DNA of 64,000 bases from Treponema sp. GTDB lineage: Bacteria; Spirochaetota; Spirochaetia; Treponematales; Breznakiellaceae. The translations under genes and the position numbers were made by a program. The DNA lies in assembly GCA_009782955.1 (NCBI GenBank), contig WRIB01000001.1, positions 62,001 through 126,000 on the forward strand, in the 5' to 3' direction. Below, in pieces: positions 1 through 64,000 of the stretch (the stretch's first letter is position 1; each line of letters opens with the position of its first letter). A model generated the notes under the pieces. The model was not told the DNA's origin. It did no database searches and was given only the letters and a program-made list of their open reading frames with translations.

Positions 1-392
1 GTAACATATAAGCACTTTCCGTTTGATAAAATCGCTTCCAGATGGCTATTTACCATAGGTTTGATCATTTTTAATTTATTGACATTCAAAACACAATATT
101 TGCTGATTTTAATAAATCCTATGCTTTTTAATTTCTCATGCACCTGAATTAGGCTGCTTTTAACAGTAAAATTTCCCTCTTCAGAACATATTATTGTTTT
201 TTTATCGACACTTTCAATATAATAAATATCGGAAGTATTAACAAATACTATCCCATCATCTGAATAACATTCAATTTGGGTATCAAACGATTTTATTAAT
301 GCAAGTATACGATCAATGGTTTTATTTTTTACAGGATACGTAATAAATATTTCAATATCCTTTTGTATTTTTCGCTCATGTTTAATAATCAT
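1..392 (-). CDS. LytTR DNA-binding domain protein, truncated by window start (absent from ORF track)
   Basis: Minus-strand frame from ATG at 392 is open to base 1: MIIKHERKIQKDIEIFITYPVKNKTIDRILALIKSF...DIYYIESVDKKTIICSEEGNFTVKSSLIQVHEKLKSIGFIKISKYCVLNVNKLKMI; typical LytTR layout (YIE...t..g.f.....l..v...L...gFikIsKs.vvN...I). Confidence 0.75.
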   Translation of the reverse strand, partial: MIIKHERKIQKDIEIFITYPVKNKTIDRILALIKSFDTQIECYSDDGIVFVNTSDIYYIESVDKKTIICSEEGNFTVKSSLIQVHEKLKSIGFIKISKYCVLNVNKLKMIKPMVNSHLEAILSNGKCLYV

Positions 393-489
393 AGTTTATT
401 CCACTAGCTAAATTCTAATACATTTTAACATTGCTACCATTTTTGTCAAGTATATTTAAGAATAATTTCAAAACATTTTAGGGCGTATA

Positions 490-558
490 GCACATAACGT
501 TCCGGCTGAGCCCGAGCCGCCAAAAAGGCGGCGCAGCGCTAACAGACCTGTTATGTGC
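490..558 (-). other. attC-like integron recombination site B
   Basis: GCACATAAC...GTTATGTGC terminal inverted cores around ccgagccgcc-aaaaa-ggcggcgcagcgct; same architecture as site A; directly downstream of the minus-strand ORF ending at 598. Confidence 0.65.
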
Positions 559-597
559 AGTAACCCCCCTTATTCTTCTATACATTGTAAATGAAAA

Positions 598-1113
598 TTA
601 ATTAAAATCTTTTCTAGAAACTATACATATCTCATCATTACGATCATTATTTAAGAGATACTTTCTAAATATTTTTATTAGTTCTTCACTCTTTTTAACA
701 GAAATTTCATCAATAATTATTAGGACAGAAACATATGAATAAATTATTTCTGATTTTTTACGAGAATCATAATTTGCTTTTAAAACCCTTTGTTCTACAC
801 GACCATGCATCGTTGAAATATCATCATATCCAGGCATAACATTAAGTTCGCTACCAACAGGAACTTCTGGATTAAATCCTGTACCTTCATATGTTGTACG
901 ATATGTTTCTTTTGAAAGAACTGAACCTTCAATATTATAATGAAAATAAACAAATATTATTGGGTTTTCATATCCTAATGACAGAAGAATTTTTTCTGCA
1001 TTTTCATATATATTAAGCCTCTCCCTTTCAATATAATTAAAAGTTTGCGTACTTGTACATCCAAAAAATATTAGCATAATGATTATTATAAAAAAAGATG
1101 AGGCTTTATTCAT
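598..1113 (-). CDS. hypothetical lipoprotein, integron-cassette-like gene
   Basis: Signal peptide with lipobox (MLIFFGCTS); flanked by attC-like sites. Confidence 0.6.
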   Translation of the reverse strand: MNKASSFFIIIIMLIFFGCTSTQTFNYIERERLNIYENAEKILLSLGYENPIIFVYFHYNIEGSVLSKETYRTTYEGTGFNPEVPVGSELNVMPGYDDISTMHGRVEQRVLKANYDSRKKSEIIYSYVSVLIIIDEISVKKSEELIKIFRKYLLNNDRNDEICIVSRKDFN

Positions 1114-1186
1114 AATAAAATTATAATATATATTTTCTTTTTTTCAATACATCTAATAAAAATAATAATAAATATTTTGTGGTTAT

Positions 1187-1253
1187 TTCGCATAACGTTC
1201 AAGGAACCCGAGCCGCCGTAAGGCGGCGAAGCGCTAACCGTTTGTTATACGAA
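1187..1253 (-). other. attC-like integron recombination site A
   Basis: ttCGCATAAC...GTTATACGaa cores, central ccgagccgcc-gtaa-ggcggcgaagcgct stem; located just after the minus-strand ORF ending at 1281. Confidence 0.7.
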
Positions 1254-1280
1254 GTGTACCCGTATTTTTATTACTAATAT

Positions 1281-1817
1281 TTAAGTAATTGTTTTTAATT
1301 TTATATCGCATTCATTATATATTTTCTCAGCTTTTTCTAATGTTTCTCGACCCTTTTCTTTATATTTGCTTTTATTAAGTATATCATCTTCCTCTTTTGT
1401 TATAATTACAAATTCGAGTTCAGATAACGTAGTTTTTATTTCATTAATTGAACCACATTCTTTACATCTTTCAATAATGCTTCCTAATGGTACAATATGT
1501 TCGAAGAATAATGGCTCATATATTGGGTCTTTTCTTTTTTTATACCATTCTTTATACATTTTGCTGTTTAATAAATTTATTTTTATTCCATTTATACACG
1601 ACAAGAATGCTCTTTCAGAGATTCTTGTCGGTTTGAATTTCTGTCCAAAAATATGTAATACTTCTGATATTCCCTTTTTTAATGATGAACGTATATCCTC
1701 ATTATCAAAAGCAGAACAATGAGTTACAATATAAATATATTCACATATATCCTTAAATTCTACTTCCATTGAATTGGATTCTAGTGGAATCATATTCATT
1801 AAAGGGCTGTTTTTCAT
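1281..1817 (-). CDS. hypothetical protein, integron-cassette-like gene
   Basis: 178-aa ORF between an isolated core (1885-1892) and attC-like site A. Confidence 0.6.
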   Translation of the reverse strand: MKNSPLMNMIPLESNSMEVEFKDICEYIYIVTHCSAFDNEDIRSSLKKGISEVLHIFGQKFKPTRISERAFLSCINGIKINLLNSKMYKEWYKKRKDPIYEPLFFEHIVPLGSIIERCKECGSINEIKTTLSELEFVIITKEEDDILNKSKYKEKGRETLEKAEKIYNECDIKLKTIT

Positions 1818-1880
1818 TTATTCTCCTTTTCTAATTCATTTTATATTTTAATATTCCTTTTGTCAAAATATTTAGGGAGC

Positions 1881-1892
1881 ATTTCGCATAAC
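1881..1892 (-). other. isolated integron core site (GTTATGCGAAAT)
   Basis: atttcgcataac identical over 12 nt to the edge of attC-like site A (1185-1196). Confidence 0.4.
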
Positions 1893-2016
1893 TCTATATA
1901 TACGCAATTAATGGCGTATAACATCCATAATTGACATTGTATGCGCAACAAAACTGTACGCGCAATACCAATCCTCTCTTTTTCCTCTGTGATCTCCGCG
2001 CCTCCGCGTAAGGAAT

Positions 2017-2250
2017 TTACAAAGCGGTTTCCCGCAGCTTCTCCAGAATTTTGACCATTGCAAGGGTATCCGGGCGGCAATAGGCAAGGAGGTCGGCGCA
2101 TATATGCTGCCGCTCTTGCGGGCTTTTGCCGGGCAGTTGTGCGAAGGCAGTCATGGCATCTCTTCCGTTGTGGATAAGGTCAAGGGCGTTATAATCAAGT
2201 TCGGGATCATTCGGGCAGAGGGCGAAAAGCACTTTTTTAATGTTTCACAT
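2017..2250 (-). pseudogene. C-terminal remnant of a DUF2779-type protein
   Basis: NIKKVLFALCPNDPELDYNALDLIHNGRDAMTAFAQL...LLAYCRPDTLAMVKILEKLRE; reading frame blocked upstream by TGA near 2250. Confidence 0.5.
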
Positions 2251-2382
2251 TGTCAAAGAGTGATAAAGTGGTCAAAATTTTACGGGGGTTTATTTCTGAA
2301 GCTGTAAAGCAGTCCGACTCCGGAGACTTGCCGTGCAAAGAATCATGTAATACTATGAATTAGCGCCGAAACGGAGGTAACA

Positions 2383-3777
2383 ATGGGGCAGAAAAAACTA
2401 AGCGTTGGACAAAAGCTTGGGTTCGGTATTTTTGACCTGGGCGGGAATATGTTTTTTACAATAATGGGGTTTTGGTGCCTTAAGTATCTTACCGATGTCG
2501 TAGGGCTTATGGCGGCAATGGCAGGTGCTGCTGTAATGATAGGCAAAATCTGGGATGCGGTTACAGACCCGATGATGGGTTATATTTCCGACAGAACAAT
2601 TACCCGCCTGGGACGGCGGCGTCCGTATCTTTTAATTGGGGCAATTCCCATGATGCTGACATTGTGGCTGTTCTTTACCGCCCCTGAAATTTCCAGCCAG
2701 TTATTGCTGATGTTTTGGGCTATGGGGATCCTGATGCTGGTTAATACCGTCCAGACAGTGATTAACGTTCCTTATGCTTCCCTGACTCCGGAACTAACTG
2801 ACGATTACCATGAACGAACCAGCCTGAACGGCTACCGCTTCGGTTGCGCGGTGTTTGGTACAATTTTGGGAGCTGCGGCGATATTACCCATAGTAAGTGC
2901 ATTTACCGGAGAAAAGCATGGCTGGTCCATGATGGGGCTTATCCTGGGGGCCATAATGGTTTTGGTTACCCTGCTTACCTTTTTCGGTACCAAAGAAAAA
3001 AAACATACACGGGCGGATATTCCTACCGAAGGCTTTTTTTCTACCTATAAAGCAGTGTTTTCCAACAAGCCCTATGTAATCCTCTTTTTAACCTATGGCC
3101 TTCATTTAACAGCTGTTACTTTTTTACAGAGTATCCTGGCCTACTATACTGAATATATTTATCCGACAGAATTTGTTATGATGCTCAGGGATTTTCCGCT
3201 TATAGGAGACCCTGCGGCAAGTGAAATGGCGCTCCGTGAAATGCTTACAAACCTGTCCATGATGGGACTGCTTCTGACGGCTATGATATGTATTCCCATC
3301 TCTGTTTTTGTGTCAAAAAAGATAGGGAAAAAATGGACATACCAGATCTGTTTTATCGATCTTTTTATTGCCTGTGCCGCTGTTTCTACCATTGGCCATC
3401 TGCTGCCGCCCGAATTATTCCTTTGCCTTTTGCTGTTTGCGGGAATCGGGGTTGGCTTTAGTTATGTTGCGCCCTTTGCAATGGTACCCGATACGGTGGA
3501 ATTCGATGCAGTTAAGACCGGCGAACGAAAGGAAGGGGCCTACTACGGAATGTGGACTTTTATTTCCAAATGCGGAATAGCTTTGTCAGTTTTTATTTCA
3601 GGGCTTATACTTAATATCGGAGGTTATGTTCCAAAAGCGGTTCAGATGCCGTCAGCAAGGCTTGCAATCAGGCTAATTGTCGGACCCATTCCGGCGTTTG
3701 TTTTTCTTTGTGCCTTTATTCTGATGCAGTTTTATCCACTGGATGAAAAAACCTATAAAAAACTCATGGGACAATAA
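2383..3777 (+). CDS. GPH-family sugar:cation symporter (MFS)
   Basis: FDLGGNMFFTIMGFWCLKYLTDVVGL...IGKIWDAVTDPMMGYISDRT..LGRRRPYLLIGAIP; SD ggaggt upstream. Confidence 0.9.
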   Translation: MGQKKLSVGQKLGFGIFDLGGNMFFTIMGFWCLKYLTDVVGLMAAMAGAAVMIGKIWDAVTDPMMGYISDRTITRLGRRRPYLLIGAIPMMLTLWLFFTAPEISSQLLLMFWAMGILMLVNTVQTVINVPYASLTPELTDDYHERTSLNGYRFGCAVFGTILGAAAILPIVSAFTGEKHGWSMMGLILGAIMVLVTLLTFFGTKEKKHTRADIPTEGFFSTYKAVFSNKPYVILFLTYGLHLTAVTFLQSILAYYTEYIYPTEFVMMLRDFPLIGDPAASEMALREMLTNLSMMGLLLTAMICIPISVFVSKKIGKKWTYQICFIDLFIACAAVSTIGHLLPPELFLCLLLFAGIGVGFSYVAPFAMVPDTVEFDAVKTGERKEGAYYGMWTFISKCGIALSVFISGLILNIGGYVPKAVQMPSARLAIRLIVGPIPAFVFLCAFILMQFYPLDEKTYKKLMGQ

Positions 3778-3778
3778 A

Positions 3779-4570
3779 ATGAAGTACTTAAATGACTATC
3801 AAGCCAAAGAATTGATCCTTGATATTGGCCGCCGGATGTACACTAAAAACTATGTGGCGGCCAATGACGGGAATATTACCTGTAAAACAGGGCCTGATAC
3901 GATCTGGGCAACTCCTACCGGAGTTTCCAAAGGATATATGAAGGCGGAAGAACTTGTTAAAATGAGCCTCGACGGAACAGTAATTCAGCAGGGCAGTTTA
4001 AAGCCTTCTTCTGAAATAAAAATGCATCTGCGAATCTACCGGGAAAACACCAAAGTTCGGGGAGTCTGTCACGCACACCCGCCGGTTTCCACTTCCTTTG
4101 CCATTGCGGGAATAAGCCTGGACAAAGCCATATACCCGGAAGCTTTGGTAAATCTGGGTACGGTGCCGGTGGTACATTACGAAGCTCCCGGTTCACAGGG
4201 GATTCCCGATTCCGTTGCTCCCTATTGCAATGATTACAATGCCTTGCTTTTGGCCAACCATGGCGCTTTGGCCTGGGGAGAAAGTCTTATGGAGGCATGG
4301 TACCGCCTTGAGTCGCTGGAACACTATGCGATGATCCTGATGTATACGGGAAACATCATTGGCAAGGCTAATGTACTCAGTTGTGATCAAGTCCGGGAAC
4401 TTATTAAAATTCGGGAAAAGCTTGGAATCCAAACCGGCGGCATTCCCCCCTGCTGCGCTGCCGAAGCCTGCAACCTAACCGATGTTGGCGTGAGTAATGT
4501 TACGCCTCAGCCCGTGAATACTGCTGACATAGAAAGTATTGTCCGTTCAGTATTAAAAAAACTGAGTTAA
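3779..4570 (+). CDS. class II aldolase/adducin family protein with encapsulation-peptide-like C-terminus (probable 5-methylthioribulose/5-deoxyribulose-1-phosphate aldolase)
   Basis: NDGNIT, SSEIKMHLRIY, CHAHPP, LLANHGALAWG motifs; start ATG at 3779 rather than 3743; C-terminal TPQPVNTADIESIVRSVLKKLS. Confidence 0.85.
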   Translation: MKYLNDYQAKELILDIGRRMYTKNYVAANDGNITCKTGPDTIWATPTGVSKGYMKAEELVKMSLDGTVIQQGSLKPSSEIKMHLRIYRENTKVRGVCHAHPPVSTSFAIAGISLDKAIYPEALVNLGTVPVVHYEAPGSQGIPDSVAPYCNDYNALLLANHGALAWGESLMEAWYRLESLEHYAMILMYTGNIIGKANVLSCDQVRELIKIREKLGIQTGGIPPCCAAEACNLTDVGVSNVTPQPVNTADIESIVRSVLKKLS

Positions 4571-4602
4571 CAGGGCGGATTATTCTAAACTGGTTTAATG
4601 CA

Positions 4603-5394
4603 TCATTCTTCTGCAAAGCAAATTTTTGTTCCGATTTTTTCCATCTCTGCCAAAGTTTCAAGTTGTTCAGGTTTAAAGGTTGATTGATTGTCCACAATAA
4701 TACAGTCGATAGAATCCACATTACAAACCGAATAGACGGATGTTGTCCCGATTTTAGTGTGATCTGCGAGGATAAACACTTCTTTTGAACGCCGGATAAG
4801 GCTCTTTTTTACTTCAGATTCTTCCAGTGTAATATCTGAAAGACCGCTTTTGGCGCTTAGCGACTTGGCGGAAATAAAACTTCTGGTAAGGTTAAAGATT
4901 TTTTCAAACTCATAAATCATGGGTCCTACCAGGGTCAATGCGGACTTTCGCACTATACCGCCGTATAACAGGGTATTAATGGTTTGGGAATTGGAAAGCT
5001 GCAGCGCGACATGAATGCTGTTGGTAATCACTGTTATTTCCATATCAAGCAGGAAATTGCACATCTGCAAGGCTGTTGTACTGGCATCCAGACCGATCAC
5101 ATCGCCGTTATTAACAAAACCGGCAGCCTTTTTGGCAATGGCGGTTTTGCTTTCTATATTATTTTTAAATCTTTCTTCTATTGAAAGGTCATGTATACCC
5201 TTGTTGTTATTTTGAATTTTAACCCCGCCGTAAACACGGGATACATCCCCCTGCATTTCAAGGGCATCAATATCCCGGAGTATGGTCATGTACGAGACGG
5301 AAAATTGCTTCTGCAATGAGTTAATATCAACAAAATCTACTTCTTTCAGGTGGTCAAGAATTGCCTGTTGTCGGACATAAGGTAATCGTTTCAT
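4603..5394 (-). CDS. DeoR-family transcriptional regulator
   Basis: MKRLPYVRQQAILDHLKEVDFVDINSLQKQFSVSYMTILRDIDALEMQGDVSRVYGG; start chosen at 5394. Confidence 0.9.
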   Translation of the reverse strand: MKRLPYVRQQAILDHLKEVDFVDINSLQKQFSVSYMTILRDIDALEMQGDVSRVYGGVKIQNNNKGIHDLSIEERFKNNIESKTAIAKKAAGFVNNGDVIGLDASTTALQMCNFLLDMEITVITNSIHVALQLSNSQTINTLLYGGIVRKSALTLVGPMIYEFEKIFNLTRSFISAKSLSAKSGLSDITLEESEVKKSLIRRSKEVFILADHTKIGTTSVYSVCNVDSIDCIIVDNQSTFKPEQLETLAEMEKIGTKICFAEE

Positions 5395-5499
5395 AATCTG
5401 GTATACTAGGGTATATGGTTTTTTAACATTTTTCAACAAGAATCAACATTTTTTATCATTAAATTAAAAAATAATTTGATAAACCATGTGATTTTATTA

Positions 5500-5526
5500 T
5501 TGACAACTCTTTTTTTGTGCTATACC
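5500..5526 (+). promoter_or_regulatory. putative sigma-70-type promoter for the ABC operon
   Basis: TTGACA (5500-5505), 15-nt spacer ending TGC, TATACC (5521-5526). Confidence 0.35.
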
Positions 5527-5580
5527 ATAAAAATCGTGAAACCGAAAAACTGTTTCTACAAACTAATTCAGGAGGAAAAA

Positions 5581-6725
5581 TGGTGAAAAAACTACTTGGT
5601 ATCACCTTAATGGTGATTTTAGTCCTGGCGCTTATCGGCTGCGGAGGCGGTTCAAAGACTGCCGGCACCGGTAATGCAGAGCTTGACAAGTTGTATCAGA
5701 AATACTTCCCCGATCAAATGAAATTTGCAAATGGGGTAATTAAGATTGCTGTAATAAGGAACCTTAATGCAGGGGATCATACCCAGCAGTTCCTTGACGG
5801 CTGTGTTTCTGAAGGAACGGCCATGGGCTTTATTGTTGATACCTTTATTACCAACGGAGACAATGCAAAATGCCAGGAAACCATTGCTCAGGTTATCCAG
5901 AAGGATTATGCAGGTATTATTCTTTCCCACGGTGAAGCAGGTTATACTTACGATGCCCTTAAACCGGCAGTTGACAAGGGAATGAAAGTCGTAACCTTCG
6001 ACTCTGTTCCCTATCTTAATGGCGATCCCAACGGAACTATCCTTACCGGCGTAACCAGTACTGCACAGGAAGATTTCAAACTTGCCGAGCTTTCCCTTTC
6101 TTCCATTGTGGACAATTTCCCTGCCGACAAACAGCCTATTAAAGTAGTCCGTGCCTGGATGGGTCCCGGCGTTCCTCCCCTGGATCGGCGGCAAACCATC
6201 TATGATCGTTATGTGAACGAAGGCAAAATTGTCGAAGTCGCCCTGGTTGGCCCGGTTGATTATTCCAATCCCCGCGGCGGTACCCAGGATTCCTTTGCCG
6301 CCCTGCTTCCCCGGCTTACTCCCGGTACAGTAGATGCCATTTGGGGTTCTTATGACGAACTGGGCAAGGGCTGTCTCCAGGCTTTGAACGATGCCGGACG
6401 GTCGGATATCCTGCTTATGTCAATCGATATTTCCAACGACGACATTAACCTTATGCTTGAATACCCCCACATCTGGGTTTCTACAGCCGCTGTCGATCCC
6501 AAACTTATCGGCATTTCCAACATGAGGCTTCTGGCCGCCAAGTTTGCCGGTGAGTCAACCCCGGATACTTACAATCTGGATGCCCAGGGTGTAAAGACAA
6601 CTCAGCTTAATTCTTCTATTAACATGACCAATATCGCCACCGTGGTACCCGGTTGGGGCCAGGAACAGGGCGTATGGGATCATTTTGGCTGGATGGCTGA
6701 AATTAAAGCCGCTGCTAAGAAGTAA
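5581..6725 (+). CDS. sugar ABC transporter substrate-binding lipoprotein
   Basis: MVKKLLGITLMVILVLALIGCGGG lipobox; Peripla_BP-like fold sequence; SD aggagg at 5571. Confidence 0.9.
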
Positions 6726-6739
6726 TACCGGAGCCTGAA

Positions 6740-6773
6740 GAGCTTGCTCCAAAATGAATTTTGGGGCAAGCTT
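6740..6773 (+). terminator. intergenic stem-loop between binding protein and ATPase genes
   Basis: agcttgctccaaaat-ga-attttggggcaagct; near-perfect palindrome, no U-tract. Confidence 0.5.
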
Positions 6774-6787
6774 AATAGGTCAGGGTA

Positions 6788-8383
6788 ATGGCCCGGGCGG
6801 GCATTTTTTGCCGGGAATGGGCCTTTCATTGTACTCCATCGATTCCGAGGTACAGCAGTTTGGAACAGCAGGCAAAATCAACCCTTAGCATGAGGGATAT
6901 CTCAATAACATTTCCTGGTGTGTATGCTCTTTCCCACGTTGATTTCAATATAGAAAGCGGCAGAATTTATGCCCTGATAGGGGCCAATGGCGCCGGTAAA
7001 TCAACCCTGATGAAGGTTCTTTCCGGAGTCAACAGCCACTATACAGGTCAAGTTTTTATTAATGGAAAAGAAGTTGAAATTCGTTCTCCCAAAGCCGCCA
7101 AGGAACTGGGCATAGAAATTGTCTATCAGGAAGTAGACGTGGCCCTTACCCCATCCCTTTCGGTGGCGGAAAATATAATGACCAATGTACTGGTCAACAA
7201 GATGGGGAAAAAGCAATTTGTTAACTGGAATAATATTCGCAGCGCCGCCAATGAAGCTCTCCGGCGGCTTGGCGTTGATATAGATGTACGTAAACCAATT
7301 TCCGATTTAAGTCTGGCAGAAAAGCAAATGGTTCTATTGGCCAGCGCTGCCAGGGAACGGTGTAAATTTCTGATACTCGATGAACCTACAGCCCCTCTTT
7401 CCAACACGGAAACAGAAAACCTTTTTAAGGTAGTGCGGTATCTGGCCAAGGAAGAAAATGTAGGAATAGTTTTTATTTCTCACCGGTTGGCCGAGCTCTT
7501 TGAAATCTGCGAACATATTACGATAATGCGGGATGCCCAGGTGGTTAAGGATATGGAAATTACTCCCGATCTGACCATTAATCAGATTGTGGAATATATG
7601 CTGGGCCGAAAGTTTGATGAAGTATACGAGAAAACAACTGTTCCCATTGGTGATGTAGTGCTGGAACTGAACAACCTTACAGAAGAAAAAGAACGGATTC
7701 GGAACATAAACCTTAGCGTAAGAAGCGGAGAAATTGTGGGAATTGCCGGTCTTGTAGGGGCGGGAAAAACAGAGCTTTGCAAGACAATTTTCGGCGCTTA
7801 CCGCAGTTCTTCCGGAACGGTAAAACTAAAAGGCAAAGATATTACTTCCCGTTCTCCTTCCCAGGCGGTAAAACGCGGTCTTGCCCTGGTACCGGAGGAA
7901 CGGCGCAAGGAAGGGGTTATTGTTATTGATCCGGTGTATGCCAATATTACTATTTCGGCGCTGCATAAATTTCTTAATAAAATTCAATTTGTGGTAAAGC
8001 GCCGCCAGCTTGAAGCTACCGGTAAAATAATACATGAACTGGGAATTAAAACTCCTTCAAAATTTCAGATATTGGCCAACCTTTCCGGCGGAAATCAGCA
8101 AAAAGTGGTAGTAGGCAAATGGCTGGTGTCCGATGCGGATATTTATATTTTTGATGAACCTACCAAAGGGGTTGATGTAAGATCCAAACATGATATTTTT
8201 AAGTTAATTGAAGACCTTGCAGCCCAGGGCAAGGGTATTATTTATGCTTCCTGTGAATTTTCCGAAATAACAACCATCGCCGACAGGGCTTATGTTATGT
8301 ACGATGGCGGTATTGTAAAAGAAGTAAAAGTATCGGAATCCAGCGAAAAAGAACTGCTCTACTATTCAACCGGAGGTAATTAA
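6788..8383 (+). CDS. sugar ABC transporter ATP-binding protein (RbsA/MglA-like, two ABC domains)
   Basis: GANGAGKSTLMKVLSG, LILDEPTAPLS, GLVGAGKTELCKTIFG, LSGGNQQKVVVGKWL; TTG at 6860 with GAGG upstream is an alternative start. Confidence 0.93.
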   Translation: MARAGIFCREWAFHCTPSIPRYSSLEQQAKSTLSMRDISITFPGVYALSHVDFNIESGRIYALIGANGAGKSTLMKVLSGVNSHYTGQVFINGKEVEIRSPKAAKELGIEIVYQEVDVALTPSLSVAENIMTNVLVNKMGKKQFVNWNNIRSAANEALRRLGVDIDVRKPISDLSLAEKQMVLLASAARERCKFLILDEPTAPLSNTETENLFKVVRYLAKEENVGIVFISHRLAELFEICEHITIMRDAQVVKDMEITPDLTINQIVEYMLGRKFDEVYEKTTVPIGDVVLELNNLTEEKERIRNINLSVRSGEIVGIAGLVGAGKTELCKTIFGAYRSSSGTVKLKGKDITSRSPSQAVKRGLALVPEERRKEGVIVIDPVYANITISALHKFLNKIQFVVKRRQLEATGKIIHELGIKTPSKFQILANLSGGNQQKVVVGKWLVSDADIYIFDEPTKGVDVRSKHDIFKLIEDLAAQGKGIIYASCEFSEITTIADRAYVMYDGGIVKEVKVSESSEKELLYYSTGGN

Positions 8384-8385
8384 AG

Positions 8386-9387
8386 ATGAGCGCAAAAGCC
8401 GCGGGACGGGATCAAAAGGCAGTAATTGTCGATTTTATTGCCAAGTGGGGGGTACTGCTTACCATTGCTGCCCTGCTTATTGTTTTTTCAGTGTCCATGC
8501 CTTTTTTCAGAACTATCTCCAATATGATTACCATTATCCGGGCAGTATGTATTGTTACCATTGTTGCAATAGGAATGACTTTTGCACTGACAGTTAATGG
8601 TATTGATCTTTCGGTCGGTTCTGCGGCAACCATGTCCAATACCGTATGTATGACATTTTTTATATGGTTTTCCATGGGAACCACAGTATCTGGAACCCTT
8701 TTGGCAATTTTATTAACGCTGTTTATTTCTTTGTTTATTGCGGCTATTAATGGTTTCTTGATAGTTAAACTTAAAATATTTGATATGCTGGCTACCCTGG
8801 CAACAATGTTTATGTTTGAAGGGGTGGCCATGACCTATGCCGGCGGCGGGGCCATTAATGAACGCATGGTACGGCCCGACGGCACGACAGCCACGGGAAC
8901 AGTGCCGGCGCTTCTGCGTGTCTTTGGACGGGAACCGTGGATTATCATTATAATGCTGTTATTGGTTTTTATGGCCTTTCTTTTCCTTACGTTTACCAAG
9001 CATGGCCGTTATATGTATGCCGTAGGTTCCAACATCGAAGCTGCACGGCTTTCAGGCATTAATGTTCAGAAATACCGGGTAATGGCTTATGTATTCAGCG
9101 CCTTGCTTGCCTCCATTGGAGGAATTCTGGTAGGCGCCCGTGTTGGCAATGCACAGATTAACTCCGGCGCTCCGTATCTTATGGGAGCCGTGGCGGCAGC
9201 ACATATAGGGATCTCGGTGGCCGGTATAGGACGGCCCAATGCCTTTGGAACCCTGGCAGGCGCTTTTCTTATCGGTGTATTGGAAAACGGTCTTATTATG
9301 GCTTCGGTTCCCTACTACACGGTAAACATTTTTAAGGGTCTTATCCTGGCGGTTGCCCTGGCCCTTAATTCAATACGTAAAAAATAA
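8386..9387 (+). CDS. sugar ABC transporter permease (RbsC-like)
   Basis: VNGIDLSVGSAATMSN, AVGSNIEAARLSGINVQKYRVMAYVFSALLASIGGIL. Confidence 0.93.
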   Translation: MSAKAAGRDQKAVIVDFIAKWGVLLTIAALLIVFSVSMPFFRTISNMITIIRAVCIVTIVAIGMTFALTVNGIDLSVGSAATMSNTVCMTFFIWFSMGTTVSGTLLAILLTLFISLFIAAINGFLIVKLKIFDMLATLATMFMFEGVAMTYAGGGAINERMVRPDGTTATGTVPALLRVFGREPWIIIIMLLLVFMAFLFLTFTKHGRYMYAVGSNIEAARLSGINVQKYRVMAYVFSALLASIGGILVGARVGNAQINSGAPYLMGAVAAAHIGISVAGIGRPNAFGTLAGAFLIGVLENGLIMASVPYYTVNIFKGLILAVALALNSIRKK

Positions 9388-9446
9388 ATCCCCTGCAGGG
9401 ATTAAATTTCCGGCAGAGGGTGATTGGTTTTTACAAGGAGGAAGTC

Positions 9447-10670
9447 ATGTCTCGTTTTTCCAAATACTTTTTGATGAAAGAAGGGGATATCTGTGAGTAT
9501 GTCCGTGATCAGTTGCCTGATTACTTTGCCGTCAATTCAAATATTACCGTTAAGGAAATAGGCGACGGCAACCTGAACTATGTATTCAGGGCAGTGGAAG
9601 AAGGGACGGACAAATCTATTATCGTCAAGCAGGCAGGAGAACAGCTTCGCATTTCCGCCGAGATGAGGATTACCACCGATCGAAACCGTATTGAATCGGA
9701 AATTCTTATTATTCAGGACAAATTTGCCCCCGGCCTGGTTCCCAAAATTTTTAAGTACGATACGGTAATGTGCGCCTGCCTTATGGAAGACCTTTCAGAC
9801 CACCGGCTTATGCGCTATGCCCTGATGGAACATCAGACATTCCCAAAATTTGCCGAAGACGTTACCACCTATATGGTAAATACCCTGCTTAATACCACTG
9901 ACGTTGTTATGGAACACAAGGAAAAAAAGGAACTGGTTAAAAGCTTTATTAACCCCGAACTCTGCGAAATTACCGAAGACCTTATCTATACCGAACCCTA
10001 TAACGATGCCAAAGGACGGAATATTGTAACGCCGGAAAATCTTGAATTTGTAAAAAAAGAACTGTACGGAGATAAAGCCCTGCACCTGGAAATTGCCAAA
10101 CTTAAGTTTGACTTTATGAACAATGCCCAGGCGCTGCTTCATGGGGATCTTCATACAGGTTCAATCTTTGTTAAGCCGGATTCGACCATAATCTTTGATC
10201 CCGAATTTGCCTTTTACGGTCCCATGGGTTACGACATAGGCAATATTATTGCAAACCTTTTCTTTGCCTGGGACAACGGGGATGCTGCCGGGAACACTTC
10301 TTTTTGTGAATGGACTCTCCGTACCGCAGAAGAAGTGATCGATCTCTTTAAATCCAAATTTATTGCGGAGTACGGAAAAAAAGTTACCGATTTAATGGCA
10401 AAGACCGAAGGATTTGCCGAATATTATCTGGATACAATTATTGCCGACACTGCCGCCGGAGCCGGTACAGAGCTTGTCCGCCGTACCGTGGGAATGGCCC
10501 AGGTAAAAGATGTTACAACCATTGCGGATAAAAACAAGCGGATCAGAGCGGAACGGATCAATATACTCTGTGCCAAAGACCTTGTTATGAACAGGGTAAA
10601 ATTCAAAACAGGCAAAGATTTTACCGCTTCTTTCAGCAAAGCTATTGCAGCGGCGGATAAAACCCTGTAA
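9447..10670 (+). CDS. mtnK: S-methyl-5-thioribose kinase
   Basis: IGDGNLNYVFR, VKQAGEQLR, LLHGDLHTGSIFV, IFDPEFAFYGPMGYDIGNIIANL; SD aaggagg upstream of ATG 9447. Confidence 0.9.
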   Translation: MSRFSKYFLMKEGDICEYVRDQLPDYFAVNSNITVKEIGDGNLNYVFRAVEEGTDKSIIVKQAGEQLRISAEMRITTDRNRIESEILIIQDKFAPGLVPKIFKYDTVMCACLMEDLSDHRLMRYALMEHQTFPKFAEDVTTYMVNTLLNTTDVVMEHKEKKELVKSFINPELCEITEDLIYTEPYNDAKGRNIVTPENLEFVKKELYGDKALHLEIAKLKFDFMNNAQALLHGDLHTGSIFVKPDSTIIFDPEFAFYGPMGYDIGNIIANLFFAWDNGDAAGNTSFCEWTLRTAEEVIDLFKSKFIAEYGKKVTDLMAKTEGFAEYYLDTIIADTAAGAGTELVRRTVGMAQVKDVTTIADKNKRIRAERINILCAKDLVMNRVKFKTGKDFTASFSKAIAAADKTL

Positions 10671-10706
10671 ATACCATTGGTTTGAATTTTTAACAAAGGA
10701 AAAAGT

Positions 10707-11783
10707 ATGGCAGAAAACATTTTATCCATAGACACCGTTGCACTGGACGAAGAAAAACAGGCACTTAAAATTATTGACCAAACCAAACTTCCCGGAACTG
10801 TGGAAATTCTTTATCTGACAAAACAGGAAGATATTTTCCAGGCAATATACCTGTTAAAAGTAAGGGGAGCGCCGGCTATAGGCGTGGCTGCCGCCATTGG
10901 GGTGTACCTAGCAGCGCTGGAAATAGACGAAAGCTCTTACGATGGTTTTTACGGCAGGTTTAAAAAAGCCAAAGATTACCTTGCAAGTTCCAGACCCACG
11001 GCGGTAAACCTTTTTTGGGCTCTCGACCGGATGGAAAAGGTGGTGCTGGATCACAAAGAAGAAAGCCCGGCCAAACTTAAAAAATTTCTCCATGACGAAG
11101 CGGTAAAAATACGGGATGAAGATATACAGGTCTGTAAATCCATCGGTGAATACGGATTAGAACTTATAAAAGACGGCGACGGCATACTTACCCACTGCAA
11201 CGCCGGCCAGCTTGCCACAGTGCGTTACGGCACAGCTTTGGCGCCGGTTCATCTGGGCCGGGAACGGGGGATGAATTTTAAGGTTTTCTGTGATGAAACC
11301 CGGCCGCTTCTTCAGGGCGCAAGGCTTTCGGCTTTTGAAATGGTTTCCGCCGGAGTCGATACTACGATTATCTGTGACAATATGGCAAGCATGGTAATGA
11401 AAAACGGCTGGGTAAAAGCTTGTTTTGTGGGCTGCGACCGGGTAGCCGCCAACGGGGATGCGGCCAACAAAATCGGCACTTCCGGTGTGGCGATCCTTGC
11501 AAAGCATTACGGAATTCCCTTTTATGTATGCGCACCAACATCAACCATCGATATGTCGATCAAAGAAGGTAAAGATATTGTGATTGAGGAACGGAAAGCG
11601 GAAGAAGTTACGGAGATGTGGTACAGTGAACGTATGGCCCCAATGGGGGTAAAGGTCTTTAACCCTGCATTTGATGTTACCGATCATGGCCTGATTACCG
11701 CAATTGTTACAGAATTCGGTATTGCAAAACCTTCTTATTCGGAGAGCTTAAAAGCCATTTTTGAAAAGAAAAAAACTATCTGA
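10707..11783 (+). CDS. mtnA: S-methyl-5-thioribose-1-phosphate isomerase
   Basis: [66 protein letters not shown]. Confidence 0.93.
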
Positions 11784-11849
11784 GCTTTTCCAAAACGCTG
11801 TTAATTGAGTTGGTTTCAAAGCTCTGTTAGTTTCGGCACAAGAACAAAT

Positions 11850-12521
11850 TTAATTTTCCAGCAGCTTCCGTACTTGTTCTGCCATGGCTTTGGCAAAGTT
11901 ACGGTGATCGTCAGCTTCCCAGTGGATTCCGTCGACAGGACTGGAAGCGCCGATCACTTCTCCGGCATCAAAAAAAGCAGCACCGCATTCTTTGGCGCAT
12001 GCCCTGTAGTGGGCGGCCATTTTCCGGGATATTTCAAACGCATCGGGAGAAATTATTTGCGCAAAGGCTTCTGCTTCGGTAATTGGCACCGGACATACCA
12101 TCAGCACTTTCGGCTGCCCGTCAGCAGGTCCGCATTCCGAAGAAAGAGCAGCCTTTGCTACAAGCTGTGCGCCGTGGGATATTTCGTACGGGCTTGGGTT
12201 AAAACGGCGTTTTAAATCGTTGGTTCCCAGCATAACAATTACCAGATCGAGCGGGCGATGACTCCGTAATATGGGAATAAGCTGACGCAAACCGTTGCGA
12301 TCGCCTTCTACCGGGTCTTCCAGACAGGTGGTTCTTCCGTTTAAGCCTTCTTCCACAACCCAGAATGCAGGATCGGCGCTGCCCGGCATGCCGGGATTTA
12401 TACCGGGCGGGTTAAGCAGGGATGCCATAACCGCCGGCCAGCGTATTGAATAATCAAAACGGCCGCCTTTGGGATTATAGCCCCAGGTATTGCTGTCTCC
12501 ATAACAAAGTACGGTTTTCAT
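11850..12521 (-). CDS. SGNH/GDSL-family hydrolase
   Basis: VLCYGDSNTWGYNP, IVMLGTNDLKRRF, DGIHWEADDHRNFA. Confidence 0.85.
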   Translation of the reverse strand: MKTVLCYGDSNTWGYNPKGGRFDYSIRWPAVMASLLNPPGINPGMPGSADPAFWVVEEGLNGRTTCLEDPVEGDRNGLRQLIPILRSHRPLDLVIVMLGTNDLKRRFNPSPYEISHGAQLVAKAALSSECGPADGQPKVLMVCPVPITEAEAFAQIISPDAFEISRKMAAHYRACAKECGAAFFDAGEVIGASSPVDGIHWEADDHRNFAKAMAEQVRKLLEN

Positions 12522-12538
12522 CCTGAATTTCCTTATTG

Positions 12539-13252
12539 TTAAAATTCCAGGGCAAAACTTTTATTAACTTTATCGATCAAGGTAACATAAACTATTAACC
12601 CTACCGAAAACAATACAAATACAATAATTAACTGCCATAAGACCTGGGTGTGTATCCATTCAACAATTTCTTCGGCGGCAATATCGCAGGCAATCAGTCC
12701 AACCACTTCGCCGTCTTTATTTATAATAGGTTCATAGACGGAAATGGTGGAACCGTATTCTTCGGTCTTGTCTATGGTTCCGTACTGAACTGTTCCGGTG
12801 TTAAATGCTTTCATTGCGGCGCCGTCCCATTCATCCAGGTCTTCCTGCATTCCTATCGGAGAAAAGCTTTCCCCGCCGACCCTGTCGCTGCCGTCTATAA
12901 TGTAATTAAAAATAGTTCCTTCATCCTGTGCCATGGTGTAGAGGTATAAACAGTCGGTGTCTTGTTTTATTCCGTAAAGCCTTTGCTGTGTTATTGAATA
13001 ATACGGATCGGAAGGATTAAGGCTTTTTGCAAGCTTTTCGAACGATTCGGCATTAATCAGATTTAAAGCCCGGTCTACCGGCGGACGGGCATAATGAGAG
13101 CCGACAAACTTAATTACAGTATTTACCTGCAATACCGAAGTAATCATAAATACTGCAAAAACCGCTGATAAAAAGAACACAAAGAAAAAGGTTATTCTGA
13201 ATTTAAGGGTGCTTTTATTTTTTTCCTGTGCTTCCAGGGCATTTAATTCCAT
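12539..13252 (-). CDS. membrane protein with Cache-like extracytoplasmic domain and no cytoplasmic output domain
   Basis: Two TM segments flank ...VYEPIINKDGEVVGLIACDIAAEEI; ends shortly after TM2. Confidence 0.65.
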   Translation of the reverse strand: MELNALEAQEKNKSTLKFRITFFFVFFLSAVFAVFMITSVLQVNTVIKFVGSHYARPPVDRALNLINAESFEKLAKSLNPSDPYYSITQQRLYGIKQDTDCLYLYTMAQDEGTIFNYIIDGSDRVGGESFSPIGMQEDLDEWDGAAMKAFNTGTVQYGTIDKTEEYGSTISVYEPIINKDGEVVGLIACDIAAEEIVEWIHTQVLWQLIIVFVLFSVGLIVYVTLIDKVNKSFALEF

Positions 13253-13275
13253 GGTTTACCTCTTTAATTCCGCAA

Positions 13276-15270
13276 TTACGAATCCTTGCTTTCATCTGCA
13301 TTATCACCGGGGATAAACAGATCAAAGCAGGTGCCTTTTCCCGGTTCGCTGGATATCTTAATGGAACCGTGAAGTTCTTTTAGCCGTTCACGTACCAGGT
13401 TAAGTCCTATACCCCGTCCTGCGTTAAGATTGGTCGCATCGGCAGTACTGAAACCGGGAGAAAAGATAACCTGCAGCAGGTTTTTTTTCTCTTCCGCATC
13501 TTCTTTTGAAAGAAGTTTCAGTTCAAGGGCTTTTTCCTTAATTTTGTTCAGGTTTATCCCTTTGCCGTCGTCAGAAAGCTTTAAATGGATTTGATTGCTT
13601 TCCCGTACTATGGAAAGGCTGATCCTTCCCTGACTCTCTTTACCGCTTTCTTTGCGTTCCTCGGGCATTTCTATTCCGTGAGCAACCGAATTTCGCACCA
13701 GTTGAGTCAACACTTCCTTGATTACCCGTCGGGGCCCGTTTTCCAGAATTGTTTCGTCCAGTTGATCTACAAAAAAGCCTACTTCTTTTCCTTCGGTTCT
13801 TGCGGCATTTTCACAGGCTTTAAAAAGGGTCTCAACCAAAACATACTGATCCTGACGGCTTCTGCCCCCCGTAGCAGCACGGAACGATTCGATCTTGTCA
13901 ATGATAATCCGGAACTTGTCTTTTTCTTTCATTATCTTTTCAAGTTCAATCGTTATATGAAGTACGTTTTCGAAAGTAATATCATCGCCGTCGCGGTATT
14001 GTCTGATAACATCTTCCAGATTGTGAAGCTTGGTACTGAAATTATCCAACCCCAGAATTAATGCATTGGATTTAATGGCATGAACTGACTGATAAATATT
14101 GACCATGGCATCTTTTGCCGAAAGACTTTTGTTTTTCAGGATTTCGTTGATGTGATCAAATTCGTATTCCGTGTCTTCGATAAAATCGCCGAACACTGCC
14201 GGATCAACCTGAATTACCTGGAACAGATCCTTCATTTCTTCGTCGCGTTTGGTCGCTTCTTCCGCCAGTTTCCGTTCCAGTTCTCTGGTTTCCGAAATAT
14301 CTTCCATGGTTCCTAGGACATAAAAGTCATTCAGCCCCTGATCTACAGTGGAAAAAACCGTCCTGATTATTTTTGATCTGTTGTTATAGTTGTTTGTGTA
14401 GGTAAATTCCTTGATGGGATTAATATCTTCCAGCATTTTGGCATCGAATTGCCTTTCCAGGACCATTTTTAAATAATCAACAAAAATATCCCGTTCTTTG
14501 GCTTTAAGAGAAGCCGTAAGGAAGTCGGTAATTTTTTCTCCTTCGATTTTATCGGTGCCAAGAATGTCCTCCAGGGGTTTTGAGTAGGCGCCCTGAATTA
14601 TATATTCCCGGTTCATCAGGAACATTCCGATGGGAAGGTTATCCTTCATGGCAGTAATAACATCCCGTTCCACCCGGAGTTCATGATTCAGGCGGCTGAC
14701 CCGGCTGTCCTTTATCAGCCTGCTTTGTTCATAGATAACCGTAAGAAGGGTAACCAGAAAATATACGCCGATTAGTCTGGTTGCCGAGTCGATATGGTAA
14801 CTTATTCCGGCAAGTCCCGGAATTATGGTAAAAGTTACCACGGCACAGAGCAGCAATACAGAAAAGATCAGCCCTATTGTCATGCCCAATACAAAGATTG
14901 CCAAAAGAGGGAATGAAAAAATCCACAAAGATGCAAATCCGTGGAGTTCCCCGGTGGATACAAACATGGTACACATTATGCCAAAAGCGCCTACGACAAT
15001 TCCTCCGGGAATCTGAAGGGGCAATTTGGTTCTTAACAGGAAGAGGATAATAAAACACAGGGCAGCCATTGCATAATCGGAAATCCCCCGTGGTATGTTT
15101 CCTTCCAGGGTAACGGAGGTTCCGAAAATTACCAGGAAGAGCCCTCCTGCCAGAATAGCTATGTTCAGAATGTTGTAACGAAGACTCTCGTCTGTACTTC
15201 TGATTTTCCCGCTATTAAGGAAGTTATTTAAGAAACTGGAAAAAAAGTTACCGGTTTTTTCTTCTGCCAT
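13276..15270 (-). CDS. membrane CheA-like histidine kinase (multi-TM, PAS, Hpt, HATPase; no CheW domain)
   Basis: N-terminal TM block; PAS-like DNLPIGMFLMNREYIIQG; Hpt SVHAIKSNALILGLDNFSTKLHNLED; LTQLVRNSVAHGIEMPEERKESGK; GRGIGLNLVRERLKELHGSIKISSEPGKGTCF at the C-terminus. Confidence 0.85.
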   Translation of the reverse strand: MAEEKTGNFFSSFLNNFLNSGKIRSTDESLRYNILNIAILAGGLFLVIFGTSVTLEGNIPRGISDYAMAALCFIILFLLRTKLPLQIPGGIVVGAFGIMCTMFVSTGELHGFASLWIFSFPLLAIFVLGMTIGLIFSVLLLCAVVTFTIIPGLAGISYHIDSATRLIGVYFLVTLLTVIYEQSRLIKDSRVSRLNHELRVERDVITAMKDNLPIGMFLMNREYIIQGAYSKPLEDILGTDKIEGEKITDFLTASLKAKERDIFVDYLKMVLERQFDAKMLEDINPIKEFTYTNNYNNRSKIIRTVFSTVDQGLNDFYVLGTMEDISETRELERKLAEEATKRDEEMKDLFQVIQVDPAVFGDFIEDTEYEFDHINEILKNKSLSAKDAMVNIYQSVHAIKSNALILGLDNFSTKLHNLEDVIRQYRDGDDITFENVLHITIELEKIMKEKDKFRIIIDKIESFRAATGGRSRQDQYVLVETLFKACENAARTEGKEVGFFVDQLDETILENGPRRVIKEVLTQLVRNSVAHGIEMPEERKESGKESQGRISLSIVRESNQIHLKLSDDGKGINLNKIKEKALELKLLSKEDAEEKKNLLQVIFSPGFSTADATNLNAGRGIGLNLVRERLKELHGSIKISSEPGKGTCFDLFIPGDNADESKDS

Positions 15271-15271
15271 C

Positions 15272-15763
15272 CTAGTCCCCCTTGAGGGATTCTATAGCAA
15301 CCGAAAGGGAAAATGTTTCTGATTCAAAAGCTGTAAAAGGGATACTGATGATCCTGGCTTGTCCGTGGGGCCATTGAATTTGATGTCCGGTACCCTTGAC
15401 AATGGTCGGAAGGCTAATTACCAGACGGAAAGCTTCTTCCAGGCCTCTTTTTGCATTGCCTGCAATTATATTAACAATTTCTCCGATGGCATCCACCACT
15501 TCGTCATCTATAGAAGAATGTTTGGCATTGGTTAACATATCAGTCAACTTGATTGCCAGTGCGGACTTCATGCCAATTGCTACTGCTCCGCGGGCTTCGC
15601 CGCTAAGTCCGATAACTCCCGAAATGTCCCATTCGTTGGCGGCGTCTTTTTGCTGAATATAGGGCCGGTCGACAACCAATTCGGTACCGACAAAATCCTT
15701 AAAAGTACTCTTGGTTACTTCGATAAAAGGCTGGATATATTGTTCCATAAAAATTCCTTCCAC
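15272..15763 (-). CDS. cheX: CheX-like chemotaxis phosphatase
   Basis: VIGLSGEARGAVAIGMKSALAIKLTDML...DDEVVDAIGEIVNIIAGNAKRGL. Confidence 0.85.
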   Translation of the reverse strand: MEGIFMEQYIQPFIEVTKSTFKDFVGTELVVDRPYIQQKDAANEWDISGVIGLSGEARGAVAIGMKSALAIKLTDMLTNAKHSSIDDEVVDAIGEIVNIIAGNAKRGLEEAFRLVISLPTIVKGTGHQIQWPHGQARIISIPFTAFESETFSLSVAIESLKGD

Positions 15764-15790
15764 CGGACGGATCCGGCGTTTGTTAGATGA

Positions 15791-15904
15791 GCCATTTTCA
15801 AAACTCTGTTAACTTCGAAAATGGCTTTGGAAAAACCTGTAAAAAGACCGGTTTTTCCTTTAAATATAAGGTTGCTTTTTCAAAAACTGAAGTTTTGAAA
15901 AAGC
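15791..15904. repeat. cluster of three hairpins between cheY and cheX
   Basis: gccattttc/gaaaatggc (15791-15825); aaaaacc/ggttttt (15831-15856); gctttttcaaaaact-ga-agttttgaaaaagc (15874-15904). Confidence 0.6.
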
Positions 15905-15905
15905 T

Positions 15906-16274
15906 TTATATGGTGATTTTTGACAGTTTTTCTGTAAAGATTTTTTCGTTTACAGGTTTGATAATATAATCGGTTGCGCCGTACTTAAGAGCTTCGATAA
16001 CATTGTACTTTGCAGATTCGCTGGTAACCATAATAATGGGCAGCGTTTTGTACTGATCCATGCTTCTTACAACCTGCAGGAAATCAATCCCCGAAAGTTC
16101 CGGCATATTCCAGTCCAATAAAATTAAATGAACCGGCTGAGTCTGCAGCATCTGTAATGCTTCCTTGCCGTTTCCTGCCTCCAGAAACTGGCAGGGAATC
16201 TTCAGCTCTGAAAAAGTGTTTTTCACGATATTTCGCATAATTCGTGAATCATCAACTACCATTACTGTTTTCAT
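15906..16274 (-). CDS. cheY: CheY-like response regulator
   Basis: MKTVMVVDDSRIMRNIV...LILLDWNMPELSGIDFL...IIMVTSE...GATDYIIKP. Confidence 0.92.
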   Translation of the reverse strand: MKTVMVVDDSRIMRNIVKNTFSELKIPCQFLEAGNGKEALQMLQTQPVHLILLDWNMPELSGIDFLQVVRSMDQYKTLPIIMVTSESAKYNVIEALKYGATDYIIKPVNEKIFTEKLSKITI

Positions 16275-16322
16275 ACCTTCTCCCCTTGTTTATTGGGTTT
16301 TAAAGACCGATACTGATTATGA

Positions 16323-17645
16323 ATGATTATGTCATTTTCCCCGATTAAGTATACACATAAATGGGCCTTTTTGGGAATACTGTTATTCTTAATTTGGCCG
16401 GTTTTTGCCGCGGATGTACATACCTCTTCCATTCAGGATGATTCGTCATTGCGGACATCCATACAGGATACCTGGCTTACGGAAAGCCCTTCCATGGTGG
16501 TACGAAACAGGCCGTTTGTCAGAAATCTGCCCGGCGGAGTATCTGTCCAGGTAAGGGCGGAAGCCCGGAATAACGAGGTTTCGGTAATTCTGGCCCGGGA
16601 ACGAAACGGGACGTATCCCGGCTGGGCCCAGGGTTCCTGGATTTACACCCGGAACCTTAATACCGGCGCTCCTCTCCGGATTCGTATGTTTATGCGAAGC
16701 GATCCCCAGATTTATGTTCAGTGGAGACCGCTGGGAAACGATAAAAGCCAAATAGACCTGGTTCTCTACGAAGCCTATATAGTCCGGGGTCTGCCTATAG
16801 GAATCCCTTTCGAAAGGCTCCTTACCATGCCTGTAGAAGAAGTCCTCGGCGCTGCCGGAAACCGGTTTCCCCGCCGTTACTTTGACCCGGATCCTCGCCT
16901 GTACCGGAACATAAATACCTTTGTAACTAAAATGCGCGCTGCACTGCCCACTGTTACATACGAAGACGACGGAGTTATTGACGAAACAGGTTCCTATGTT
17001 TTGATTCAAACACTCCAGAAGCAAACCGCTCCGATTGGGCTTAACTGTTCGGGCTTTGCCAAATGGGTTGTTGACGGAATGCTCAGGCCTGTTACAAAAA
17101 GACGCCTTTCCGTTCGTTCCCTTAAAGAGCCTGTAACCCCCAGAATATCTTCTCTGGCGGCTAATTTTGAGGAACGGGATTCCCTGTTTGGTCTGGACTG
17201 GACCCGTAATCTGGCGCTGGAAGCGGCCAAAGTGCTGCGTTCGCCTGCTTATGCCATTTTGGAAAATATAGAAGTTCGGCAGGAAACCTTTGCCGCTCTG
17301 ATAGACCGGAGCAGGGGAACCGCCGCAATAATAAGTTATCCGGGGTTTCTTCTTAATGCAGGTTTCAGCATGGAAGGACTGCGGCCTTTACTGTATACCC
17401 TGGCCATTAACGAGCCGGGCAATATATACCTTGCATCGGTAAACCGGGAACGTAATACCACTCCCCCTCAGCGTCAGCATTACCATGTGGCAGTCCTGGT
17501 TCCCTATTTTAATGAATACGGTAACTTCCAGATTCTGGTATTTGAAAGCGCCGAAGAAACAAACTTTGCCGGATTTCTCCGCCGGCACCCCCTGGGTATG
17601 GTAAACCTTGTTCGTGTACCCGTAGAAGGGGTCTTTGAGCCATAG
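16323..17645 (+). CDS. exported protein with NlpC/P60-like cysteine motif
   Basis: N-terminal signal sequence; GLNCSGFAKWVVDGM and later QHYHVAVLVPYF resemble Cys/His of papain-like NlpC folds. Confidence 0.5.
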   Translation: MIMSFSPIKYTHKWAFLGILLFLIWPVFAADVHTSSIQDDSSLRTSIQDTWLTESPSMVVRNRPFVRNLPGGVSVQVRAEARNNEVSVILARERNGTYPGWAQGSWIYTRNLNTGAPLRIRMFMRSDPQIYVQWRPLGNDKSQIDLVLYEAYIVRGLPIGIPFERLLTMPVEEVLGAAGNRFPRRYFDPDPRLYRNINTFVTKMRAALPTVTYEDDGVIDETGSYVLIQTLQKQTAPIGLNCSGFAKWVVDGMLRPVTKRRLSVRSLKEPVTPRISSLAANFEERDSLFGLDWTRNLALEAAKVLRSPAYAILENIEVRQETFAALIDRSRGTAAIISYPGFLLNAGFSMEGLRPLLYTLAINEPGNIYLASVNRERNTTPPQRQHYHVAVLVPYFNEYGNFQILVFESAEETNFAGFLRRHPLGMVNLVRVPVEGVFEP

Positions 17646-18261
17646 GCAGTTTCGGGGTCATCACAATTGCAAAAAACTACTTTACCCTTGAAGTGTTTTT
17701 TGTAGTTTTTTAATTCTTTTTCTATAATCCTACGGCAGGGGGTTGTGAAAGTTATATTTATCGCTTAAAGCTTTTACAATTATTTTAAGGTAACTTTTAA
17801 GCGGCTGACATCACATTTATGTTAGGCCGCGTATAAACATGAATCCATTGCAATAATTGATTTGTTGCCATGTTAAGAGGTATATCTTTGTCGGTGGCTG
17901 CTTTATATGGATTAATCGAATGGTTCCGCGAAGCGGAGACGACTTTTCCTTATTCAATAGTATACCAGCCCTGGAGAACGTTCGACAATGTTGATTTTTT
18001 ACCTTTTTGCCAAGTAGCATCAAAAAAATGGTAAAGACATAATGAAGTTTACACCGTCTGCCCCAATTTGATATCGCATTTTGCGACTTCAAGTTTAAGA
18101 TCGCAAATTACGATCTCAAAGATTTGTGTGAATGAAATTGGTTATTTACAGCTATAAGCAAACAGTTTTTCTCCAAGTTTTTGCCAGTACAGCCTCTGCC
18201 CCTTTGCTGGATCTGTTCGGATTGGTTATTTTGCCAGGCTCTGCTACAGATAGGGGTTTGT

Positions 18262-18879
18262 TTAATGAATAAAATTCGTCCGTTTCCGTGGAGGAAGTTC
18301 CGGTACGGGAACTTCTTTTTTGCCGGCTTCAAGACATTTGATGAGCCATGCCATGTTTTTTCCCTGGGTTTCCATTATGCACAGGCCTTCTTCGTCCTGT
18401 AAAACTTCTTCCTGGGTATTGCCGTGAATTACATTCCAGTAGATCCCCGGTGTTATGATCATTTGAGCAAGATTAAAATAATTGTTTAATTGCTGGAAAA
18501 CTGAAATGCCTCCTGTGCGACGGAGGGATACTACCGTTGTTCCGGCCTTGTACTTCATTTTGACGCCGGGGAAAAAAAGACGATCCAAAAAGCTTTTAAA
18601 CGTTCCTGCAATTCCCCCGAAGTAAACCGGAGACGCAAGAATTATTCCATCGGCATTTTGTATTTTTTCAAAACATTCGTTCACGGGATCATCGGAAATT
18701 ACGCAGCGTTTCAATTCCGCACATTTTCTGCAGGCCAGACAACCCTGAATTTTCAGGTTTCCAACCTGGATGATTTCGGTTTCAATTCCTTCTTTTTCCA
18801 ATTCTGCCGCTATTATGGAAACTCCCCTGGCCGAAACTCCGTCCTTTCTGGGGCTTCCATTAAATGCTATTACCTTCAT
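18262..18879 (-). CDS. NAD(P)H-dependent FMN reductase / iron-sulfur flavoprotein-type
   Basis: MKVIAFNGSPRKDGVS; CLACRKCAELKRCVISDD; ILASPVYFGGIAGTFKSFLDR. Confidence 0.85.
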   Translation of the reverse strand: MKVIAFNGSPRKDGVSARGVSIIAAELEKEGIETEIIQVGNLKIQGCLACRKCAELKRCVISDDPVNECFEKIQNADGIILASPVYFGGIAGTFKSFLDRLFFPGVKMKYKAGTTVVSLRRTGGISVFQQLNNYFNLAQMIITPGIYWNVIHGNTQEEVLQDEEGLCIMETQGKNMAWLIKCLEAGKKEVPVPELPPRKRTNFIH

Positions 18880-18970
18880 AATTCTCCTTCGCATTATTTT
18901 ATTTAATTTTAAAGCATTTGACAAGCATTTATTACACCTTTATAGTGTATTATAAGCGAGGAAAAGAAAA

Positions 18971-20071
18971 ATGAAGAAATCTTTCCGTTGTGTTTTTTCG
19001 GGAGTGTTGTTATTGGTTATGATCATTTTTCCGGGTTGCGCCGGAAAACCGGCTCCTCTGGAAACTCAAAAATTTCTGGCAGATAATTATGACAACTACC
19101 TTAGCCTGGAGGCGGAAGAACTTGTCAGAACCGGGATACATTATCATGACCAGAGGGATTATCAAAATGCCCTTAATTATTATAACCAGGCTTTGGAACT
19201 TGCACCGAATCATCCGGTAATTCTTTATGAAATGGGTTATTCTTATATTTCCATGGGTAACAATGACGCAGCACTCGAAATGGCTGACAAAGGAATTGAA
19301 GAAGCGGAAAACAGGGGTTATACGGAAGTAATTCCCTCTTTGCTTGACTTAAAAGGTTCTGCCCTGGATAACATGGGGCGAAGCGAAGAAGCAATTAATG
19401 TATACCTGAAAGCGCTTAACGATTACGGTGTTTCCAATACCTTTCTTTACTATAATCTGGCCGTAAGTTATTACCGCATCGAAAAACGGGAAGACGCTCT
19501 CGAAGCGCTTGCCAAAGGTCTTGCTTTTAATCCGAATCATGCCAGCAGTAATTACCTTATGGGCAAGATCTGTATGGAAGACGGAAAAAGTACGCAGGCT
19601 TTTTATGCACTTTGCTATTTCCTTTTGCTGGAACCGAATACGGAGCGGGCATTACAGTCCTACAATACGATACTTTATATGCTCAAACCTGAGGATACGA
19701 TCGAGATCGGGATTGGGGTTCGGGATAATGGCGCTTTCACAGCTTCCGATATAGTGATTTCTACAGCTTTTGCCCTGGATGAAGAAAACTTTCGCTTAAG
19801 CGATGCGGAAAAAACAAAAGCCAAGCTGTATTACATTATGACCAGTTTGGAGGATTTAAAAAATTCTGGCAGAATTCAGCGTAGCGGCGGAGATGAGCTG
19901 TGGTGGGATTTTTATTCACCGTTCTTTAACCGGATTGCACTTTCCGACTATTTCGATATTTATTGCAAATACATTGCAATCAGCGTCGATCCCGATGTCG
20001 ACAGCTGGATTGAGAACGAGAGAAACAAGATCGAAGCTTTTTTTGGATGGCTTAACGAATATCTGGAATAA
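18971..20071 (+). CDS. TPR-repeat lipoprotein
   Basis: Lipobox MIIFPGCAG; repeated TPRs (YYNQALELAPNHPVILYEMGYSYISMGN...). Confidence 0.85.
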   Translation: MKKSFRCVFSGVLLLVMIIFPGCAGKPAPLETQKFLADNYDNYLSLEAEELVRTGIHYHDQRDYQNALNYYNQALELAPNHPVILYEMGYSYISMGNNDAALEMADKGIEEAENRGYTEVIPSLLDLKGSALDNMGRSEEAINVYLKALNDYGVSNTFLYYNLAVSYYRIEKREDALEALAKGLAFNPNHASSNYLMGKICMEDGKSTQAFYALCYFLLLEPNTERALQSYNTILYMLKPEDTIEIGIGVRDNGAFTASDIVISTAFALDEENFRLSDAEKTKAKLYYIMTSLEDLKNSGRIQRSGGDELWWDFYSPFFNRIALSDYFDIYCKYIAISVDPDVDSWIENERNKIEAFFGWLNEYLE

Positions 20072-20803
20072 ATGATAATTGGATTAACAGGGTTATACTG
20101 TGCGGGGAAAAACCATGTAAGCCTCCTTCTGGAAAGACATGGTCTTCCCGTGTTGGATATAGACAGGCTTGGTCATGAAATAATTGAAGCCGAAACAGAA
20201 AAAATAACCGGACATTTTGGAAAAGAGATTCTGGATCCCAATGGAGTAATAAACAGGAAACTTTTGGGAAAAATTGTTTTCGGTAAACCGGAACAATTAG
20301 CTGTCCTGGAATCCATTGTTCATCCCGGTGTTAATCGCCTTACCGAAGAATGGATTACAGGCAGGAAATTGGGCAAAATTTCCGGTCAGGAAACAGGAAC
20401 TTGCGTCATTAACGCCGCCCTGCTGCATAAATCTTCCGTAATTAATAAACTGAACGTGATAATTGTCGTATGCGCTCCGTTTTATCTCCGTTTTTTCCGG
20501 GCGCTAAGACGGGATAAACGCCCTCCATGGGAACTTATTAACCAGCTTCTTAGCCAAAAGGATTTTCCGCATTATCGAAAAACAGCCGGCAGAGCCGAAA
20601 AAACAAGCAAAACCGCAGAAAACCCCGCTCAACTTTTTTTCCCCGAAGCCGATATTTATACCATACAAAATTCCGGATTTTCCGGTTCTCCCCGGATGCT
20701 GGAAAAACAAATAGAAGCCATACTGGAAGGTTTTCATAATGGAAAAGAAAAAATTATTGTTGATTGCAGTTTCAGTGGGAGTAGTTCTGGTAATCATATT
20801 TAG
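20072..20803 (+). CDS. coaE: dephospho-CoA kinase
   Basis: MIIGLTGLYCAGKNHVSLLLERHGLPVLDIDRLGHEII...VLESIVHPGV. Confidence 0.88.
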   Translation: MIIGLTGLYCAGKNHVSLLLERHGLPVLDIDRLGHEIIEAETEKITGHFGKEILDPNGVINRKLLGKIVFGKPEQLAVLESIVHPGVNRLTEEWITGRKLGKISGQETGTCVINAALLHKSSVINKLNVIIVVCAPFYLRFFRALRRDKRPPWELINQLLSQKDFPHYRKTAGRAEKTSKTAENPAQLFFPEADIYTIQNSGFSGSPRMLEKQIEAILEGFHNGKEKIIVDCSFSGSSSGNHI

Positions 20804-21392
20804 TGCTGCTATACTGGTCTTTAAGCCTGGTTCCGAAGTTGTTGTTACTCCCGACGTTTCTTCTGTAAATTCCGGAGTAAACCGTTCAGCTTTTGCTGAT
20901 CCTTCGACATTGTCACAGGACGAGTTGTTTCGGGGACTCCTGGATCCCAATGGCAGTTCTCCCGTTCAAGACAGTAATACTGACAACGATCCTGCAATAA
21001 CAGTAATCAATGTTCCCAAGCCGGCAACCACAGCTGTTCCCGACGTTGCTCCGGCTGCCAAACCGGCTGCCAAGCCTGCCGCAAAACCGGCCGCCCAACC
21101 AGTTGCCCAGTCAAAGCCTGCCCCTGCAGAGCCCAAAAAAGCATTTCGCGATTATTGGGTACAGGCCGGTTCGTTTTCGACCAGGGAAAGGGCCGACGGG
21201 GTAAAAAGTACCCTTGGTACCAAAGGTATCAGCGCCATTGTTACCAACCAGGAAATTAACGGTAATACCTTTTACCGTGTACGGGTTGGACCGTATACTT
21301 CACAAAACGAAGCGGATTATTGGCTTGCTATGATACAATCAATAGACGGGTTTCAGGAAAGTCAAATCTGGGAGAGCCAGTCGTATAGATGA
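20739..21392 (+). CDS. SPOR-domain membrane protein
   Basis: N-terminal TM; AAKPAAKPA linker; YWVQAGSFSTRERADGVKSTLGTKGISAIV...YRVRVGPYTSQNEAD. Confidence 0.9.
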   Translation: MEKKKLLLIAVSVGVVLVIIFSAAILVFKPGSEVVVTPDVSSVNSGVNRSAFADPSTLSQDELFRGLLDPNGSSPVQDSNTDNDPAITVINVPKPATTAVPDVAPAAKPAAKPAAKPAAQPVAQSKPAPAEPKKAFRDYWVQAGSFSTRERADGVKSTLGTKGISAIVTNQEINGNTFYRVRVGPYTSQNEADYWLAMIQSIDGFQESQIWESQSYR

Positions 21393-21443
21393 GCAATAAT
21401 CAAATGCTCCCTTTTCTATCTCAGGGAGCCTAAAAAGGGGTGT

Positions 21444-21478
21444 AAGGCCGTCCGGGAAACCGGCGGTCTTTTTTTTTA
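21444..21478 (+). terminator. rho-independent terminator
   Basis: ggccgtccgg-gaaa-ccggcggtc followed by T9. Confidence 0.85.
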
Positions 21479-21560
21479 CATGTATCGAAAAAGAAAATAT
21501 TAAAAAATTAATCATTTATTTTGCTTTTTTCTAAAAACAGTGATATACTACTTTCAACTC

Positions 21561-21660
21561 CGATTCCCCAGAGCTAAAGCTTGGTAAGGTTATGCTCTGC
21601 GGAACGATAAGGCACAAGCGGAAACACTTGTACCCACCATTGTGTAAAGGGGTAACCAAT
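21561..21660 (+). ncRNA. candidate structured RNA / leader upstream of SUMF1 lipoprotein gene
   Basis: Potential three-stem arrangement: CCCC(21566-69)/GGGG(21649-52), CAGAGC(21569-74)/GCTCTG(21594-99), ACAAG(21614-18)/CTTGT(21627-31); non-coding. Confidence 0.3.
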
Positions 21661-21792
21661 GCAAACGTTATTTTTCTTTCCAAATCAATTTGCATTTCTC
21701 GTCTATATTAAAGATAAATTACCTCTGTCAGCCAAATATTTCTCTCAATGGACACTCTTGTTAAAAGTTATGGGAAGTAAAGGAGTTTTTAA

Positions 21793-22746
21793 ATGAAAAA
21801 GATTGCATTATTTGGGATTACCTTGTTGTTGCTGGTAATTTTATCCGGCTTTTTTGCCTGTCAAACCGATGCTAACATCATTCTTCTTGATATCGAAATG
21901 GTTCCGATTTCCGGTGGAACTTTTTTTATGGGCGGTCCGGAGGCTGAAGCTAACAATGATATTTATAGAGAAAGCCCGCAGCATTGGGTAAAATTAACCG
22001 GTTTTCAGATGAGCAAATACCTTATAACCCAAGCACAGTACCGGGCGGTAATGGGGAAAAACCCCAGTTTCTTTCAGTATAAATCCCTTGGAAATACAGA
22101 TAACTTCCCGGTGGAACAGGTAAGCTGGTATGATGCGGTGGAATTTTGCAACAGGTTAAGTGAGTTGGAAGGGCGTACAATGGCCTACAATATATTTAAA
22201 GATACTAGGGACAGTTACAACTTGAGTAATGAAGATGGGGTTAAATGGACGGTAAAACTGAGACCCGGAACCAACGGTTACCGGCTGCCCACCGAAGCTC
22301 AGTGGGAATATGCATGCAGGGCCGGGACAACAACGCCGTTCAATACCGGAGCGACTATTAACACCGATCAGGCGAATTTTAATGCAGTTCCGTATATCGA
22401 TGGCGATCTACCAATGGTTTGGCTGAAAAGGCCAACAGAGGTAGGCAGCTATCTCCCGAACGCCTGGGGTCTCTACGACATGCACGGGAATGTGTACGAA
22501 TGGTGCTGGGACTGGACCTTTCGCAGCGATAAAGACGACTTTTACAAAAACTACTATGATATCGCTCCTAATATGGTGGAAAATCCTACTGGGCTGGATT
22601 CCGGTAACCGCCGAATAACACGCGGCGGGTCATGGGATCATCCTGCGGTACGTCTTCGTTCGGCCTGGCGGGAACGTAGCGGACAGTGGAGAAAAGACTA
22701 TTATGATTTGGGTTTTCGCGTCGTACTCCCTGTTAACAGTTGGTAA
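21793..22746 (+). CDS. SUMF1/FGE-sulfatase-domain lipoprotein
   Basis: Lipobox FFACQ; MVPISGGTFFMGG, YRLPTEAQWEYACRAGT, WGLYDMHGNVYEWCWDW, RGGSW, LGFRVV. Confidence 0.9.
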   Translation: MKKIALFGITLLLLVILSGFFACQTDANIILLDIEMVPISGGTFFMGGPEAEANNDIYRESPQHWVKLTGFQMSKYLITQAQYRAVMGKNPSFFQYKSLGNTDNFPVEQVSWYDAVEFCNRLSELEGRTMAYNIFKDTRDSYNLSNEDGVKWTVKLRPGTNGYRLPTEAQWEYACRAGTTTPFNTGATINTDQANFNAVPYIDGDLPMVWLKRPTEVGSYLPNAWGLYDMHGNVYEWCWDWTFRSDKDDFYKNYYDIAPNMVENPTGLDSGNRRITRGGSWDHPAVRLRSAWRERSGQWRKDYYDLGFRVVLPVNSW

Positions 22747-22842
22747 CGATCATGTATTATCCTGCCCTTGTTAAGGGCTAAAGGCAAATATTAATTCCAT
22801 TAATGATCCAGTAAAGGATCTATAGAAAACAAGGAGTTTTTT

Positions 22843-23793
22843 ATGAAGAGAATCGTATTATTTGGAATCGCAATGTTGTCTGCAATCATAATTAGTTTTG
22901 TTGCATGTAATAACGGAAGTACAGACGATGTTAGCTTTATCGAAATGGTAAGTATATCAGGTGGAACTTTCTTCATGGGGAGTACTGTATCGACACTTAC
23001 TAATAGTGGATCTGATGAAAGAGAAAAACCGGAGCATCCAGTAACAGTGAACAGTTTTTACATGGGGAAATATGTGGTAACGCAGGGGCAATATCAGACG
23101 GTAATGGGGTCGCTGCCAACGGGGTTTGATGGAGATAGCGCTGCGAAAGGAGATAATTATCCCATGTATCGTGTTAGCTGGTATATGGCGGTTGAATTTT
23201 GTAATAAACTGAGCGAACTGGAAGGATTTACTCCGGTCTACACTATTAATAAAACCATAGGATCAGACACAACCAACACAAATAGCTCTGATACACTAAA
23301 ATATTTGGTAACTCAGGATATCAAAGCCAATGGTTACCGGTTGCCGACTGAGGCGGAGTGGGAATATGCATGCAGAGCAGGGACAAAAACATTGTACAAC
23401 AACGACAGAAACAGCATATCTGCTTCTGAAGCGAATTTTGCTCCTCCTGGCCAAAATTTTTCTTCAGGTCTTATGCCGGTAAACAGTTATGCCCCGAATG
23501 CTTGGGGTTTGTATCAAATGCATGGAAACGTGTTTGAATGGTGCTGGGACTGGTTCTTATTGACTTACTACAATGATTTGGTAGATATAAATGGCACAAA
23601 CCCTACGGAAAACCCTACAGGACCGTCTTCCGGACATGAGAGTACCCGTGTTATACGTGGAGGAGGATGGTCTCAAAGTGGTGCTGCCCCATCTGATCGT
23701 TCGGAACGCCTTCGTTCATCTTACCGGGAAAATAACCGGGCAAATAGAGATAATCTTAATGACATGGGATTCCGTGTGGTACGATCCAGATAA
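22843..23793 (+). CDS. SUMF1/FGE-sulfatase-domain lipoprotein (paralogue)
   Basis: Lipobox; SISGGTFFMGS, YRLPTEAEWEYACRAGT, WGLYQMHGNVFEWCWDW, RGGGW, MGFRVVR. Confidence 0.9.
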   Translation: MKRIVLFGIAMLSAIIISFVACNNGSTDDVSFIEMVSISGGTFFMGSTVSTLTNSGSDEREKPEHPVTVNSFYMGKYVVTQGQYQTVMGSLPTGFDGDSAAKGDNYPMYRVSWYMAVEFCNKLSELEGFTPVYTINKTIGSDTTNTNSSDTLKYLVTQDIKANGYRLPTEAEWEYACRAGTKTLYNNDRNSISASEANFAPPGQNFSSGLMPVNSYAPNAWGLYQMHGNVFEWCWDWFLLTYYNDLVDINGTNPTENPTGPSSGHESTRVIRGGGWSQSGAAPSDRSERLRSSYRENNRANRDNLNDMGFRVVRSR

Positions 23794-23820
23794 CCTGGAG
23801 GTGTAGCATTCTTTAAAAGA

Positions 23821-23850
23821 TACAGGGAACAGAAAGTTCTGTTCCCTGTA
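23821..23850 (+). terminator. stem-loop after SUMF1 paralogue
   Basis: tacagggaacagaa-agttctgttccctgta palindrome; no U-tract. Confidence 0.45.
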
Positions 23851-23896
23851 AATCTATGGTGAGTAATATACAGAAAATAAGGGACAGGAATAAAAC

Positions 23897-25186
23897 ATGA
23901 AAAACAAGCGGATTTTTGGTTTAGTTGTATTATTGCTGGCGGTGACCGTTAATATGTATACCCAAGATGTAAAATTTAGCGGCTACTTTAACAGTGGCAT
24001 AGGTATTGTATCCAGCAGTTCTGACGATTCGGATACCGTTTTAAAAGCCTTCGGTGTCGATTCGGAACAAAACGGCTACCGCTTGCGGCTGACCGGTTCG
24101 TATACCAACGAAGAAGAGAACGCCGGCATCAGGTTCCGCTTGCAGTCACAGAGCCGTCTGGATCAGGGGGGATATTTTTCCCTGCCCTTTGTCTATGGCT
24201 GGATGAAACTTTTTGACGATGTTGTCTATCTGGCAAGCGGCCTTATTGATGATACCAGTTGGCAAACTACCGACTGGTACATTATCGACGATGTGGGCGA
24301 AGGCCTTGGCGCCTTGCTTAAGGTAACGCCAATATCCGGGCTGGATTTGGGATTCGGCGCTTATCTTATTAGTCAACAGTCTGCAGCTTCCAATAATATT
24401 TTGAACTACAATGGTTTTCTTCCCAGTTATGACGCTATTACTCCTAAAATCGAAGACGCTAAATATGTTTTCAGCGCTTCCTATACAATGCCCGATGTCT
24501 TTTACCTTGGCGCTTCTTTCCGTTTAAAAAACAAGGCGGGCTGGAAGGATACTCGCCTTGATATCGAAAGATACGGGTATGATTACGAGGGAAGGCAGGA
24601 ATCCGCTCAGTTAATCGGTGAATTCCGTTTGCTGTCGGTAGAGAATCTGACGGCGGTTGTTGCCTTTTCCCTGGATAAGCTGGAAGAGTTTGATGTTGAA
24701 GGAAATACCATTGTTTCTCAAACTTTCGCATATGAACTCAATGATCTAACGATTGGACTTAATGCAGCTGAGTTTTTCTATAATCGAAAAAATATTCTTG
24801 GTCAAACAATAGCACATGCACCCAGTCTGGTCTTTAACCTTTGGGGATCGTATACAATTAATAATATCATACCCCGGTTGGATCTTGTGTACTTCTTGGG
24901 CGGCCAAAGCAAGGTTGGAGGGGACGAAGCTCTTATGTGGCACCGGAGAGGGTTTGTCAGCAGCAGAATACCCAAATTCAATTCAAGCGACAATCGCAAC
25001 CGTTCGCTGTTCAGTGTAAGGCCCTCGGTAAAGTTCGATCTGACTGGCGGAACTTTTATTGAAATTGGTAATGTGTTCAATTATGATTTTGGTAATTTTG
25101 ACAGCGCTTACGGAGATTCCAATGATCCAAATAAAAGGTATGTTATATCCAATGTCTTCTACATTGATTATACCTGGAGCTTTTAA
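23897..25186 (+). CDS. outer-membrane porin-like protein (spirochaete paralogous family)
   Basis: Signal peptide; KFSGYFNSGIGIV; alternating beta pattern; terminal aromatic F (YIDYTWSF); paralogous to 25998-27239. Confidence 0.7.
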   Translation: MKNKRIFGLVVLLLAVTVNMYTQDVKFSGYFNSGIGIVSSSSDDSDTVLKAFGVDSEQNGYRLRLTGSYTNEEENAGIRFRLQSQSRLDQGGYFSLPFVYGWMKLFDDVVYLASGLIDDTSWQTTDWYIIDDVGEGLGALLKVTPISGLDLGFGAYLISQQSAASNNILNYNGFLPSYDAITPKIEDAKYVFSASYTMPDVFYLGASFRLKNKAGWKDTRLDIERYGYDYEGRQESAQLIGEFRLLSVENLTAVVAFSLDKLEEFDVEGNTIVSQTFAYELNDLTIGLNAAEFFYNRKNILGQTIAHAPSLVFNLWGSYTINNIIPRLDLVYFLGGQSKVGGDEALMWHRRGFVSSRIPKFNSSDNRNRSLFSVRPSVKFDLTGGTFIEIGNVFNYDFGNFDSAYGDSNDPNKRYVISNVFYIDYTWSF

Positions 25187-25222
25187 AACAGGTTAGCAAG
25201 GATTTTTACTAACGGCCAAGAA

Positions 25223-25792
25223 TCACCATTCACGGGCTTTAAAACCCTCTGGAATGTTAATTCTTACCGTGTCTCCGGTTTGTTCAATGGCATAAAAGCC
25301 GGTTTCATGAATGTATTCCCTGACCAGTTTTGTCATTATCGCTCCGGCTATGGCGCCTTGGAATTTCCGCGTGTCATTGCGTGCATCTGCCCTGCTGCGC
25401 AGAATTGCTATTCGTTTAACGTGTTCGTTCACATCTTTCTTGTTCGGTTTTGCTTTTACTTCCACAGCCATTACGATATCGCCGTTTTCCAGCAATAAAT
25501 CGACTTCAGTAAAACAGTTTCTTGCAGAGTCATCAATTTGAAGGTTTTGGGAAATTTGTTCAAAGGTAAAGCCCAACTCGTTAAACTTTTCTTTAATATT
25601 CGGCACTACTAGATGTTCAACAAGTTTTCCAAAGCGATTACCCAGCTTGCCAAGCTGTTTATTAAGCCTCTCGGAACTTTCTCTCATTTCTCGCGCGTTC
25701 TCTTTCTGCTGTTCCCGGCTTTCCATCAGAGCAGCCCAAACATCTTCGAAAGTAAGACCTTTTTGTGGTTTTCGGGTTTTTGTTTTACTCAT
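25223..25792 (-). CDS. PD-(D/E)XK nuclease-like coiled-coil protein (DUF3782-like)
   Basis: FTEVDLLLENGDIVMAVEVKAKPNKKDV nuclease-like core after coiled coil; paralogue of 27323-27922. Confidence 0.7.
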   Translation of the reverse strand: MSKTKTRKPQKGLTFEDVWAALMESREQQKENAREMRESSERLNKQLGKLGNRFGKLVEHLVVPNIKEKFNELGFTFEQISQNLQIDDSARNCFTEVDLLLENGDIVMAVEVKAKPNKKDVNEHVKRIAILRSRADARNDTRKFQGAIAGAIMTKLVREYIHETGFYAIEQTGDTVRINIPEGFKAREW

Positions 25793-25832
25793 AAATACTT
25801 TCCCCTTACAATATGCTATACAAATGTGTTTT

Positions 25833-25892
25833 TTTCAACCCATTTTGGCGGGCTATACAGTATATAGGGTAAACATTGCGCTCTTGCTTGTG
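25833..25892. repeat. duplicated upstream flank, copy 1
   Basis: ttcaacccattttggcgggctatacagtatatagggtaaacattgcgctcttgcttg matches 27963-28023. Confidence 0.75.
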
Positions 25893-25997
25893 CCGGAGAA
25901 AAGAAAAATGCGGTTTTCACCATTTTTTTAAATATTATTAACAATTCCTTAACACACAAAATAAATCATTATGTAAAATCTTATTAAGGAGTAATTA

Positions 25998-27239
25998 ATG
26001 AAAAGGATTTTTTGTATTCTTATTGTTGTTTTTACAATAACGGCGGCCGGTTTTTCCCAGGAACTTAAGTTCAGCGGCTATATGAATTACGGTCTTGGGA
26101 TTGTAACTACCAATGATGGAGATGACACCAAGTCTTATCTTCAGTCATCTGGTGTTGATTCCGAGCAATATGGCGGCAGGTTCCGGCTTAACGGTTCTTA
26201 TTCCAATGAGGACAAAACCGCCGGTGCAGATTTTAGAATCCAGTTACAAGGAGCTTCGGTAAACAGTGGTGCTATCTCAGGAAATAGCTCGTATGATCTT
26301 GGTTTGGCGTATGGTTATGGATGGATCAGGCCCATTGAAATGGTTCAGGTTAAAGCAGGTATTGTAGCGGACTCTACATTTGAAACTGCAGGTCCAATAT
26401 TAAGGGATGATGCAGGCGGCGGTCACGGCCTGGGAGTCTTTGTAAAGGTTACCCCCATAGAAGGGCTTAATATCGGCGCTGGTGCATATTCAAAAGGTAT
26501 AGATGGCAGTAACGCAAATAATATAGTTACTGACATTGGCGCTATTACGGAATTGCATAAGGCTAAATATATCTTTGGCGCTGCCTATACCATGCCGGAA
26601 GTATTCAAGTTCAATATTTCGTTCAGGTCATTCAATAGTGGTCTCACTCAAACTGGTTCTAGCGCCCCCAGCAGGAATAGGGCAAGGCTCATTGGTGAAT
26701 TACAACTGCTCATGATGGAAAACCTGACTGCCATTGTAGAAACGGAATTGGACTATCTTTGGACTGATGAAGATAAATTCGATGAATTCAGCAACAACGG
26801 CAGATTTAACCTTTTTGAAACCTTTGCCTACAAAATGGACGACCTCCGCTTTGGCCTTAATGCTGCACAGTATTTTAACAATAGAGATACTGTCAGTAGT
26901 TCCAATAAGGATAAACCGGAAGTTGGTCTTCGCTTTAACCCCTGGGTAAGCTATGCCCTGGCCGACGGTAAAATAGTTCCCCGTCTTGATGCAGTGTATT
27001 TTTTACACGGCGACCGTGCAAGCACCACCGATAGATATAAGTATGATCGCAGGTATGATGTTGGTCCTACCTATGTAAAGGATGCATATATCTTTAACGT
27101 CCGGCCTTCGGTAAAATTCTTCATTGACAACAGAACTTCCTTTGAAATCGGTGATGTTTTTATGTATTCAAAAGCGGATAAAGATGCTGATGCAGTTAAA
27201 ACCAACGTAGTATACGTTGATCTGGTTGTCAGGTTCTAA
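25998..27239 (+). CDS. outer-membrane porin-like protein (paralogue)
   Basis: Signal peptide; LKFSGYMNYGLGIVTTND...SSGVDSEQYGGRFRLNGSYSNEDKTAG parallels the upstream paralogue; terminal VYVDLVVRF. Confidence 0.72.
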   Translation: MKRIFCILIVVFTITAAGFSQELKFSGYMNYGLGIVTTNDGDDTKSYLQSSGVDSEQYGGRFRLNGSYSNEDKTAGADFRIQLQGASVNSGAISGNSSYDLGLAYGYGWIRPIEMVQVKAGIVADSTFETAGPILRDDAGGGHGLGVFVKVTPIEGLNIGAGAYSKGIDGSNANNIVTDIGAITELHKAKYIFGAAYTMPEVFKFNISFRSFNSGLTQTGSSAPSRNRARLIGELQLLMMENLTAIVETELDYLWTDEDKFDEFSNNGRFNLFETFAYKMDDLRFGLNAAQYFNNRDTVSSSNKDKPEVGLRFNPWVSYALADGKIVPRLDAVYFLHGDRASTTDRYKYDRRYDVGPTYVKDAYIFNVRPSVKFFIDNRTSFEIGDVFMYSKADKDADAVKTNVVYVDLVVRF

Positions 27240-27254
27240 AAATCCTCTGCATAG

Positions 27255-27286
27255 AAGGGCTGTCCGAAAGGACAGCTCTTTTTTTT
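27255..27286 (+). terminator. rho-independent terminator
   Basis: gggctgtcc-gaaa-ggacagctc followed by T8. Confidence 0.88.
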
Positions 27287-27322
27287 GAGAAAAGATAGCT
27301 AACGAATTATTCGGAATAACTC

Positions 27323-27922
27323 TTACCACTCACGAGCTTTAAAGCCCTCCGGAATGTTTATTCTTACCGTGTCTCCGGTTTGTTCAATGGAATAAAGACC
27401 GGTTTCATGTATATAATCTCTGACCAGTTTTGTCATTATCGCTCCGGCTATGGCGCCCTGAAATTTTCGCATGTCATTGCGGGCATCTGCCCTGCTACGC
27501 AGAATTTCTATTCGTTTAATGTGTTTGTCCACATCTTTTTTATGCGGTTTTGCTTTTACTTCCACCACCATTACTGTAGTGCCGTTTTCCAGCATTAAAT
27601 CAACTTCAGTATAACAATTATTTAAGGAATCATCAATTTGATGGTTTTGGGAAACTTGTTCAAAGTTAAAACCCAACGCGTTAAATTTTTCGGTAATATT
27701 CGGCGCCACCAGATGTTCAGCCAATTCTCCAAAGCGGTTGCTCAGGAAACCAATCCTACGGTCTGTTTCTTTCATTTGCCGGTCTGTTTCTTTCATAGCT
27801 TCTCTGGTTTCTTTCATGAGCCGGTCTGTTTCCTTTTGCAGCTCTCTGTTTTCCATTAGAGCAGCCCAGACATCTTCAAAAGTGTAATGTTTTTGTGGTT
27901 TTCGGGTTTTTGTTTTACTCAT
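27323..27922 (-). CDS. PD-(D/E)XK nuclease-like coiled-coil protein (paralogue)
   Basis: MKETREAMKETDRQMKETDRRIG coiled coil; YTEVDLMLENGTTVMVVEVKAKPHKKDV. Confidence 0.7.
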   Translation of the reverse strand: MSKTKTRKPQKHYTFEDVWAALMENRELQKETDRLMKETREAMKETDRQMKETDRRIGFLSNRFGELAEHLVAPNITEKFNALGFNFEQVSQNHQIDDSLNNCYTEVDLMLENGTTVMVVEVKAKPHKKDVDKHIKRIEILRSRADARNDMRKFQGAIAGAIMTKLVRDYIHETGLYSIEQTGDTVRINIPEGFKAREW

Positions 27923-27962
27923 AATAATCCCTCCTTTGCAAGGTACAATGTAGATGTAGTAT

Positions 27963-28023
27963 TTTCAACCCATTGTGGCGGGCTATACAGTATATTAGGG
28001 TAAGCATTGTGTTCTTGCTTGTA
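27963..28023. repeat. duplicated upstream flank, copy 2
   Basis: ttcaacccattgtggcgggctatacagtatattagggtaagcattgtgttcttgcttg. Confidence 0.75.
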
Positions 28024-28067
28024 TTGGATCCTAAAAAACTTTTTTTGCGGCAGGGATACCCTTTTTT

Positions 28068-30080
28068 TTACAGCCGTTGCAGTACTGCTCTTGGGTAGTA
28101 GTGTAGGAGTATGTCGCTGGCACTTAATCCCGCGCTGGCCATTCCTGCTGCACCGTGTTGATCCATCCCGATACCATGGCCGTAACCGGCGCCCTGGAAA
28201 ACAAAATATTCAACTTTTCCTTTTGAAAGCTTATAGCGGATTGTAAAAAGGCTTGAACGCAGGCTGCCCATGGCATTCCAGATTGCATCCCCTTTAACGA
28301 TTACATTTTTTTGGGTTCCCTGTACTTCCAGTTCATATATTCTGCCGGAAATACCGCGGCCTCTGGTAATTATTCGTGTAATTTCTCCGGGGTCTTCCGG
28401 CAGACGCCGGCGGATTTCTTCGGGAGTAACCCACTTTTCCCAACGGTAAGCGGAAATATACGAAAAACGGGGAACATTGGAATAGGTTGCAGGTGTTTCC
28501 CTGATCCATCGGTACAAGGCATCCGGAGATAAGGGTTCAGTCCGTATTGGGAGTAACTTGTCCGGTACTGCCTGCATGTATGCATCATAACCCCACATGG
28601 TAAGGCAATCTTCGCTGTAACCGCCATGGTTTGCCGAATAATACGCTTTAAGGGGTTGTTTGCCCCCCATAAGCACCATTCCTCTTGTGGCAGCTACTGC
28701 CGCGGTGGTGTTTTTTTGCTCCCCTCCAACGCCGTGGTATGCCTGGGAATGGGGGGTTCCAAAAAGATCAAAACCTCTGGCGGCAAATTGTCCTTTGTTG
28801 GCAATGGCATAGGATCGGGCGGCAATGGCCTGGACTTTTAACGCTTCCACCGGCCAGCTTGCAGGCATTTCTACGGGGACGACGCCGTAAAGGTAATCTT
28901 CCATGGAAACTATATTTACCACGGTCATTCCTTCCGGGCCGGGCCGGAATTCCAGGGCTCCCCGATACGTCCGGTTAATTCCCGGTGCCCCATTTACCGC
29001 TCCCGATACAATGGAACAGTTTTCGTTGCTCCTTAATTCATAAACCAGCGGAGATCCACTGCGGAGCAGGGCTTTATTGTTTTTATCCTGGACAATAACA
29101 ACGCCATTACTGCACTCAACCCAGAACTGTTCGCCGGCTGTGCTGCTGTAGAGAGGGTTGTTGTTTCCCGCAGCGTGTATAAAAAATGCTCCTCCTGCCT
29201 TAACCGAAACCACGCTTCTCTTTTCAATCAGCCCTATGCGTATTGTTCCTTCTTTGGGGTAAGGCGGGGCAGGGGTTACTTTTGGCGGGGTTGCCGTAAT
29301 TTGCCGCCGTACAAGGTATGCTCCATCCCCATAAACGCCGCCACCGGGAACAACCTTCCTGGCTTCCGCCAAAGCAGTGCTTATTTCTCTGTTATTGGGA
29401 AGCCGTGCATTGGCAGTAATAAGGTAATCCCGGGCTTTTTGCCATTCTTTCCGGGCAGCCAATAATCGCGCCAGGGGGAGGAGGACATTGGTAAAAGAGG
29501 TATCCTGATCCCAGCAGGTTTGAAGGCATTTTTCCGCTTCCTTTGGATCGCTGTCCCGTAACAAAAGACCAAGCCTGTACCAGCCCATGGGCCGCCATTT
29601 GTTGAGCTCAAGGCTTTTTTCGTACAATTCTATGGCTCTTTTGGGACTACCCATTTCTTCGTAAACAGCAGCGCTGTAGAAATAAAATTCCGCCCGCAGA
29701 CGGGGATCTTTTTTCAATATTGCCGCTTCGACAGTACTCCGAAGCTGTGCCGCTTTGCTGTAGCTGCCAATAAGATAATATGAGATAAATAACTTAAATT
29801 GCAGTTCTTCTTTTTCTGCCGGATTAAGATTATCTGTTTTTAACAGTTCTTCCAGCAGTTCCGTTGCCTTGGTCATTTCTCCCAGTTCCCAGTTGAGTAT
29901 TACCAGGGAGTGTTTGTCTTCCGGTCTATTTTGTTTGAAAAGAATAAATGCCGCATTTTCTATTTTGCCCGAATAATATGCTTCAACAGGCTGCATGAGT
30001 ATTTCCTGAACCCCTCGGGAAAATACAGGAACGGAAAGGCATAAATACAGGGTACAACATACTATGAAAGTTTTATTCAT
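28068..30080 (-). CDS. SpoIID/LytB-domain protein with N-terminal TPRs
   Basis: VSMEDYLYGVVPVEMPASWPVEALKVQAIAARSYAIAN...GYGHGIGMDQHGAAGMA. Confidence 0.9.
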   Translation of the reverse strand: MNKTFIVCCTLYLCLSVPVFSRGVQEILMQPVEAYYSGKIENAAFILFKQNRPEDKHSLVILNWELGEMTKATELLEELLKTDNLNPAEKEELQFKLFISYYLIGSYSKAAQLRSTVEAAILKKDPRLRAEFYFYSAAVYEEMGSPKRAIELYEKSLELNKWRPMGWYRLGLLLRDSDPKEAEKCLQTCWDQDTSFTNVLLPLARLLAARKEWQKARDYLITANARLPNNREISTALAEARKVVPGGGVYGDGAYLVRRQITATPPKVTPAPPYPKEGTIRIGLIEKRSVVSVKAGGAFFIHAAGNNNPLYSSTAGEQFWVECSNGVVIVQDKNNKALLRSGSPLVYELRSNENCSIVSGAVNGAPGINRTYRGALEFRPGPEGMTVVNIVSMEDYLYGVVPVEMPASWPVEALKVQAIAARSYAIANKGQFAARGFDLFGTPHSQAYHGVGGEQKNTTAAVAATRGMVLMGGKQPLKAYYSANHGGYSEDCLTMWGYDAYMQAVPDKLLPIRTEPLSPDALYRWIRETPATYSNVPRFSYISAYRWEKWVTPEEIRRRLPEDPGEITRIITRGRGISGRIYELEVQGTQKNVIVKGDAIWNAMGSLRSSLFTIRYKLSKGKVEYFVFQGAGYGHGIGMDQHGAAGMASAGLSASDILLHYYPRAVLQRL

Positions 30081-30222
30081 AAGCTTAGATAATATACTAT
30101 CATAAATACATAATGAAATGGAAGGTATATTTTACAATGAATTAATTACCTATGGAATAACCATGTGGTGTGTGCTTTACCGCCAAAAATAAATATAGGA
30201 CATTGAAGAACAGGAGTTTGTA

Positions 30223-30429
30223 ATGGATGTTGCATATACCTATTGGGAAGCAGATGACGGCTGGTTTGTCGGGTATATAAACATCTACCCTGATCACCTT
30301 ACACAGGGACATGATCTGGCCGAACTGGAAGAGATGCTTGCCGATGTTTACCAAATCCGGCAGGAAGAAGAAAAACGGCTGGCGCAAAAACGGAAAAATG
30401 GTGTATTGCGGCTTAAAGTTTCTGCATGA
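30223..30429 (+). CDS. HicB-like small protein
   Basis: YTYWEADDGWFVGYINIYPDHLTQGHDLAELEEMLADV. Confidence 0.55.
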   Translation: MDVAYTYWEADDGWFVGYINIYPDHLTQGHDLAELEEMLADVYQIRQEEEKRLAQKRKNGVLRLKVSA

Positions 30430-30483
30430 AACGCCAAAAGCAAAACTCCTAACCCTTTCTCAACCTATTTATTCGCGTATATA

Positions 30484-30687
30484 CCAGTAGCTGGACTGAA
30501 AGTATCGGGATCAATGTTGCCACACAGGTGAGGGAAAGGTTGGCCATGAAGGCCATTTGGCGTGCTACAACGGCAGCGACGCCAAAGCGTCCGTCAACAG
30601 CAGCCACGACCAACCGGCCTGAATGGGCGTTCTTTCCCTCACCTGTAGGTAATAATTTATATAGGTACATTCAGTCCCAGCTACTGG
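30484..30687. repeat. ~204-bp foldback element upstream of rpoN
   Basis: ccagtagctggactgaa (30484)/ttcagtcccagctactgg (30670); caggtgagggaaag (30525)/ctttccctcacctg (30632); inner tttggcg/cgccaaa. Confidence 0.75.
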
Positions 30688-30737
30688 AGGGAAAAATAAT
30701 TGCTGACAGAGCAAAGTTGTGGGATAATAATGGTATT

Positions 30738-32117
30738 ATGCAACAGCGTCAGAGCATGATTCAATCCCAACAGCTGAAGATGAATACCCAACTGTACCAG
30801 TCCATTAAGCTGATGGAATTGCCCATTCTGGATTTGCAGGAAAAAATAGGGGAGGAAATAGAAAAAAACCCTGCTTTGGAAGTGCTGGAAGAGCGGGGCA
30901 TTGTTTCTCAGGACGCTGTAGCCGATGCTTATGCTAAAGCAGTCGTTGCCGCCGGTACCGGCAGTTATCAAAAGGAAGAAGAAGCCTACTTTGAGACAAG
31001 TTCCGACGCAGGCTTTATCCGTCAGGGTATGGATGAAGATGAACACCAGAATTTTCTGGAAGGAGCCATTTCCCGGCCCGAAACCCTGCAGGAACATCTT
31101 CTGTGGCAGTTAGCCCTGGAAACCGGAGAAGACGACATACGCCGCATTGGGGAGCTATTAATACAGAACCTGGACGATGATGGTTTTTATAAAGAAGCTA
31201 CGGAACTCTTTTTAAAAGACGAAAATCCTTCCAATGTCGAAAAAGCGCTTGCCTTGGTCAGGTCATTGGAACCGCCGGGAACCTGTACTTCCGGTTACAA
31301 AGAATCCCTTCTGGTTCAGGCGCGGCTGCTTCCCGATTGTCCTCCGGTTATGGAAGCAGCCCTCGATTACCTGAAAGACATGGAAAAGGGGAACTTTGCC
31401 GAGACAGCCCAGGTTCTGGGCTGTACCAAAGAAGAATTGGAGGCCTGTTATAACCGTATCAAAGAAAGCCTTTCCCCTTTTCCCGGCAGGCAATTTGCCC
31501 CAAGGGAAACGCGCTATGCGATACCCGATGTAGAAGTCCGCCGTAAAGATGGTGAACTTTCTATCATACTGAATAATGAGGAAATTCCCGTGTTGGGAAT
31601 AAACCCTTTTTTTCTAAAAATTGCCGAAAAAAAAGTTAATGGAAGAGAAGCCAGGGATTTTGTCAGAGAAAATATAAAGGAAGCCCGTTGGTTTATTTAT
31701 TCCATTAACCAGCGAAACCATACATTGCTTCGTGTAACAAGGGCTATTGTTGAATTTCAGAGGTCTTTTTTCCTTAATGGTCCCAGGTTTTTAATACCTC
31801 TGACTCTAAAGGATATTGCCGTTGAATTGGGAGTTCACGAAACAACCATTTCCCGGACTGCCAACAGTAAATATGTACAGACAGAATGGGGACTCTTTGA
31901 ACTCCGGCATTTTTTTACAAACTCCGTTTCCAGGGGGTCGGATTTTTCCAAGGAAGGGGTAAAGGAAATACTGAAAGAAATAATAACCGGTGATGAAAAA
32001 CGCCTTACCGACAGCGAATTAACGGACATGTTGGCTCAGAGGGGTATAGCCCTCGCACGGCGTACTGTGGCAAAATACCGGAAAGAGCTTGATCTGGGTT
32101 CATCGTATACCCGATAA
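30738..32117 (+). CDS. rpoN: RNA polymerase sigma-54 factor
   Basis: MQQRQSMIQSQQLKMNTQLYQSIKLMELPILDLQEKI; LKDIAVELGVHETTISRTANSKYVQTEWGLFELRHFF; RPN-box-like ARRTVAKYRKEL. Confidence 0.93.
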   Translation: MQQRQSMIQSQQLKMNTQLYQSIKLMELPILDLQEKIGEEIEKNPALEVLEERGIVSQDAVADAYAKAVVAAGTGSYQKEEEAYFETSSDAGFIRQGMDEDEHQNFLEGAISRPETLQEHLLWQLALETGEDDIRRIGELLIQNLDDDGFYKEATELFLKDENPSNVEKALALVRSLEPPGTCTSGYKESLLVQARLLPDCPPVMEAALDYLKDMEKGNFAETAQVLGCTKEELEACYNRIKESLSPFPGRQFAPRETRYAIPDVEVRRKDGELSIILNNEEIPVLGINPFFLKIAEKKVNGREARDFVRENIKEARWFIYSINQRNHTLLRVTRAIVEFQRSFFLNGPRFLIPLTLKDIAVELGVHETTISRTANSKYVQTEWGLFELRHFFTNSVSRGSDFSKEGVKEILKEIITGDEKRLTDSELTDMLAQRGIALARRTVAKYRKELDLGSSYTR

Positions 32118-32184
32118 CGGGAAACTCTGAATACTCCTGTAAGGTTTTTAGGAGTTCCCATATAATTTTTTTTGGAGGCATTTC

Positions 32185-32475
32185 ATGAACATCGACATTA
32201 AATCCGTGCATTTTAATTTGCACGACGACGCCAGGGAATACCTGGATAAAAAAATCGCCCGGCTTCACAATTTGGAGAACATGATCGTAGACCTTTTAAT
32301 TACAATAACCAAAGAAAAGCAATTTTCCGCCGAATCCACAGTCAATTTTCGCTGGGGGGTTTCGGTTCATATAAAAGAGCAGGACTTTGAACTTACCACT
32401 GCCATAGATAAAATGATAGACAAACTGGAACACAAAATCACCAAGGAAAAGGAAAAGGTTAAGGAAAAGCATTAG
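32185..32475 (+). CDS. hpf: ribosome hibernation promoting factor / RaiA family
   Basis: MNIDIKSVHFNLHDDAREYLDKKIARL...SVHIKEQDFELTTAIDKMIDKLEHKITKEK. Confidence 0.85.
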   Translation: MNIDIKSVHFNLHDDAREYLDKKIARLHNLENMIVDLLITITKEKQFSAESTVNFRWGVSVHIKEQDFELTTAIDKMIDKLEHKITKEKEKVKEKH

Positions 32476-32582
32476 AAAAGCTTCCATTTTAGAGCAGAGC
32501 ATCTATCTCTGTACAAGTTATCTGCATTAAGCCTGGGAAAGGGTGAGGCAGGTGCCCTGGGCTCGAACATGAAGGCAGCAAT

Positions 32583-34574
32583 TTATGTCGATGTGTCCAG
32601 TTCGTACTTCTCTTCGCTTTCTGCGGCCATTCCTCCTTCGAGCGCATCGGCAGCCAGATCGGCGGTATAGCCGCCGAATGGTACTGCCTTGCCGGTTTTA
32701 GCGGTGTTATTGCGCCTGGAATTAATTAAGTGTGCCCGGTTTTTTCGTTCTGTCAGGGCAAGTCCTGCGGCAGCCCGGACTGCGCGGGCGGCAGATGTGC
32801 CGCAGCTGCAAACCTGGGCTATGTCTTCCGCTTCGGCGGCGGCGATTGTTTCGATATTCTGAAAATGTTTCAATAATTTCGCAGCCCGTTTGGCGCCTAT
32901 CCCTTCTACCGATTCGAGTGTTAATAGTTTCAGATTTGCAGAACGCAGTTTTTGGTTGAGTGAGGTGGCAAAACGGTGAGTTTCGTCCCGTACAAACTGA
33001 AGCAGCCTTAATGCTTCGGAGCTACGGGCCAAGACCAGTGGTTCTTTGGCATTGGGGAACCAGATTTCTTCTTCCCGTTTGGCAAGACCGGCAATATCGC
33101 AGTCCAAACCCAGATCATCCAAAACACCTTTAGCGGCGTTTACCTGCCCTATACCCCCGTCAATCAAAATCAGGTCGGGTAGTTCACGGTTCTCCCTGAC
33201 AAGCCGGGTGTAGCGTCGTTTTACCGCTTCCCTCATTGCGGCAAAATCATCCACAACCCCAATTACACTGCGGAGTTTTAGGTGACGGTAATTTTTTTTG
33301 TCGGGCATGCCGCCGGCAAAACTGACAAGTGAGGCTACAGGATGTTTTCCGTCAAGCTGGGCAATATCAAATCCTTCGATACGTTCGGGCCGGTTTTTTA
33401 AGTTCAGGCATCTTTTCAGTTCGTCCAGTGCAGGTCCTGCGCCGCGTTCTCTAAGCCGTTGTCTGAGTTCTTCTTCGGCATTTTGCCTTGCCATAGTCAT
33501 GACTGTTTTATGGTGTTTGTCATCCGGAACAAGGATCTGCGGTTCCAGACTGAATTGTTCACGGAACCATTTGCCCAGTGAAACAATGTCAAAGGTTTGT
33601 TCTGCATTATCTGCACCCTGGCAGTTGATTGTTGTTTGATTTCCAAAGCTTTGCAGGTAGATCTGTCCCGGAGGAAGCCGATCCCCGTTGTAGTAACCGG
33701 CAATAAAGGTAATCAGCGACTCGCTTTCGCCGGAAGCGCTCTTGGTACGGTACAGTTCACGTCCTGTAAGCTTTCCTTCGCGCATGGAAAATACCGAGTA
33801 TACGGCGAACACTCCTTCGGCTGCCCATGCTATGTAGTCCCGGCCATTTGGATCGAAATCCACAACGGCGCTGGTACTATTCAAACCTTCAATAATTTTA
33901 ATGGCATTACGAAGCTGGGCTGCACGCTCAAAACGAAGAGCTGTTGCCGCTTCCTGCATTTCACTGGATAGTTCCGATATAAGCGTTGCTGTATCCCCGG
34001 AAAGCAGCCTGGCTACCCTGTCTACCTGGAGGGCATAGTTTCCGGTATTCAGCTTTTCGCAGCAGGGCGCAGAGCAGCGGCCAATGTGGTAGTACATGCA
34101 GGGATGTTTCCGTTTTTTAAGCGTTTTGCATTTCCGCAGGGGAAAAACCCGGTCAATAACGTCCAGCATATCATCCATGGCTCCTACATTGGGAAACGGT
34201 CCGAAGTAGGACGATCCATCTTCAATAATGTGCCGGGTTCGGAATACCCGCGGATAGGAATCTGCGGTAAGACGGATTACCGGGTATGTTTTTCCGTCCT
34301 TCAGATTGATGTTGTATTTGGGACTATGTTGTTTTATAAGAGTGTTTTCCAGCAGCAGTGCTTCGTATTCATCTGTAACGATGATTGTTTCTATCGAAGC
34401 GGCATTACGAAGCAAGACCTGAGTTTTTATGTCCTTTTCGCCGGAAAAGTATGAAGCAAGCCGGTTTCGAAGTATTCGGGCTTTACCTACATATATAATG
34501 CGGTTTTCGGAATCCCGTATCAGGTAGACTCCAGGTTCTCTGGGAGCTTCTCCGGCAATCTTTTTAAGGTTCAT
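32583..34574 (-). CDS. uvrC: excinuclease ABC subunit C
   Basis: PREPGVYLIRDSENRIIYVGKARILRNRLASYF; HPCMYYHIGRCSAPC; LILIDGGIGQVNAA. Confidence 0.95.
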   Translation of the reverse strand: MNLKKIAGEAPREPGVYLIRDSENRIIYVGKARILRNRLASYFSGEKDIKTQVLLRNAASIETIIVTDEYEALLLENTLIKQHSPKYNINLKDGKTYPVIRLTADSYPRVFRTRHIIEDGSSYFGPFPNVGAMDDMLDVIDRVFPLRKCKTLKKRKHPCMYYHIGRCSAPCCEKLNTGNYALQVDRVARLLSGDTATLISELSSEMQEAATALRFERAAQLRNAIKIIEGLNSTSAVVDFDPNGRDYIAWAAEGVFAVYSVFSMREGKLTGRELYRTKSASGESESLITFIAGYYNGDRLPPGQIYLQSFGNQTTINCQGADNAEQTFDIVSLGKWFREQFSLEPQILVPDDKHHKTVMTMARQNAEEELRQRLRERGAGPALDELKRCLNLKNRPERIEGFDIAQLDGKHPVASLVSFAGGMPDKKNYRHLKLRSVIGVVDDFAAMREAVKRRYTRLVRENRELPDLILIDGGIGQVNAAKGVLDDLGLDCDIAGLAKREEEIWFPNAKEPLVLARSSEALRLLQFVRDETHRFATSLNQKLRSANLKLLTLESVEGIGAKRAAKLLKHFQNIETIAAAEAEDIAQVCSCGTSAARAVRAAAGLALTERKNRAHLINSRRNNTAKTGKAVPFGGYTADLAADALEGGMAAESEEKYELDTST

Positions 34575-34607
34575 TGGCGAAAATTCCGATACTTATAATG
34601 TAGTACT

Positions 34608-36383
34608 ATGAAAAAATCAAACTCAGCACTTTATGCCGCTTTATTGTATAGTTTTTGGCTCTTTTTTGTCAGCCTGAACCTGGAAGCGGCGGAAAATACC
34701 ATTGTTTTAGGCTCAGCCAAAGGCTGGGGTACGGTAGAACAACGTACTCAGGTGGACGAAATCAACGCAGTCAGGCCCAATTCGGTGCTTACCCTTTCGT
34801 CTGCCATGCCAAACGAGGCTGGACGGGCAAACGGAGCCGGACAAACAAGTTCCGGTTCAACAGAAGATTTTTTTGCCCTTTATGCAGCGTTCCGCAACTT
34901 TCCTGTCCAGGAATCCGTTCTGGATTTGGCTTTAAGTTTTGACGAAGGTGTTCCGGAACGTTTTGCCGACAACCGAAAAAATTACAGAGTGGTTGTGTCA
35001 AGGGCAGTTCAGGCTGTTAATGAGCGCTGGGCACGGTACGGACGCGGAGCGGCGCTTTTTACCGGAGAGAATAAAGCTGCCGGTGCTCCTGTAACGGTAT
35101 GGCCCGGTCCTTCAGCACTCTTTGCGCCGGGCAGAAGTATCCGGGATTTCAGTATAGAATTCTGGCTTTTCCCCAATGCTATGGAAAACGGCGAACAGGT
35201 TGTCGCCTGGACAGCGGCGGAAAATCAACGCATTTTTTGCGAAACTGTAAGGAACAGAATGCGCTGGACCTTCCAGAATTTTTTTGCTCCGCCGGACAGA
35301 CTACGACTGTCGGGAAGGGCCGAGGGCAGGGTTGGAACATCGGACAGATTAACACTTTCTGTTGAAAGCAGAGTCGCCATAATACCCCGCAGTTGGAGTC
35401 ACCATTTAATACGATATAACGCCGATACAGGATTGCTGGAATATCTTGTTAACGGGCGCATCGAAAATATGTGCTATACAACCGCCAATGGCAGGGAAGG
35501 GGGAGATGTGTATACTCCCCTGATAAACTGGGACGGGGTGTTTATTTTAGGAAATCGTTTTTCCGGAATGATGGATGAATTCCGGATTTACAATAAGGTC
35601 ATCAATACTCCGGGCCATTCGGTTCTTGAAAAGGCAAGTTATACAGCCCTGGAATTACCTGAGTTGTCAAAGTTCCCCAGGGGCGGCGGCCGTTTTGAAA
35701 CCCGTACTATTGACCTGGGTGAAATGGGATCGACAGTTAAAAGGATCGAAGCTTCCGGCGGAAGGCTTGGTTTTGCATCGGCGGGCAGTAAAGCCATGAC
35801 GGTAAAAAATACCTATGCAGGAAAAGGAAATTTCCGCTTCCCTGATAATTCATCGGTTCAGTTTTTTATCCGGGCAGGAGAAGAACCATATCGTTTCGGT
35901 AATATACCCTGGATCCCTGTAGTTCCCGGACAATCGGTGCCTGGCACTGTTCGGGGGCGTTATGTTCAGATTGCAGCGGATTTTTATCCCAGCGGAGATT
36001 GTTCTGCCAGCCCTTATCTGGAAGAATTGCGAATTGTTTATAACAGAAACGATCCGCCTTATCCGCCTTCGCTGGTTACGGTTCGTCCTTTGGACGGAGC
36101 AGTGGAGCTTTCCTGGCGGCCAAGTCCCGACGAACATGCCCGCGGTTATCTTGTTTATTACGGTACTTCCCGGGGTGTTTATTACGGGGAAGATGCATCA
36201 TTCGGAGCTTCTCCCATTAATGTGGGAAACCGGACTTCCATAAGACTGGAAGGATTAAAAAACGGAACTTTGTATTTCTTTGTAATTGCAGCCTATGACG
36301 GAACAGGCCCAAGACCGGAGGATTTACATCCCGGAAAATTTTCAAAGGAAGTCAGCGCCCGGCCTTTAAGGACAGGTCAATGA
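34608..36383 (+). CDS. exported LamG-like / fibronectin type III protein
   Basis: Signal peptide; SIEFWLFPNAMENGEQVVAWTA, MMDEFRIYNKV; C-terminal PPSLVTVRPLDGAVELSWRPSPDEHARGYLVYYGT. Confidence 0.7.
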   Translation: MKKSNSALYAALLYSFWLFFVSLNLEAAENTIVLGSAKGWGTVEQRTQVDEINAVRPNSVLTLSSAMPNEAGRANGAGQTSSGSTEDFFALYAAFRNFPVQESVLDLALSFDEGVPERFADNRKNYRVVVSRAVQAVNERWARYGRGAALFTGENKAAGAPVTVWPGPSALFAPGRSIRDFSIEFWLFPNAMENGEQVVAWTAAENQRIFCETVRNRMRWTFQNFFAPPDRLRLSGRAEGRVGTSDRLTLSVESRVAIIPRSWSHHLIRYNADTGLLEYLVNGRIENMCYTTANGREGGDVYTPLINWDGVFILGNRFSGMMDEFRIYNKVINTPGHSVLEKASYTALELPELSKFPRGGGRFETRTIDLGEMGSTVKRIEASGGRLGFASAGSKAMTVKNTYAGKGNFRFPDNSSVQFFIRAGEEPYRFGNIPWIPVVPGQSVPGTVRGRYVQIAADFYPSGDCSASPYLEELRIVYNRNDPPYPPSLVTVRPLDGAVELSWRPSPDEHARGYLVYYGTSRGVYYGEDASFGASPINVGNRTSIRLEGLKNGTLYFFVIAAYDGTGPRPEDLHPGKFSKEVSARPLRTGQ

Positions 36384-36455
36384 TAAAGAACGCTGATAAT
36401 TTCGGCAGAGCCGGTGACCGGCAGCCTGAAAGGTGAATGCATACAGGATGGGTGA

Positions 36456-39400
36456 ATGAATTTTGATCTTCAGGATGTTCTGGAACGCGCAAAAGGATCC
36501 TCCCGTGTTGGGGATCATGAAGAAGCGGAACGGCTATTAAAACAATATATCACAAAAGTTCCGGATGACAGATCCGCCCGTTTGCTTTTGGGTATAACTC
36601 TTGCCAAGCAGGAAAAATCAGACGAGGCAGTGGATGAATTCACCACCCTTTTGGCCGAAAATCCCAACGATGTAGAAGCGTTAAACAACCTTGCGGTTAT
36701 TTACCGCCGGCAGGACAAGCTTCAGGATGCGCTCGGCGCGCTGATGGAAGCAATCGATATTGATCCTGTCAGGGCTGAATTTCATTACAATATCGGGAAT
36801 ATTCATAAACAACTTGGAAACCTTAAAGCCGCTTCCATGGCCTATGCAAAGGTTATTGAACTGAACCCCGACTATGTTCATGCATACAATAATCTGGGAA
36901 CCATCTACGATCAGCTTCGCGAATATGAAAAAGCTTACATGACTTTCCGTAAAGGCCTGGCCCTGGATCGCAACAACCCAACCCTTCATTTTAATTACGG
37001 TGTTGCTCTGGAAGCCAACAACCGTTTTGAAGATGCGTTAAACGAATACAAGTTGGCGCAGAGAAGCAAACCAGGCTGGCTTCAGCCAATGAACAATATG
37101 GGGATCATTTATTTTAAACAGGGTCAGCATACCAAAGCAATGGATACCTTTAACCGTATTCTTCATGCAGATCCCCTTAATGCGGAAGCCCGGAACAATA
37201 TGGGTGTGGTTCAGGCCGATCAGGGTAAAATTAAAGAGGCTGTTGCAAATTACCGCAGGGCAATTGAGTCCGATCCCAAATATGTAAAGGCTGTTGTCAA
37301 TCTTGAGCGCGCTCTGGAAGATTCCGGAGACTTTGCCGATGCGGTTGTTGAACTGGAAAAGCTAATCAAACTTGTTCCCAACAGCGCTGATGTGCGGCAT
37401 CGTCTTGCTGCCCTTTACCTGAAAATGGACAGGTACCCCGAAGCGCTTCAGCAGGCTCAGGCTGCTCTGGAATGGGAACCTGAAAATACCCAGGCTCTTC
37501 GTATTCTTGGAACAACTCAGCGTGTTATGGGAAATGACGCTGAAGCGGAAAAAGTTTTTGAAAAAATACTCAGTATTGATCCGGGAAACTTTGCGTTTCA
37601 TCTGGACCTTGCAGATATTCATTTTAAACGAAAGGAATATAAAAAGGCCGAAGAAAGGATAATGGCTTTCCTTTCACGGCGGCCAAATGACCGGGAAGCA
37701 AAAATGCTTTTGGGCCGCCTGTATGCCAAAATGGGAAACCGTACCCATGCAATTCAGATTTTTGAAGAACTGGCCAAGGCAGATCCCAATGATACCGAAG
37801 CATTGGCTGCTGCAGCCGAACTTCACAAGAATGCAGGGGAGACTGAGAAAGCTCTGCGTACTGCGGATAAACTGGTTAACCTTCAGGGAAAACGGGCGAC
37901 GCCGGATGACCTTTCCGATTTGAATGATTCTTTGGCTTTTTACGAAAGCGCCGTTAAGGCATATTCTTCGGATGTAACCGACATGTGGGCACGAAACCTG
38001 AAGCTTTTACAGGATGCGGTTACGGAAGACAAAAATGATACAGACGACATTTCCCTTCTTATGGGGATGGGAGATAAATCTCCTGTTCTGGATGAAGAAA
38101 CAGAAGCGCTCTTTATTGAAGAACCCGATTTCGGACTGGAAGACACCGACGAGTTATTTTTTGATGATGAGCTTCCTCTTTATGATGAAGAAACCCAACC
38201 CGATATGTCGTTGGACAATATGGCTGAGCCGGAGGCTGAATATTATCCGGAACCGCCGTATCAGGAACCCCAAAAAAATCAGAGCGGAGATTACCGGCCG
38301 CCGCCGCAGCCTCAACAGGATTATCCGCTGCCTCCGGAACCTCCGCAGCCCCAACAGGATTATTCGCCGCCTCCGGAACCGCCGCAACAACCTCCGCAGC
38401 CCCAACAGGATTATTCGCCGCAGCCGGAACAACCGCCGCCACCACAACAGCCGCCACCACAACCACAGCCACAGCCGCAACAGCAATGGCAACCACCACC
38501 ACAGCCACAGCCCCAACAGCAATGGCAACCACCGCAACCACAGCCACAGCGACAACAGCCACGGCAACAACAGCCGCAGTATCCTCCCGGAGATGAACCG
38601 GAAGCCCTTCCTATTGATGAGGAAGAAGAGGAACTTACTCTGGAAGACGGAGGAGAGGAACAGCCCGGGGAATGGGAAGAATCGGCTGAGGAATCAGAAG
38701 CGCCCGGAGAATCAGATGTTGATGAAGATTCTGCCGAAGACTCTTTAGATACCCCGGACAATATCCAGGATGATGAAACCGGAAGTACTGAAGAAGAACC
38801 TCCTCAGGAAGAAGACTTCCTGCCTGACGATCTGCCGGGTTCGGAAGATGAAGATTTCTCTGCTGCAGAAGAACCTTTAATGGATGAAGATCTCTTCGGC
38901 GAAGAAGAACCGGAATCCTTTTCGGATTCTGCCGAAGATTTTTCCGGTGAACAACAGGATATGCCCGGGATGTTTTCTGATGAACCGGAAGAGGATTTCC
39001 TGGATAGTTTGGAAGAACCTGTACAGAGCGAGGCTCCGGGCCCGGAATTGAATGAATCTGAGCCGGATGAACAGTTGTTTGAAAACGAACCTGAAGAATT
39101 TTTGGGAAAACCGCCGGCAAATGGGGTTCTTCCCCAAGTTCCTCCAATCAGTGATAATAAACCATGGTCAAAGGAAGGAGAAGAATTAAAAAAAGATCCG
39201 CTTACCAGGGATGCAATACTTGGATTAATGAATTATCTTAAAGATATGTCTTCTTCACTTCCTCAAGGGAAACTGGAAGCTTTTGAAAAAAGTAATGCCC
39301 GGCTTTCTATGGATAATGTGATTAATACATTGAAAGGAAAAGAAGGATTGTTAAAGGGAATTAACAAGAAAATTCTTCAAAAAGATCGGCGTGCCGGGCA

Positions 39401-39593
39401 TGGGTTCAGTACTCCGTCCCTTAATAAAGCCCTTTCCAAACCGGTTAGCGGGGAAAAAATTGTTGGAACCCTGTCTTATCTGGAAAATCTGTCAAGTTCT
39501 GTAAATGACAAGAATCTTGTTTTGGAGCTTCGGCAGAAAGTACAAAGTATTATGTCAAGGATTAAAGATGTAATGGACAAGAGGCAGAAATAG
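36456..39593 (+). CDS. large TPR protein with Pro/Gln-rich and acidic low-complexity regions
   Basis: About ten TPRs (YNNLGTIYDQLREYEKAYMTFRKGLALDRNN...), then PQPQQDYSPPPEPPQ repeats and an acidic tract. Confidence 0.85.
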   Translation: MNFDLQDVLERAKGSSRVGDHEEAERLLKQYITKVPDDRSARLLLGITLAKQEKSDEAVDEFTTLLAENPNDVEALNNLAVIYRRQDKLQDALGALMEAIDIDPVRAEFHYNIGNIHKQLGNLKAASMAYAKVIELNPDYVHAYNNLGTIYDQLREYEKAYMTFRKGLALDRNNPTLHFNYGVALEANNRFEDALNEYKLAQRSKPGWLQPMNNMGIIYFKQGQHTKAMDTFNRILHADPLNAEARNNMGVVQADQGKIKEAVANYRRAIESDPKYVKAVVNLERALEDSGDFADAVVELEKLIKLVPNSADVRHRLAALYLKMDRYPEALQQAQAALEWEPENTQALRILGTTQRVMGNDAEAEKVFEKILSIDPGNFAFHLDLADIHFKRKEYKKAEERIMAFLSRRPNDREAKMLLGRLYAKMGNRTHAIQIFEELAKADPNDTEALAAAAELHKNAGETEKALRTADKLVNLQGKRATPDDLSDLNDSLAFYESAVKAYSSDVTDMWARNLKLLQDAVTEDKNDTDDISLLMGMGDKSPVLDEETEALFIEEPDFGLEDTDELFFDDELPLYDEETQPDMSLDNMAEPEAEYYPEPPYQEPQKNQSGDYRPPPQPQQDYPLPPEPPQPQQDYSPPPEPPQQPPQPQQDYSPQPEQPPPPQQPPPQPQPQPQQQWQPPPQPQPQQQWQPPQPQPQRQQPRQQQPQYPPGDEPEALPIDEEEEELTLEDGGEEQPGEWEESAEESEAPGESDVDEDSAEDSLDTPDNIQDDETGSTEEEPPQEEDFLPDDLPGSEDEDFSAAEEPLMDEDLFGEEEPESFSDSAEDFSGEQQDMPGMFSDEPEEDFLDSLEEPVQSEAPGPELNESEPDEQLFENEPEEFLGKPPANGVLPQVPPISDNKPWSKEGEELKKDPLTRDAILGLMNYLKDMSSSLPQGKLEAFEKSNARLSMDNVINTLKGKEGLLKGINKKILQKDRRAGHGFSTPSLNKALSKPVSGEKIVGTLSYLENLSSSVNDKNLVLELRQKVQSIMSRIKDVMDKRQK
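38296..38580 (+). repeat. low-complexity Pro/Gln codon repeat inside the TPR gene
   Basis: Repeated ccgcagcc(t/c)caacaggattattcgccg followed by caaccaccaccacagccacag-type triplets. Confidence 0.85.
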
Positions 39594-40454
39594 ATGGCTG
39601 AAAATGTTTCTAAAAAAATAGGTGATTATATAGTAAATATGCCAAGCTTGCCGACATCGGTGGCAAAGGTACTTGAGGTCTGTAACAACCCCCAGACAAG
39701 CCCTGCGGATTTGAACCATGTTATTTCCCTGGATCCGGTACTGGTTGCCCGTGTGCTTAAGCTGATCAATTCCGCTTATTATGGTTTGGGTCAGCAGGTT
39801 ACCAGTCTTGTCCGGGCAATTATCATGATTGGCATCAATACCGTAAAAAATCTGGCATTGTCTACTTCTGTTGTTGGAAACCTTTCAAAGAGCAAAAATC
39901 CGTCAGGACTTGATATAGAAGGGTTTTGGCGTCATTCTCTGTGTGTTGGAGTTGCAGCCAAGGCTATTGCAAAAAAACGGGGAGTGGACAATAAACAATG
40001 GGAAGAATATTTTGCGGCAGGTCTTCTTCACGACATTGGTAAAATACCTCTTAATGCTGTACTGCAAAACGATTATATGCTGATTGTCAGTTCTTCCGAT
40101 CGTGACAAGCTGTCTCTGGTTCGTTCTGAGGATCGTGATTTGGGTATTAATCACTGCAATTCCGGAGCTTTGATAGTAAAAGCCTGGAAGCTGGAAGGAT
40201 CTGTGGGAGATGTTATTGTGTTTCATCACAATCATACAGATTACGATGGAGAACACAGGGATTTGCTTTATACAATAATCCTGGCAAACTACTTTGCCCT
40301 GCAAACAGAAACCGGTTTTTCAGGCGACCTTCATCCGGAAAAACCCGGGCCTTCAATCTGGGAAGCTTTGGGCATAACCCCCGATGTTTTTGACGAGATA
40401 AGCGAAAAAGTAAACGTCGAGATAGAAAAAGCCGAAGTGTTTCTTAAACTGTAA
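39594..40454 (+). CDS. HDOD-domain protein
   Basis: MPSLPTSVAKVLEVCNNPQTSPADLNHVISLDPVLVARVLKLINSAYYGLGQQVTSLVRAIIMIGINTVKNLALS; LLHDIGKI. Confidence 0.93.
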   Translation: MAENVSKKIGDYIVNMPSLPTSVAKVLEVCNNPQTSPADLNHVISLDPVLVARVLKLINSAYYGLGQQVTSLVRAIIMIGINTVKNLALSTSVVGNLSKSKNPSGLDIEGFWRHSLCVGVAAKAIAKKRGVDNKQWEEYFAAGLLHDIGKIPLNAVLQNDYMLIVSSSDRDKLSLVRSEDRDLGINHCNSGALIVKAWKLEGSVGDVIVFHHNHTDYDGEHRDLLYTIILANYFALQTETGFSGDLHPEKPGPSIWEALGITPDVFDEISEKVNVEIEKAEVFLKL

Positions 40455-40458
40455 CGCA

Positions 40459-40895
40459 AACGTCAATTTACCGCTGAACCTGGTATAAAAAATGCCTGTA
40501 TTAATAAAGCAAAGGGGCAGGAAAAGCCCTGGTAAGGAGCCCTGTAGAATCCGAAAAAACAGCCTTCTGACTACCTAAACGTAAAATTAAGTATTGAAAA
40601 TCTTATGGAGTTAGCGTTTAGGCAGTCAGGCTTTCTTACCCTTATTATTCCTATTTTTAGCAGGTCTATTTTTCCGGGGAATTCCAGATGCTCTTACCAG
40701 GGCTTTTCCTGCCCCTTTCCATACAAATATTACAGGTTTATGTATACCAAACTCAGCCGTCAATTACTGCTTGCATCCATTGCAAATCACTTATCTACTG
40801 CTGAACTTGACATTACATTAACTGAAAATAGCTCTCCTCTTTGCTTGGTTTATTCGGATTATTTAATGTGGTAGGCTCAGCGGCAGATTGACGTT
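40459..40895. repeat. ~440-bp nested foldback element
   Basis: 24-bp perfect arms aggggcaggaaaagccctggtaag (40513)/cttaccagggcttttcctgcccct (40693); inner ctgactacctaaacg/cgtttaggcagtcag; outer aacgtcaatttaccgctgaacc/ggctcagcggcagattgacgtt. Confidence 0.8.
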
Positions 40896-40942
40896 AATAG
40901 CAGCATCAAGACTTTTTTTTCTTTTTATGGTAACTACAATAC

Positions 40943-42754
40943 ATGGACTTTCAAGAAAGCTGGAAACACCGCATAGCGGAAATACTAAATGCCGCATTAA
41001 AAGAAGCAGGAATTAACGCAACTATCGAGCCAAAAACCATTACTGCGGAGCTTCCTCCAAAACCGGAAATGGGGGACATTGGGTTCCCCATGTTTGCCTA
41101 TGCAAAATTGTTCCGCAAAGGGCCGCCGCAGATTGCAGAAATGCTTGTCCAGCGTCTTAACGAACCTGATAACCGGCAAAGCGGTGCAACCGGGACTGCC
41201 GGTGCGGACGGTCCTTATGTGAATATTCGGCTTGATCGCGGAAAAGCTGCCATGGCAATCCTGACGGAAATGCTGAACAATCCTGTAGGACGGCCGGAAA
41301 ACCATTCCGGCGCCCGTATTATGGTCGAGTTTTCCAGCCCCAATACCAACAAACCGCTTCACCTGGGACATCTTCGCAATGATATATTGGGAGAAAGCAT
41401 TTCCCGCATACTTGCCGCCTGCGGAGCTGAAGTCCGAAAGGTGTGCATTATCAACGACAGGGGTATTCATATATGCAAGTCCATGCTTGCCTATAAAGAA
41501 AACGGCGGCGGTAAAACACCGGAATCGGAAAGAATTAAGAGTGATCACTTTGTCGGCGACTGGTATGTCGCGTTTAGCCGGCGGCTAAAAGAAGAAACCG
41601 AAGAACTGATAAACAAAGAGGGTGTAGATAAGGACAAGGCCGAAGCCGCCGCCCCGGTATTGAAACGGGCACAAGAACTGCTCCGGTTGTGGGAAGCAGG
41701 AGATAAAGAAACCGTTGATCTGTGGAAAAAGATGAACAACTGGACTATCGAAGGTATGAAAAAAACCTACGAACGCACCGGTGTTTCTTTTGATCAATAT
41801 TACTTTGAAAGCGAAACGTATCTTAAAGGAAAAGAAGAAATCGGAAAGGCGCTTGATAAGGGGATTTTCTACAAAAATCAGGATGGAGCGGTAATGGTGG
41901 ATTTGGAAGCGGAAAAGCTCGGCAAGAAGGTTTTGCTCCGCAGTGACGGCACTTCGATCTACATTACCCAGGATATAGGTCTTGCTATTTACCGTAACCG
42001 CGACTGGCCATTTGACCGGCTGGTCTATGTGGTCGGTTCGGAACAGCAATATCATTTTAAAGTGCTGTTTACCATTTTGGAAAAGCTTGGGTTCCCCTGG
42101 GCAAAAAATCTCTATCATCTTTCCTATGGCATGGTAAACCTGCCGGAAGGAAAAATGAAAAGCCGCGAAGGTACGGTGGTAGATGCTGACGATCTGATTG
42201 ACAGTTTGCGGGATCTGGCTCTGGAAGAAATTCGGGAAAAAGAACGGGAAGAAGCGCTTGATGACCCAAAAGAAACCGCAGAAAAGATCGCACTGGGTGC
42301 GCTTCATTATTATCTTTTATCCGTTACTCCTTCCAAAGATATGCTTTTTGACCCAAAAGAAAGTCTTTCGTTTAACGGCAACACCGGCCCGTATTTGCAG
42401 TATATGGGGGCGCGGATTTCTTCCATGCTCCGTAAGGCCGGGGAAATGAAAACTCAAAAGGATCACCCACCCTATGCGCTCTTATGTTCCGACCCCGAAT
42501 GGGAATTGCTTAAAGCGCTGGCAAATTACGATGAAGCAGTTTCCTCCGCTGCATCAAATATGGACCCTTCTCTGCTTGGTACATATCTTTACGACCTTTC
42601 AAAAGCGTTCAGCCGTTTTTACCACGACTGTCCCATATTGCAGGCAGAAACTCCTGAACTTTCCGCCGCTCGGCTTGATCTTTCCAGACTGGTACTTAAA
42701 GTTATGCAAAATGCCTTCGCTTTAATCTGCATTCCCTTTCTTGAGGCAATGTAA
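40943..42754 (+). CDS. argS: arginyl-tRNA synthetase
   Basis: VEFSSPNTNKPLHLGHLRNDILGESISRIL; YVVGSEQQYHFKVLF; MVNLPEGKMKSREGTVV. Confidence 0.95.
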   Translation: MDFQESWKHRIAEILNAALKEAGINATIEPKTITAELPPKPEMGDIGFPMFAYAKLFRKGPPQIAEMLVQRLNEPDNRQSGATGTAGADGPYVNIRLDRGKAAMAILTEMLNNPVGRPENHSGARIMVEFSSPNTNKPLHLGHLRNDILGESISRILAACGAEVRKVCIINDRGIHICKSMLAYKENGGGKTPESERIKSDHFVGDWYVAFSRRLKEETEELINKEGVDKDKAEAAAPVLKRAQELLRLWEAGDKETVDLWKKMNNWTIEGMKKTYERTGVSFDQYYFESETYLKGKEEIGKALDKGIFYKNQDGAVMVDLEAEKLGKKVLLRSDGTSIYITQDIGLAIYRNRDWPFDRLVYVVGSEQQYHFKVLFTILEKLGFPWAKNLYHLSYGMVNLPEGKMKSREGTVVDADDLIDSLRDLALEEIREKEREEALDDPKETAEKIALGALHYYLLSVTPSKDMLFDPKESLSFNGNTGPYLQYMGARISSMLRKAGEMKTQKDHPPYALLCSDPEWELLKALANYDEAVSSAASNMDPSLLGTYLYDLSKAFSRFYHDCPILQAETPELSAARLDLSRLVLKVMQNAFALICIPFLEAM

Positions 42755-42769
42755 CAAAAGGAGAATACG

Positions 42770-43348
42770 ATGCCGTTATCGGACATAAATAATGAATCTT
42801 CCCCTCATTCGCAGATACCAAATCGTATCAGGGAGCTTCGTGAGAATGAAGAAAAGAGCGCCGAAGACCTGGTACGGGATACCGGGATCAGCGCCGAAGA
42901 TTACGAAGGATACGAATCGGGAAAGCTCGATATCCCTATCAGTATACTCTACAAAATTGCCGCAGCATTAAGCGTTGATCCAACGGTACTTTTAACCGGC
43001 GAAGATCCCCGAATGGAAAGCGCTGCGGTCTGCCGGGCAGGACAGGGGGTACAGATTGAACGTTACCCCGGTTATTCATTTTCCAGCCTCGCATATAATT
43101 TTAAAGGCCGTACCATTGAACCGCTCCTGGTGTACCTTGACCCTTCAAAACCTGAAGCTTCACAGGTTGCCCACGACGGCCAGGAATTTAACTACGTAAC
43201 AGAAGGAACGGTAAAGATTTCGGTAGGTAAACGTTCCTATGTTCTTGCAGCAGGAGACTCCATTTATTTTGATGCAAAGCTTCCCCATGGCCAGGCTGCA
43301 GTTGGAGGCCCTGCCCGGTTTATCACCATTATCCAGGAAAAACCATAA
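42770..43348 (+). CDS. XRE-family HTH regulator with C-terminal cupin
   Basis: IRELRENEEKSAEDLVRDTGISAEDYEGYESGK...HDGQEFNYVTEGTVKISVGKRSYVLAAGDSIYFDAKLPHG. Confidence 0.9.
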   Translation: MPLSDINNESSPHSQIPNRIRELRENEEKSAEDLVRDTGISAEDYEGYESGKLDIPISILYKIAAALSVDPTVLLTGEDPRMESAAVCRAGQGVQIERYPGYSFSSLAYNFKGRTIEPLLVYLDPSKPEASQVAHDGQEFNYVTEGTVKISVGKRSYVLAAGDSIYFDAKLPHGQAAVGGPARFITIIQEKP

Positions 43349-43379
43349 TTATGATTATTGTTTACCGCCAGGAGGCGGC

Positions 43380-45086
43380 ATGTGCATGAACGAAATACTT
43401 TCCCGGTTTTGCCCCAGAATTGATTTTGAAAGTTACGAAGATTTTTACGAAAACTACCGCTGCAATGTACCGGAAAATTTTAATTTTGCATTCGATGTGG
43501 CAGACGAATGGGCGCGTATTGATCCGGACAAACCCGCGCTTATATGGACAAACGACAACGGAGAAAAAAAAGAGTTTAACTTTAACGATATAAAGCGGCT
43601 TTCCGACAAAGCGGCAAATGTTCTGCAATCCCTGGGGATTACCAGGGGTGATGTGGTAATGTTAATCCTCAAGCAGCGGCCGGAAGTGTGGATAATGATG
43701 ATCGCCCTGGAAAAAATCGGCGCAGTTTGCATACCGGGAACCTATCAGCTTACCAAAAAAGATCTCGTTTATCGCTGTAATATCGCCGAAGTAAAAATGC
43801 TCATTGCGGTAGATGATGAGGACCTTCTTTCCACAATGACTGCTTCGCTTCCGGAATGCGGAACAGTCCGCCACAAGGCTATTGTAGGATCAACAGTCCC
43901 GCAGGGTTTTATAGACCTACGAAGAGCCATTGATAAAGCACCGGAAACTTTTCAGCCGCCCAGGGAAGGCACAAAGCTGAGGGAACCGATGCTGATTTAT
44001 TTTTCGTCGGGAACCACCGGTATGCCCAAAATGGTGCTTCATGATCACAGCCTTCCTCTGGGACACATTGTTACAGCCAAATACTGGCATTGCGCCGAAG
44101 ACGGCAAAGTCCATTTAACCCAGACCGATTCCGGCTGGGCAAAATTTGCCTGGGGAAAGATCTATGGTCAGTGGATTTGCGGAGCGGTAATTGGCGTATA
44201 CGACACGGAAAAATTCACCCCATCCGGTCTTCTGGAAGCGCTGCAACGGCTGCGGCCCTATGGTTTTTGTGCACCGGCAACAATATACCGCTTTCTTATC
44301 AAGGAAGACCTTTCTACCCATGATTTTAGTTTTATCAAACATGCTTCCGTTGCAGGAGAACCCCTAAGCCCTGAGGTATACCACCAGATTGCAGAAAAAA
44401 CCGGCATGGAAATTCGGGAAGGTTTCGGCCAGTCGGAAACATCGGTCATGGCCGCCTGCTTTACCTGGCTGCCGGTAAAACCAGGTTCCATGGGCAAACC
44501 CGCCCCCCTCTTCGGCCTTGATCTGCTGGATGAAGCCGGAAGATTCTGCGACGACGGCATTGTGGGCAATATCAGCATCACTGCCGCAGGAGAACCGGGA
44601 ACCAATGACAGTAACACAATTCCCGGCCTGTTCCGGGGTTACTGGAAAGACGACGATATTACCCGTGCCAGCTGGTTTAACGGCACATACCGTACCGGAG
44701 ATATGGCCTGGCGGGATGCCGAAGGTTATTACTGGTTTGTTGGCCGCAACGACGATGTGATTAAATGTTCCGGTTATCGAATAGGCCCATTCGAGGTAGA
44801 AAGCGCCCTTATGGAACATCCTTCGGTATTGGAATGTGCTGTAACCGCTGTTCCCGACCCTGTGCGCGGACAAGTGGTTAAAGCGACCATAGTCCTGTCA
44901 AAAGGCTACGAAAGTTCAGATACACTGATCAAAGAACTGCAGAATCATGTTAAGCAGGTTACAGCCCCCTACAAATACCCGCGAATTGTGGAATTTACAA
45001 GTGAACTGCCAAAAACCATCAGCGGTAAGATACAGCGCAACGTGATACGTCAACGTGACGGCGACACACAACGTGACGGATCTTGA
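43380..45086 (+). CDS. AMP-dependent acyl-CoA synthetase (ligase)
   Basis: MLIYFSSGTTGMPKMVLHDHSLPLGH; YRTGDMAWRDAEGYYWFVGRNDDVIKCSGYRIGPFEVESALMEHPSVLE; PKTISGKIQRNVIR. Confidence 0.92.
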   Translation: MCMNEILSRFCPRIDFESYEDFYENYRCNVPENFNFAFDVADEWARIDPDKPALIWTNDNGEKKEFNFNDIKRLSDKAANVLQSLGITRGDVVMLILKQRPEVWIMMIALEKIGAVCIPGTYQLTKKDLVYRCNIAEVKMLIAVDDEDLLSTMTASLPECGTVRHKAIVGSTVPQGFIDLRRAIDKAPETFQPPREGTKLREPMLIYFSSGTTGMPKMVLHDHSLPLGHIVTAKYWHCAEDGKVHLTQTDSGWAKFAWGKIYGQWICGAVIGVYDTEKFTPSGLLEALQRLRPYGFCAPATIYRFLIKEDLSTHDFSFIKHASVAGEPLSPEVYHQIAEKTGMEIREGFGQSETSVMAACFTWLPVKPGSMGKPAPLFGLDLLDEAGRFCDDGIVGNISITAAGEPGTNDSNTIPGLFRGYWKDDDITRASWFNGTYRTGDMAWRDAEGYYWFVGRNDDVIKCSGYRIGPFEVESALMEHPSVLECAVTAVPDPVRGQVVKATIVLSKGYESSDTLIKELQNHVKQVTAPYKYPRIVEFTSELPKTISGKIQRNVIRQRDGDTQRDGS

Positions 45087-45141
45087 CACAAATACCCTTT
45101 TCCGCTATGAATTAAATTCAATTTATGGTAAGGATAACAGG

Positions 45142-45459
45142 ATGTACGCTTTAGTTGAATTTAAGGGCCGGCAGTACAAAGCCGAAAAGGGCGCCCTCCT
45201 CAAGGTTAACAAAATTGATGCTGAGCCGGGGTCAAAACTCGATATTGATTCAGTGCTGCTTCTTTCCAAAGGCGAGGCAAATGTTGTAGTAGGGACTCCC
45301 TATGTAGCAGGCGCCAAGGTAAGTGCCGTGGTGGAAAGTCATGCCAAAGACAAGAAAATTATCGTTTTTAAGTATAAATCCAAGAAGGATTACCGGCGGA
45401 AACAAGGACACCGTCAGCAATATTCGGTTATCAAAATCGAGGAAATAATCGGAGCCTAG
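45142..45459 (+). CDS. rplU: 50S ribosomal protein L21
   Basis: MYALVEFKGRQYKAEKGALLKVNKIDAEPGSKLDIDSVLLL...KIIVFKYKSKKDYRRKQGHRQQYSVIKIEEI. Confidence 0.95.
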   Translation: MYALVEFKGRQYKAEKGALLKVNKIDAEPGSKLDIDSVLLLSKGEANVVVGTPYVAGAKVSAVVESHAKDKKIIVFKYKSKKDYRRKQGHRQQYSVIKIEEIIGA

Positions 45460-45464
45460 TAGCC

Positions 45465-45609
45465 TGTCGGGCTTGTAGAATTTTTACGGTAAGTAATCGC
45501 AAAATTCTACGATTTATGGGTTCCTTTGGGAGTTTGCAAGGTGGAAAATGCTCAAAAACTCTGTTTTTCGCATTTTACCAATAGAAAAGGGCAAAGCCCG
45601 ACAAACTCC
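45465..45609 (+). promoter_or_regulatory. structured rplU-prp intergenic region with overlapping complementary arms
   Basis: tgtcgggctt(45465)/aagcccgaca(45594); gtagaatttt(45475)/aaaattctac(45501); ggagtttg(45529)/caaactcc(45602); tggaaaatgc(45542)/gcattttacca(45570). Confidence 0.5.
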
Positions 45610-45613
45610 TAGG

Positions 45614-45955
45614 ATGGTTACGGTAACAGCGGTTCTGGATGCATCAGGGCTTCTGAAAAGCTGTGATGTCCGAGGCCATGCTGGAGCCGGAAAACCGGGA
45701 AATGATATAGTCTGCGCTGCTGTTTCGGTGCTTGCCAGAACAGCTCAGATTGTCCTTTCCAACAGGGATGGGATTATAATCAGGAGCGAGGCTCTCCGGC
45801 GGGGGGAATTTACCCTGGAAACAGAGGTGCAGAATAATTCGGGGAAGGATTATCTTGCTGCCATTGGTACCTTTTTATTGGAAGGTTTACGCTCTGTAGC
45901 CGAGGAATATCCCGGGAATTGTGTTATTACTATTAAGAAAGAACGGAGGAATTGA
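45614..45955 (+). CDS. prp: Prp-family ribosomal-processing cysteine protease
   Basis: Located between L21 and L27; [26 protein letters not shown] (His and Cys positions conserved). Confidence 0.85.
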
Positions 45956-45956
45956 T

Positions 45957-46208
45957 ATGGCCAGAAAACGGGGCGGAAGCGGTGCAAAGAACGGACGGGA
46001 CTCAAATCCCCAGTATTTAGGTATCAAAGCATACGGCGGAACAACGGTAAAAGCCGGTACAATTATAGCCCGTCAGCGGGGTACTAAAATTCATCCCGGT
46101 CCCAATGTAGGATGCGGCGGAGACTATACCCTTTATGCCAAAGCCGACGGAAAAGTATCTTTTATCCAGCGTCAGGGCCGCAAACTTGCAACAATAATTG
46201 CAGAATAA
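45957..46208 (+). CDS. rpmA: 50S ribosomal protein L27
   Basis: [63 protein letters not shown] ggagg upstream of ATG. Confidence 0.95.
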
Positions 46209-46232
46209 TCCCTTTGGCGCCAGGCGCTGCTA

Positions 46233-47270
46233 ATGCAAAAATTCGCTGATGAAGCGTTAATTGAAGTCTCGTCCGGAAAAGGGGGCAATGGTTGTGTCGC
46301 TTTTCGGCGGGAAAAATATGTCCCTAAAGGAGGACCTTCGGGCGGAGACGGGGGCAAGGGAGGAAACGTGATTTTTGCCATCAGGCGAAACCTCCGCACC
46401 CTTGCTCACCTTCGCTATCAACATTCATTCCAGGCGGAAAACGGACATGACGGAGAAGGCCGGGAACGAAATGGCCGGGACGGAAAAGATGTAGTTGTCC
46501 CACTTCCTCCAGGTTCTCTGCTTAAGGATCCTGAAACAAACGAAGTTATTCAGGATTTTGGCATAAACGACGAAGGAAATTTTGTTTTTCTGAAAGGAGG
46601 GAACGGCGGTTGGGGCAACGTACACTTTAAATCTTCGGTAAACCAGGCGCCCCGCAAAGCCCTGCCCGGTAAACCCGGGATTTTCCGCCGTCTTAAAGTA
46701 GAATTGCAAATAATGGCCGACATCGGCCTTGTCGGTTTTCCCAATGCAGGAAAATCCTCACTCCTCGATAAATATACCAATGCTCGCCCAAAAATAGCTC
46801 CCTATCCCTTTACCACAAAGATTCCCAATTTGGGAGTCCTTACCTTTGGGGCAGGAAAGTGGGCATCCGGAAAAAACACCGAAGACAGCCGGGACATTAT
46901 TATTGCAGATATTCCCGGGCTCATAGAAGGCGCTTCTCGGGGCGCCGGGCTTGGCCATCGTTTTCTTAAACATATTTCCCGAACTGCGGCTTTAATTTTT
47001 ATTATTGACTTATCGGAATCAAATTATCTTGAAGCTTTTGATATTTTACAGCAAGAACTTAATAATTTTTCTTCCGAGTTAAGCGCCAAAAAACGTCTGC
47101 TCTGTGGTTCAAAATGTGATCTTGAAGGAACCGGCGAAGCGTTAAAAAAACTCACTGCTAAATACCCCTCAGAAAAAGTTTTGGGGATTTCAGTCTTTTC
47201 CGGTCTTGGTCTTCCAGAACTGGCTGCAGAAATAAGCGTTCTGGTAAATTACACCGGGGACACCAGATGA
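46233..47270 (+). CDS. obgE: Obg GTPase
   Basis: GNGCVAFRREKYVPKGGPSGGDGGKGGNVIF; GFPNAGKSSLLDKYTNARPKIAPYPFTT; DIPGLIEGASRGAGLGHRFLKH. Confidence 0.97.
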   Translation: MQKFADEALIEVSSGKGGNGCVAFRREKYVPKGGPSGGDGGKGGNVIFAIRRNLRTLAHLRYQHSFQAENGHDGEGRERNGRDGKDVVVPLPPGSLLKDPETNEVIQDFGINDEGNFVFLKGGNGGWGNVHFKSSVNQAPRKALPGKPGIFRRLKVELQIMADIGLVGFPNAGKSSLLDKYTNARPKIAPYPFTTKIPNLGVLTFGAGKWASGKNTEDSRDIIIADIPGLIEGASRGAGLGHRFLKHISRTAALIFIIDLSESNYLEAFDILQQELNNFSSELSAKKRLLCGSKCDLEGTGEALKKLTAKYPSEKVLGISVFSGLGLPELAAEISVLVNYTGDTR

Positions 47271-48475
47271 AACTTGCTATTCTGGGGGGAAGCTTTAATC
47301 CCATTCATATAGGTCACCTGCATTTGGCTGATTCAGCCCTCTCGGTTTTTGGTTTTGACCGGCTTCTTCTTGTTCCGGCCAATATTTCTCCTTTTAAACA
47401 GGGAATGGACTGTGTAGAATCAGGCACAGGGCCTGAAGATATTACTGTTCCGGCGGAGTGTCCCGGCGCTTCAGCAACCGACCGGCTGGATATGATCCTT
47501 GCATCCATTACTGCCGATCCAAGGATTGCCGTTGAAGATCTGGAACTGCGGCGGGGCGGCGTTTCCTATACCATTGATACCGTAAAGGAAATTATCAATA
47601 GATATCATCCGGAGGGAAAGCCGGCCCTTATTCTGGGGGATGACCTTATTGCAGATTTTTCCAAATGGAAAGATGCTGAAGAATTGGCAGGAATTGCAGA
47701 CATTATTGTTGCACGGCGTATAGCCGGTTTAAAAAAAATAAAATTCCCGTATCCTTATCATGTGCTGAATAACGAAGTAATGGATATTTCTTCAGCGATG
47801 ATCCGGGAAAGAATTACCAAAGATGATGCCGGCAGTAAAGCCTGGCATTACCTGGTACCCGGAGGGGCGCAGATTATAATTAAAAGCAGAAAACTGTATC
47901 AGGCCATTCAACAAAAAGAGAAGGATACTGATAACAGGCCAAAATCCAAAGCAAACAGGGAAATAACTGCCGAACTTATTGCACGGGTGGAAGAAGAAGC
48001 AAGGTTAACCTTATCCGCCAAACGTTTTATCCATTCCAGAAATACAGCTCTAATGGCCAGGGACATTGCCTTCCGTTACAATCTGGATGCCGATGCCGCA
48101 TATTTGGCAGGAATAGCCCACGACATGGCAAAAAACCAGAGCACGAGTCTCGACCACGGAAAGAAAGCGGCGGTATTGCTATACACACGATTCAACATAC
48201 ATAATAAGGATGTACAGGAAGCGATAGAAGTCCATACTACCGGAAAACCCGGAATGGGGGATTTGGCCAAAGCGGTGTTTATTGCAGATAAAATTGAATT
48301 TTCACGATCAGGTGAACACAGCAAGCTTAGGGACATGATCGCAGGGAAAGCAGCGGAAAATACAAGCAGTCTGGATGAACTTTTTTATACGGTTTTAAAG
48401 AGTAATATCAGCTGGCTTAAAGAAGCCGGTATTAAGGCTTCCAAAAAAACACTCCGTCTGCTGGAGGAAAAGTGA
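47267..48475 (+). CDS. nadD: nicotinate-nucleotide adenylyltransferase fused to YqeK-type HD phosphohydrolase
   Basis: LAILGGSFNPIHIGHLHLA...; C-terminal FIHSRNTALMARDIAFRYNLDADAAYLAGIAHDMAKN...EVHTTGKPGMGDLAKAVFIADKIEFSR. Confidence 0.93.
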   Translation: MKLAILGGSFNPIHIGHLHLADSALSVFGFDRLLLVPANISPFKQGMDCVESGTGPEDITVPAECPGASATDRLDMILASITADPRIAVEDLELRRGGVSYTIDTVKEIINRYHPEGKPALILGDDLIADFSKWKDAEELAGIADIIVARRIAGLKKIKFPYPYHVLNNEVMDISSAMIRERITKDDAGSKAWHYLVPGGAQIIIKSRKLYQAIQQKEKDTDNRPKSKANREITAELIARVEEEARLTLSAKRFIHSRNTALMARDIAFRYNLDADAAYLAGIAHDMAKNQSTSLDHGKKAAVLLYTRFNIHNKDVQEAIEVHTTGKPGMGDLAKAVFIADKIEFSRSGEHSKLRDMIAGKAAENTSSLDELFYTVLKSNISWLKEAGIKASKKTLRLLEEK

Positions 48476-49686
48476 AGAAAACCTTTGATTATAAAACAGA
48501 TATAAGTATATTTCTCCTTTTGGCCATTGTTTTGTTCCTCGTGGCCGGGATCATTTTTACCCTTAATGTCCTCCGATCAGACCCTATAGAAGAAGCCCTG
48601 GCCGGAGAAAACCTTATCAATATCTTTTTTATTCTGGAACATGAACATAAACCTTTGGGCTCCTATGTAATAATGTACTCCCCCATGAATAACAGAGCGG
48701 CTGCGATTTCCATACCGGGTGATACAGGGCGGATCTTAAAAACCGTAGACAAAATGGACAGACTTGATTCGGTATACCTTTCAAATAACATTGAACCTTA
48801 CAAAACGGAAGTGGAAGAACTATTGGGACTTTCCATCTCTTATTCGATTGTGTTTGAAACAGAAAAATTGGCAAAAATTATTGATACCATAGACGGAGTA
48901 AAAATATTTATTCCGCATTCAATAGAGGTTTTCGAAGAAGAAATCATTCTTTTTCCTTCAGGGAATATTACCCTGGATGGCGATAAAGGAATACAGTATA
49001 TAGTGTTCGAACTGCCCGAAGATGAATCTGCCGATACGAATCTCCGGCGCGAACGGTTCTTTCTGGGACTTATGAAAAGACTCGGAGAAAAGAACGATCT
49101 TTTATCGAAACCTTCAATAGCCAGTTTTTTTTATTCTCTTCTGAATACCAGAATGAACCGGCTTACTCAAAGAAAACTCTTTGAAGCTCTGTCAAAGCTG
49201 GACATGGACCGGATAAACCCGCAGGCAGTATCAGGCAGATACCAGGAAATATCGGGCCAGAGGCTTCTAATGCCCGATTATAACGGAGCGGTAATCAGGG
49301 ACGTTGTCCGGCAGGCACAGCGCAGTCTTGTGCAAAAAACTCAGGGTACCCTTATAGAACGGGTCTTTACTGTGGAAATACTCAACGGAACTGTTACTAC
49401 GGGACTTGCAGCCAGAACCGCGGATCTGATACAGAGTTTTAACTACGATGTGATTGCCACAGGCAATGCAACCCAGAACGATTATGAGAATACGGAAATA
49501 ATCGATCGTACCGGAATAGAAAATGCAGTAAATAGTTTTGCTGCGGTAATTCGGTGTACAAATATACGATTTGAATCAAAACTCCCCGACGAGACCGAAC
49601 CGGGGATTATAACCAGCGAAAGCCGGGCGGATTTTACTCTGATTCTGGGAAAGGATTTTAATGGACGGTTCGTTACAGGAAACTAG
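48472..49686 (+). CDS. LytR-CpsA-Psr (LCP) family protein with LytR C-terminal domain
   Basis: N-terminal TM; MYSPMNNRAAAISIPGDTG; TEVEELLGLSISYSIVFETEKLAKIIDTIDGVKIFIP; FTVEILNGTVTTGLAARTADLI. Confidence 0.85.
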   Translation: MKKTFDYKTDISIFLLLAIVLFLVAGIIFTLNVLRSDPIEEALAGENLINIFFILEHEHKPLGSYVIMYSPMNNRAAAISIPGDTGRILKTVDKMDRLDSVYLSNNIEPYKTEVEELLGLSISYSIVFETEKLAKIIDTIDGVKIFIPHSIEVFEEEIILFPSGNITLDGDKGIQYIVFELPEDESADTNLRRERFFLGLMKRLGEKNDLLSKPSIASFFYSLLNTRMNRLTQRKLFEALSKLDMDRINPQAVSGRYQEISGQRLLMPDYNGAVIRDVVRQAQRSLVQKTQGTLIERVFTVEILNGTVTTGLAARTADLIQSFNYDVIATGNATQNDYENTEIIDRTGIENAVNSFAAVIRCTNIRFESKLPDETEPGIITSESRADFTLILGKDFNGRFVTGN

Positions 49687-50158
49687 GAAGGACGGCAGCC
49701 TGAAACAGTCAAATCAACCGGTGTATTCAGCCCCGGTAATACTGGAAAGCCCAAAAACACCGGGTGCAGAAGATGTCATCTCTATTTGTAAACTGCTGGA
49801 AGAACATAAAGGGGATGATGTAGTAGCTCTTGACCTGAGAAAATTAAATCTTTGGACAGATTTTTTTATTATCTCTACAGTTTCAAGTAACGCTCATCTT
49901 CAGGGTCTCCAGCGGCATGTTAAAGAATATGCCGGCGAGCAGGGATTCAATGTACAGCGCCAAACCCGGCGGGAAGGAAACGCCGTTAACAATAATTCGC
50001 ATGGCTTCACAGACGGCGCCAGCTTTGCGGGCGGCGGGTGGAATTTAATTGATATGGGAACGGTTGTAATTCATCTTATGACAATCCAATCCAGAGAATT
50101 TTACGAGTTGGAAGCGCTATGGAGTTCTGCCGAACGTGTCTACCCTGTAAACAACTGA
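49661..50158 (+). CDS. rsfS: ribosomal silencing factor
   Basis: LEEHKGDDVVALDLRKLNLWTDFFIISTVSSNAHLQGL...NLIDMGTVVIHLMTIQSREFYELEALWSSA. Confidence 0.93.
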   Translation: MDGSLQETRKDGSLKQSNQPVYSAPVILESPKTPGAEDVISICKLLEEHKGDDVVALDLRKLNLWTDFFIISTVSSNAHLQGLQRHVKEYAGEQGFNVQRQTRREGNAVNNNSHGFTDGASFAGGGWNLIDMGTVVIHLMTIQSREFYELEALWSSAERVYPVNN

Positions 50159-50217
50159 CAATTTTTTAATACTTCAGTTTTTATACAGACTCATATAAAA
50201 TTTTGGACCAGAATCGC

Positions 50218-50508
50218 TTACTCGTCAAAATCGTCGTAATCGACATCTTCTTCGTAGTCGTAATCGTCTTCTTCTTCCTCGTCAAATTCATCTTCATCAT
50301 CATCAAATTCATCGGTATCGTCAAAATCATCATCAAATTCATCTTCGTCATCATCAAAATCATCTTCAAGATCATCATCTGCCTCATCACTAAGGACTAT
50401 CTGGCAGATGCGCTCAAGCCAGTCCTTGGCAGTTTCTAAGGGCAATTTCCTTACATGCGTGGTTTTAAGGTCTGCATTCTCCAGGGGCAATAATTCCAGG
50501 TACTCCAT
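50218..50508 (-). CDS. hypothetical protein with highly acidic C-terminal tail
   Basis: MEYLELLPLENADLKTTHVRKLPLETAKDWLERICQIVLSDE then a D/E/F/Y-only tail; tccaggg..SD-like upstream region. Confidence 0.65.
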   Translation of the reverse strand: MEYLELLPLENADLKTTHVRKLPLETAKDWLERICQIVLSDEADDDLEDDFDDDEDEFDDDFDDTDEFDDDEDEFDEEEEDDYDYEEDVDYDDFDE

Positions 50509-50628
50509 CTAAAATCTCCTTTCTTCTGAACATAAGGGAGTAAATAAAGTTCTGTCAAGTGTTTATCTGAAGCTTTTTAAAACTTTTAGTTTAAAAAAGT
50601 ACTTCAGATGAGCTTGTTCCAAGGTAGC

Positions 50629-50655
50629 TGTTCCAAAAACTGAAGTTTTGGAACA
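50629..50655. repeat. palindrome tgttccaaaaact-ga-agttttggaaca
   Basis: Same AAAACT-GA-AGTTTT core as 15874-15904. Confidence 0.6.
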
Positions 50656-50715
50656 ACCTCAGATTATTGAAAAAACTCATCTTGATTCAGTAAAAAATAT
50701 AGTAAAAAATAGCCT

Positions 50716-51708
50716 GTGATTCAACCGATTAATTCAAATATTACAATTACCCTTAATTCGCCGGGCAAAGTCAACCTCCATTTGGCTGTTGGGAAAAAAC
50801 GGGAGGACGGATTTCATGAGTTGAATAGTATCTTTGCAGCTCTGGATTTTGCCGATTCTCTTGCTTTTTCACTTTTACCCGGAAATGAGGCCAGAACTAC
50901 CATTAATATAAGGAATGAAGGGCCTTTATCGGAACTTTTACAAAAAGGGCAGCTTTTTCCGCATTTTCCGGTGAAAAACAACATAATTTACCAGGCAGCC
51001 GGGCTTTTTCGCCAAAAAACTGGTTTTAGCACGAACCTGCGAATTGAATTAATTAAACGTATTCCTCCAGGATCTGGTCTAGGAGGCGGTTCTTCCAATG
51101 CGGCTACGACGCTTTTGGCCATGAATGAGCTTTCCAGCCCTTCCGGAATCAAACTTTCCAGGGAAGAAATGCTTGATATGGCCGCTAAACTGGGGAGCGA
51201 TGTCCCATTTTTTGTCGAAATTGCCCTGCAAAGATCAAAAAAAAGTTCTGCCAGAATTGTTAACGGACGGGGCGAATTTTTTTCTTATGTACCGCCGCCG
51301 CCGCCTTTGGGGGTTTTATTGGCTTTTCCCGGTTTTATCAGCCATACCGGCGACGCGTATCGACTGCTGGATGAAAACCGCCCGGTTGTTTCAAAAATGG
51401 ATTCCATTGAATCAAAAGATTTTTCCTGGGCTTCTCCGGAAAACTGGAATTTTTCAAACGATTTCCAGCACATTTTTACAAAATATAATTCCGATCGAAA
51501 CAGCAGAACTTACGTAACAATATTAAAGAGTTTGAAAAAGGCCGGAGCTGTTTTTACAAGTCTTTCAGGATCCGGTTCAGCCTGTTTTGGACTTTTTTCC
51601 AGTCCGGAAAAAGCAATGCAAGCGGAAAAAAATATATATGAAATATTATTTGAACCAAAACCTGATATTTTGGCATTTAAAAGCACTTTTTTCTTGCCTT
51701 CTGATTAG
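50716..51708 (+). CDS. ispE: 4-diphosphocytidyl-2-C-methyl-D-erythritol kinase
   Basis: SPGKVNLHLAVGKKREDGFHELNSIF; KRIPPGSGLGGGSSNAATTLLAMN; GSDVPFF; SLSGSGSACFGLF. Confidence 0.95.
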   Translation: MIQPINSNITITLNSPGKVNLHLAVGKKREDGFHELNSIFAALDFADSLAFSLLPGNEARTTINIRNEGPLSELLQKGQLFPHFPVKNNIIYQAAGLFRQKTGFSTNLRIELIKRIPPGSGLGGGSSNAATTLLAMNELSSPSGIKLSREEMLDMAAKLGSDVPFFVEIALQRSKKSSARIVNGRGEFFSYVPPPPPLGVLLAFPGFISHTGDAYRLLDENRPVVSKMDSIESKDFSWASPENWNFSNDFQHIFTKYNSDRNSRTYVTILKSLKKAGAVFTSLSGSGSACFGLFSSPEKAMQAEKNIYEILFEPKPDILAFKSTFFLPSD

Positions 51709-51779
51709 AACCGGTTATACAATAGAATTAACCGAAATGGTTAAGAAGCGGTTGTTTTTGACTTATCAAGGAGTTCACC

Positions 51780-52061
51780 ATGGATATAACCGACATCCGT
51801 GTCCGCAAAGTAACAGGAGAAGGTAAGCTAAAGGCTTATGTAACCATTACCTTTGACAACTGCTTTGTGGTTCATAATGTAAAAATTATTGAAGGAAAAA
51901 GCGGCATCTTTATCGCAATGCCCAGCCGTAAGACTCGTGCAGGAGAATACAAGGATGTAGCCCATCCCATTTTCCCCGAATTTCGCTTAAAGCTCCAAAA
52001 GCAAATTCTGGAAAAATACGATTCCGGCAATGTGCAGGACGATATGTCGGTTGAAATTTAA
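51780..52061 (+). CDS. spoVG: SpoVG family regulator
   Basis: MDITDIRVRKVTGEGKLKAYVTITFDNCFVVHNVKIIEGKSGIFIAMPSRKT. Confidence 0.96.
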   Translation: MDITDIRVRKVTGEGKLKAYVTITFDNCFVVHNVKIIEGKSGIFIAMPSRKTRAGEYKDVAHPIFPEFRLKLQKQILEKYDSGNVQDDMSVEI

Positions 52062-52131
52062 GCAAGGCTATTCCAGAACCTCACTGACTCATTGCATAGT
52101 GACAGGTACAATTTTTTGGAAAAACCGCAAG

Positions 52132-53943
52132 CTAAAGTAATTTTTCCAGTTCATCCACCAGCCGGCCGAATGCTTTACATGCCGCCTCGACAGGCGCCGG
52201 GCTGGACATATCAACTCCTGCGATTTTTAATGAATCAATTGGGTAACGGGAACCGCCCGATTTTAAAAAGTTAAAGTATTCTTTCCGCGGCTGTTCACCC
52301 CCGGAAAGAACCCGTTCGGCCAGGGCATAGGAAGCGGATATTCCAGTAGCATACTTGTATACGTAAAAAGCCCGGTAAAAATGAGGAATTCGAAGGCCTT
52401 CCAGATCGCTTTCTTCTTCAAAATGCATTTCCTCTCCAAAGTATTTTGATATCAGGCTCCGGTATTCACTGCGAAGCACTTCCAGGGTCAGGGGTGTACC
52501 TGTTTCTTCCAGTTCATGGCTTCGTTTTTCAAATTCGGCGAACATGGTCTGACGGTACAGCGTGGAAAGAAAATCATCGGCCCGCTTGTTGACAATATAT
52601 CTTTTAAGCTCTGTAGAATCGGCATTTTTTTCCAGGTGCCTGAAGAGAAGCTCTTCGTTAAATGTACTGGCAACTTCGGCTTCGAAAATTGTATAGTTGT
52701 ACTGCAAAAAAGGATTTGATCCGGCCGAATACCAGGAATGCATGGAATGGCCTCCTTCATGGGCCAGAGTAAATACATCCCGGATTGAGTTGTCCTTGTA
52801 ATTCATAAGAATAAAAGGATCTGCCGAATAGCTTCCGGCGGAAAAAGCGCCGCTTCGTTTTCCTTTATTTTCGTAACGGTCAGCCCAACGGCCCAGAAGT
52901 CCTTCTCTTAAAGTCGAGACATACTCGTTTCCAAGGGGAGTAAACGCTTTGCAAATTATATCTACCGCATCTTCCCAGGGGGTAATTTTTGTTACCCCCG
53001 GTACAAGCGGAACATAAACATCGTAAGGCCGAAGTTTATCGACTTTCAGAAACTGTCTGCGCAGACGGTAATAACGATGAAGGGGATCAAGATTACGATT
53101 TACCGTAGATACAAGGTTGTTGTACACTGATTCATCGACATTGTCGGGAAACAGAGCTGCATTTAAGGAAGAAGGAAAGTTTCGTATTCGGGCACGAATT
53201 ACATCCTGCTTAACCGAACCCCCATAGAGGGCGGCAAGCGTTGTCTTATGCGCGTTAAAACAGCCGTAAAAAGCCTTGTACGCCTTCTCCCGTACGGTCC
53301 TGTCAGGATTTTCCATAAACACCGACCAGGTAGATTGGGAAAGGGGAAGTTTTCCTTCTTTTGTTAAGATAGTTCCAAAGTCCAAATCAACATTGGTTAA
53401 TACCGAAAAAGCCTGGTTTGCTATGTCTTCTCCTTCAGAATGCATGGCAAGAATCCGTTCTTCTTTATCAGTTAGTATGTGACTTTTGTACCGGAGAAGT
53501 TTTTTCAGAAAAATTACATAATCCTTTATCCGCGGATGAGACAGGAATTCATTAATTTTGTTTTCCGGTATAGTCTGGATTTCCGGAACAGCCCATGAGA
53601 GTTCTGCTCCGATTTTAGCGGCGAGCATGGCAAATTTACCAGTCATGGTACGGGCAGTATCAGATCCTTCGTCTTCGGTTTCACGAAGCTCACTGTAATA
53701 GGCAAGTTTCTCTTCCAGTAATCCCAAATTTCTGAAGAAGTCCAGGTAATCGGCCAATGCGGCGGCAGATTTTCCCAAAGTACCTTTAAATGCCGGTATT
53801 TTTTCCAGTGTTTTCGAATACTTTTTCAAATCCTGTTCCCAGGAGGCATCGTCGGCATAAAGGCTTCCTAAATCCCACTTATGCTGATCTTTTATTTCAC
53901 TGCGGAGCGGTATTGTTTTTTCGTTATTTTTTGAACTTGACAT
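52132..53943 (-). CDS. pepF: oligoendopeptidase F
   Basis: VFTLAHEGGHSMHSWYS (HExGH); IFEAEVASTFNEELLFRHL. Confidence 0.95.
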   Translation of the reverse strand: MSSSKNNEKTIPLRSEIKDQHKWDLGSLYADDASWEQDLKKYSKTLEKIPAFKGTLGKSAAALADYLDFFRNLGLLEEKLAYYSELRETEDEGSDTARTMTGKFAMLAAKIGAELSWAVPEIQTIPENKINEFLSHPRIKDYVIFLKKLLRYKSHILTDKEERILAMHSEGEDIANQAFSVLTNVDLDFGTILTKEGKLPLSQSTWSVFMENPDRTVREKAYKAFYGCFNAHKTTLAALYGGSVKQDVIRARIRNFPSSLNAALFPDNVDESVYNNLVSTVNRNLDPLHRYYRLRRQFLKVDKLRPYDVYVPLVPGVTKITPWEDAVDIICKAFTPLGNEYVSTLREGLLGRWADRYENKGKRSGAFSAGSYSADPFILMNYKDNSIRDVFTLAHEGGHSMHSWYSAGSNPFLQYNYTIFEAEVASTFNEELLFRHLEKNADSTELKRYIVNKRADDFLSTLYRQTMFAEFEKRSHELEETGTPLTLEVLRSEYRSLISKYFGEEMHFEEESDLEGLRIPHFYRAFYVYKYATGISASYALAERVLSGGEQPRKEYFNFLKSGGSRYPIDSLKIAGVDMSSPAPVEAACKAFGRLVDELEKLL

Positions 53944-54004
53944 ATTATGATCATAACCAAATGACAGAAAAAATAATAGTTGGCGTGTTACTTTATTATA
54001 AATG

Positions 54005-54505
54005 TTACCGCGTTACTTCCGATTCACCTTCAAGATTAAAATTTTTGGTCAGGATTGGCATATCCATGGCATTTATCACAACAGTTCCGGCAAACCGGTA
54101 CATTACACTGTCCATGGCAATCACCTTATCCAAAAGGTCACGTTTTGTATCAATAAAATTCATCATCAGGAACAGATCTTTTTCTACAAAATCAGAAGCC
54201 GGAACGATAAAGACATTTTTTTCTGTACCATTAGCCCAAAAACTTCCTTCTCCATACAGTTCATAATTCAACGAAGAAAGAGATACCGGAAAAGGATTGG
54301 GGTTTTCTATGCGAAGCTTTACCTTAAGGCGTGTATTAACAAGTTCCGCTTGGAGAATGATAATGGAACTGACAGAAAAATCCGGCTCCTGAATTTTGGG
54401 AACCGGCGGTTTGGCAACAGTTTCGGAAATGTTTTTACAGGAAAAAATGAATAAAATAACCGCAAATAACAGATAAAAACGCTTCATAATAAAATATCGG
54501 CACAT
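54005..54505 (-). CDS. LEA type 2-like lipoprotein
   Basis: Lipobox LFIFSCKN; TRLKVKLRIENPNPFPVSLSSLNYELYGEGSFWANG. Confidence 0.75.
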   Translation of the reverse strand: MCRYFIMKRFYLLFAVILFIFSCKNISETVAKPPVPKIQEPDFSVSSIIILQAELVNTRLKVKLRIENPNPFPVSLSSLNYELYGEGSFWANGTEKNVFIVPASDFVEKDLFLMMNFIDTKRDLLDKVIAMDSVMYRFAGTVVINAMDMPILTKNFNLEGESEVTR

Positions 54506-54520
54506 TTGTTTGTTTCGTGG

Positions 54521-55357
54521 TTATTCTTTGTTATTCTTCCGTACTTCAAAGAGGTTACTGTCGATAGTTCCTTTTTTGACACCCATTATTCCCGCAACTT
54601 GCTCATTGGATGCTTCAATACGCATTATGCTAAGGCGTTTACGCATGGAAGCAAGCCTTTTCCTGCCTGTTTCCAGACAACGTTTCATTTTGAACCAATG
54701 AGCGGAAAAATGCGGAGCCGCCTGCATCCTTTTTTCAAAAGCCAGGCACCTGTAAAACTGGCCATGGATACGTTCTTTAAGACCATTAATTATTTCTTCC
54801 CGCTGTACTCGCATTACCCTTAGTTTATCAACCATGTGGTACAGTTCTTCTTTATCTAATCCCAGCGCCGGAGCAAGACGATCCAGATGATCGTCAGATA
54901 AAAAATAATAAGATTTAAGGAGGAGCATTAAAACCTGCCGGGGATTGGATACTTTTTTTGGAACAGGTTTAACATCCAGATATTCCGGCTCTTCCTCCAT
55001 AACTTCCATTTCCAGAGCTTTGGCATTCCACCATGTTTTTTCAATAATTTGATGTTCCTTTTTCCGGATCCAATATTCTTTTGCGGAAAGCCTTACCATT
55101 GTGGTAATATAGGCATCAAAACATGAACCCTGATCGGCATAGCGATCTATAGCTCTGGTTAATCGCGGATAAAGCCAGCTGATAAAATCATCACGGGTAT
55201 CGTTCCTAAACAACGAAATGGAAAAACGCCGGGGATGATTTCTGATATACATAAAAAGCTTTCCTTCCAGTTCTTTCCGGTTTATGCGGCCATGAAGGTA
55301 ATCGTCCAATAAATTATTAAGATTCTCCTTTTCTTCAACAATGGCTGTTTTCTGCAT
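54521..55357 (-). CDS. sigma-70-like / HTH protein (divergent)
   Basis: LYPRLTRAIDRYADQGSCFDAYITTMVRLSAKEYWIRKKE resembles region 2; C-terminal ASNEQVAGIMGVKKGTIDSNLFEVR resembles region 4 HTH. Confidence 0.5.
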   Translation of the reverse strand: MQKTAIVEEKENLNNLLDDYLHGRINRKELEGKLFMYIRNHPRRFSISLFRNDTRDDFISWLYPRLTRAIDRYADQGSCFDAYITTMVRLSAKEYWIRKKEHQIIEKTWWNAKALEMEVMEEEPEYLDVKPVPKKVSNPRQVLMLLLKSYYFLSDDHLDRLAPALGLDKEELYHMVDKLRVMRVQREEIINGLKERIHGQFYRCLAFEKRMQAAPHFSAHWFKMKRCLETGRKRLASMRKRLSIMRIEASNEQVAGIMGVKKGTIDSNLFEVRKNNKE

Positions 55358-55533
55358 TTAAGGCTCCTTGAAAGTCGGTATATCAGATTACAGGGGAAAA
55401 AGATGTTTTTTGCTTTGATTTGTCGTACAAAAATGACAAAAGTCATGAAAAAATGACAGAAATTCCAATTTAGCTGCTGAGCAATCGGGCTACCTGCATA
55501 TTTTCTATCTGCTCCTTTGCTTATTATTCGAAA

Positions 55534-55695
55534 GTCTGGTTTAATACCCCGCTGCTTGCAGCGGCTGAAAGGAATCAGAACATGAAAGTGTTAGGTATTA
55601 AACCAGACGGTATAATAAATTTCCTCTCGAACGAGGCTCCCTGGCAGATAATGCAAGGCTTACAGGATACCCCGAGGCTTGCCTCGGGGAGCCTC
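55534..55695. repeat. nested palindromes over the 5' end of the patatin gene
   Basis: gtctggtttaatacc(55534)/ggtattaaaccagac(55594); gaggctccc(55633)/gggagcctc(55687); ccccgaggc-tt-gcctcgggg(55670-55689). Confidence 0.75.
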
Positions 55696-57900
55696 ATTAT
55701 ACTTTTATTATTTCTTGGTTTTTCTGCCGCGGGTGCTCAAGAAAGGCGGCCCTCGGTTGCCCTTGTTTTGGGTGGCGGCGGCGCCAGGGGGTTTGCCCAT
55801 GTAGCTGTTCTGGAATTGATTGAGGAACTAGGCATACCGGTGGATATGATAGCAGGAGTAAGTTCCGGCGCCATAATCGGAGGGCTTTATGCGGCAGGAT
55901 ATAGCCCGGCGATGATATTGGAAACCCTGGACAACAGGGACTGGAGTTCCTTTTTTCAGGACCGTCCGGTTTCCCCTTTCTGGACCAAGAACGAAGAACT
56001 TCCCCTGGCTTTTTCTTTAAGCGATTCCGCCGGGCCCATAATCCCGAATTGGGGAAAGGGTTATTCTTCAGGTCAAAAAGCCTACGAGTTTTTTAAATCA
56101 CTAACGGTAAAAATTCCGTCTTATGTAGATTTTGACAATCTTCCCATCCCTTTCCGCGCCGGAGTTGTAGAAGTCCCGGAAGGCAAATTTGAACTTCTGG
56201 ATTGCGGGGATCTTGCCGAGGCAATCCGGGCAAGCATGAGTATTCAGGGAATTTTTGAACCCTTTATTATTGACGGGCGGAGCTATGTTGATGGAGGACT
56301 TCTGAATAACCTTCCGGTACGGGAAGTCCGTAAACTGGGTTTTGATATAGTCATTGCTGTTAACCTTTTTACCATTCCGCAGGAATTTTCTACTGCTCCT
56401 ACGGATCTTCCCGATCTAATGAATACAATTTATTCCTATGGTATGAGCAAGGATCAGGGCGAACTGGCTGATGTGGTTCTTTTCCCGCTTCTTTCTAATA
56501 TATCCGCAATGGATTTCAGCAAGGGCCCGGAAATATATGCTCTGGCAAAAGGGGAAAGGGAGAAGCTCTTAATGCTTCTTGAGCCTGTCCGGCAAAAAAT
56601 AACCGCAGGAGAACACCAGTCTTCTTTAATACACCCGGAAGGATATAACGGATCAAGGCAGGCTTATAATGATATGCCTTATCTTATACCTCAAAGGATA
56701 ATCCAGAATGGGGTGCTGCCCCAGGATCGTTCATTTATCGAAAAGATGTTTTCACACCATCTTTTAGGCAAGGCTTTAAACAGGGATAACGCTGTAGCTT
56801 TTCTGGAAATCGTTTATGAAACCGGCAATTACCGTATGGCAGCAATACGGACAGATCTCCGGCACGGCGAAACATACCTGGAACTTATGCTTTATCCTGA
56901 GACTGAAAATAAGATCCTGCTTAGAGCAGGTTTGGATTTTGAGGGGACTTTCTCTTCTCAATCTTCCGGTAAAACAGCTTTAAGAAGCGGCCTTGAACTG
57001 CGGAGCAGGAACGGTTTTTCTCTTCTTCTCCAGGCTTCGGTAATGGATGAACTTTCTGCCGGCCTTTCGGTTTTCCAGCCTCTGGGGCCTTATTTTTTTC
57101 TTGCTGCAGAAACGGATCTGGTCCGGGATCAGAAAATTCTAGTTAAAGGAATATTAAGCAGGGAAGAAATTGTTCCCGAACGCCTTCTTTATTTCCATGG
57201 GGCTGTAAAAGGAGGTTTGCGTATCAACCGCCAAAACTCCTTGAGCCTTTGGCCTGAATATTACTGGTTCACTGACGATGACAGGACCTATACAATGACA
57301 GGTATTGCCGCAGCCTATACCTATACCAGCCTTGATCATTCCCTCTTTCCATCGCGGGGTTTCAGGGTAAGGATTGAAAACCGAATTAGGTTTACACCGG
57401 ACGATAAGGAACCCTTTGATCTTGTCAGCATCGATCTTGCAGCGCCAGTCCCCATAGGCAGCCGGTTTAGTCTTGTAACTTCCTGCTTTGCATTGTCCCT
57501 TTTTGGAAGGACAGGACTTCCCCCCGAAATTGCAGTCTTTAATCTTGGGAATGTTCAAAGGCATTACTTTCCGCATAACCCGGAAAAATTTTCCGGCAAA
57601 AAGAAGACGGCTCTTTCCCTGACGCTTCAGGCAGAACCCCGGGAAAACTTAAGCCTTCTGGGAGGAAGGTTAATCTTTCTTCTTTCAGCTTCGGCAGGTT
57701 GTGCCGGTTCATTTGAATGGAATGATTTAATTAATTTTGGGAAGGATAACCTTGTTTGGAATGCTTCTCTTGGCACGGCTCTTGTTCCTGTAAGAAATTT
57801 TGGCATACAAATAAGAGCCGGTGCAGGCGGCGGCCGTCAACCGGCTCCTTTTATTTCTCTTGATGTAGGTTTAAAGGGATTTCAAAAACGGCTGTTTTAA
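55582..57900 (+). CDS. patatin-like phospholipase fused to outer-membrane barrel (type Vd-like)
   Basis: VALVLGGGGARGFAHVAVLELIEELGIPVDMIAGVSSGAIIGGLYAAGY (GxSxG), YVDGGLLNNLP (DGG); C-terminal Omp85-like SLFPSRGFRVRIENR. Start uncertain (M at 55651 alternative). Confidence 0.88.
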   Translation: MKVLGIKPDGIINFLSNEAPWQIMQGLQDTPRLASGSLIILLLFLGFSAAGAQERRPSVALVLGGGGARGFAHVAVLELIEELGIPVDMIAGVSSGAIIGGLYAAGYSPAMILETLDNRDWSSFFQDRPVSPFWTKNEELPLAFSLSDSAGPIIPNWGKGYSSGQKAYEFFKSLTVKIPSYVDFDNLPIPFRAGVVEVPEGKFELLDCGDLAEAIRASMSIQGIFEPFIIDGRSYVDGGLLNNLPVREVRKLGFDIVIAVNLFTIPQEFSTAPTDLPDLMNTIYSYGMSKDQGELADVVLFPLLSNISAMDFSKGPEIYALAKGEREKLLMLLEPVRQKITAGEHQSSLIHPEGYNGSRQAYNDMPYLIPQRIIQNGVLPQDRSFIEKMFSHHLLGKALNRDNAVAFLEIVYETGNYRMAAIRTDLRHGETYLELMLYPETENKILLRAGLDFEGTFSSQSSGKTALRSGLELRSRNGFSLLLQASVMDELSAGLSVFQPLGPYFFLAAETDLVRDQKILVKGILSREEIVPERLLYFHGAVKGGLRINRQNSLSLWPEYYWFTDDDRTYTMTGIAAAYTYTSLDHSLFPSRGFRVRIENRIRFTPDDKEPFDLVSIDLAAPVPIGSRFSLVTSCFALSLFGRTGLPPEIAVFNLGNVQRHYFPHNPEKFSGKKKTALSLTLQAEPRENLSLLGGRLIFLLSASAGCAGSFEWNDLINFGKDNLVWNASLGTALVPVRNFGIQIRAGAGGGRQPAPFISLDVGLKGFQKRLF

Positions 57901-57964
57901 ATAACTTTTGTATATGGCTATCATGGGAACATTCGTAGAAACATGTTACCAGTGTTCAATCATT

Positions 57965-58561
57965 TTACCAGGTAATAGTATATGTACAGGTTTCCGCACT
58001 GCGGGAACGGCACTCTTTGGTATCATCATGTTTTACCACCGCATTCGGTTCAAATTTATGCGCCATTGCAGTAACGATCCCGTGATCAAACGCGCACGGA
58101 TAGGGGTTGTGGCTAACGCTGATAATCCGGTTCTTTCCGTCGCGATCCCGCTCATAACCGTAATGGCCGATTCCTTCAATAATAGTTCCGGCATTCATGT
58201 CAAAAAGCGGTGAGCCGTTTTTCCGGTGGTTTAAATGATAGGCAATGTCAATCGCTTTAATTGCGGTATCTATATCTACAACCCACGGTGGAAATTGTGC
58301 GCTTTCCGGTACAGACAGACCTATCCTGTAGAGTACTCTGTCACCTACCTGTTCCGCTATATTCTTAAACGCTTCAAGCCATGCATGCTGAGGATACCAG
58401 CCGTCCATATCTATGCGTAATTCTTTATTTACCACTGTCCCGATGTTAACCCTGCTGAAGTAACGCCGTGATAAATTGGTAAAATACCCCAGCCCGGCAA
58501 TAACCGAATAAACCGTTGATCCGTTTACTTCAATATCAGGTTCAAAAACTTTAAATTGCAT
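57965..58561 (-). CDS. putative sensory partner protein of the adjacent MCP
   Basis: [41 protein letters not shown]...; start overlaps the end of the MCP gene (58551). Confidence 0.55.
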
Positions 58562-59651
58562 TGCCGATCCTTTGAGCCTCTTCATGAAGCTGTCCGGCAC
58601 ATTCTGCCAATGTTGAAACATCTGCGGTTATTTTCCTGGTTACCAAATCCACATCTTCAATATTGTCCATCAGCGTATTGATAGACTTGCTGATTTCTGC
58701 GGTTTCTGTTTCCAAATCTGTTACACCTGAGAGAATCAGAGAACTGGAGGCTGTTATTTTTCCCGCCCCGTCACGGACTTCGTAGGTAACTTCCTGTATC
58801 TGATGAGTAGCCTGCAGAATCTGGGCGCTGCCTGTTTCCTGTTCATTCATGGCGTTACGAATCGCCTGTTCCTGATTGCGTGCCTGATCGACAAGAGTGG
58901 CAATTTTTTCAAACTCGTTCTGGGATTGTCCGACAAAGACAGTAACGCTGCTAATCTCATCTTGCAGGTCTTTCAGGATTTTTGTTATGTATTTTCCCTG
59001 TTTCGAAGAATTTTCCGCAAGTTTTCTTATCTCGTCAGACACAACCGCAAAACCCTTACCGTACTGGCCGGCATGAGCCGCTTCTATGGCGGCGTTCATG
59101 GCAAGCAGATTTGTTTGAGCCGCTATTGTCTGAATCATCCTGTTTGCGTCCTGCAGTCCCTCAGAATTCTTGACAAGCGTTTTCATAATTTCAGTTACTT
59201 TTTGAATTCCTGCAGTGCCTTCATTTGAGGCTGAAAGGAGCGAGTTCATTACCTTGTTGTTTTCTGCCAATACATTTGAAACTGAAACAATGCTGGCGTT
59301 CATCTGTTCAACTGCGGAAGATGACTGACTGACCGCCGTCGCTTGTTTATCAATCATGGAATCCAGAGCTGTTATATTCAGGTTAATCTGTTTTGTTTGT
59401 AAAAAAATATCAGAAACCGATACAACATGGTTAATTGCTCCTGAAATACAGGCTAGAAATGTTTTGTCCATATCTGCAGTTATCTTTACCGCTTCATCCG
59501 CCGGTTTTACCAGTTCGTTGACAGCAGTTTTCAGGGTTCCAATCTTTTCTGAAATAAAACCTGTCCGGGAAAAACTTGTCTGTTCTTCATTTTTTGCTGC
59601 AAGAATAGGCGCATTTTTCTTTTTAAATAAATCTGTCAGCATAAATATCAC
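58551..59651 (-). CDS. soluble methyl-accepting chemotaxis protein
   Basis: [48 protein letters not shown]; no TM segment. Confidence 0.93.
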
Positions 59652-59751
59652 CTTTTAGCTGTTATATTATCGGACAAAATTTAAAAAAATTTAACCCTTT
59701 TGCGTATATCGTGCGTGGCATCATACGCCATTTTTTTTGAATTTTCAGCAA

Positions 59752-59826
59752 ATAACACTTAACGTCCCGGCTATAACCATGTCCGCCGATAATGCGGCGT
59801 ACATGCTGACATGCCTGTATACTGCT
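59752..59826. other. degenerate attC-like sequence
   Basis: cttaacgtcccggct..accatgtccgccgataatgcggcgtacatgctgacatgcctgta aligns along its length with 490-558 (cataacgttccggct..cccgagccgccaaaaaggcggcgcagcgctaacagacctgtta). Confidence 0.45.
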
Positions 59827-59896
59827 ATGCTGAACTTGTCTTCTATAATGATTTTGCTGTACTATTTAAGGGCGTATCAGGAATAAGAAGAAAATA

Positions 59897-61225
59897 ATGC
59901 CGCATAACCTTCGTGCCAGACTTGAACGTATACGGAATACCACAGTAAACCATAGGAACTCTTTTAATAATTCCAACAGCGGCAAGGACGACACGGCAGA
60001 GAAAATAACCAGTTTGTATAACAAAGTGGATCGGCAAGGAAGCTGCTGGCAGGAAGCCGGCTACAAGGTGATGAGCCGTACCCTTACCTTTCCATTGGCA
60101 TTACCGGCAGCTCTGCCGGAAACGCTTTCACGGGTACTTCCCGATTTGGCAAAAAATAAACCGTATACCACTGATCTATTGCCTGAACCGGACAGGTTTT
60201 TATTTTTTGACCTGGAAACTACCGGCTTGTCCGGCGGCGCCGGGACAGTTGCTTTTCTTGCCGCTTTTGGACGTTTTGTCCGTAGCAAGAGTACCCGGAA
60301 GTGTTATGATAACCTTGAAATAACTCAATATCTTTTGCTGGATTATCCCGGCGAAAATGATTTTCTGGAAAACATTCTTTCGGTAATTTCAAGTTCAGGC
60401 AATCCCTGTTTTCTTTCTACATATAATGGCAAAGCTTTTGATACGCCTTTGCTAAAAACACGCTGCCTGATGAATGGGTTGGCGCTTCCCCGGTTTTTAC
60501 AATTGGATCTTCTTCATCCTTCCAGGCGGCTATGGAAGCGGATTATTTCCAGCTGTTCACAGACCAATGTTGAGACGCAGGTGCTGGGATTGGATCGTAC
60601 CGGTGATACACCGGGTGCCATGGCGCCTGATATCTGGTTTAACTTTTTACGGAGTGGCGAAGAATTTGCAGAAACAGGAAAAAGCTCCAGAGCCTGCCAG
60701 GCATTGCTTGGAATTTGCGATCACAATGTAAAGGACATTTTCGGCCTTGCTTCGCTGTTTACAATTTTTGCAAAAATTGCCGAATCTCCCCTTGATGCAG
60801 CCGGCAGTTTTCGTTGTGATGAAGAAAACCTAGCTATGTGTTTCAGGCGTCATGCGGCGGATGAAAAAACAGCCGGCTTGTTATTGGAAGCAGCTGCAAA
60901 AAATTATCCCCGATCATGCCTTAGACTGGGTTTTTATTATTTCCGGCAGTGCCGCTATGAAGAGGGAAGGACTGTGCTGAAGCAGCTTGTAAACCCTGCT
61001 GTTTCGTGGAAGGTGTCTTGTTCAATTACCGTGCAGGCTATGGCTTTACGTTCGTTAGCAATTGATGCAGACAGGCGGCTTGGGAGGAAAGACACTGCTT
61101 TGGACTATTTGGAAAAAGCAGCATCCATGTCGCCATTGCCAGGCGGATTAAAAACAGATTTATTAAAACGGCAGGAAAAGTTACAGAGTACCAGGCAAAT
61201 ATGGCATCGCAAATCTGCTCTATAA
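59897..61225 (+). CDS. YprB-type RNase H-like exonuclease-domain protein
   Basis: FLFFDLETTGLSGGAGTVAFLAAFGRF; FLSTYNGKAFDTPLLKTRCLMN; CDHNVKDIFGLASL. Confidence 0.85.
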   Translation: MPHNLRARLERIRNTTVNHRNSFNNSNSGKDDTAEKITSLYNKVDRQGSCWQEAGYKVMSRTLTFPLALPAALPETLSRVLPDLAKNKPYTTDLLPEPDRFLFFDLETTGLSGGAGTVAFLAAFGRFVRSKSTRKCYDNLEITQYLLLDYPGENDFLENILSVISSSGNPCFLSTYNGKAFDTPLLKTRCLMNGLALPRFLQLDLLHPSRRLWKRIISSCSQTNVETQVLGLDRTGDTPGAMAPDIWFNFLRSGEEFAETGKSSRACQALLGICDHNVKDIFGLASLFTIFAKIAESPLDAAGSFRCDEENLAMCFRRHAADEKTAGLLLEAAAKNYPRSCLRLGFYYFRQCRYEEGRTVLKQLVNPAVSWKVSCSITVQAMALRSLAIDADRRLGRKDTALDYLEKAASMSPLPGGLKTDLLKRQEKLQSTRQIWHRKSAL

Positions 61226-61258
61226 ATTCCATTTCTAATGTGATAGTATAATAACAAT

Positions 61259-61687
61259 ATGGATGACAAATACACCTGCTATTGCGGTCTGTACTGCGAA
61301 AACTGTGCGGTTATGGCAAAAATTAAACCCGCTGCGAAAACCCTGTATAAAGAAATGAAAAAAGCAGGATTTGAAGAAATTGTGCAATTTATTCCGGGAG
61401 GGGATGGATTCTGGCCTTTTCTGAAAGACATGGCGGAAAAAGGTACTTGTATCTCCTGCAAGGATGGAAGCGGAAACCCCCGGTGTGCAGTCAGAGCCTG
61501 TGCAAAAGAAAAAGGCGTAACAATGTGTGCATTGTGCGACAGTTACCCGTGCGGGCATTTTGATGCTTTCTTTGAAGGATACCCCATGCTAAAACAGGAC
61601 AATCAATTGCTTAGGGAGAAAGGGATGGACGCATGGGCAGCACTTCAGGACGAGCGCCGGGCAAAGGGCTTTTCTTATACCGGGTAA
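61259..61687 (+). CDS. DUF3795-type cysteine-rich protein
   Basis: YTCYCGLYCENCAVMAKI...CISCKDGSGNPRCAVRACAKEKGVTMCALCDSYPCGHF. Confidence 0.8.
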   Translation: MDDKYTCYCGLYCENCAVMAKIKPAAKTLYKEMKKAGFEEIVQFIPGGDGFWPFLKDMAEKGTCISCKDGSGNPRCAVRACAKEKGVTMCALCDSYPCGHFDAFFEGYPMLKQDNQLLREKGMDAWAALQDERRAKGFSYTG

Positions 61688-61753
61688 ATTTCTTCTTGAC
61701 AAAATAATATAAATTCTTATATTGAATAATAATATATAATAAGGAGATAAATA

Positions 61754-62293
61754 ATGAAATGGGTTTGTCAAGTTTGCGGTTTTGTACATGAAGGTGATAA
61801 CCCTCCTGCAGAATGTTTACAGTGTAAGGCGCCTTCTTCCAAATTTAAGCAGCAGGGTGGAGATCAGGCATTTGCAGCCGAACATGTTGTCGGTATTGCA
61901 AAAGGTGTGGATGCTGATATTGTCAAGGATCTCCAGGCTAATTTTAACGGTGAGTGTTACGAAGTTGGAATGTACCTTGCCATGTCCCGTGTAGCTGAAC
62001 GGGAAGGGTATCCAGAAATTGCCGATGCTTATCAACGCTATGCATTTGAAGAAGCAGAACATGCTGCCCGCTTTGCAGAACTTTTGGGTGAAGTAATTAC
62101 CGACAGCACCAGAAAAAATCTGGAACTCCGTATTGATGCCGAATTTGGCGCTTGTTCAGGAAAAACAGATCTTGCAAAACGGGCTAAGGAAAAGAATTTG
62201 GATGCCATTCATGATTCAGTCCATGAAATGGCAAGAGACGAAGCCCGTCATTGTGCAGGTTTCCGCGGTCTTTACAAACGATATTTTGGATAA
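61754..62293 (+). CDS. rubrerythrin (N-terminal rubredoxin-like domain)
   Basis: WVCQVCGFVHEGDNPPAECLQCKAPSSKF; NFNGECYEVGMYLAMSRVAEREGYPEIADAYQRYAFEEAEHAARFAEL. Confidence 0.95.
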   Translation: MKWVCQVCGFVHEGDNPPAECLQCKAPSSKFKQQGGDQAFAAEHVVGIAKGVDADIVKDLQANFNGECYEVGMYLAMSRVAEREGYPEIADAYQRYAFEEAEHAARFAELLGEVITDSTRKNLELRIDAEFGACSGKTDLAKRAKEKNLDAIHDSVHEMARDEARHCAGFRGLYKRYFG

Positions 62294-62300
62294 TTCCTTT

Positions 62301-62329
62301 TAAAAGGGCTGCATTGCAGCCCTTTTTTT
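62301..62329. terminator. rho-independent terminator
   Basis: aaaagggctgca-ttgcagccctttttttt. Confidence 0.85.
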
Positions 62330-62348
62330 GTAAACCAGCAAAATGGCT

Positions 62349-62552
62349 CTACTCTTTAATATTATATTTCTTGCGGAACCGTTCAATGCGTCCTGCAGTG
62401 TCTACGAGCTTTTGTTTGCCGGTAAAGAACGGATGACATGCGGAGCAAATCTCAACTTTAATATTTTTGGATGTTGAACGTGTTTCTATAGCATTACCGC
62501 AAGCGCAGGTAATGGTTGTTTGTTCATATTTGGGATGAATCTTGGCTTTCAT
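62349..62552 (-). CDS. rpmE: 50S ribosomal protein L31 (zinc-ribbon form)
   Basis: [63 protein letters not shown]. Confidence 0.95.
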
Positions 62553-62585
62553 TATTTTCCATTCTCCTTGGCATATTCAAAAAAG

Positions 62586-64000
62586 CTAATCCATTCCGGC
62601 GCTGCTTGTATTCATTGAACGCAGGAATGCTTCATTATTCTTGCTTTTTTTCATTCTGTCAACCAGCAGTTCGATTATCTCGATATCGTCCATAGGGTTA
62701 ATAACCTTTCGCAGAATCCAGATTTTTTGGAGTTCTTCTTCGGAAAGAAGCAATTCTTCCTTTCTTGTTCCAGATTTTTTGATATTGATCGCAGGAAAGA
62801 GCCGTCTGTCGCTGATTCGTCTGTCCAGGTTGATCTCCATATTACCTGTACCTTTAAATTCCTCAAAAATTACTTCATCCATACGGCTGCCGGTTTCTAC
62901 CAGTGCGGTTGAAATAATTGTCAGACTGCCCCCTTCTTCGATATTCCGTGCTGCGCCGAAAAAACGCTTTGGTTTGTGCAGGGCGTTGGAATCTACCCCG
63001 CCGGAAAGGATCTTTCCCGAAGCCGGAACAGTCTGGTTATAGGCGCGGGCCAAGCGGGTAATGGAGTCCAGAAGTATAATTACATCTTTTTTATGCTCCA
63101 CAAGCCGTTTGGCCTTTTCCAGTGCCATTTCTGTTACCTGCACATGCCTTGTTGCCTGTTCGTCAAAAGTACTGGAAATAACTTCTGCGCGGACTGTCCT
63201 TTCCATGTCAGTTACTTCTTCAGGGCGTTCGTCAATTAGCAGCACAATAAGGTACACTTCAGGATGGTTTTGGGTAATGGCATTGGCAATTTTCTGCATC
63301 ATGATTGTTTTTCCGGTACGGGGCTGTGCCACGATAAGCGCCCTTTGACCCTTGCCAATGGGGCAAAACAGGTTGATGATACGCTCTGATACTCCTTCGG
63401 TAACTGTTTCCAGATCCAGCTTTTCGTTGGGATAGAGGGGGGTCAGGTTATCAAATGGAATACGGTTTTGTGCAACGGCAGGATCGTCATAATTGACCGT
63501 TTCCACACGAAGCATGGCAAAGAAGCGCTCCCCTTCCTTTGGGCTGCGAATCTGGCCATAAACCGTGTCCCCTGTTTTTAACGCAAAAAGCCGGATTTGA
63601 CTGGGACTGATATAAATATCGTCCGGGCCGGGAAGGTACGAATTCTGCGGACTTCGGAGAAAACCATAGCCATCGGGCAGGATTTCCAGAGAACCGTATG
63701 CATAGATTATCCCTCCCCTTTCCGTGTGGGCCTTTAAAATAGAAAAAACAACCTCCTGTTTTTTCATGGTTACCATATCTTCGTGAGTAATATTGTAATT
63801 TCCCGCCAGCCCGCGAAGGTCCACCATATTAAGCCTGATTAGCTCATTAATGGAAAGCCGGGGCTTGCCGCTGTCGTCGTTACGGGGTTCCGGTTTGCCA
63901 TAGATATCCGGCATAGAAGGGAGTTTTGGTATGGGTGTAAAAGTTGTTTTTTCCGGTGCAGCATTTTCTTCTGTTTTATCATTTGTTTCGGCATCCGGTT
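62586..64000 (-). CDS. rho: transcription termination factor Rho, N-terminus truncated by window end
   Basis: [41 protein letters not shown]; frame stays open from 63914 to 64000 (..[34 protein letters not shown]). Confidence 0.95.

Follow-up and report, generated by a model that had tools for sequence, protein, structure and literature searches.

A class II aldolase of Treponema sp., encoded in a cluster with mtnK and mtnA homologues, ends in a helix resembling the encapsulation peptides of bacterial microcompartments (BMCs). Its genome carries a shell locus, tails and shell genes are associated among its relatives, and many genomes fuse the tailed aldolase, mtnK/mtnA and shell genes in one cluster. 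We infer, with a probability of roughly 0.8, that this aldolase is the third enzyme of the DHAP shunt for disposal of 5-deoxyribose and that its tail is an encapsulation peptide directing it into a microcompartment; packaging, substrate and shell sharing are all inferences. The window, the whole 64,000-nucleotide stretch analysed here (C1:62001-126000 of a 2.56 Mb assembly, 86% complete), contains the following features.

2383..3777, + strand: MFS/GPH-type sugar transporter (PF13347), directly 5' of the aldolase
3779..4570, + strand: class II aldolase (Ald2/DrdA-like), 263 aa from its likely start Met13; ORF from 3743
4424..4516, + strand: variable aldolase linker, core to tail (low pLDDT in AF2, variation among relatives)
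4517..4567, + strand: C-terminal encapsulation-peptide-like amphipathic helix NTADIESIVRSVLKKLS (alignment, matrix, AF2, hydrophobic moment)
4603..5439, - strand: DeoR-family regulator, 3' of the aldolase and opposing it (resemblance by inspection; start codon uncertain)
5517..6725 (likely start ~5580), + strand: ABC importer substrate-binding protein (neighbour conserved in relatives)
6788..8383, + strand: sugar-type ABC importer ATPase (ORF list, relatives' loci)
8386..9387, + strand: ABC importer permease (ORF list, relatives' loci)
9420..10670, + strand: mtnK, 5-methylthioribose kinase family, without tail (TIGR01767, 406 bits, above cut-off)
10707..11783, + strand: mtnA, methylthioribose-1-phosphate isomerase family, without tail (TIGR00512, 410 bits, above cut-off)

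The aldolase ORF (3743-4570, + strand, stop codon at 4568-4570) matches PF00596 over residues 24-198 (E 6.4e-47). Its true start is probably Met13 (3779) and not the first ATG at 3743, since relatives align from there. Numbered from Met13, E79, H98, H100 and H161 are invariant in 70 sequences, and we take them, by analogy with FucA, to be metal or catalytic residues. The stop of the MFS transporter gene lies one base ahead of the likely aldolase start. Separately, the ATG at 3743 overlaps the MFS gene. An Rfam search of window positions 1-13000 gave no match.

The original prediction described a linker and a terminal amphipathic segment after the aldolase core, and alignment, tail score and structure model all bear this out. 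In ORF numbering, the linker spans residues 228-258 and the 17-residue tail residues 259-275. Tails were scored with a 15-residue matrix built only from the N-terminal encapsulation peptides of aldehyde dehydrogenases (AldDHs) from related BMC loci. By this matrix, the aldolase C-terminus reached 23.5 bits, against a median of -3.9 for 1178 C-termini and 8.5 bits for the runner-up terminus in the window; coincidence was rejected as an explanation of the tail. About 1 in 1178 C-termini scored as high (0.0008), which is an upper limit because the aldolase ORFs were still in the control set. The helical hydrophobic moment of the tail ranks in the top 1.4% of 14-mers in the window. An AF2 model based on 70 homologues (pLDDT 93.7, with a confident core) places an end helix at residues 248-262 (from Met13), following a linker with block pLDDT of 72-80; it was used in place of an earlier, poor model from 14 close sequences (pLDDT 51). 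In the alignment of relatives, the end helix is conserved, whereas the linkers differ both in length and in sequence. A search of the genome with the bare 18-residue tail returned only the aldolase itself. The aldolase meets three criteria of a putative cargo protein with an encapsulation peptide, namely an amphipathic end helix, a flexible linker, and a genome that contains shell genes.

The window is free of shell genes, as had been noted at the outset, and the suggested search of the full genome located one BMC locus, on contig C3, to which all shell matches of this genome belong. A search for other cargo with matching ends had also been suggested, and the C3 cargo indeed carries encapsulation-peptide-like ends. 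The prediction would have failed had no genome with the tailed aldolase contained shell genes, which the aldolase's own genome already rules out. The C3 locus reads DeoC1, DeoC2, PduL, BMC-P, AldDH, PduS-like, BMC-T, BMC-H, BMC-P, BMC-H, BMC-P, DeoC3, with an AldDH of the acylating type (NF011927) and three DeoC-type aldolases (pfam01791). Two of its four PF00936 domain matches fall within a tandem BMC-T, so that there are three PF00936 genes, which with three BMC-P genes make six shell genes. RpiB (pfam02502) is missing from this locus and has its only match in the genome on contig C23; the locus is therefore SPU-like, but not SPU by definition. The class II aldolase, encoded on C1, is not part of the shell locus on C3. 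A 9-mer comparison detected no operator shared by the mtn and BMC promoters, and this incomplete genome yielded no MTA/SAH nucleosidase scoring above the family cut-off. We infer that the DeoC shell probably takes up the aldolase as an outlying cargo; with C3 as the shell, two aldolases that both yield acetaldehyde would probably share one compartment. As a side observation, the second DeoC (L005:9507-10346) ends in a 4Fe-4S-like stretch, CxxCGxCxxKCPxG, which is conserved in six related genomes; we are not familiar with any DeoC aldolase that has a ferredoxin-like tail.

Among 149 genomes of the same family, 20 have an aldolase match at E<=1e-30 and 27 have shell genes. Shells are present in 9/13 genomes whose aldolase has a long extension, compared with 18/136 of the others (Fisher 2.6e-5); of the four long-extension genomes that lack a shell, completeness is only 62-72% for three and 84% for the remaining one. 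The same tail type (...DIEAIVREVL..L), on linkers of differing length, occurs in ten family genomes including the window's own. Seven tailed genomes, again including the window's own, carry a full DeoC-type BMC locus or a large part of one; in an eighth (G019), a 1.6 kb fragment of it is present. In G090, the aldolase and BMC clusters share a contig, about 42 kb apart. G043 (Treponema Po218_bin16) goes further, with Ald2, substrate-binding protein, ABC ATPase, permease, mtnK and mtnA encoded on one strand and followed by PduL, BMC-P, AldDH, PduS, BMC-T, BMC-H, BMC-P and BMC-P. All PF00936 matches of G043 lie within this mtn-BMC locus, the only BMC locus found in this genome, and DeoC was not detected in it. 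Its AldDH and BMC-H are 67.5% and 75% identical to those of the DeoC BMC of the window's genome, and by this sequence comparison the G043 locus keeps that chassis and differs in its signature enzyme. Transketolase and RuBisCO-like protein genes come next after the BMC genes.

These relatives bear on whether the tail is still in use. It could be a legacy of an ancestor that, like G043, had a dedicated mtn-BMC operon, on an aldolase that is now cytosolic and not taken into the DeoC BMC, in keeping with the location of aldolase cluster and shell locus on different contigs and with the failure to detect a shared operator. We regard this as unlikely, since the helix persists in the ten family genomes despite the drift of the linker, which suggests selection, and since 8/10 of these genomes have shell genes, the other two being only 62-72% complete.

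We then consider a wider survey, in which the aldolase alignment was run against one genome per species and the best 80 loci were retained with flanks of up to 10 kb. The tail class was set by extension length, which is bimodal (<=31 vs >=38), together with the matrix, as a strict helix regex missed several obvious tails. Shell genes were in range of 32 of the best 80 loci. A shell gene lay within 10 kb of 32/44 long-extension copies but of 0/36 short ones (p 1e-12), and shell genes occurred anywhere in the genome for 46/53 versus 10/37 of 90 relatives (p 9e-9); both p values ignore relatedness. A core-only tree displayed 11 tail-state changes, with three pairs on well-supported branches, too few for a test; nearly all phylogenetic pairs went in the expected direction, at low power. 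The C-terminal lengths of MtnK and MtnA did not differ between tailed and tail-less loci, indicating that the extension is a feature of the aldehyde-making enzyme alone.

At least 26 loci, spanning Treponema, Clostridia, Synergistaceae, Bacillus, Paenibacillus and Lacrimispora, combine a tailed aldolase with mtnK and/or mtnA and with one or more shell genes. Examples are Paenibacillus dendritiformis, Bacillus sp. P14.5, Salipaludibacillus, Gracilibacillus, Lacrimispora, Calidifontibacillus, several Clostridia MAGs and a Synergistaceae MAG. Within this count, L124 is included on the strength of one BMC-P fragment alone, and for L087 the only partners in range are mtnA and BMC-P genes. Fetching more sequence revealed mtnK/mtnA downstream in L112 and L120, and shell genes for L086 and L097, whose first flanks were short. 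In Bacillota relatives, the class II aldolase lies within the shell locus; in four Bacilli (L105, L114, L115, L126), the tailed cluster and the shell genes are apart in the genome, as for the window. None of the best 80 loci had a DeoC match listed. The proposal that the cargo pathway is methylthioribose/5-deoxyribose breakdown is the best fit to these many fused clusters.

Several loci depart from this pattern. L154-L158 form a separate clade of tailed, shell-linked aldolases, 41-47% identical and without mtnK/mtnA in range, at least one of them with a Zn-type alcohol dehydrogenase gene; they may represent another type, similar to GRM5. At L099, shell genes are present but mtnK/mtnA are not in range; L100 and L107 begin near contig ends. 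Three further observations concern accessory genes. A RuBisCO-like protein (PF00016) is encoded in or beside the mtn-BMC locus in L061 (387-3536), L128 and L135, accompanied by a transketolase in L061, and could act on the same ribulose-1-phosphates. CoA-transferase genes stand beside the mtn-BMC cluster in L104 (14629-20713; by Pfam) and in L098 and L090 (by sequence resemblance). L104 also carries Fe-alcohol dehydrogenase and Dak1 genes.

It had been stated that a tail shared by aldolases of organisms without microcompartments would count against packaging. This holds for 7/53 tailed copies, the remaining 46 being in genomes with shell genes. The tailed copies without PF00936 are those of G131, G092, G140 and G047 (MAGs, 62-84% complete), L101 (a MAG), L111 (Neobacillus niacini F8) and L124 (Christensenella, one partial BMC-P kept), and two of the seven are not explained by genome incompleteness or decay. 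These seven copies speak for another role of the helix, such as oligomerisation or partner binding unrelated to compartments, to which we attach hardly any weight given that shell-adjacent copies are 32/44 of the tailed and none of the extension-less ones, and that the tail matches AldDH encapsulation peptides. The substrate could instead be a 6-deoxyhexose phosphate (fuculose- or rhamnulose-1-phosphate), as in PVM and GRM5, with mtnK/mtnA as incidental neighbours: the aldolase has its fold and family in common with fuculose-1-phosphate aldolases, and class II aldolases are promiscuous (PMC4207490). We find this very improbable, because at least 26 loci across phyla have mtnK and/or mtnA together with the tailed, shell-linked aldolase, and because ORFs, Pfam and NCBIfam revealed no fucose or rhamnose pathway gene next to the aldolase in the window. 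The NCBIfam FucA equivalogs also score far below cut-off; a fuculose-type identity was considered and rejected.

Our preferred reading, an encapsulated aldolase of the 5-deoxyribose pathway, suggests the following mechanism. The importer would act at the membrane, and MtnK and MtnA in the cytosol, outside the shell. 5-Deoxyribulose-1-phosphate (or methylthioribulose-1-phosphate) would enter the shell, where the aldolase, kept inside by its tail, would cleave it to DHAP and acetaldehyde (or methylthioacetaldehyde). DHAP would exit, and acetaldehyde would be converted in place to acetyl-phosphate by the acylating AldDH and PduL, with PduS possibly assisting redox. Such in-place use of the aldehyde would pull an unfavourable aldol equilibrium forward and save acetyl-phosphate. 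Both DeoC and Ald2 would supply acetaldehyde to one dehydrogenase in the window's genome; in relatives, the same aldolase has a BMC operon of its own. Sequence does not discriminate between 5-deoxyribose and methylthioribose as the main substrate.

On balance, and with less assurance than for the aldolase itself, we favour an undescribed microcompartment class, a 5-deoxypentose (DHAP-shunt) metabolosome, in spirochaetes, Synergistaceae and Bacillota. It would occur on at least two shell/AldDH backgrounds, SPU-like and PVM-like, and many organelles termed PVM-like would therefore have been assigned the wrong sugar, while in some genomes the outlying tailed aldolase would let a DeoC shell serve a second substrate. 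If this is true, 5-deoxyribose and methylthioribose, by-products of radical-SAM and polyamine metabolism, are microcompartment substrates, and a catalogued BMC class of guessed function gains a directly testable substrate. Moreover, with signature aldolases from two loci in one shell, BMC cargo could not be read from the shell locus alone.

The gene cluster of the aldolase corresponds to the Drd pathway or DHAP shunt (PMC6079011, PMC10986504, PMC12632272), with kinase, isomerase, class II aldolase, transporter and opposing DeoR-type regulator. DrdK, DrdI and DrdA of B. thuringiensis convert 5-deoxyribose to DHAP and acetaldehyde, with an equilibrium that favours the sugar phosphate (PMC6079011). 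In E. coli, mtnK-mtnA-ald2 supports growth on 5-deoxyribose by respiration and not by fermentation (PMC10986504), a limit that a tailed-aldolase BMC suggests a way round. The E. coli shunt is under MtnR, an opposing DeoR-type repressor (PMC12632272), and the DeoR-family gene of the window is placed likewise. The solved DrdA chain (6btd, 222 aa) aligns only to residue 228 of the window aldolase and therefore lacks the tail, and these three papers do not mention a microcompartment. We found no open-access paper (supplements not included) linking a microcompartment to methylthioribose, 5-deoxyribose, methylthioadenosine, mtnK or the DHAP shunt, and an earlier mention elsewhere is possible. In A. 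woodii, the gene that immediately follows pduU/pduV2 (Awo_c26570-26590) encodes a methylthioribose kinase and was called 'unrelated to BMC function' (PMC7593272).

Among known microcompartments, the C3 locus resembles SPU (PMC4207490, PMC8217296) in its DeoC, AldDH, PduL, PduS and BMC-H/T/P genes and in acetaldehyde as the expected intermediate. It differs in that RpiB, common to all published SPU subtypes (PMC8217296), is elsewhere and that Ald2 is not a cargo of SPU as described. PVM, GRM5 and ACI also use a class II aldolase as signature enzyme, which in ACI carries a C-terminal encapsulation peptide (PMC8217296), but they have other kinase/isomerase genes and another aldehyde, and encode the aldolase in the shell locus. 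The Bacillota loci match what has been published on PVM-like loci (PMC4207490), for which a PVM-type (fucose/rhamnose) substrate was called likely (PMC8156839); by contrast, mtnK/mtnA and an ABC importer in their clusters point to 5-deoxypentoses.
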